NCBI GenBank assembly: GCA_028287065.1
Contig: JAQBQJ010000072.1
Location: forward strand, 1-33,489
DNA from: Labilithrix sp.
GTDB lineage: Bacteria > Myxococcota_A > Polyangia > Polyangiales > Polyangiaceae
DNA length: 33,489 nt
Direction of reading: 5' to 3'
Shown here: piece by piece, positions 1-33,489 of the stretch
Layout: the number at the start of each line of letters is the position of its first letter
Numbering within the stretch: the stretch's first letter is position 1
Notes under the pieces: model-generated
The model's database searches: none
Seen by the model: only the letters and a program-made list of their open reading frames with translations
What the model was told of the DNA's origin: nothing
Translations under genes and position numbers: made by a program

Positions 1-2
1 CG

Positions 3-824
3 GACGTCACGCCGCCGAGCAGCGGCGGCGCGGCGAGTGGCTCGAGCGGCGGCGGCGCCGCGTTCGCGCCGCAGCTCGCGCCGCGCGACCTCGTCGGCGG
101 ACAGATCACCGAGCCGATGACCGCGGCGCTCGCCGGCTTCGTCGTCTACGTCGACACGAACGGCAACGGGAAGCTCGATCTCGAGGGTCAGTACGCCGAT
201 TCGCCGGATCAGATCATCGGCGGCAACAAGGAGCTGGTCCTCACCTATCTCAAGGGCGGCGGCGCGCTCGACTACGAGAAGCTGCGCGACAAGTCGGGCA
301 TCCTCCCGGCCGCAGGGTTCAACCTCGGGTGGACGCAGAGCGATCGTTGGCTGCCGCTCAACGTCGTCGAGCTTCAGCTCTCGGCGAAGGCGCAGCTCCC
401 GAACACGGTCTGCAGCTCGTATTCCGGCTACGACTCGAGCGGTACGTCCAGTGGCGGCACCATCGGCGCGGGGACGGTCTCGGTCGATGGAGGCTCGGCT
501 GGGAGCAGCAGCGGAAGCAGCGGGACCACCGGCGACTACTCCGGCTATCCGGACCCCTCCGACCCGAACCTCCACTGCTCGCCCGACGGACGCAGCTACA
601 CGTACGGGTCGTCGGCCCCCGACTGTCCGCCGTCGCCGCCGCCTCCGGTCGGTCTCTGCGCCGGCGATGTCTACGAGACGACCGCATGCGCCAGCCCGTA
701 CGGCTCGTCGCTGCAGCCGGGCCAGCCGGTTCCGGCGGGTTGGCCGTGCCCGACCGCCGTGGACGTCGACGGCGGCTCCGCCGACGCGGGTGTCATCGAC
801 GCCGGTTCGGCCGACGGCGGCTGA
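3..824 (+). CDS. 5'-truncated secreted/hypothetical protein, Ser/Gly-rich linker, contains DTNGNGKLDLE Ca-loop-like motif
   Basis: Frame 3 is open from the window edge (DVTPPSSGGAASGSSGGG...) through the tracked ORF 117..824, ending in TGA; low-complexity Ser/Gly segment typical of an exported protein. Confidence 0.7.
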   Translation, partial: DVTPPSSGGAASGSSGGGAAFAPQLAPRDLVGGQITEPMTAALAGFVVYVDTNGNGKLDLEGQYADSPDQIIGGNKELVLTYLKGGGALDYEKLRDKSGILPAAGFNLGWTQSDRWLPLNVVELQLSAKAQLPNTVCSSYSGYDSSGTSSGGTIGAGTVSVDGGSAGSSSGSSGTTGDYSGYPDPSDPNLHCSPDGRSYTYGSSAPDCPPSPPPPVGLCAGDVYETTACASPYGSSLQPGQPVPAGWPCPTAVDVDGGSADAGVIDAGSADGG

Positions 825-831
825 TCCTGCC

Positions 832-1401
832 TTGCAGCATGCGCGTTCATCCGGGCTGTCCGCCGCCGAGGTGAGCGACGTGTACCAGCGCTATGGTGCG
901 CTGCTCTCGCGTCGCTGCCGCCTCCTCTTGCGCGATCCTGCGCAGGCGGACGACGCCGTCCAGGAGCTCCTCTCGGTGCTCCTGCGACGGGGCGGTGGGC
1001 TACGAGCGGCGGACTCGCCGTATCGATGGCTTTGCCGCGCCGCGGACCGCGCGTGCATCGATCTGCTGCGGCGTGGAAAGCGCCTGCGCAGCGCCGTCGA
1101 CATCGACGACATCGACGACCTCGATCCCGTGGGCGTCGCACCTGGAATGGACCCGGAGGCTCGGTGCGCGGTCGTCGAATCCCTGGAACGCCTCGACGAA
1201 GAGCAGCAGTCGCTCGCGATCATGCTCTTCGTCGACGGCCTCAGTCAGGGCGAAGCGGCGGAGGAGCTCGGAGTGTCCCGCGTGACCATCAACAAGCGAG
1301 CGCAGGCGCTACGCACGCTGCTCCGCATCAGTCACACAGCCACGAGCGGCGAGCGCGAGCCAGGCAGCGATGCGCGTTCGACGAAGGAGGCGCGCACATG
1401 A
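832..1401 (+). CDS. ECF-like RNA polymerase sigma factor (start uncertain: TTG 832 or GTG 871)
   Basis: Part of frame-1 ORF 451..1401. Region-2-like QADDAVQELLSVLLRR...YRWLCRAADRACIDLLRR and region-4 HTH LDEEQQSLAIMLFVDGLSQGEAAEELGVSRVTINKRAQALR. The upstream part of the tracked ORF overlaps the preceding CDS and is not credible. Confidence 0.85.
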   Translation: MQHARSSGLSAAEVSDVYQRYGALLSRRCRLLLRDPAQADDAVQELLSVLLRRGGGLRAADSPYRWLCRAADRACIDLLRRGKRLRSAVDIDDIDDLDPVGVAPGMDPEARCAVVESLERLDEEQQSLAIMLFVDGLSQGEAAEELGVSRVTINKRAQALRTLLRISHTATSGEREPGSDARSTKEART

Positions 1402-2210
1402 GCCATCCCAGCAACCTCGACCTCGAAGCATTCGCCGTCGGCGAGCCGTTGCGCGCCGAGCACGCGCGTCACGTCGAAGAGTGCGCGGCATGTGGTGCGT
1501 TCCTCGAAGAGCTCCGCGGGGTCGTCGCGACAGGGCCCACCGCGAAAAAAGCCGACGACGCGGTCGCCCGCGCGATGCGCACGATGGGAGCGAGCGAGCG
1601 CGAACGCGAACGCGAGCCTGAGGCGCTCCACCCGAAGCGCGGGGCGGCGAACCGGAAGCTCTGGGTGCTCACGACGTCGGTGCTCGCACCGCTCGCGGCC
1701 GCAGCGGCGATCGTCCTCTCCCTGCGATCGGCCCCGCCGCCGGTCCACGCCTTGACTCCCGCGAACGAAGACCCGGAGCCGGCGGTCTCGACGACGATGA
1801 AGATCCAGATGGGGACCTTCCCGTCGGCGGTCGCGGAGCCCGACACGCGATTCAAGGGCGGGATGCAGCTCGCGGTCGTGCGCGCGCGCGGCGAGCAGCA
1901 GGTTCGCTTCTCGCCCGGCACGCGCACCGTGCACGTGAGGCCTGGAGACCGCATCCGTGTCGAGGTTGCGCTCGACCGCGAGCAGGCCATACTCGGCGCC
2001 GTGCTTGCGGACGACGGAAGCTATCTCGAGATCATGCCCGAGGCCGTGCGCGGGCCCGGCACTCACTACTCCGAGCGCTCCGCGAAGATCGACGCCGCGC
2101 CGACGCACGGCACGATCCTGATCGGCACGCCCGAAGCCGTGGCGCACGCACGCGCGACCCGGCAGCTCGACGGCGTCACCACGCTGCGCGTCGACTCGGA
2201 GAAGCCGTGA
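1398..2210 (+). CDS. Membrane-anchored zinc-finger (ZAS-type) anti-sigma factor
   Basis: ATG at 1398 overlaps the sigma stop by 4 bp (ATGA). HX3CX2C motif (HVEECAAC) near the N-terminus, one TM segment (LWVLTTSVLAPLAAAAAIVLSL), then an extracytoplasmic domain. Confidence 0.8.
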   Translation: MSHPSNLDLEAFAVGEPLRAEHARHVEECAACGAFLEELRGVVATGPTAKKADDAVARAMRTMGASEREREREPEALHPKRGAANRKLWVLTTSVLAPLAAAAAIVLSLRSAPPPVHALTPANEDPEPAVSTTMKIQMGTFPSAVAEPDTRFKGGMQLAVVRARGEQQVRFSPGTRTVHVRPGDRIRVEVALDREQAILGAVLADDGSYLEIMPEAVRGPGTHYSERSAKIDAAPTHGTILIGTPEAVAHARATRQLDGVTTLRVDSEKP

Positions 2211-3808
2211 TCTCGCGTGCCGCTCTGGCGGGTGCTGCCGTCGCCCTCGGCGTCGCGAGCTGGACCGGCACCGCGCTCGCCGAGCCGGTGCGCATCCTCG
2301 TCGCTGCCGGCAGCAAGCTCGGGCTCGCCGCAGAGCGCCCGCTCAAGTTCGCGTCGACCGATGCCACGCGCGTCCGCGACGTGGTCGTCAGCCTCGGCGG
2401 CGTGAAGCCCGAGCACGCGATCGTTCTGTCCGAGCCTTCGCGCGCGCAGCTGGTCGCCGCCGTCGATCGCGCGCGTACCGAGGCGCAGAAGCACCGCGCC
2501 GACGAGGTCACGCTGATCTTCTACTACAGCGGGCACGGCGATCACGACGCGATCCACCTCGGTGACGATCGCGTGCTCCTCACCGATCTCTCCGCCAAGC
2601 TCGGCGAGGTGCCGGCGGGGCTGCGCATCGCCGTCACGGACGCGTGCCGCGCCACGCGCGACAAGGGCTTCACCGCGGACGAGCCGTTCGCGATCGCCGC
2701 CACCAACGTTCCGCAGGCCACCGGCCAGGTGTGGTTGCACGCCTCGAGCGACGGCGAGGCCGCGCAGGAGTCCGACGAGCTCCAGGGCGCGATCTTCACG
2801 CACTCCTGGATCAACGGCCTCCGCGGCGCGGCGGACGCGAACGGCGACGCACGCGTCACCCTCGAGGAGAGCTTCGCGTTCGCGCACTCCCAGACGATGA
2901 TCCGCTCCGCGAAGAGCAGCGGCGTCCTCCAGAAGCCCGAAGCGGTGGTGAGCCTTCGCGAGGCCGCGCCCGTCGTCCTCACCGAGACGGCATCGCGCAT
3001 GGCCACCCTCTCGCTGCCGCGAGGGCGCGATGCGCACTTCCTCGTCTACTCGTCCGGCGCGAAGAGCGTGCTCTCGGAGCTGTGGAGCTCTCCCGATCGC
3101 CGCATCGTGCTGCGCGTGCCGCCCGGCCGTTACGTCGTCCAGCGCCGCGTCGGTGCGTTCGGCGGCCTCGCGACCATCGCGATCGGCGAGGGCGAAGAGC
3201 GCAAGCTCGAGGATCGCGAGTTCGCCGCGACCAGCCTCGAGGTCCTCGCGCGCAAGGGCGAAGAGGTCGAGCCCGACAAGGTCGCCGCGCCTCCGCCGGC
3301 CGAGACGCCGCATCACGAGCTCTCCGCGGGGTACGACGCGGGCGCGAACGTCCGTACGTCGTTCGTGCACGGACCGCACGCGAGCTGGGCGTACGCGTGG
3401 CCGCACGTCGCGATCAGCATCGGCGGCGGCGCAGATTTCACGGGGCGCGACCTCGCCGCGAAGGACGAGCGCCTCGCCTCTGGCTACGGGCGCGCGAGCG
3501 TCGAGTACCGGCTCCCGCTCGGTTCCGTCACGTTGCGCGGTGGAGCAGGCGGACGCGCCGGCCTCGTCGCGCAGACGATCGAGCCCACGGCCGCGGGCGC
3601 GCTCGATCCGTCGGTGAAGGCGGAATCGAAGACCGCATTCACGTTCGGGCCCGAGCTGTTCCTCGCCGCACGTTTCGCGCTGGATCCGCGACGAACCTTC
3701 TTCGTCGACATCGGCGCGACCGGCAACGTGCTGTTCCTCCGTGAAGAGGCATCGCTCGTCGGCGTCGCCGGTCTCATGGGCAGCGGCTCGCTCGGCGCCA
3801 GGTTCTGA
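2207..3808 (+). CDS. Secreted caspase-family (peptidase C14-like) protein with C-terminal beta-barrel-like region
   Basis: GTG start overlaps anti-sigma stop by 4 bp. Signal peptide MISRAALAGAAVALGVASWTGTALA; catalytic His motif FYYSGHGD (His codon 2534-2536) and Cys motif VTDACRA (Cys codon 2645-2647); alternating amphipathic C-terminus ending in Phe (GSLGARF). Confidence 0.85.
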   Translation: MISRAALAGAAVALGVASWTGTALAEPVRILVAAGSKLGLAAERPLKFASTDATRVRDVVVSLGGVKPEHAIVLSEPSRAQLVAAVDRARTEAQKHRADEVTLIFYYSGHGDHDAIHLGDDRVLLTDLSAKLGEVPAGLRIAVTDACRATRDKGFTADEPFAIAATNVPQATGQVWLHASSDGEAAQESDELQGAIFTHSWINGLRGAADANGDARVTLEESFAFAHSQTMIRSAKSSGVLQKPEAVVSLREAAPVVLTETASRMATLSLPRGRDAHFLVYSSGAKSVLSELWSSPDRRIVLRVPPGRYVVQRRVGAFGGLATIAIGEGEERKLEDREFAATSLEVLARKGEEVEPDKVAAPPPAETPHHELSAGYDAGANVRTSFVHGPHASWAYAWPHVAISIGGGADFTGRDLAAKDERLASGYGRASVEYRLPLGSVTLRGGAGGRAGLVAQTIEPTAAGALDPSVKAESKTAFTFGPELFLAARFALDPRRTFFVDIGATGNVLFLREEASLVGVAGLMGSGSLGARF

Positions 3809-3869
3809 GTCGTCGGGCGCGCGCGCGATCCCGACCCGACCCGACTCGTCCGAGGCGCCGCGGGAGGGT

Positions 3870-5987
3870 TCAGCGCGGCGCGAAGCTCGCGCGGCGCGCG
3901 ACCTCGAGCCTCGGGCCGTCGAGCTTTCCCTCGACGATCTCGTACCCCATGAGGGCGAGCACGCGACCTCGAACGAAGAGCGGCCGCGCGTTGCCGTACC
4001 AGTCGACGCACGACGTGCGGCAGCGATCATCCTCCGTCTTGACCGCGCGCGCGGCGAGCGCGCCGAGCTCGCGGAACCGAAGGCCGTCGTGCTTCAGGTA
4101 CAGGACGCTCGCCGATCCCTCGACGAGGTGCTCGTAGCCCGCGGCCTGCGCGCTGCGGAGCGGAAGGGCGACGACTCCGCTGCGCTCGCCGTCGTTCCGA
4201 TAGAAGAAGCCGTGGCTCCGCAGCTCGCCCTGCGAGGCGCCCTTGCGCGTGTACGTGCCCGACGCGGACGCGCCGCCCCTGTCGAGGGCGATCGACGTGA
4301 ACGTGAGGTCCGCGCCGTTCGAGCCGACGACGATCGCGTCGTCGCCCATCCCCTCGATGCGGTCGACGCCGTGTGTGAGCGCGAGGCCGACCGCAGGTGT
4401 GCTCCCGGCGTAGCGATGCACGACGACGCGGACCTCGGCCGGCTTCTTCGCGTGCCCCCATCCTGCGCCGGTGCCGTACAGGAGATGATCGCCGACGAAG
4501 CGGTTGTGCAAGGTACCGCCTCGCGCCTCGGGCAACGGCACGTAGGCGGACGACGGCGCCGACTCCGCACGCGTCGTGAAGCTCGAGAGCGGGACCCGCA
4601 GCATCGCCATCGCGCCTGCGCTGTGCTCGGCCGACCACATCGCATCGCCGTTTGCCTCGGCGCGCACGAGCACGTTCAGGTGGTCGTCGCGCTCGAGGAA
4701 CGAGAGCTGATCGATCGGCGCACCGCGCGTCCGGAGCACGCGCGGCTCCTCCTTCGGATCGAGCGGCAGGCGATACAGGAGCGACGCGGCCGGACGCTCG
4801 ACGCGCACGGCGTCGTTCGGGACACGCGGCGTCGAGGGCGTCATCCACACGTACACCGCGCCGGGTGAGACGTAGAAGACGCGACCTGACGGGCCGAGCA
4901 CGCCGCGTGCGCTGCACGTCATCTCGCCGCCGGGTCCGCGCGTGCCGAGGTCGCACGTCGTGACGGTGTGCAGCGACAGGTTGCCCGGGCTCGGCGGATC
5001 GAGCGGCCGCGCGATGTGCGTCGGCGCGATGATCGTCGAGAAGTCCGTGCTCGTGGCGCCGGGCTTCCAGCGACGAAGCGCGGGGAGCCACCCGAGCGGC
5101 TCGCGCGCATCCAGCCGGACGTGGAGCGGCGTATAGAAGACGAGCTGATTGCCGATGAGCCGGCTCGAGTAGTTCCGCGACGAGTAATAGTCGTTCCCGC
5201 GCAGGTGGTACGTCGCGCGCGGCGTGATGTGGCCGGACGCATCGAGGTCGAAGAGCCCGATCTCGGTCCCGCCGCGCGCGTAGCTATAACCGATCACCAC
5301 GACCGTGTCGGTCGTGACGAGGAGCTCGTCGTACCAGGCGCCGGCGGGGTCGACGTCCGGGCCGAAGGCGTCGACGGCGGACACGCGCGCGAGGTCGCCG
5401 AGGCGCACGGTGAAGAGCCGGCCGCGACGAAGCACGACGAGATGCTCGCCCCGCACCTTGACGATGCCTCCCTCGTCGACGCCGGCGTGCTGGGTGTTCG
5501 TGACGGAGGTCGTCGCGCCGGTGCCGGTGCCCGAGCTCGCGCCCGCGCCGTGACCGAGCGTTCCGACGCTGCCGAGGCCGATGCCTTCTCCCTTCCCTCC
5601 TCCGCCCTCGCCGGCGCCGCTCAGGCCGAGGCCGCCCGCGCCGAAGGCATCGCCGATCGCGTCACCCCACATGTCTCCGGCGGCGGAGGACGGATCGGCG
5701 GGCTCGGCGACGTCGCTGCCGGCCGGCGTGGCCGCGCCGCGGCTGCGCGCGAGGCCGCGCACGTACGCGACGAGCTCGTCGTTCGACGCAAACGTCGCGA
5801 GGGCCTCGGCGCGCGCTTCTCGTCCGGCATCGGCGACCGCGGCGGGCGAAGACGACGCCGACGGCGGAGCGGCCGAGGGAACGCTCGGGCGGTCGACGGC
5901 CCCGATAGGGGCGCCGCATGCGGCCGCATACGCGCTCGCGCCAGCGCACACGAGGAGCCCGAGAGCCGCACGACGCACGGAGACCAT
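3870..5987 (-). CDS. Secreted lipoprotein with C-terminal beta-propeller domain (Beta_propel family-like)
   Basis: Lipobox-like YAAACGAP; TNTQHAGVDEGGIVKVRGEHLVVLRRGRLFTVRL resembles the conserved TN.Q..GVDE.DIVK start of this family. Confidence 0.8.
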   Translation of the reverse strand: MVSVRRAALGLLVCAGASAYAAACGAPIGAVDRPSVPSAAPPSASSSPAAVADAGREARAEALATFASNDELVAYVRGLARSRGAATPAGSDVAEPADPSSAAGDMWGDAIGDAFGAGGLGLSGAGEGGGGKGEGIGLGSVGTLGHGAGASSGTGTGATTSVTNTQHAGVDEGGIVKVRGEHLVVLRRGRLFTVRLGDLARVSAVDAFGPDVDPAGAWYDELLVTTDTVVVIGYSYARGGTEIGLFDLDASGHITPRATYHLRGNDYYSSRNYSSRLIGNQLVFYTPLHVRLDAREPLGWLPALRRWKPGATSTDFSTIIAPTHIARPLDPPSPGNLSLHTVTTCDLGTRGPGGEMTCSARGVLGPSGRVFYVSPGAVYVWMTPSTPRVPNDAVRVERPAASLLYRLPLDPKEEPRVLRTRGAPIDQLSFLERDDHLNVLVRAEANGDAMWSAEHSAGAMAMLRVPLSSFTTRAESAPSSAYVPLPEARGGTLHNRFVGDHLLYGTGAGWGHAKKPAEVRVVVHRYAGSTPAVGLALTHGVDRIEGMGDDAIVVGSNGADLTFTSIALDRGGASASGTYTRKGASQGELRSHGFFYRNDGERSGVVALPLRSAQAAGYEHLVEGSASVLYLKHDGLRFRELGALAARAVKTEDDRCRTSCVDWYGNARPLFVRGRVLALMGYEIVEGKLDGPRLEVARRASFAPR

Positions 5988-6036
5988 CCCGCTTCGACCA
6001 CGCGGAGAGCGAAAAGTTCTCGGGCCGGTGCCGAAT

Positions 6037-6222
6037 TCAACGTCGCTCGAGCACCACGTACACGAACGACTGCACGGCCCCGCCGGGCGTGCGATGGGCC
6101 TCGTGCCGCGAGTCGATGACCTCGAACGCGTCGCCGGCGACGTCGAGCAACGTCACGTCGCGGTGCCCCCGCGCGAGCGCGCCGCGCGTGCGGTAGACGT
6201 CGTCCCAGTGCGCAGCGCTCAC
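6037..6222 (-). pseudogene. 61-aa in-frame remnant of a class I SAM-dependent methyltransferase (internally deleted)
   Basis: MSAAHWDDVYRTRG (N-terminal signature), ARGHRDVTLLDVA (post-motif-I segment) and FEVIDSRHEAHRTPGGAVQSFVYVVLERR (C-terminal signature) are collinear pieces of a protein normally near 200 aa; SAM-binding GGG loop and core are absent. Confidence 0.6.
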
Positions 6223-6226
6223 GCGC

Positions 6227-7567
6227 TCACGGTACGACTTCGACGCGCGTCCCGTCCGCGAGCTCGGCGCTCCCGAGCTTCACGACGCGATCGCCTTCGG
6301 TGATCCCCGTCGCGAGCTCGATGGTGGGGCCGGTGTCGCGCTCCACGACCACCGGCACGAGCTTCAGCTTCGAATCCGGCCCCACGACGGCGATGCGCAT
6401 GCCCTTCGCGTCGTTCATGACGGCGGTTGCCGGCACCTCGAACACGCGATGCGGCGACGGCAGCGTCAGCGCGACCTGCGCGTACATTCCACCGAGCAGC
6501 TCGCCCTTGGGGTTCGGAACGCGGATCTCCGTGTTCATCGTGCGCGACGCCGGATCGAGCGAGCCCGCCGCGCGCGCGACCTTGCCTTCGAACGTCCGAC
6601 CGGCGAACTCGCGCACCGTGACCTGCGCGGGAACGTCGGTGCGCACGCTGGGCGCCACGTCCTGCGGGACCTGCACGAAGACGCGCACCGGGTCGACGTT
6701 CGAGATCTTGTAGAGCGGCGTGGTCGGCGACACGAGCGCGCCGCGCTCGATCATGCGGCCGTTCACGGTGCCCGCGAACGGCGCGGTGACGCGTCCCCAG
6801 GACTTCATCTGCACGAGGCGTCGCACGTTCGCCTTCTGCGCCTCGATCGCTGCCTGCGCGACCTTGACGTTCGCCTCGTCGACGAGCGACTGCGACTGCT
6901 TCTGATCGAGCTCCTGCTGCGAGGCGACGCCCTGCGGCGTGAGCTTCTTGTAGCGTTCGAGGGTGGTGACCGAGAAATCGCGGTTCGCCGTGGCCTGCAC
7001 GAGCGCGGCCTGCGATTGCACGAGCTGCGCGCGCGCCTGGTCGAGCTGCTGGTCGATCTCCGGCGTGTCGATCTCGACGAGCACCGCGCCCGCTTCGACC
7101 TTGTCGCCCATGTCGGCGTGCCACTTGCCGACGTAGCCGCTCGAGCGCGGATAAACGACCGTCTCCTCGAGGGGCTGCACGCTGCCGGGCAGGGCCATCG
7201 AGCGATCGCTCGACTTCACCTTCGGCGCCACGACCTGCACGCGGAGCGTGGCCGTGTCGTTGTTCTTCGTCGCCTCGGCGAGCTCGCGCTGCGCGTGCCG
7301 CTTCGGGAGCCACGCGAGCAGGAATGCCGCCGCGACCAGCACGGCAGCGATCGCCGCGAACGCGATGACGCGCGTCGCGTTCACCTTCGCCGGCGAAGGC
7401 AGGTCGAAGCCGAGATCGCCGTGCGGAGGGTGCTCCTTCACGTGCTCGCCATGCAGTACCGCAAGCTGCGCGTGCGGCCCGTGCGGCGCGTGCGGCGTGT
7501 GCTGCGCGTGCTGCGCCTGTCGCGGCGTGGTGGTCGCGGTATTCGGCGGATCGCCAAGAGCGGTCAT
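6227..7567 (-). CDS. RND efflux periplasmic adaptor subunit (HlyD/membrane-fusion family) with His-rich N-terminus
   Basis: MTALGDPPN start at 7567. One N-terminal TM, lipoyl/barrel-sandwich halves (SGYVGKWHADMGDKVEAGAVLVEIDTPEID ... VTAPFAGTVNGRMIERGALVSP), coiled coil between. Confidence 0.9.
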   Translation of the reverse strand: MTALGDPPNTATTTPRQAQHAQHTPHAPHGPHAQLAVLHGEHVKEHPPHGDLGFDLPSPAKVNATRVIAFAAIAAVLVAAAFLLAWLPKRHAQRELAEATKNNDTATLRVQVVAPKVKSSDRSMALPGSVQPLEETVVYPRSSGYVGKWHADMGDKVEAGAVLVEIDTPEIDQQLDQARAQLVQSQAALVQATANRDFSVTTLERYKKLTPQGVASQQELDQKQSQSLVDEANVKVAQAAIEAQKANVRRLVQMKSWGRVTAPFAGTVNGRMIERGALVSPTTPLYKISNVDPVRVFVQVPQDVAPSVRTDVPAQVTVREFAGRTFEGKVARAAGSLDPASRTMNTEIRVPNPKGELLGGMYAQVALTLPSPHRVFEVPATAVMNDAKGMRIAVVGPDSKLKLVPVVVERDTGPTIELATGITEGDRVVKLGSAELADGTRVEVVP

Positions 7568-10500
7568 ACGGCCTCGAGCTCGGGGTCGTGGGTCTTCGGA
7601 GGCGTGCGGCGGAGGATGCTGTACATGACGGGCACGAAGAAGAGAGTGGTGAGCGTTGCGAGGACGAGGCCGCCGATGACGGCGCGGCCGAGCGGCGCGT
7701 TCTGCTCGCCGCCTTCGCCGAGACCGAGCGACATCGGGAGCATGCCGATGATCATCGCGAGCGCCGTCATCAGCACGGGACGAAGGCGCGTCATGCCCGC
7801 CGCGAGCGCGGCGTCGGTCGCGCCTCGGCCGACGGTGCGCTGATCGTTCGCGAAGGTGACGACGAGGATGCTGTTCGCCGTCGCCACGCCGACGCACATG
7901 ATCGAGCCCATCAGCGCGGGGACGCTGAGCGTGGTGTGCGTGAGGAACAGGATCCAGGCGATGCCCGCGATCGCGCCCGGCAGCGCCATCAGGATGACGA
8001 ACGGGTCGAGCCACGACTGGAAGTTCACGACCATGAGCAGATACACGAGGAGCACGGCGAAGATCAGACCGTAGCCGAGGCCCTGGAACGACGACTCCAT
8101 GCTCTCGGCCTGGCCCTTGATCCGGACCGTGGTGCCGCGCGGGAAGCTCGGTTTCAGCTCGTTCACGATGCCGTTGACCGCGCCCGCGACCGATCCGAGA
8201 TCGGCGCCGTCGACGCTGACCTGGACGTCGTACGTCCGCGACGCGTTGAAGTGCGTGACGTTCGCCGGCCCCGCCGAGCGCGACACCTGCGCGACGTTCG
8301 ACAAGAACTGCGGAGCGCCGGACTCGCCGGTCGAGAGCGGCGTCTGCCCGAGGTCCTCGATCGAGCCGAGCTCGTATTGCGGGGTCTGCACGGCGACGAG
8401 GTACTGCACGCCGCGCTTCGCATCGAGCCAGTAGCTCGGCGACACCTGCGAGCTCGACGAGAGCGAGATCAGGAGGTCGCTCGCGATGTCGCGCTCCGTG
8501 AGGTTCTGCTGCCGCGCCATCGTCCGATCGACGTCGATCTTGATCTGAGGAACGCGCGGGACCTGCGCGAGGTGCACGTCGACCGCGCCCGGCACCTTCG
8601 AGACGCGCCCGGCGATCTGCTTCGCGACCTCGTACGTCGCGTCCTCGTTACCCACGCCGCCGACGACCTGGACGTCGATCGGCGCAGCGAGGCCGAAGTT
8701 CAGGACCTGCGTCGAGATGTCCGGCGCGAGGAAGAAGAACGTCGTGCCCGGGTACTTGTCGTGCAGCACCTGCCGCAGCTTGCGGACGTAGCCGGCCGTA
8801 GGCTCGTGGTCCTCCTTCAGCGCGATCAGGATGTCGCCGTCGGCCGGGGAGATCGACGTGCCCTCGCTCAGCGAGAGGTTGATGCCGCTGTAAGGCGTGC
8901 CGATGTTGTCGAGCATCGTGTCGATGCCCTCGGCCGGGATGACGGTCTTGATCGTCCCTTCGATGTCGGCGAAGCGCCGCTCGCTCTCCTCGATGCGCAT
9001 GCCGGGCTCGCTGCGGACATGCAGCTTGATGAGGCCGGCGTCGACGCTCGGGAAGAAGTCGCGCCCGATGAGCGGCAGGAGCGCGGTGACCGACGCGACG
9101 ACGAGGACCATGAAGGTCACCGCGAACGCAGCGCGATGACGGAGCGAGAGCGCGAGGAGTCGCCCGTAGCGCGTGCGCAGCGCGTCGAAGCCACGATTGA
9201 AGCCGGCGAACAGCCGCTCGAAGAAGCTCCGCGGCACGCCGGCGTGGCCGTGCGCGTGCGCCTCGGACTCCTTCCGGAGCAGGAAGTGCACGAGCGTGGG
9301 CACGAGCGTTCGCGACAGGAAGTACGACATCATCATCGCGAACACGACCGCCATCGCGAGCGGCACGAACAGCGACTTCGCCGACCCGGTGATGAACGCG
9401 ACCGGCACGAACACGATGCAGATGCAGAGCGTCGACACGAACGCGGGCGTGGCGATCTCCTGCGCGCCGTCGATGATGGCGCGCACGAAGGGCTTCTTCT
9501 GCGCCATGTTGCGATGGATGTTCTCGATCGACACGGTCGCGTCGTCGACGAGGATGCCGACGGCGAGCGCCATGCCTCCGAGCGTCATGACGTTCAGGCT
9601 CTGGCCGAGCAGCGCCAGGACGATGATCGACGTGAGGATCGAGAGCGGAATGGAAACGACGACGATCAGCGTGCTCCGCCAGCTCCCGAGGAAGAGCAGG
9701 ATCATGAGCGCGGTGAGACCAGCGGCGATCGCCGCCTCCTTCACGACGCCGTCGACGGCGGCTCGCACGAACAGCGACTGATCGAAGAGCAGCGAGACCT
9801 TCAGCTCCTTCGGCAGCTTCGCGAGCGTCGCTGGAAGCGCTTCGCGGATGTGCTTCACGATGTCGAGCGTGCTCACGTTTCCGTTCTTGAGGACGGACAT
9901 GAGGACGGAGCGCTTGCCGCCCACGTGCACCATGTTCGTCTGCGGCGAATAGCCGTCGCGCACGTTGCCGACGTCGCGCACGTAGACCGTCGTCCCCTTC
10001 ACGCTCTTGATCGGGAGATCGCCGATCTCCTTGATGACCTCCGGGCTGCTGTTGAGCAGGACGGGGTACTCGTTCGTGCCCATCTTCGTCGTGCCGGTCG
10101 GCAGGATGACGTTCTGGGTCGCGATCGCGTTGTTCACGTCGCGCGGCGACAGCCCGAACCCGTAGAGGCGCGCGGGATCGATGTCGACCATGATCTGGCG
10201 CTGCTTGCCGCCGTACGGCCACGGGATCTGCGTGCCCTGGATGGTCGCGAGGTCCGCGCGCACGAAGTTCGTGCCGTAGTCGAAGAGCTGCTGCTCGCTC
10301 AGCGCGTCACTCTCGAGCGCTGCCTGGAGGATCGGAACGTTCGACGCGCTGTAGCGGATGATGAAGGGCGGCGTGGCGCCGGGCGGCATCTGCTTCAGCA
10401 CGGACTGCGAGACGGCGGTCACCTGGGCGGTCGCGGCGTCGATGTGCGCGCCGGGCTGGAAGTAGATCTTCACGACCGCGATGCCGGTCAGCGACTGGCT

Positions 10501-10746
10501 CTCGACGTGCTCGATGTCGTTGACCGTCGTCGTGAGAATGCGCTCGTAGTTCGTGACGATGCGCTTCTCCATCTCCTCGGGAGAGAGGCCCGTGTAGTTC
10601 CAGATGACGGAGATGACCGGGATGTCGATGTCCGGGAAGATGTCCGTCGGCATCCGGATGATGGAAAACACCCCCATGATGACGATGAGCATCGCCATCA
10701 CGACGAACGTGTACGGGCGCCGCAGCGCGATTCTAACGAGCCACAT
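7564..10746 (-). CDS. RND efflux permease (AcrB/HAE-like)
   Basis: 1060 aa; MWLVRIALRRPYTFVVMAMLIVIMGVFSI start, GGMALAVGILVDDATVSIENIHR TM4 motif, duplicated TM architecture; 4-bp overlap with the adaptor gene. Confidence 0.95.
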   Translation of the reverse strand: MWLVRIALRRPYTFVVMAMLIVIMGVFSIIRMPTDIFPDIDIPVISVIWNYTGLSPEEMEKRIVTNYERILTTTVNDIEHVESQSLTGIAVVKIYFQPGAHIDAATAQVTAVSQSVLKQMPPGATPPFIIRYSASNVPILQAALESDALSEQQLFDYGTNFVRADLATIQGTQIPWPYGGKQRQIMVDIDPARLYGFGLSPRDVNNAIATQNVILPTGTTKMGTNEYPVLLNSSPEVIKEIGDLPIKSVKGTTVYVRDVGNVRDGYSPQTNMVHVGGKRSVLMSVLKNGNVSTLDIVKHIREALPATLAKLPKELKVSLLFDQSLFVRAAVDGVVKEAAIAAGLTALMILLFLGSWRSTLIVVVSIPLSILTSIIVLALLGQSLNVMTLGGMALAVGILVDDATVSIENIHRNMAQKKPFVRAIIDGAQEIATPAFVSTLCICIVFVPVAFITGSAKSLFVPLAMAVVFAMMMSYFLSRTLVPTLVHFLLRKESEAHAHGHAGVPRSFFERLFAGFNRGFDALRTRYGRLLALSLRHRAAFAVTFMVLVVASVTALLPLIGRDFFPSVDAGLIKLHVRSEPGMRIEESERRFADIEGTIKTVIPAEGIDTMLDNIGTPYSGINLSLSEGTSISPADGDILIALKEDHEPTAGYVRKLRQVLHDKYPGTTFFFLAPDISTQVLNFGLAAPIDVQVVGGVGNEDATYEVAKQIAGRVSKVPGAVDVHLAQVPRVPQIKIDVDRTMARQQNLTERDIASDLLISLSSSSQVSPSYWLDAKRGVQYLVAVQTPQYELGSIEDLGQTPLSTGESGAPQFLSNVAQVSRSAGPANVTHFNASRTYDVQVSVDGADLGSVAGAVNGIVNELKPSFPRGTTVRIKGQAESMESSFQGLGYGLIFAVLLVYLLMVVNFQSWLDPFVILMALPGAIAGIAWILFLTHTTLSVPALMGSIMCVGVATANSILVVTFANDQRTVGRGATDAALAAGMTRLRPVLMTALAMIIGMLPMSLGLGEGGEQNAPLGRAVIGGLVLATLTTLFFVPVMYSILRRTPPKTHDPELEAV

Positions 10747-10832
10747 GGAGGGATCCGGCGATCAGCGTAGATGCCGCCCCACGTCATGCCGTCGCGACAC
10801 TGATGCGTCCAATACGGTCTTTGGTACGCTCT

Positions 10833-10849
10833 GATACCCTATAGGTATC
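10833..10849. promoter_or_regulatory. Candidate LysR-type operator: GATACC-CTATA-GGTATC
   Basis: Perfect 6-bp inverted repeat with 5-bp spacer in the divergent RND/LysR intergenic region; contains ATAC-N7-GTAT. Confidence 0.5.
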
Positions 10850-10857
10850 GAGTTGCC

Positions 10858-11736
10858 ATGGAGCTCCGTCATCTTCGTTACTTCGTCGCGGTCGCCGAGG
10901 AAAAGCACTTCGGCCGGGCCGCTGCGCGACTCCGTATCGCGCAGCCTCCTCTCAGTCGGCAGATCCAGGCGCTGGAGAACGAGCTCGGCTTCAAGCTCTT
11001 CGAGCGCACCCGCCGGCAGGTCGAGCTGACGGCGGCAGGGCTCGTGCTGCTCGACCACACGCGCCGCGTCTTCGATGCGCTCGAGCTCGCTGTCCACGAG
11101 GCCGATCGCGCGAGCCGCGGCGAGAGCGGGCGCGTCGTCGTCGGCTATCCGTCGACGTTCGCGTACAGCGGGCTGCCGGAGCTCGTCCGCGCGTTCCGCA
11201 GCAAATTCCCGGGCGTCGAGGTCGTCCTCCGCGAGCTCGCGCCGCAGCTCCAGGTCGAGGCGCTCCGCGACGGCGGCATCGACGTCGGCTTCGTGCGCGC
11301 GCCGCTCTCCGAGCCGGGGCTCACCACCGAGCTCGTGCGGCGAGAGCCCCTGCTCGCGGCGCTGCCGAGCGGGCATCCGCTCGCGTCGCGAAAGGTCATC
11401 CCGCTCGGGCTGCTTGCGCGGGAGCCCTTCGTGATGTTCCCGCGCGTGCGCGGACCCGCGTACTTCGATCACCTCGTGCGGCTCTGCAACGACGCCGGAT
11501 TCACGCCGCGCATCGTGCAAGAGGCGGCGCAGCTCGACATCGTGAGCCTCGTCGCCGCGGGCCTCGGCGTTTCGCTGCTGCCGTCGTCGATGCGGAAGAT
11601 CCGCCGCGCCGGAATCGTGCTGCGGCCGATCGTCGGCAACCCGCGCACCGATCTGCTGGTCGCGTGGTCCGCGCGAAGCTCGTCGGCTGTGCTTCGCGAG
11701 TTCCTCGACGTCGTCCGCCGCTACGCCTCGAAGTAG
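10858..11736 (+). CDS. LysR-family transcriptional regulator
   Basis: MELRHLRYFVAVAEEKHFGRAAARLRIAQPPLSRQIQALENELGFKLFERTRRQVELTAAG, canonical LysR N-terminal HTH. Confidence 0.95.
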   Translation: MELRHLRYFVAVAEEKHFGRAAARLRIAQPPLSRQIQALENELGFKLFERTRRQVELTAAGLVLLDHTRRVFDALELAVHEADRASRGESGRVVVGYPSTFAYSGLPELVRAFRSKFPGVEVVLRELAPQLQVEALRDGGIDVGFVRAPLSEPGLTTELVRREPLLAALPSGHPLASRKVIPLGLLAREPFVMFPRVRGPAYFDHLVRLCNDAGFTPRIVQEAAQLDIVSLVAAGLGVSLLPSSMRKIRRAGIVLRPIVGNPRTDLLVAWSARSSSAVLREFLDVVRRYASK

Positions 11737-11748
11737 CGCGCGCGGAGC

Positions 11749-12267
11749 TCAGTCCTCGTCTTCTTCGTCCTCGTCCTCGTCGTCATCGTCGTCGTCGTCG
11801 TCGTCCTCGTCCTCGTCGTCATCCGCATCGTCGTCGTCGTCGTCGTCATCGTCGTCTTCGTCGTTGTCGCGATCGTCGAACGGATCCTGCAGCTCCTCGG
11901 CGAGCTTCTCGGCCTTCTTGCCGCCGTCGGGCGCTTCGAAGGTGCCGTCGATGATCTCGACGCCGGTAGCCTTGGTCGTACCGGCCTCGAAGACCTTCCC
12001 GTTGTCCCCCGCGGGCAGGTACCAGAGGTCGAACAGGGGCTTGTCCTTCCCCTCCTTCATCACCGTCCAGAGCTCCGCGTGCTGGTCCTCGACTTCCTCG
12101 TCGAGCTCCTCGGCCATGTGCTTGAAGTAGTCGCTCGGCTTCTTGCATGGAGCGCCGGCCATCTCGGTTTTCGCGGCCGAGAGGAACTGGTCGCGACGAG
12201 AGCCGGTGAGAGCATCGATCTCCTCGGTGCCCTTGGGCGACGAGTGAAGCTTCAGGGTGTAGGCCAT
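11749..12267 (-). CDS. Hypothetical protein with poly-Asp/Glu C-terminal tail
   Basis: Start MAYTLKLHSSPKG at 12267 preferred over the longer ORF. Small globular domain followed by DDRDNDEDDDDDDDDDDADDDEDEDDDDDDDDDEDEDEEDED. Confidence 0.7.
   Translation of the reverse strand: MAYTLKLHSSPKGTEEIDALTGSRRDQFLSAAKTEMAGAPCKKPSDYFKHMAEELDEEVEDQHAELWTVMKEGKDKPLFDLWYLPAGDNGKVFEAGTTKATGVEIIDGTFEAPDGGKKAEKLAEELQDPFDDRDNDEDDDDDDDDDDADDDEDEDDDDDDDDDEDEDEEDED
11755..11866. repeat. Imperfect trinucleotide (GTC/GAC) low-complexity tract encoding the acidic tail
   Basis: Runs of tcgtcgtcgtcg visible on the + strand. Confidence 0.8.
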
Positions 12268-12361
12268 GGGCGCGGTGATTACCTGGTCACGCCGCACATG
12301 GGAAGCACGCTCACGGAGAGCGCCCGTTGCCCGCACCCGCAACCGAAAAATGGCGGCGAGT

Positions 12362-12377
12362 GGGGGCCGCGGCCCCC
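12362..12377. repeat. 16-bp perfect palindrome GGGGGCCGCGGCCCCC
   Basis: Direct reading; lies in the divergent intergenic region 12268-12479. Confidence 0.8.
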
Positions 12378-12430
12378 TTGCCGCAACAGTGTTCTATGCC
12401 GAAGCCGAATTGCAGCGTAGCCTGCGGCCG

Positions 12431-12450
12431 TCCGGTGGACGTCCGCCGGA
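12431..12450. promoter_or_regulatory. Near-perfect 20-bp palindrome TCCGGTGGACGTCCGCCGGA upstream of the bufferin precursor
   Basis: Only one mismatched pair (T/G, wobble-compatible in RNA); 29 bp upstream of the precursor ATG. Confidence 0.45.
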
Positions 12451-12479
12451 GGTGTCATTCTGAGAAGGAAGGTTTCTTC

Positions 12480-12791
12480 ATGAAGATCGCTCATTCTTTG
12501 CTCGTCGCCGCTATCGGCGGAATCGCTCTCGGCGCCACGGCTTGCGGCGGCGCGCCCGCAGCCCCGGGCGTCACGGATCCGTCGTCGGCAGTGCCGGCAA
12601 CGCCCTCCGCTCCGTCGACGGCGATGCCGGCGACGCCCGGTGGCGCCACCGCAACCCCCGCCACGCCGGCTGCGAAGCATGCGTGCAAGGGCAAGAACGA
12701 CTGCAAGGGCCAGGGCGGCTGCAAGACCGACAAGAACTCCTGCAAGGGCCAGAACGCTTGCAAGGGTCAGGGCGGCTGCAAGACCACCTGA
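12480..12791 (+). CDS. bufA2: Bufferin-type metallophore precursor (BufA2-like), CKG-repeat peptide
   Basis: Signal sequence MKIAHSLLVAAIGGIALGATAC, Pro/Ala/Thr spacer, then HACKGKNDCKGQGGCKTDKNSCKGQNACKGQGGCKTT; immediately followed by DUF692 and DUF2063-type genes. Confidence 0.8.
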   Translation: MKIAHSLLVAAIGGIALGATACGGAPAAPGVTDPSSAVPATPSAPSTAMPATPGGATATPATPAAKHACKGKNDCKGQGGCKTDKNSCKGQNACKGQGGCKTT

Positions 12792-12805
12792 GCTTCTGCT
12801 CGGAA

Positions 12806-12841
12806 CGAGCCGCGGAAGTGTGAAGACGCTTCCGCGGCTCG
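12806..12841 (+). promoter_or_regulatory. Intercistronic stem-loop between precursor and maturase genes
   Basis: CGAGCCGCGGAAG - TGTGAAGACG - CTTCCGCGGCTCG, perfect 13-bp stem, 10-nt loop, no following T-run. Confidence 0.75.
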
Positions 12842-12866
12842 AGCTATTGGATACGAGGCAGTACCC

Positions 12867-13697
12867 GTGAATCGCTTCTCGCTTCCGAACCTCGGCATCG
12901 GCCTGGGTCTCAGGACTGTGCACTATGCACACATCCTCGAGCACAACCCCGCCGTCGAGTGGTTCGAGATCCTCAGCGAGAACTACATGCAGACGAAGGG
13001 GCGGCCCCTGCACTTCCTCGATCGCGTGGCCGAGCGCTACCCGATCGCCATGCACGGCGTGTCGCTCTCGATCGGCGGAACCGACCCGCTCGATCGCGCC
13101 TATCTCGCCGAGCTCGAGGCGCTCCGCAATCGAACGAAGGCGCTCTGGGTCTCGGATCATCTCTGCTGGACGGGCGTCGCGGGAAAGAACACGCACGACC
13201 TCCTGCCCATGCCGTACACCGAGGAGTCGCTGCGCCACACCGCGGCGCGCATCCGTCAGGTGCAGGACGTGCTCGGCGCGCCGCTCGCGCTCGAGAACCC
13301 GTCCACGTACGTCGAGCATGTCGGCAACACGATGAAGGAGTGGGACTTCCTCGCGGCGCTCGCGAGCGAGGCCGACTGCGCGCTGCTCCTCGACGTGAAC
13401 AACGTCTACGTCTCCGCGTACAACCACGGCTTCGACGCCGCCGATTACTTCGCGGCGATCCCGTTCGACCGCGTCGTGCAGCTGCACGTGAGCGGCCACA
13501 CGAACCACGGCACGCACATCGTCGATACGCACATCGGGCCGGTCATCGATCCCGTCTGGGAGCTGCTCGGCGAGGCCTATCGCAAGACGAACGCGAGCAT
13601 CCTGCTCGAGTGGGACGCGGAGATCCCGAGCTTCGAGGAGACGCACGCCGATGCGCTCCGCGCGAAGGACTTCCTCGTCGCCAAGGCGGGCGCATGA
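12867..13697 (+). CDS. bufB: DUF692/MNIO family multinuclear iron oxidase, bufferin maturase
   Basis: GIGLGLRTVHYAHILEHNPAVEWFEILSENYM, HGVSLSIGG, SDHLCW, LENPSTYV, LLLDVNNVYVSAYNHGFD, LHVSGHTNHGTHIVDTHIGPV, LLEWDAEIPSFEE: characteristic metal-ligand and core motifs of DUF692. Confidence 0.93.
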   Translation: MNRFSLPNLGIGLGLRTVHYAHILEHNPAVEWFEILSENYMQTKGRPLHFLDRVAERYPIAMHGVSLSIGGTDPLDRAYLAELEALRNRTKALWVSDHLCWTGVAGKNTHDLLPMPYTEESLRHTAARIRQVQDVLGAPLALENPSTYVEHVGNTMKEWDFLAALASEADCALLLDVNNVYVSAYNHGFDAADYFAAIPFDRVVQLHVSGHTNHGTHIVDTHIGPVIDPVWELLGEAYRKTNASILLEWDAEIPSFEETHADALRAKDFLVAKAGA

Positions 13698-14557
13698 GCA
13701 CCACGCGATCCCTCCGTGACGTCCAGGTCTGGATGGTGGGCGCCATCACCGGCAAGGACGCCGACGCGAACGCGAAGGACGTCGAGAAGTACGTCACCGC
13801 GAGCGCTCGCCTGTCGGCGGCGGGTCGCTTCGACGTCTATCGCTCCGGCTATCACGCGCGTCTCTACGAGTGCTTGCTCGACGACTACCCGGTGCTCGCG
13901 GCGATCCTGAGCCGCCTGGACAGCGGCGAGGACGATCAGTTCGCCGCGCTCTGCCGCGCGTACGTCGACCGGCATCCGTCGGCGTCGCCGAACCTGAACG
14001 GCTTCGGCCGTCACATGCCGGCGTTCTGCCGCGAGGTGAAGCTCGAGCGCTTCCCCGGCTTCGATGCACTGCGCGTCTTCGCGTCCGAGCTCGCTGCGCT
14101 CGAGTGGGCGCTCGTCGAGGTGCTCCACGCCGAGACGGCACCGCCGCTCGAGATCGCGGCGCTCCAGGCGCTTCCGCCCGAGGCATGGGCCGGCGCGCGC
14201 TTCATCAAGAGCGAGGGCCTGCGCGTCTTCCGCTTCGAGTACCCGGTGAACGCGGTCTTCATCGCGAACCGCATCGACGAGATCGTCCCCGAGGTCCCCG
14301 CGCCGTCCCCGAATGCGATCGCGGTCTATCGCAAGGACATGCTGCTGTGGCGCATGGAGCTCACGCCCGCGATGCTCGGCGTGCTCGAGCCGCTGCTCGC
14401 GGGCAAGTCGCTGGGCGAAGCCCTCGCGACGATCGAAGCGGAGGTCACCGACCCCGAGGTGCTCGCGCAGACGGGCGCGAACCTGATGGTGTGGTTCCGC
14501 GAGTGGGTGGACGCGGGCTTCTTCACGCGCATCGAGCTCGCCGACGCTAAGGCGTAA
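13694..14557 (+). CDS. bufC: DUF2063 / BufC-HvfC family partner protein
   Basis: 4-bp overlap with bufB; N-terminal YRSGYHARLYECLLDDYPVLAAIL...PSASPNLNGFGRHMPAFC typical of the DUF2063 domain. Confidence 0.88.
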   Translation: MSTTRSLRDVQVWMVGAITGKDADANAKDVEKYVTASARLSAAGRFDVYRSGYHARLYECLLDDYPVLAAILSRLDSGEDDQFAALCRAYVDRHPSASPNLNGFGRHMPAFCREVKLERFPGFDALRVFASELAALEWALVEVLHAETAPPLEIAALQALPPEAWAGARFIKSEGLRVFRFEYPVNAVFIANRIDEIVPEVPAPSPNAIAVYRKDMLLWRMELTPAMLGVLEPLLAGKSLGEALATIEAEVTDPEVLAQTGANLMVWFREWVDAGFFTRIELADAKA

Positions 14558-14568
14558 GCGAGTCCTCG

Positions 14569-14587
14569 TGCTGGCCCCGCGCCAGCA
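14569..14587. terminator. Hairpin TGCTGGC-CCCGC-GCCAGCA between convergent genes
   Basis: Perfect 7-bp stem, 5-nt loop directly downstream of bufC and before the convergent gene end at 14598; no clear U-tract. Confidence 0.4.
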
Positions 14588-14597
14588 ATCGCCAGGC

Positions 14598-15344
14598 CTA
14601 GAAGCGGAGGCCGAGCTGCCCTTCGAGCCCGTACGACGTCCACGTCGTGGGGTCGTTTCCCCCGTAGGTGACGCCGGGGATGACGAGCATGCTCGCGTTC
14701 ACTCCCACGAAGGTCACTTCCGACTTCAGAAGCAGCGTCACGCCGGGTTGCACGTACAGGTTCGAAACCGTTGTCGTGGTGGTCGCCGCGGCGGCGGATC
14801 CGGAGGACGAGCCCGAGGAGCCCGATGACGACCCTCCGGAGTTGGACGAGGTGCCGCCTGTCGCGGTCGTAATCACATCGACGTTTGCCCTCGTCCGAAC
14901 GGAGCCGCTCGTGCTGCTCCCGCTCGTCGTGTTCGGCGTGGTGTGAAAGACGGTGAGACCTCCAACGCCGACCTGCGGACGAAGGACGAGGAATGCGCCG
15001 CCAAACGCCTTGAAGCGAAACCCGTAACCGACCTCACCCCCGTAGAGGACGCCGTGTGACCACGCGTCGACATCGGTCTCGCCAAGGTAGTCGACGACGG
15101 ACGCGCCGATGTAGACGTCGGCAACCGTGAAGCCAAGCCGACCCCCGAAACCTGCGCCGAAGGGCGAGGTACCGCCACGAACGGGCGGCGCGGCGTAGGA
15201 CGCCTTGCCCGCGATCTCCCACTCTTGGGGGCGACCCGGCGCCGAGGAGCCCGGTGCGGATTCCTGCGCGCTCGCGCTTCCGGCCCCGGCAAGCGCGAGC
15301 AAGCCGACGATCGCGACGCGGACGCGGAACGAGGCGGACGTCAC
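14598..15344 (-). CDS. Putative outer-membrane beta-barrel protein with Ser/Gly/Thr-rich loop
   Basis: Signal peptide VAIVGLLALAGAGSASAQ; alternating strand pattern; C-terminal LEGQLGLRF ending in Phe; SSNSGGSSSGSSGSSSGSAAAATTTTT insertion. Confidence 0.7.
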   Translation of the reverse strand: MTSASFRVRVAIVGLLALAGAGSASAQESAPGSSAPGRPQEWEIAGKASYAAPPVRGGTSPFGAGFGGRLGFTVADVYIGASVVDYLGETDVDAWSHGVLYGGEVGYGFRFKAFGGAFLVLRPQVGVGGLTVFHTTPNTTSGSSTSGSVRTRANVDVITTATGGTSSNSGGSSSGSSGSSSGSAAAATTTTTVSNLYVQPGVTLLLKSEVTFVGVNASMLVIPGVTYGGNDPTTWTSYGLEGQLGLRF

Positions 15345-15445
15345 GTCTTTCCACGTGGGAGGGAGTGACCCAAAGCGATCACTCCTGGGTGTCGAATTTC
15401 GCTGCCCTCCAAGACGCTGACCTACACGCGGTTAGGGAGCCCGAT

Positions 15446-15964
15446 TCAAGGCGTGCCCCCGTCGGCTGGCATGTAGATGAGCCCGGCCGATGTCGGCCCT
15501 GCCGGATGAGTGTGGCAGTCCGCACACGAGCCGGCGCGTCCGATCTCGGAGGTCATCGTGACGTTGATGCCGCTGTACGCGACCGAGACCTTCATCGGGT
15601 AGCTCGGCGTGAACTCTCCTGGTCGGAGGTAGAAGTTGCCTGCGGTGTTCGTCGTCGCGTCGTGTTTCTTTCCGGTCGAGTCCGTCAACGAGACGACAGC
15701 GTTCGATGCCGCCTGAGCTCCGAGCTCGTCGATGTAGACGGTCCCCGCCACCGAGAACTTCGGGGGGTTGCCCAGCGCGCCGTCATGGCACGTGGTGCAG
15801 GGCTGCCCGGGCCGGTGGAGCGGTCCTTTCTGCACACCCGGCGCCTCGTCGCCGAGCGCAGCGGTCGCGTCCTCGTGCACGGGATCGCATGCCGCGAGCT
15901 CCGTGGGCGCCATCGCGACGAGCGCGACCGGAAGTAGAAGGGTGATGATGCGCGGGCTCAACAC
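15446..15964 (-). CDS. Lipoprotein with two CxxCH motifs and carboxypeptidase-regulatory-like (Ig-like) segment
   Basis: ELAACDP lipobox-like; CTTCHDG and CADCHTH; FSVAGTVYIDELGAQAASNAVVSLTDSTGKKHDATTNTAGNFYL. Confidence 0.7.
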   Translation of the reverse strand: MLSPRIITLLLPVALVAMAPTELAACDPVHEDATAALGDEAPGVQKGPLHRPGQPCTTCHDGALGNPPKFSVAGTVYIDELGAQAASNAVVSLTDSTGKKHDATTNTAGNFYLRPGEFTPSYPMKVSVAYSGINVTMTSEIGRAGSCADCHTHPAGPTSAGLIYMPADGGTP

Positions 15965-16234
15965 TCGGCCTCTACAGAGAGATAGCGCTCACAGCAGACC
16001 GACGGCTCGCCATCTCGACGTTGTCGACGGATGGGGTCTACTCGGCGTCGAGGGCATGGGCAAGACGCACGAACCGTCATACCCAGTGAGTAACCGCAGG
16101 CGACGACAAGCAGGCGTCTCCCTCCAAAGTCGTTGGCCGGCCCTACGTCGACTCCGCGACCGCATGAGGCTTTGCGCCTCGCTGCGCCTGGACTCGAAAC
16201 TCGGCCTGCGCTGGTCTACCTGGATGAGCGTCGC

Positions 16235-17566
16235 TCACCGCAAGCGCGCGGCGACCAGGTCCTTGCGCGAGCCGATCTGCTCGGTCCACAGCAACGCCAC
16301 GTCGCCGGCGTACGCCGTCAGACGGATGCGCGGGCCCGGCGGCAGCTCGATCTTCCACGGGCCCCACGCGCCGCTGACGAGCGACGTCGACACGATCGTG
16401 CCGTCGGCGTCGATCGTGAACGCGCGCAAGACCGAACCGTCGGCGACGACCACGACACCCTGGCCGGCGGGATGAGCGCGCGTCGGCATCGTCGCGCCCG
16501 TACGCCACGTTCCGTCCGTGTAGATGCGATGCGAGAACGACGACGAGGCCGCGCGGATCGCGTGCACGTCCGCGCCGAGCGACGTGACGGACCAGTCGTT
16601 GGGATCGAAGCTCGCCCCCTCGAAGCCTACGTTGCCGGGCGACCCCCACGTCCCGGTCGAGAACGGAGCGAACTCGATCGCCGTGGGGTTCGGTTCCTTG
16701 TCCGCGGCCTCCCACAGCACCAGCGCGCCGATGGGCGTGGGCGCGAACGCACGCGCGTTGCACAGCATGTTGACGGTCTTGACGTCGACGGGGCCTGCGA
16801 AGTCGGGCGCCCACGTCGCTCCCGTGGCGGACAGCGTCGACTTCCAGGCGACGATGTTCCCGGTGGGCCCCGCCGTGCCTCCGTCCGCCGAGTACCAACC
16901 CGTGACGTCGACGACCGTGCCGGCGGCAAGGATCGCCACGGCAGGCCCGTCCGGCTCGAGCTGACCATCGTTCGAGATCACCCGACTCAGCTCCGTCACG
17001 GCCTCGAACACGAGCGTCGCGCCCGAGAACGTCGCCCGCACGTGCGTATGCCGGCGATCGGCAGGGCCCGGCTTCAGCGAGACCGCGAGATGGAAGACGT
17101 CACGGCCGGCGACGTCCGCATACGACACCGCGAAGCTCCGTCCGTCGTGCGGATGCTCGTACGGCAACGCGAGCGACGCACCGTCCGTCCACGTCACGAA
17201 GTCCTTCGATACGCGCGTCCGCAGGTGCGTGGGATCGGTGTCGCTCTCGTAGAAAACGACCCAAGTAGCGGCGTTCTTCGCGAACCAGAGATGCGACCCC
17301 TGCGCGGCGCCGGACGCGAACACGCCGCCCACGTCGGACGCGACCACCACCGGCGCCAACATCGGGCCCGCGTCGACGGCGCTGTCGTCGATCGGAGCGT
17401 CCGGCACGGCGGACGCGTCGCCGGCTTCGGTCTGTGCATCGGGCTGGACGATCGGCGCGGCGTCGCCGTCGCTCAACCCGTCGAGGGACGTCGCGAGCGT
17501 GCACGCCGCCGCCGCGAGCACGGGGGCGAGCAGTGAGAAAAGAACAGCGACCCTCCGTCCTCCCAT
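16235..17566 (-). CDS. Hypothetical lipoprotein
   Basis: Start MGGRRVAVLFSLLAPVLAAAAC at 17566 with lipobox-like AAAC; Asp/Ala-rich linker; repeated beta-rich segments. Confidence 0.65.
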   Translation of the reverse strand: MGGRRVAVLFSLLAPVLAAAACTLATSLDGLSDGDAAPIVQPDAQTEAGDASAVPDAPIDDSAVDAGPMLAPVVVASDVGGVFASGAAQGSHLWFAKNAATWVVFYESDTDPTHLRTRVSKDFVTWTDGASLALPYEHPHDGRSFAVSYADVAGRDVFHLAVSLKPGPADRRHTHVRATFSGATLVFEAVTELSRVISNDGQLEPDGPAVAILAAGTVVDVTGWYSADGGTAGPTGNIVAWKSTLSATGATWAPDFAGPVDVKTVNMLCNARAFAPTPIGALVLWEAADKEPNPTAIEFAPFSTGTWGSPGNVGFEGASFDPNDWSVTSLGADVHAIRAASSSFSHRIYTDGTWRTGATMPTRAHPAGQGVVVVADGSVLRAFTIDADGTIVSTSLVSGAWGPWKIELPPGPRIRLTAYAGDVALLWTEQIGSRKDLVAARLR

Positions 17567-17602
17567 ACACCCCAGCGTATCAGTGAAACCCTTGTCCGGC
17601 AC

Positions 17603-19522
17603 CTACGCGCGGGGCGCCGTCGCCGTGGCCGCGAGATACGCGATCGTGATCTCGGTCTGATCGAGCACGCCGAGCACCTTCCCGTCCTCGTCGACGACGA
17701 GCAGCTCGCGCATGGCGTTGGCGATCATGATCTCGAGCGCATTGTGGAGGTCGTCCGTGTCACGAACGGAGATCGGCACGCCCATCATGTCGTCGGCGAG
17801 CGCAACGCGGGTCACCTCGGGATCGCCGGCGGTCGTGCGCAAGATCTCGGCAGTGATCACGCCGACGAGCGTGCCGTCGGCGCCGAGCACCGGAAACGCA
17901 TCCTGGAAGTCCGCGTTCGCGACCACCCGGATCACCTCGGACGCCGGCGTGTTGCGCGCGAACGAGGCGAGCGGGCGATCCTTGACGAGGATCGTGTCCA
18001 CGCGGATGCCCTTCAGGAAATCGAGGATGAGGTCGTCGCGGTGCGCGGGCGAGTCGCGCTTCGTCTTCACCTGCGCGTGATAGAGCGTCTGGTTGCGCAG
18101 CGCGACGTACGCGATTCCCTCCGCGAGCATCAACGGCACGAGCAGGTCGTAGCTTCCGGCGAGCTCGCACGTCATGACGAGCGAACCGATCGGCACGTGC
18201 GCGAGCCCGCCGTAGAACGTGCCCATTCCCACGAGCGCGAACGCGCCGGGATCGATCCGCGGGTCGTGCCACAAGAGCTGCGCGGCGCGACCGAACGCTC
18301 CGCCGAAGATGCCTCCCATGACCATCGACGGACCGAAATCGCCCGCGCTGCCGCCGCTTCCGACGGTCAGCGACGTCGCGACGATCTTCACGATGCCGAG
18401 CGCGACGAGGACCTGCACGCCTCGCCAGCCCTCCGGGAACCACGGCGCGCTCGTGATCGCGATCTGCGCAGCGCCGTAGCCGCCGCCGAGGATGCCGAGG
18501 CCCTGCCCCTCGCCCATGCGCGTACCGAGCAAGTAGATGATGGGCGTCGCGAGCGCGCCGAGCAGGAGGCCGCCCAGCGCGGGCTTCGTCCACGCCGGAG
18601 CATGGACCGTCGCCGTGACACGGCGCACCGTTTCCATGGTGCGCACGAAGAGCAGAGCCGCGCCGCTGACGACGAGCGCCATCAGCGCATAGAGCGGAAG
18701 ATGCACCGGGACGAACGGGTACTTCGCGGCGTGCGCGAACAGCGTCGACTCGCCGAAGAACGAGATGAACACCGAGTACGACACGACGCTCGCGAGGACC
18801 GACGGCACGAGCGCATCGGATTCGAAGTCGTCGCGGTGCAGGACCTCGACGGCGAGGAGCGCGGCTCCGAGCGGCGTGCGGAAGACGGCGGACATGCCCG
18901 CGGCGGTGCCGGCGACGAGCAAGATGCGGCGCTCGCGATCGGTGACCTGCAGATAGCGGCCGACGATCGAGCCGATCGAGCCGCCGATCTGCATCGTCGG
19001 GCCCTCGCGTCCGCCCGAGCCGCCGAAGCCGAGCGTCGTGATCGAAGCGATCATCTTCACGATCGGCACGCGCCTGCGCACCTGCCCGCCCTTGTTGTGG
19101 AAGGCGTCGATGATGGCGTCCGCGCCTCCACCGCGAGTCTCGGGCGCGAGGATCGAGACGGCGCCGCCGATCAGCGCACCGAGCGCGGGCAAGATCGCGA
19201 GGAGCCACGGTCGGAACGTCGTGCTCGCAGGTGCCAGCGCTTCGCCTTCGCCTGCGGCGCGGAGCGGGAGGTAACCGGCGAGTCGCTCGAGGACGAAGTG
19301 CTGCGTGACGTCGAGGCTGTAGACGAAGACGAGGCTCGCGAACCCTACCGCCGCGCCGACCGCGGCTGCATGGAGCAGCACGCGCCCGAGCATCTGCAGC
19401 GTCGGAGCTCCGCGTCCGACGAATCCCGAGTCGAGGAGCGCGGTCAGCCTGCGGACGGCGGGCTGAGGCAACGTCGAGCGTCGTCCCTCGGACGGCGGCG
19501 GGGTGTGGAGCGATTCAGTCAT
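17603..19522 (-). CDS. Voltage-gated chloride channel (CLC) family protein with C-terminal CBS domains
   Basis: GFGGSGGREGPTMQIGGSIGS (GREGP), GGSAGDFGPSMVMGG (GxFxP), C-terminal CBS-like pair (VIRVVANADFQDAFPVLGADGTLVGVIT; LHNALEIMIANAMRELLVVDEDGKVLGVL). Confidence 0.93.
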   Translation of the reverse strand: MTESLHTPPPSEGRRSTLPQPAVRRLTALLDSGFVGRGAPTLQMLGRVLLHAAAVGAAVGFASLVFVYSLDVTQHFVLERLAGYLPLRAAGEGEALAPASTTFRPWLLAILPALGALIGGAVSILAPETRGGGADAIIDAFHNKGGQVRRRVPIVKMIASITTLGFGGSGGREGPTMQIGGSIGSIVGRYLQVTDRERRILLVAGTAAGMSAVFRTPLGAALLAVEVLHRDDFESDALVPSVLASVVSYSVFISFFGESTLFAHAAKYPFVPVHLPLYALMALVVSGAALLFVRTMETVRRVTATVHAPAWTKPALGGLLLGALATPIIYLLGTRMGEGQGLGILGGGYGAAQIAITSAPWFPEGWRGVQVLVALGIVKIVATSLTVGSGGSAGDFGPSMVMGGIFGGAFGRAAQLLWHDPRIDPGAFALVGMGTFYGGLAHVPIGSLVMTCELAGSYDLLVPLMLAEGIAYVALRNQTLYHAQVKTKRDSPAHRDDLILDFLKGIRVDTILVKDRPLASFARNTPASEVIRVVANADFQDAFPVLGADGTLVGVITAEILRTTAGDPEVTRVALADDMMGVPISVRDTDDLHNALEIMIANAMRELLVVDEDGKVLGVLDQTEITIAYLAATATAPRA

Positions 19523-19558
19523 CGGGGCGGCACGAGGGCCGCCTCGACACTAGGACTC

Positions 19559-21418
19559 TCAGAGCGGGTTGGCGAGGACCGAGCGGATGGCCGAGTCGCT
19601 CGCGATGATCGACTCCTTCTGCGTATTCGCGTCGCGCACGAGGAAGTAGAGCCAGCCGTCCGAGCGGAAGTGCGGGAACAGCGCGAACTGGCCGGGCGCC
19701 ATGCGCGTGACGAGCCACTTCTTGCCTGTTACGAAGTCGGCCATGTAGATGTCCGCCGCGCCCTTCGCCTTGTACGGCGCCCAGGCCTCGTCCGACGGGA
19801 AGTCCTCACGGGTGAGGTAGTGGTGCGTGACGAGGAAGCGCTCGTCGAACGAGATGTTCGCCTTGTTGCCCGGCATGCAGATGCGACCGGCCTGCTTGAG
19901 GCTGAAGCGATAGCCCTCGCCGCCGGGGACGAACGTGATCTTGTCGAGGGCGTAGCCGAGCGCGCCGTGCTCGCCGGCGACGCGGCTACCGATGAGCCCG
20001 CCGCTGCGCGACATCATCGTGTCGCCCTTGAAGGGCGTCGCGAGCGTGACGTTCTGCTTGATCTGGTAGCCGCCGTCCGCGTCGTTGCCGCGCGCGACGC
20101 CGACGTGGATCTTCACCGAGGCCTCGGGACCGGCCGTGAGCTGGAGGTCGTGGTCGGATGCCGTGAGGCCGGGGTTGTCGGCGGCGTTCGTGCTGTTGAT
20201 CGCGAAGATGTCGCTGATCGCGTTGTCGCCGGCGACCTGTCCGACGGTCTGGTACAGGCCGACCGAGTCGAGCTTCGAGCACTGCGGCTCGTCGAGGCTC
20301 ACCGTCTTCGTCGCCGGGTTCTTGAGGAGCGAGAGCGAGCAGAACTTGCCGCCGCCCTGGAACATGAAGCCTTGATTTGCCGGGAAGAAGTCCGGGTCGT
20401 ACGAGGCGCTCACGCCGATGTCGCGCGTCTTGGGACCCGCGGGATCGAGCGCTGCGGCGAGGTCCGCGATCACGGCGCCGGTGTTGTCGATGCGCGGGCC
20501 GCCGCCGTTGCCGACGAAGCGGCCGTCGGCGCTGGTGCGCATCCAGAAGTGCGTCTTGTACTCGAGCGCGCGGACGATGCGGAAGTTGTCCTCGTTGCGC
20601 GACCACGTCTTCGCGGTCTCGACCTCGCGCGACTCGGGGAAGATGCTCTTGCCGTCCGCCGTCTTCTGCTCGAAGCACTTCAGCGGGTCGTCGCCGGTGC
20701 AGGCGAACATCGGCATGCGCGAGTCCTTGTTGACCGCCTGCCAGTTCGTCGAGCGCACCGCCCTCACGTGCTCCTTCAGGCCCGCGAAGTCGTCGACGCA
20801 CGTGGTCGGGCGCGGCTCTTCGACGAGCAGCTCCTCGAGCTTCGGCATTCCCTTGTCGACCCACGTGAGGATGCGCTCGAACTCGGCGGCGCTGAGCCGG
20901 TCGTACGAGACCTCGATCGGCATGAGCGTGTCGACGCGGAACTGCTTGAGGAGATCGTCCTTGCCCGCGAAGAGCTTCTTCAGCACCTGCGTGTGCTTGT
21001 ACGTGAGCGGGTGGCGCGTCGGGTCGACCGTGGAGCTCCCGGTGAAGTGCGTACCCGCGGTGAGGACGCCGAGCTTCGACGGCGCGAAGCCGGAGCCGGG
21101 GTCGGCGGGGTTACGGCGCATGTAGTTGATGCGCTCGTCGACGGGCTTCGACTCGTCGGAGATGAACGCGATCGTGGTGGCGTAGTCGCCTGCCCACTTC
21201 TTCAGCGTCAGCTTGTTCGGGTCATGGCAGTTCTGGCATGTCGCGTCGCTGCGCTCCTCGTTCGGGAGCTTCGCGCCGAGCGTACGGAGCGCCCCGCGGG
21301 CGATGTCCTCGTCGGTTTGCGCGCTCTCGGCGGACTCGGCGTCGTCTTGCGACGCGCTGCAGGCCGCGAGGACAGCGAGACTGAGGACAGAGAGAAGAGC
21401 GAGGGTTTTGGTTCGCAT
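19559..21418 (-). CDS. Hypothetical lipoprotein with one CxxCH (cytochrome c-like) motif
   Basis: Start MRTKTLALLSVLSLAVLAACSAS at 21418 (lipobox LAAC); TCQNCHD. Confidence 0.7.
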   Translation of the reverse strand: MRTKTLALLSVLSLAVLAACSASQDDAESAESAQTDEDIARGALRTLGAKLPNEERSDATCQNCHDPNKLTLKKWAGDYATTIAFISDESKPVDERINYMRRNPADPGSGFAPSKLGVLTAGTHFTGSSTVDPTRHPLTYKHTQVLKKLFAGKDDLLKQFRVDTLMPIEVSYDRLSAAEFERILTWVDKGMPKLEELLVEEPRPTTCVDDFAGLKEHVRAVRSTNWQAVNKDSRMPMFACTGDDPLKCFEQKTADGKSIFPESREVETAKTWSRNEDNFRIVRALEYKTHFWMRTSADGRFVGNGGGPRIDNTGAVIADLAAALDPAGPKTRDIGVSASYDPDFFPANQGFMFQGGGKFCSLSLLKNPATKTVSLDEPQCSKLDSVGLYQTVGQVAGDNAISDIFAINSTNAADNPGLTASDHDLQLTAGPEASVKIHVGVARGNDADGGYQIKQNVTLATPFKGDTMMSRSGGLIGSRVAGEHGALGYALDKITFVPGGEGYRFSLKQAGRICMPGNKANISFDERFLVTHHYLTREDFPSDEAWAPYKAKGAADIYMADFVTGKKWLVTRMAPGQFALFPHFRSDGWLYFLVRDANTQKESIIASDSAIRSVLANPL

Positions 21419-21500
21419 GGGGGTGCCGAACGGAGTCTCGTGCACGCGACATGCCTGTCGGTAGATGTGGTCAGATCGGTGTTTTCATGCGCTAGAGAAG

Positions 21501-21521
21501 CCCGAATTCCAGAAATTCGGG
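21501..21521. promoter_or_regulatory. Inverted repeat CCCGAATT-CCAGA-AATTCGGG in divergent intergenic region
   Basis: Perfect 8-bp arms, 5-nt spacer, between 21418 (-) and 21725 (+). Confidence 0.4.
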
Positions 21522-21724
21522 GGGTGCTCCGTGATCCGGTGGATCGACGGCTGTATCCGCCGGTAATCGTTCGTGAACGTCGGATCGTCCGGTCGAAAAC
21601 ATGGTGCTGAGCGTGGATCATTCCTCCCTCAGCGCGCTCATTCCGCGCACCGTTTCGTCAGGCAATGTAGGTGACTTCACGACGGGGTAGGCGTGGCACG
21701 CACCGTGCTGAAGCTCTGGTCATC

Positions 21725-23518
21725 ATGCCCTCGCGCCACTTCCGCTCTTTCGGTCTCGTCGCTGCCCTGGCGGTCGCCGCCGGCTCGGCCCTCCTCCACT
21801 GCGCTGCCCCCACCGAGGAGGACGAAGACCTCTCGGAGGACCAGATCACCGGCGTCAACAACGCCCTCGGTCTCGGGCTTCGTTATGAAGAGAAGAGCGG
21901 CACCGTCCAGGCGACGCTCAGCGGCGGCCTGAAGGACGGCGAGAAGCTCTTCATCCGCGTTCGTCGCGGCAAGATGCAGCTCGACTCGCAGAAGAAGCTC
22001 GATTGCAGCGAGCTGACGCAGGCGCGTCCCCTCGCCGGCACCGGCGAGCGTGAGCTCACCGGCAAGATCGTCTACCGCGGACCGAAGGTCGACAAGTCGG
22101 TCTTCGATCTCACGAAGCTCTATGCGGATCCGAACTGGGCGACGGGCAACGTCCCGCAGTCGGTGAAGGACGACATCAAGAAGTTCGGCCCCGACCCGAT
22201 CGTCGAGGCGTGCGTCATGAAGGGCGACAAGGTCCGCGCGAAGCTCGCGACCAACCTCGCGTACGCCTGGGACCAGGGCACGAAGGCCGAGCGCACGCTC
22301 GCGAAGCTCAGCGCGAACCTCCACTTCGCCGGCGCCGATGCGGGCCTCGAGGGTGAAGGCGGCGCGGCGGACGACGCCGGCGGCGGCGGCGGCGAAGGCG
22401 TGGACGCGGGCGGCAACGGCGGTCAGGGCACGGGCCGCGCGCTCGACGAGACCAACGTGAACAGCCAGATCGAGTACGGCCAGCTCTGCGTGCAGGAGCT
22501 CGGCGAGATCCCGTTCTTCAAGAAGAAGGGCGAAGGCAAGTACGACACGTTCGACTGCCGCGACCTCGTCGGCATGGACGGCGACACTCCGACCGGCCGC
22601 ATCGACGGCGTCGAAGGCTCGATGATTCCCGTCACCGTCGACGGCGTCGCCCAGGACAAGTGCAGCCCCGGCCAGGAGCTCGGCCCCGAGTCCGAGAGCT
22701 ACGGCTGCATGGACAAGGCCGACCACGGCATGTTCCTCGCGACCGGCAAGACGCAGCCCGGCCCGATGGTCGTGACCGCGAAGAACGACAAGGGCTCTCA
22801 CTGGGTCCTGCTCTGCCGCAAGATCGCCGATACCGGCGAGGGCATGACCAAGTCGAAGCGCTTCAACGACATGGCCATGATCGGCCACAACCCGAAGACC
22901 GGCCGCACGTGCTTCTTCCAGAACTCGATCGGCTCCGGCAAGGACGGCTCGAAGGTCCCCCACCCCGCTGACGTCGAGAAGTCGACGACGGTGTGGAGCA
23001 GCAACGTGCAGTCGTACTGCTCGGGCACCTGCCACGGCGAGAGCCCCTTCGTTCACTCGCCCTGGATCGACGGCGCGAAGCGCGCGAACGGCAAGCCCAT
23101 CATCCCGAAGGTCGGCGAGCACCCGGACTTCCTCATCAGCGACCTCTCCGCTCCGTACAACATCGTCGCCGCCGACAACCTCGGCTTCTCGATCCCGAAG
23201 CAGCTCGTCTCCGACGAGGTCGGCGCGTGCAACAACTGCCACCGCCTTGCCGGCGGAACGCTGCAGAACTTCGCCAAGTGGTCCACGGGCACCGGCGACG
23301 ACTACTTCTCGAACATCACCGACTTCGGAAAGAAGTTCGAGAACTCGCACTGGATGCCCCCGCGCCGCGACGGCCTGACCGAGGCGAACTGGGCCGACAG
23401 CAAGTACGGCAAGGCGCTCGAGTTCATGAAGAAGTGCGCCGACAACGCGTCCGACCCCGCGTGCCTATGGGCCGACGTTCCCCGCGGCGCCTACAACAAC
23501 CCGAAGGTCGATCGCTGA
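21725..23518 (+). CDS. Hypothetical lipoprotein with c-type heme-like motifs (one CNNCH, one CSGTCH)
   Basis: Start MPSRHFRSFGLVAALAVAAGSALLHCAAP; VGACNNCHRLAGG and QSYCSGTCHGES. Confidence 0.7.
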   Translation: MPSRHFRSFGLVAALAVAAGSALLHCAAPTEEDEDLSEDQITGVNNALGLGLRYEEKSGTVQATLSGGLKDGEKLFIRVRRGKMQLDSQKKLDCSELTQARPLAGTGERELTGKIVYRGPKVDKSVFDLTKLYADPNWATGNVPQSVKDDIKKFGPDPIVEACVMKGDKVRAKLATNLAYAWDQGTKAERTLAKLSANLHFAGADAGLEGEGGAADDAGGGGGEGVDAGGNGGQGTGRALDETNVNSQIEYGQLCVQELGEIPFFKKKGEGKYDTFDCRDLVGMDGDTPTGRIDGVEGSMIPVTVDGVAQDKCSPGQELGPESESYGCMDKADHGMFLATGKTQPGPMVVTAKNDKGSHWVLLCRKIADTGEGMTKSKRFNDMAMIGHNPKTGRTCFFQNSIGSGKDGSKVPHPADVEKSTTVWSSNVQSYCSGTCHGESPFVHSPWIDGAKRANGKPIIPKVGEHPDFLISDLSAPYNIVAADNLGFSIPKQLVSDEVGACNNCHRLAGGTLQNFAKWSTGTGDDYFSNITDFGKKFENSHWMPPRRDGLTEANWADSKYGKALEFMKKCADNASDPACLWADVPRGAYNNPKVDR

Positions 23519-23535
23519 AGACGAGACCCACGTAG

Positions 23536-23580
23536 GAGGAAGGAGAGCAGCCGGAAGGCCGCTCTCCTTTCCTCGTTTTG
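23536..23580. terminator. Strong Rho-independent-like terminator
   Basis: GAGGAAGGAGAGC ... GCTCTCCTTTCCTC stem (one bulge) followed by gttttg, between convergent genes. Confidence 0.75.
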
Positions 23581-23584
23581 TCGG

Positions 23585-24016
23585 TCACGCGTAGAAGCGC
23601 AGCACGTGCACGGCCATGCCGACCACCGAGAGCACGCCGACCACGAAGCAGATCGTCCGGTAAGGCTGCTTGCCCCAGATGTAGACGATGGAGTGGAGGA
23701 GCCGCGCCGCGACGAAGCTGCCGTAGTACGCGAGCGCGGCCTCCTTGCTCGGCCCCGTCGCCGCGTAGAGCGCGCCGACCACGAAGAACGGAACCGCCGA
23801 CTCGATGAGGTTCGCGTGCGCACGTCGCACGCGCTCGACGTCGGGGTGATCGCCTTCTGCGGCGTTTACCTTGAAGAACCCGGCGTCCTCGGGGTTCGTG
23901 TAGTGCTTGGCCTTCGCGCGGACGCGCCCGGTGTACCCGGACATCACGAAGAAATGGAGCGCGACGATCGTGCTGGCGATCGCATAGGCGGCGAACGCGG
24001 GGTTGGTGGTGCCCAT
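23585..24016 (-). CDS. MAPEG-family membrane protein
   Basis: MGTTNPAFAAYAIASTIVALHFFVMSGYTGRVRAKAKHYTNPEDAGFF...DVERVRRAHANLIESAVPFFVVGALYA, four TM segments; RAHxNxxE signature. Confidence 0.85.
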   Translation of the reverse strand: MGTTNPAFAAYAIASTIVALHFFVMSGYTGRVRAKAKHYTNPEDAGFFKVNAAEGDHPDVERVRRAHANLIESAVPFFVVGALYAATGPSKEAALAYYGSFVAARLLHSIVYIWGKQPYRTICFVVGVLSVVGMAVHVLRFYA

Positions 24017-24147
24017 GGCCAGCAGAGCAACACACCTTCCACCCGTGAAGCGAGCAATCGACCGCGCCTTCTCGCGGAACAGGCGCACGGCGGCGAACGT
24101 CCCGAAGCACACGAGCGCTGCGGGGAGGCCCGTGGGATCGGAGCGTC

Positions 24148-25470
24148 TCAGAGCACGCGCTTCGCGAGCATCGCGACGGTCCGCGGGTCGCGGATCCGCC
24201 TTCGCAGGCCGGCGATCGTGCCGTGGAGGTCCTCGTCGCCGATGCGCCGCGCGTGGCGTCGATCGACGTCGCGCACGTTCGCGAGGATCGATCGCGCGAG
24301 CGGTTCGTCGTCGACGAGCACGACGAGCTCGAAGTCCTTGTCGTCCTCGAGGCTGCGGCAGTTCAGGTTCGTGGAGCCGTGGATCGACCAGCGCTCGTCG
24401 AAGACCGCCATCTTCAGGTGGTTGAAGTGGTTCTGGTACTCGCGCACCTCGATCCCGCATTCGAGATAGCGCGCGTACTCGTGCTCCTGCGCATCCTGGC
24501 CGAACGAGTTGTCGTTGTGCTTGCCGGACGGCACGACCAGCACGACATCGAGCGAGGGCGTGACCTTCTTGGCCTCGCAGAGCGCGTCGGTGATCGCCGG
24601 ATGATACAGGTACGGGTTCTCGATGAAGATCGAGCGGCGCGCGTCCCGGATCAGCCGGAGATAGAGCTCCCGCACCTGGTTCGGCTGCGCGTTCGGCTCG
24701 TTGCAATAGACGCGCGCGTCGTGGATGCGCACCCCGCGCGGCGGACGCGTCCCGGGCACCGCCGGCTCGGGCGGGAGCTCGTCTCCGCCGTCGAGCACCC
24801 AGCGATCGCGAAAGTGCTGATCGAGCGCGACGACGATCGGCCCCTCGAACCGCGTCAGGCTGTCGTGCCATTTCCACCAGGGCTCCGGAAGGCCTGCCTT
24901 CTTGCGCTCGTCTCCCTCCTCGCGCGCGTCCTTCCGCGGGTCGAACGCGAGGTGATACATGTACTGTGCACCGACGTTGGCGCCGCCGCAGTAGCCGACG
25001 CGCCCGTCGACCACGACGATCTTGCGATGGTCGACGTGCATGTCGTCGATCGAGATGCCCTTCCGGATCTGCTCGGCGATGGAACGCAGCCGCGGGTCGA
25101 GCACCTCGACCTCGGCGTCGTAGTCGATGTTCGTGTCGCGGACGTCGACGCCCGCGGCCTTCATCGACTCGCACAGCGGCTTCACGTCCGTAGGGTCGTA
25201 CTCGACGCTCGGGTCGTGGCGCATCATCCGCTTCTCGCCGGTCGAGAACGGATCGCCCATCGCCGTCTTCTCGACGTTCAGCAGCATGCGGACCTTCACG
25301 CCCGCCTTTGCCTTGCGCGACAGAGCGGCAGCCACCTCTTCGCCGATCGGATCTCGGAAGAAGAGGAACATGGATACGTGGATGAAGCTCGTCGCGGCCT
25401 CGATGTCCTCCAGAAGCGCCGGGAGGATGTGGTGACCGTCGACGAGCATCGCCGCATGATTTTCGGTCAT
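24148..25470 (-). CDS. Phospholipase D-like / cardiolipin synthase-like protein
   Basis: Two HKD motifs: VDHRKIVVVDGRVGYCGGAN and FNHLKMAVFDERWSIHGSTN. Confidence 0.9.
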   Translation of the reverse strand: MTENHAAMLVDGHHILPALLEDIEAATSFIHVSMFLFFRDPIGEEVAAALSRKAKAGVKVRMLLNVEKTAMGDPFSTGEKRMMRHDPSVEYDPTDVKPLCESMKAAGVDVRDTNIDYDAEVEVLDPRLRSIAEQIRKGISIDDMHVDHRKIVVVDGRVGYCGGANVGAQYMYHLAFDPRKDAREEGDERKKAGLPEPWWKWHDSLTRFEGPIVVALDQHFRDRWVLDGGDELPPEPAVPGTRPPRGVRIHDARVYCNEPNAQPNQVRELYLRLIRDARRSIFIENPYLYHPAITDALCEAKKVTPSLDVVLVVPSGKHNDNSFGQDAQEHEYARYLECGIEVREYQNHFNHLKMAVFDERWSIHGSTNLNCRSLEDDKDFELVVLVDDEPLARSILANVRDVDRRHARRIGDEDLHGTIAGLRRRIRDPRTVAMLAKRVL

Positions 25471-25588
25471 CGGGCCCCCACGCTACGTCGGAGGGCGATC
25501 GACCACGCGGCGGCAGTCGATCGCCCTGGGCGCACGTGCGAAGCGCGTCCATGACACGCGTGTGGCGTGATCGCGCGCACGCACGAGC

Positions 25589-25981
25589 TCAATCGATGCA
25601 GAGCGAGCCGGTGCGGCACGTCGCAAGGCGGCTGACCTTGTCGAACGGATTGCCGCACTTCTCGTTGCGGATCTCCTGGAGGCAGTTCGACAGCTTCTCG
25701 TCCTTGATCCCGCGCGGGCACTCGCCAGGGCGGAGATCGGCCTCGAGATCGTGACGCTCCTCGCGACGGCAGGCCGCTTCGTCCTTGTACTTCTCCTTGT
25801 CGCCGAGCTGGTTGCAGGCCTTCGCACGATCGCAGCGCGCGTCGGTGAGGCGGCGGACCGCGTCCTCGTTGCTGACCACGCCGGCGCCGGTCGTGGTCAC
25901 GCCGCTTGCGGGAGCGCTCTCGTGGTTGCACGCAATGACGAGCACGGCGGCCGTGGCGAAAAAGATCATCGTACGTTTCAT
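25589..25981 (-). CDS. Small Cys-containing lipoprotein (possibly DUF6184-type)
   Basis: Start MKRTMIFFATAAVLVIACNHES at 25981; ARCDRAKACNQLG...C...CPRGIKDEKLSNCLQEIRNEKCGNPF...LATCRTGSLC. Confidence 0.65.
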   Translation of the reverse strand: MKRTMIFFATAAVLVIACNHESAPASGVTTTGAGVVSNEDAVRRLTDARCDRAKACNQLGDKEKYKDEAACRREERHDLEADLRPGECPRGIKDEKLSNCLQEIRNEKCGNPFDKVSRLATCRTGSLCID

Positions 25982-26093
25982 GGTGATTCCTCCAAAGACG
26001 GGGTTGTGGCTGCGCGGGCGCACCTTGCAACCGGCATTCCGCACGCGTGCGACACCCGAGCGCTCGGCACGGTCGCGCTGATATCCTCGCGGC

Positions 26094-27071
26094 ATGCTGC
26101 GTGTTGGGCTCGTCGGGACCGGGGACGCCGGGAAACATCACGCGCGCGCGCTCACGACCGTCGCAGGGGAAGGTCGCCTCACCTGGAGCGCGGTCTGCGC
26201 GCGTGATGCGAAACGGCTCGCGCGCTTCCGCGAAGAGCTCGCGGTCCCGGAGAGCGTCGCCACGTTCGGAACCCTCGAGGCGCTCATCGACGCACGCGCC
26301 TGCGACGCAGTGATCCTCGCGACGCCCGACGGCGTTCATCCCGAGCAGGTCGAGCGTGCTGCGCGCGCAGGCCTCCACGTCCTCGTCGAGAAGCCGCTTG
26401 CGCTGACCCGCTCCGGAGGAGAGAGAGCGGTCGCCGCCGCGCGCGTGTCCGATGTCCATCTCGCGGTCGGCTATCACCTCCGCCATCACGCCGCGCATCG
26501 GACGCTCCTCGCGCGAACGAACGAGCTCGTGGGGAACGTACGGACGATCTTCGTCCGATGGGCGTGGCCCGATCCCGCGACCGACGGCTGGCGCGCGAAG
26601 GGAGACGGCGCGCGCTTCTGGAGCCTCGCGGCGCTCGGGACGCACGCCATCGACCTCGCGATGTGGCTCGCGCGCGAGGACCACGCCTCGGACGTCGCGG
26701 CGCTTCTCGACCCGCCGAGCGGCATCGATCGCGGAGCCGAGGTGACGATGCGCCTCGGGAGCATCCTCGCGCACGTCTCGGTGTCGGTCGCGCATCGCGC
26801 CGTCTCGCGCGTGATCGTCAGCGGCGATGCCGGCGAGCTCGAGGCGACAGGAACGCTCGGCGCGCGCGGCGACGGTGAGCTCTGGCACCGCGCGCCACGA
26901 CAGGCTCCCGTCGCCATCGCCTTCGAAGCGGAGAATCCGTACGCTGCTCAGGTCCGCGACTTCCTCGGGCGCGCACGCGCTCCGGGGACCTTCTCGGACG
27001 ACGCGTCGCTGCTGTCGAACCTCGACGTCCTCGACCGGATCACCACTCTCACCACGCAAGGAGCCTCATGA
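26094..27071 (+). CDS. Gfo/Idh/MocA-family oxidoreductase
   Basis: MLRVGLVGTGDAGKHHARAL Rossmann start; ILATPDGVHPEQVERAARAGLHVLVEKPLAL (EKP motif). Confidence 0.92.
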   Translation: MLRVGLVGTGDAGKHHARALTTVAGEGRLTWSAVCARDAKRLARFREELAVPESVATFGTLEALIDARACDAVILATPDGVHPEQVERAARAGLHVLVEKPLALTRSGGERAVAAARVSDVHLAVGYHLRHHAAHRTLLARTNELVGNVRTIFVRWAWPDPATDGWRAKGDGARFWSLAALGTHAIDLAMWLAREDHASDVAALLDPPSGIDRGAEVTMRLGSILAHVSVSVAHRAVSRVIVSGDAGELEATGTLGARGDGELWHRAPRQAPVAIAFEAENPYAAQVRDFLGRARAPGTFSDDASLLSNLDVLDRITTLTTQGAS

Positions 27072-27622
27072 GCCTCACGCGCGACACCTTCTGCTCCTTC
27101 TGCGGCACGGCCTACGAGACGCCGCTGAAGTACCCGCGCACGTGCACGGGCTGCAAGACGCAGGTCTGGGCAAACCCGATCCCGGTGTCCGTGGTGCTCG
27201 TCCCCGTCATCGGCGACGGCCGCACGGGGCTGCTCGTCGTCCGCCGCGCGATCGAGCCGCGCAAGGACAAGCTCGCGCTCGTGGGCGGGTTCCTCGAGGA
27301 GCACGAGACCTGGGCCGAGGGCGGCGCGCGAGAGATCCGCGAGGAGACCGGCGTGGTCGTCGATCCCACGAAGCTCACGGCGTTCTGGTTCACGTCCACG
27401 GCGCCGCGCCCGAACCGCGTGCTCCTCTTCTCCGTCGCCGAGCCCCTCGACGCGTCGAAGCTCGGCCCCTACGTGAAGAACACGGAGACGTCGGAGCGCG
27501 GCCTGGTGTTCGGACCGGACGGGCTCGACGACGTGTTCGCGTTCCCGCTCCACGCCGAAGCGGCACGGCGCTTCTTCGCGGAGCGGGGCCTCACGGGAGA
27601 GCACGCGTATGTCCAAGCCTGA
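27068..27622 (+). CDS. Nudix hydrolase with N-terminal zinc-ribbon
   Basis: Nudix box GGFLEEHETWAEGGAREIREETGV; CSFCG...CTGC zinc ribbon; 4-bp overlap with previous gene. Confidence 0.93.
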   Translation: MSLTRDTFCSFCGTAYETPLKYPRTCTGCKTQVWANPIPVSVVLVPVIGDGRTGLLVVRRAIEPRKDKLALVGGFLEEHETWAEGGAREIREETGVVVDPTKLTAFWFTSTAPRPNRVLLFSVAEPLDASKLGPYVKNTETSERGLVFGPDGLDDVFAFPLHAEAARRFFAERGLTGEHAYVQA

Positions 27623-28610
27623 GCGCGCCGCGCAAACCGGGGTCGCACGCGTCGATACGTTCGCGTATCGCGGCAAGACGTATCAGGTCCCCATCTTCGA
27701 TATCGAAGATCCCGTCGTGCTCACGGCGCGGAAGACCGATATCGAGCTACCGGATCCTGCGGATTCGCCCGTCCTGCGATGTGTGAATTCGACGTGGGAC
27801 CTCGCGCAGTTCGAAGTGCCGCGGAGGCCGATTTCCCTGGGCGATCTGACGACCGAGGAGCTCGCGGTCTTCACGCGACCGAACGCGGTTCGCGTCCTCG
27901 ACATGCCCATCAAGATGCCCGATTCCGCGGAATACCGATTACCGCGCGCGCTCCGACAATTCGCAGGAGCGCTCCAGCGGATCATCGATGTCGAGCACCG
28001 GGTGAATCCCCGCCACGCCGACTACCACGCATATCTCACGATCGATCAGCGGTGGGTCGAGCCGGGGACGCTTCATCGCGAAGCGCCGTGCCACGTCGAC
28101 GGCTTCCAGGGCGCGCGGTGGAATCCGAAGTGCCTGACGAACCACACGTACACGGTCTCCGACGTGCTGCCGACCGCCTACTACGTCCAGCCCTTCGACT
28201 TCACGGGTCTCGACGAGCGGCTCCACGATTACTTCTGGGAGATGAACGCGCAGGTCGCCGACACGAACGAGGCGCACCGCTGGCAGCCGCGGCCCGCGGA
28301 GCTCACGTTGATGGACTGCTACTGCGTCCATCGCGGCGTCGAGAACGACGGCACCGAGCGCGTGTTCCGGACATGGCTGCGCTTGTCGTTCGAGGAGCGG
28401 CGCCGCGTGTTCGATCGCCTCGGCAACGCGCACAACCCGCTCTTCGACTATGAGTGGGCCATGGTCGATCGCGACATCGAGCAACTCGGGCTCCGCGCGT
28501 TCCGGGACACGGGCGACGCGTCGCTCCGCGTGTTCCCGTGGCAGGACCTCGAGGGCAAGGCGCTGCCCGAAGGCGCGCCGAAGACGAAGCCGCGCCTCCG
28601 CCACGCCTGA
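27609..28610 (+). CDS. Putative Fe(II)/2-oxoglutarate-type oxygenase-like protein
   Basis: HxD (CHVDGFQGARW) and distal H...R (YCVHRGVENDGTERVFRTWLRLSF) consistent with a facial triad plus 2OG Arg; 14-bp overlap with Nudix gene. Confidence 0.55.
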   Translation: MSKPERAAQTGVARVDTFAYRGKTYQVPIFDIEDPVVLTARKTDIELPDPADSPVLRCVNSTWDLAQFEVPRRPISLGDLTTEELAVFTRPNAVRVLDMPIKMPDSAEYRLPRALRQFAGALQRIIDVEHRVNPRHADYHAYLTIDQRWVEPGTLHREAPCHVDGFQGARWNPKCLTNHTYTVSDVLPTAYYVQPFDFTGLDERLHDYFWEMNAQVADTNEAHRWQPRPAELTLMDCYCVHRGVENDGTERVFRTWLRLSFEERRRVFDRLGNAHNPLFDYEWAMVDRDIEQLGLRAFRDTGDASLRVFPWQDLEGKALPEGAPKTKPRLRHA

Positions 28611-29776
28611 TGCACAAAGCGCTGTCGCTCGATCTCCTCGACAACCGCTACCCGTCGCTCCACGGGCTGCGCGTGATCGCGATCGTGAGCGTGGTCCAGT
28701 TCCACGTGACCTGGATCTTCGCCGGCGAGAACGGCATCCGCCTCGATCGCGACTTCACGGCGTCGTCGCTCACCGTGTTCTTCGGCATGGACCTGTTCTT
28801 CATGCTGAGCGGGTTCTTGATCGGGTCGATCCTGCTTCGCTCGCTCGAGAAGAACGGCACGCAGAACCTGCAGCGCTTCTACATCCGGCGCGTATCGCGC
28901 ACGTTCCCGTCCTATTACGTGGTGCTCACGTTCCTCGCGCTCACGACGCCGCTCACGGCCTCGCAGCTGCGGCATCTGCCGTGGGAGTACCTGTACGGCA
29001 CGAACTTCCTGTCGCTGCTGCGCACGGACGTGATCATGTTCTGGGGCTGGTCGCTCGCGCTCGAGGAGCAGTTCTATCTGACGGTCCCCATCCTCTTCTT
29101 CGTGCTGCATCGGCTGAAGACCGATCGCGCGCGATTGATCCTGCTGACGGCGGTGTGGCTCCTCGCGCTCGTGATCCGCCTCGTCGTCTATTACAAGCGC
29201 GCGCCCTGGACCGACCTCGCGCTCTACGAGGCGCTCTACTTCCGGCCGCACACGCGCTTCGACACGCTCGTCGCCGGCATCATCCTCGCGTTCGTGCACA
29301 ACCGCTGGGGCGACCGCGTCACGAAGTGGCTCGTGCAGCCGTTCCATCGCGCGCTCCTCGGGCTGATGTCGCTCGCGTGCCTTTGGCTGCTCGTGCAGCC
29401 GTGGATGTTCGGCAAGGAGCACGTGCAGATGGTGCACGTGTTCGCGTGGGGCACGGTCACGAGCATCATGTACTTCGGATGGCTGCTGCTGCTGATCCAC
29501 GGAGACACGCAGGGCTGGATCCATCGCGCGCTCTCGGCGTCGATCTTCCGGAGCATCGCGACGCTCGGGTACGGCGTGTACCTCGTGCACATCCCGCTGT
29601 GCGACTACCTGATCGTCCCGGCGGCGCAGGCGATGGAAGCGCGGCATGTCCCGATGGTGATCGTGTGGCCGGTGGCGCTCGTCGCGCTGCTCGTCTCGTC
29701 GCTGGCGCTCGCGTACGTGATGCACGTCGTGATCGAGAAGCCGTCGCTGCGGGTGAGGGAGCGACTGGCCGCCTGA
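28610..29776 (+). CDS. Acyltransferase-3 family membrane protein
   Basis: TGATG overlap start at 28610; LHGLRVIAIVSVVQFHV, LFFMLSGFLIGSILLRSLEKNG, RFYIRRVSRTFPSYYVVL. Confidence 0.9.
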   Translation: MHKALSLDLLDNRYPSLHGLRVIAIVSVVQFHVTWIFAGENGIRLDRDFTASSLTVFFGMDLFFMLSGFLIGSILLRSLEKNGTQNLQRFYIRRVSRTFPSYYVVLTFLALTTPLTASQLRHLPWEYLYGTNFLSLLRTDVIMFWGWSLALEEQFYLTVPILFFVLHRLKTDRARLILLTAVWLLALVIRLVVYYKRAPWTDLALYEALYFRPHTRFDTLVAGIILAFVHNRWGDRVTKWLVQPFHRALLGLMSLACLWLLVQPWMFGKEHVQMVHVFAWGTVTSIMYFGWLLLLIHGDTQGWIHRALSASIFRSIATLGYGVYLVHIPLCDYLIVPAAQAMEARHVPMVIVWPVALVALLVSSLALAYVMHVVIEKPSLRVRERLAA

Positions 29777-29846
29777 GCTAGCGCGAGCACCAAACAGCGC
29801 GTTTTCAGCCCTTAACGCCCGCGCCCTTACGGCCGTTTCTTCTCTC

Positions 29847-30308
29847 GTGAGAAACAATCCCCAAGCCCGCTTCGGCCTCCCCGACATCTCCGCTCGCTCG
29901 AGGGCGGACTCGATCCCGATACCGGTCGGAGACCGCCGCAGGCATCCTCGGTACGCGCTGAGCCTCGCCATCACGCTCCAGGGCGACAACAACTTCTACG
30001 CCGGGCTGTCCGAGGACATCTCGGAGGGTGGCGTGTTCATCGCGACGCATCACCTGCTCGCGATCGGGACGCCCGTCGTCCTCTCGTTCACGCTGCCCTT
30101 TTCGGAGGAGCCGCTCTCGGTGCTCGGGACGGTCGCGTGGGTGCGCGGTCCGACCGCGACCGCGAAGACGCACAACGTCTTCGGCGGCTCGGTGATGCCG
30201 GGCGTGATCCCGGGGATCGGCATCCGCTTCGACCACATCGATCCCGAAGCGCTCGGCGCGATCAGGGACTTCATGCGCCATCGCCGGCCGGTGTTCTTCG
30301 ACGCGTGA
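29847..30308 (+). CDS. PilZ-domain protein (c-di-GMP effector candidate)
   Basis: GTG start; RRRHPRYALSLAITLQ ... GLSEDISEGGVFIAT (RxxxR and DxSxxG) and GIGIRFDHID. Confidence 0.88.
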   Translation: MRNNPQARFGLPDISARSRADSIPIPVGDRRRHPRYALSLAITLQGDNNFYAGLSEDISEGGVFIATHHLLAIGTPVVLSFTLPFSEEPLSVLGTVAWVRGPTATAKTHNVFGGSVMPGVIPGIGIRFDHIDPEALGAIRDFMRHRRPVFFDA

Positions 30309-32132
30309 TCAGGGATCGAACGGCTCGCCGAAGCCCTCGTGCGGGAGCTCGACCTCTTTCGTCTCGTCGAACATGTCGCTGATCCACACGAGCCTGCCCG
30401 GATCGGTGTCGAACACGAAGCGCGCGGATCTGGGCCCCGCCTCGCCGACCTCGAGGATCGTCACGCGGAGCCCGCGCACGGCGAGCTGATCTCCGGCGCG
30501 GAGCTGCGCGGCTTCGCTGCGATACAGGTTCCGCTCGCCGATCGGATAGAGCGTCCTCCCCTCGGTCGCGACGAGATCGACGGTGAGCGCATCGCGGCGG
30601 AGGGCGAGCACGTGCCCCGCCTGCGCGAGCACGCACCAGCGCCGCGGAGGTCGACCGCGCGCGTCGAGCGCGAACGGCGCGAAGAACACGCCGGCCATGC
30701 CACGCATGATTCCGATCTCGGCCTTCGTCGTGGGCACGCCCACGCGCTGTCGGAGCCATGCGACGCGCGTCGCGAAGTCCGACGCATCGAGGCGATGCTT
30801 GCGCGCCTCTAGCCACGCCGTTCCCGGTCCGTGCACCAGATGCGTGAAGCCGAGCCCGAGCGCGGCGAGTGACGCGAGGCTCGCGGCGCGACCACGCGAT
30901 ACTGTCGCTTCGCCTTTCCCTGGAAACCACGCGCGCTCGATCACGATGGCGACGACGACCGCGACACCGACCATGCTCACACCGAGCAGACGACGCGCGG
31001 GCACCACGGCGAGCGTGGGCACGAGCGCGAGCGCCGAGCCCACGAGCAGCCACACCGCGGCGTTCCGCGAAGGTGCCGGCAGCGCCGCGAGCGCACGACG
31101 CACCGGTACGACCAGGCCGGCTGCGACCGCGACGACGATCGCCGCGAGCAGCCATCGCGCGAGGCCGAGCCGCCAGGCCTCCGCGTCGAGCGTGAGCCAC
31201 CCGGTGGCGAGCAGCGCCACGGCATGCCACGGCGCGCCGGCGAGGAACTCGCCCGGGTCGCGGATCGGATCCGAGTAGAAGCCGGAGCCCGCGGTGCCGT
31301 ATCCGAGCACGCCGCGCACCGCGAGATACGCAAGCGCGGGTACGAGGAACGGCGCCCATCCGCCGATGCGACGCGGCACGCTCTCGCGACGAACGACATC
31401 CATCGCGAGCACGTAGCCGCCGAAGCACAGCGCGTATTCGCCGCCGCCGAGCAGCGCGAGCGCGAAGAACGCGCCCGCGAGCGCGCCGTCACGCAGGCTT
31501 CGTCCGTCGCGCCAGCGCGCTTGCGCGGCGAGGGCGAGCGCGCCGAACACGAGACACACGAGCGTCTCCCGGTTCGCGACCCACGCGATCGGGAGCGCAT
31601 GACAAGGCGCAAGCGCGAAGATCGCCGTCGCCATGAGCGCGATGCGTGCGGAGAAGATCTTCCGATACAGCGAGCGCACCGCGAGCACCGCTGCAACCCA
31701 CCACACGAGCGAGTGCAGGTGCATCGGCAGCGGCGCGTGAGAGAACACGCGATGGTCGACCCACAGGAGCGCGCTCGAGAGCGGACGGAAGAAGCGAATC
31801 GTCAGCTTCGGATGCGACCACCACGGCAGGAGACCGCGATCGGTCAGTGCGGTGCGATCGGCGTCGTCGACGAAGTCGTAGAGATTGAATGCGTTCCGCG
31901 GCGCGGGGAACGTCCCCTCGACCATCGCGCCTTGCAGGTGATCGTCGAGGAAGAGCGGTGTGAGCACCGCGGGTGAGAAGAGAAGTGCGCCGACTGCGAG
32001 CAGGATGGTCAACTCGAGCAGCGGTCTGCGCGATTTCTTTCGCGTCTCCGTACGCGGCGTGGAGCCAATGTAGGATGCATCTTTCGCCTTTATTTCAGGC
32101 GTTGACGCGTCGCGCGATTCTCGGTCGCTCAT
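30309..32132 (-). CDS. Polytopic membrane protein, GT-C glycosyltransferase-like
   Basis: Start MSDRESRDAS at 32132; LTPLFLDDHLQGA acidic loop motif, many TM segments, soluble C-terminal domain. Confidence 0.6.
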   Translation of the reverse strand: MSDRESRDASTPEIKAKDASYIGSTPRTETRKKSRRPLLELTILLAVGALLFSPAVLTPLFLDDHLQGAMVEGTFPAPRNAFNLYDFVDDADRTALTDRGLLPWWSHPKLTIRFFRPLSSALLWVDHRVFSHAPLPMHLHSLVWWVAAVLAVRSLYRKIFSARIALMATAIFALAPCHALPIAWVANRETLVCLVFGALALAAQARWRDGRSLRDGALAGAFFALALLGGGEYALCFGGYVLAMDVVRRESVPRRIGGWAPFLVPALAYLAVRGVLGYGTAGSGFYSDPIRDPGEFLAGAPWHAVALLATGWLTLDAEAWRLGLARWLLAAIVVAVAAGLVVPVRRALAALPAPSRNAAVWLLVGSALALVPTLAVVPARRLLGVSMVGVAVVVAIVIERAWFPGKGEATVSRGRAASLASLAALGLGFTHLVHGPGTAWLEARKHRLDASDFATRVAWLRQRVGVPTTKAEIGIMRGMAGVFFAPFALDARGRPPRRWCVLAQAGHVLALRRDALTVDLVATEGRTLYPIGERNLYRSEAAQLRAGDQLAVRGLRVTILEVGEAGPRSARFVFDTDPGRLVWISDMFDETKEVELPHEGFGEPFDP

Positions 32133-32196
32133 GCGGAAAGACTCTGTAAGCCGATCGGGACTAAATTTTCGAAAGCCATGACATAGAGTCCCCGCC

Positions 32197-32556
32197 GTGA
32201 AGTACGCAACCTTGTCAAAGTCCGCGTTCGTCGTCACCGCCCTTCTCGGAGCGCTCGCCGCCTGCGCCAACAGCGCCGACGTTCCGCCCGAAGAGACAGC
32301 AGCCGAGCCGACGGAGCCGACGCCCGAGACCAAGCTCCCTGCGTCCACGCCCAGCACCGCACCGACCTCGGCGCCGGAGAAGAAGTGCGCGCCGTCCTGC
32401 GCCACGGATTCGGACTGCACCAACAGCTGCCCTGCTCTCGCAGGCGGTGTGCAGTGCTGCGACACCAAGACGAAGACGTGCTGGGGCTCGAAGACGTCGT
32501 CCTGCCCGAAGCCGGTCGACACCGCCGACGCAGGCGATCCGCCGCCCGCGTACTGA
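32197..32556 (+). CDS. Small Cys-rich lipoprotein
   Basis: GTG start; ALLGALAACANSAD lipobox; CAPSCATDSDCTNSCPALAGGVQCCDTKTKTCWGSKTSSCP. Confidence 0.65.
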   Translation: MKYATLSKSAFVVTALLGALAACANSADVPPEETAAEPTEPTPETKLPASTPSTAPTSAPEKKCAPSCATDSDCTNSCPALAGGVQCCDTKTKTCWGSKTSSCPKPVDTADAGDPPPAY

Positions 32557-32614
32557 CGGTTCCCGTATGCTCCCTGTTCGATCGCCGTCGTGGGCGGCAA
32601 CAGGGAGGCAGTGA

Positions 32615-33489
32615 ATGACGGAGAAGTACCGGCTCGTCACGCGCAGTGATTTCGACGGTCTCGTCTGCGCCGTGCTCCTGAAGGAGCTCGGAATGCTGGA
32701 CGAGATCAAGTTCGTCCATCCGAAGGACATGCAGGACGGGAAGATCGAGGTCACGAGCCGCGACATCACGACCAATGTCCCGTACGTCCCGGGCGTGCAC
32801 CTGGCCTTCGACCATCACGCGAGCGAGGCGACGCGCGTGAAGGACAAGCCGGCGAACCACATCATCGATCCGCATGCGATGAGCGCGGCACGCGTGGTGT
32901 ACGACCACTTCGGCGGCGCTGCGAAGTTCCCGCGCATCAAGGAAGACATGATGACCGCGGTCGACAAGGCCGACGCGGCGCGCTTCTCCAGAGAAGAGAT
33001 CCTCGATCCCAAGGGCTGGGTCCTCCTCAACTACCTCATGGACCCGCGCACCGGCCTGGGTCGCTTCCGCGAGTTTCGCATCTCGAACTACCAGCTCATG
33101 ATGGAGCTGATCGACGCCTGCCTCACGATGAGCGTCGACGAGATCCTGAAGCTCCCCGACGTGAAGGAGCGGCTCGATCTCTACACGAAGCACCACGCCG
33201 AGGCGCAGGACCAGCTCCTGTGCTGCTCGAGGGTGCACGGGAACCTCGTCGTGCTCGATCTTCGCACGCAGGAGATCATCCACCCGACGAACCGCTTCAT
33301 GATCTATGCGCTCTTCCCCAAGTGCAACATCTCGATCCACGTGATGTGGGGACTGAAGAAACAGAACGTCGTGCTCGCGACGGGCAAATCGATCCTCGAC
33401 CGCAGCTCGAAGACGAACATCGGCGACCTGATGTTGAAGTACGGCGGCGGCGGCCACGAGGCCGCCGGCACCAGCCAGCCCGACACGGA
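32615..33489 (+). CDS. DHH/DHHA1-family phosphoesterase (exopolyphosphatase-like), 3'-truncated by window edge
   Basis: Open to the window end, so absent from the ORF track. MTEKYRLVTRSDFDGLVCAVLLKELG, HLAFDHHASE, GDLMLKYGGGGHEAAGTS. Confidence 0.88.
   Translation, partial: MTEKYRLVTRSDFDGLVCAVLLKELGMLDEIKFVHPKDMQDGKIEVTSRDITTNVPYVPGVHLAFDHHASEATRVKDKPANHIIDPHAMSAARVVYDHFGGAAKFPRIKEDMMTAVDKADAARFSREEILDPKGWVLLNYLMDPRTGLGRFREFRISNYQLMMELIDACLTMSVDEILKLPDVKERLDLYTKHHAEAQDQLLCCSRVHGNLVVLDLRTQEIIHPTNRFMIYALFPKCNISIHVMWGLKKQNVVLATGKSILDRSSKTNIGDLMLKYGGGGHEAAGTSQPDT

Follow-up and report, generated by a model that had tools for sequence, protein, structure and literature searches.

To my knowledge, most bacterial caspases have no known function. 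Their genetic linkage to sigma factors is not new, since sigma-70 genes in metacaspase operons were reported in 2012 from four operons of Myxococcus xanthus and from Anaeromyxobacter, Haliangium and Sorangium, as well as from Ralstonia and Fibrobacter (Asplund-Samuelsson et al. 2012, PMC3501461). The Labilithrix operon described here shows the same kind of linkage and very likely belongs to the same family as those myxobacterial operons; the operon section of that paper mentions no anti-sigma factor, cleavage-site code, membrane anchor, lipoprotein, promoter or mechanism (PMC3501461).

By analogy, the nearest mechanism is that of Craspase, the type III-E CRISPR system Csx29/Csx30/CASP-sigma, in which a caspase-like protease cuts the inhibitor of an ECF-like sigma factor and for which, as here, positive autoregulation has been proposed (PMC10028731). 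Craspase is a cytoplasmic, RNA-activated TPR-CHAT protease of a CRISPR locus, whereas the caspase of the present module is predicted to be exported, has a C14 p20 domain and is paired with a zinc-motif membrane anti-sigma factor; its C14 domain and signal peptide place it outside Craspase. The likeness to type III CRISPR protease-sigma modules drawn in a preliminary description of this DNA holds as an analogy of mechanism, not as kinship. PADLOC, run on the three proteins, returned only a weak generic caspase match and no CRISPR features, the wider locus lying outside that scan.

Three other systems share single traits with the module. In RseA/DegS/RseP a membrane anti-sigma factor undergoes a periplasmic site-1 cut and then a site-2 cut, as is proposed here; DegS, however, is a PDZ trypsin-fold protease of the inner membrane, while the present protease is a Cys protease with a barrel-like domain, encoded in one operon with its proposed substrate. 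Characterised non-metazoan C14 proteases prefer Arg/Lys at P1, and the orthocaspase MaOC1 autoprocesses, release of the p20 domain being needed for activity (PMC5756287). The C14 p20 domain is common to MaOC1-type enzymes and the present caspase, for which Lys/Arg preference and autoprocessing are only proposed; no such physiological substrate, barrel, sigma or anti-sigma factor has been described for them (PMC5756287). In ECF54, the CHAT/subtilase-linked ECF group, sigma genes likewise lie near caspase-like domains, but regulation is proposed to work without an anti-sigma factor (PMC8999054), and the regular presence of one in the present family (see below) excludes membership. In the open-access literature, which leaves out subscription papers and preprints, no account was found of an exported caspase that has an anti-sigma factor as its target, nor of the anti-sigma factor, cleavage code, membrane anchor and feedback promoter of this module.

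The operon and its products

The window, i.e. the whole stretch of 33,489 nucleotides that was analysed, carries the following features.

3-824, plus strand: 3' part of a lipoprotein gene, the first of the operon; homologues directly before the sigma gene in at least 15 relatives
832-1401, plus strand: gene for an ECF sigma factor, with TTG as the most likely start codon
1398-2210, plus strand: gene for a predicted single-pass membrane anti-sigma factor with zinc motif, transmembrane helix and DUF4384-like periplasmic domain
1470-1493, plus strand: H-x3-C-x2-C zinc anti-sigma motif (H25, C29, C32); H in 40/44 and each C in 41/44 anti-sigma factors
1665-1721, plus strand: anti-sigma transmembrane helix (about residues 90-108), from hydropathy
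1854-1859, plus strand: anti-sigma Lys153-Gly154, where the caspase is proposed to cut, 45 residues beyond the transmembrane helix
2207-3808, plus strand: gene for a predicted exported C14 caspase (orthocaspase) with Peptidase_C14 domain, signal peptide and catalytic dyad
2207-2281, plus strand: predicted Sec signal peptide, residues 1-25, ending ..TALA before EPVR; relatives' N-termini similar
2534-2536, plus strand: catalytic His110
2639-2647, plus strand: Asp145-Ala-Cys147, with catalytic Cys147; Asp145 in 44/44 caspases
2663-2668, plus strand: caspase Lys153-Gly154, proposed self-cleavage site 1, six residues past the catalytic Cys
2834-2869, plus strand: EF-hand-like loop DANGDARVTLEE (residues 210-221), possible calcium site
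3254-3259, plus strand: caspase Lys350-Gly351, proposed self-cleavage site 2, where the soluble part gives way to the barrel
3359-3805, plus strand: C-terminal outer-membrane beta-barrel-like domain, strand-rich, ending ..GARF with a terminal Phe

The preliminary description had read an operon of three genes, for an ECF-like sigma factor, a zinc-type membrane anti-sigma factor and a secreted caspase-fold protease. The three reading frames and their 4-bp overlaps (ATGA at 1398-1401, GTGA at 2207-2210), from which co-transcription is inferred, are borne out, and so are the first two identifications; what needs correcting is the extent of the operon, which comprises four genes in the window's clade, where the lipoprotein gene is kept in front of the sigma gene. 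The 5' end of the lipoprotein gene is found, together with the promoter, on a different contig of this genome (G000:C456, locus L379), whose end overlaps the start of the window by 26 identical bases inside that gene.

ECF membership of the sigma factor rests on regions 2 and 4, both exceeding curated cut-offs (TIGR02937, E 2.8e-16; Pfam Sigma70_r2 and r4_2). In profile searches the window's anti-sigma factor has by itself no Pfam match, neither to zf-HC2 nor to DUF4384, which are matched by 9/24 and 6/24 members of its family, respectively. Its motif, its single transmembrane helix and its linkage to a sigma gene satisfy the definition of zinc (ZAS) anti-sigma factors; that it binds and inhibits the sigma factor is inferred.

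The p20 domain (Peptidase_C14, PF00656: 43.9 bits, cut-off 21.4, E 2.9e-11; matched by all 24 family members searched) and the His-Cys dyad make the third protein a C14 caspase/orthocaspase. None of the 223 caspases departs from the catalytic His and Cys. Asp145, likewise invariant and placed two positions ahead of the Cys, fits an acidic pocket; Lys/Arg-specific activity is inferred. The EF-hand-like loop is nearly invariant (D210 in 44/44, D214 in 42/44, E221 in 43/44) and is hit by an EF-hand profile in one family member, which suggests that it may bind calcium.

The claim of a secreted protease stands as regards the C14 domain, the dyad (H110/C147) and the signal peptide. Free secretion was rejected: the small C-terminal domain resembling an outer-membrane barrel favours a barrel-anchored form, and the caspase is probably not freely secreted. 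Seven long strands appear in this region of the AlphaFold model, the C-terminal residue is Phe in 97/197 and Trp in 20/197 caspases (together 117/197), and 2/24 family members match OMP_b-brl. These are weaker signs, and barrel and topology remain inferred, both AlphaFold models (caspase and anti-sigma factor) being of low confidence, with three sequences only and pLDDT of 37 and 50; a PDB sequence search returned no useful relative.

Conservation of the gene order

Caspase homologues were gathered regardless of their neighbours from 145 genomes of the order, 318 of the class and 379 of the phylum, with profile matches in 160/318 class genomes and 144/379 phylum genomes. This yielded 223 distinct caspase loci, 215 of them with enough sequence for neighbours to be scored. 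The search of myxobacterial genomes for the three-gene order, which the preliminary description had suggested as a check, finds the order conserved, so that the first of its refuting outcomes did not occur, with a sigma neighbour in 194/215 loci (188 directly upstream of the caspase and 6 downstream in a rearranged order) and an anti-sigma factor in 200/215. The choice of loci favoured high-scoring matches, hence the exact percentage with a sigma factor is not an unbiased estimate. Given about 55 sigma-region-4 matches in the 7.1 Mb of the window's genome, the chance of a same-strand sigma gene within 2 kb upstream of any gene is roughly 1%, against the 188/215 observed.

In the rearranged loci (L058, L068, L072, L073, L078 and L079) the caspase comes first, followed after about 1 kb by sigma and anti-sigma genes. 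About 20 caspase loci are without a detected sigma factor. In L180, L185, L186, L207, L212 and L226 neither a sigma nor an anti-sigma factor was detected adjoining the caspase, and the basic-Gly after the catalytic Cys is kept where readable. Locus L089 (G120:C87), with caspase and anti-sigma fragments in different frames, resembles a decayed copy of the module.

Lys/Arg-Gly sites in the caspase and the anti-sigma factor

In the first 44 anti-sigma factors conservation peaks at a basic-Gly dipeptide of the linker (Lys in 41/44, Arg in 3/44, Gly in 44/44), above even the zinc ligands. Its distance from the transmembrane helix varies from about 8 to 47 residues. Among 11 zinc-motif transmembrane proteins without a caspase, admittedly a small control, none has Lys-Gly and two have Arg-Gly in the linker. 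The caspase carries the same dipeptide twice. At site 1 the catalytic Cys is followed at a distance of 6 to 9 residues by a basic residue, usually with Gly next to it, in the region of the caspase activation loop; site 2 precedes the C-terminal barrel and was identified post hoc, having surfaced as an outlier among control columns.

The identity of the basic residue co-varies between the proteins. Caspase site 1 and the anti-sigma site match in 188/202 systems (130 K/K, 58 R/R) and differ in 14 (12 R/K, 2 K/R), two systems being omitted for an anti-sigma factor not alignable at the site. The main exception is the clade of L090, L252, L304, L312 and L330, with RPRD after the caspase Cys and Lys-Gly in the anti-sigma factor. 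In Pagel's test of dependent against independent evolution (4 df, on a caspase tree from which the site had been left out), the likelihood ratio is 33.9 for site 1 and the anti-sigma site (p about 8e-7), 34.9 for sites 1 and 2, and 19.6 for site 2 and the anti-sigma site; four other K/R columns give 2.2-9.4, and 43 simulated nulls have a mean of 5.6 and a maximum of 14.9. Matched switches occur in both directions, to R/R among K/K relatives (L080, L335) and to K/K among R/R relatives (L221/L227/L229/L232 and L224), and both types are found within single genomes (G101, with L035 K/K and L083 R/R; G131, with L038 K/K and L082 R/R). Parsimony infers 15 changes at the anti-sigma site and only about six at caspase site 1, so that the correlation rests on few events.

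The simplest reading that fits these data is a single Lys/Arg specificity acting at three sites, by which the caspase would cut itself twice and the anti-sigma factor once. The paucity of independent switches leaves some room for the view that the dipeptides are structural and their correlation a product of shared ancestry or base composition; this view is given next to no credence here, for the phylogeny-aware test and the simulated nulls reject independence, and a single genome can contain modules of both types, R/R and K/K. Correlated Lys/Arg at three sites would likewise be expected if caspase and anti-sigma factor were both substrates of a third, trypsin-like protease, which the Lys/Arg identity would then track; such an arrangement is improbable, as the K/K and R/R modules within G101 and within G131 would each require a third protease of their own.

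Equally, a docked site would co-evolve with the pocket, and the anti-sigma ectodomain might be a pseudosubstrate whose basic-Gly sits uncut in the caspase pocket and keeps the enzyme inactive. Little weight is attached to this possibility: the linker that ends in the site is variable in length and predicted (at low confidence) to be disordered, which suits a cut site better than a rigid inhibitor, and the same dipeptide stands twice in the caspase itself.

Operon promoter and a proposed trans-envelope switch

Upstream of the lipoprotein gene lies a conserved TTTACA-N15-TGCGTC, an ECF-type promoter with a CGTC-like -10 element present in relatives and in the window's genome. Its core is common to 9/11 relatives' sequences (at most 4 in shuffles), and TTACA-N15-TGCGTC stands once before the operon in each of nine genomes; three further core matches, two in G127 and one in G081, are without operon context. 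The window's genome has a single strict match, 40 bases before the lipoprotein start. A wider regulon, sought in six genomes with a relaxed pattern (two more bases, one mismatch allowed), yielded only one match beyond the operon sites (G081:C67). It is inferred that the operon's own sigma factor recognises this promoter, and because the promoter is nearly unique to the operon, the sigma factor probably drives chiefly its own operon, as a positive-feedback switch; the loop would then probably be self-amplifying.

The preliminary description had left two options, namely that the caspase cuts the anti-sigma factor or that it is the main target of the sigma factor, and each gains comparative support, the former from the shared, co-evolving Lys/Arg-Gly sites (cleavage itself being inferred) and the latter from the promoter directly before the operon. 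With the likely promoter of the sigma factor in that position, the caspase is a plausible output, and it could be an effector and nothing more, a general site-1 protease of DegS or PrsW type releasing the anti-sigma factor. This appears unlikely, in that it leaves unexplained why the anti-sigma factor should bear a caspase-type basic-Gly motif with co-evolving Lys/Arg.

The reading preferred here, with a probability of roughly 0.68, is that the module is a caspase-driven, self-amplifying trans-envelope signalling switch. It builds on the observed gene content and order, their conservation, the invariant dyad, the three co-evolving basic-Gly sites and the unique promoter; every cleavage, the topology, the site-2 step, the signal and the output are inferences from sequence. 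The zinc-type anti-sigma factor would hold the sigma factor at the inner membrane, its DUF4384-like domain hanging in the periplasm on a flexible linker, and the exported caspase would be tethered in the outer membrane by its C-terminal barrel, with the catalytic domain towards the periplasm. The caspase would be activated by an unidentified signal in the envelope, for which the barrel, the lipoprotein or the calcium-like loop may be the sensor. It may then cut itself at two places, after the Lys/Arg of the loop that follows the catalytic Cys, as its activation step, and after the Lys/Arg ahead of the barrel, which would free it from the outer membrane; the next cut, the site-1 step, would fall after the Lys/Arg in the juxtamembrane linker of the anti-sigma factor. 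A site-2 protease, for which Peptidase_M50 genes in the window's genome are candidates, would free the sigma factor to transcribe its own operon from TTTACA-N15-TGCGTC. The main weaknesses are the fourteen mismatched systems, the few independent switches and the shallow structure models.

It is also judged somewhat likely that these loci form a phylum-wide class of envelope signalling, with a caspase tethered in the outer membrane as the dedicated site-1 protease of an anti-sigma factor, a Lys/Arg-Gly code that is written three times and a positive-feedback loop that recognises no promoter but its own. If true, a large group of bacterial caspases would gain a physiological substrate with a cut site predicted at residue level, and a role in signalling, not in cell death alone; a caspase-family Cys protease would join the initiators of regulated intramembrane proteolysis of anti-sigma factors outside CRISPR. 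Through the three-site code, cut sites and protease specificity could be read from sequence across Myxococcota.

As to the surroundings of the operon, a gene for a FabH-like ketoacyl synthase is found on C456, upstream of its promoter and divergent from it, and downstream, on the minus strand of the window, positions 3870-5987 and 6227-10746 encode, as read from their translations, a large secreted protein and an RND-type efflux pair.
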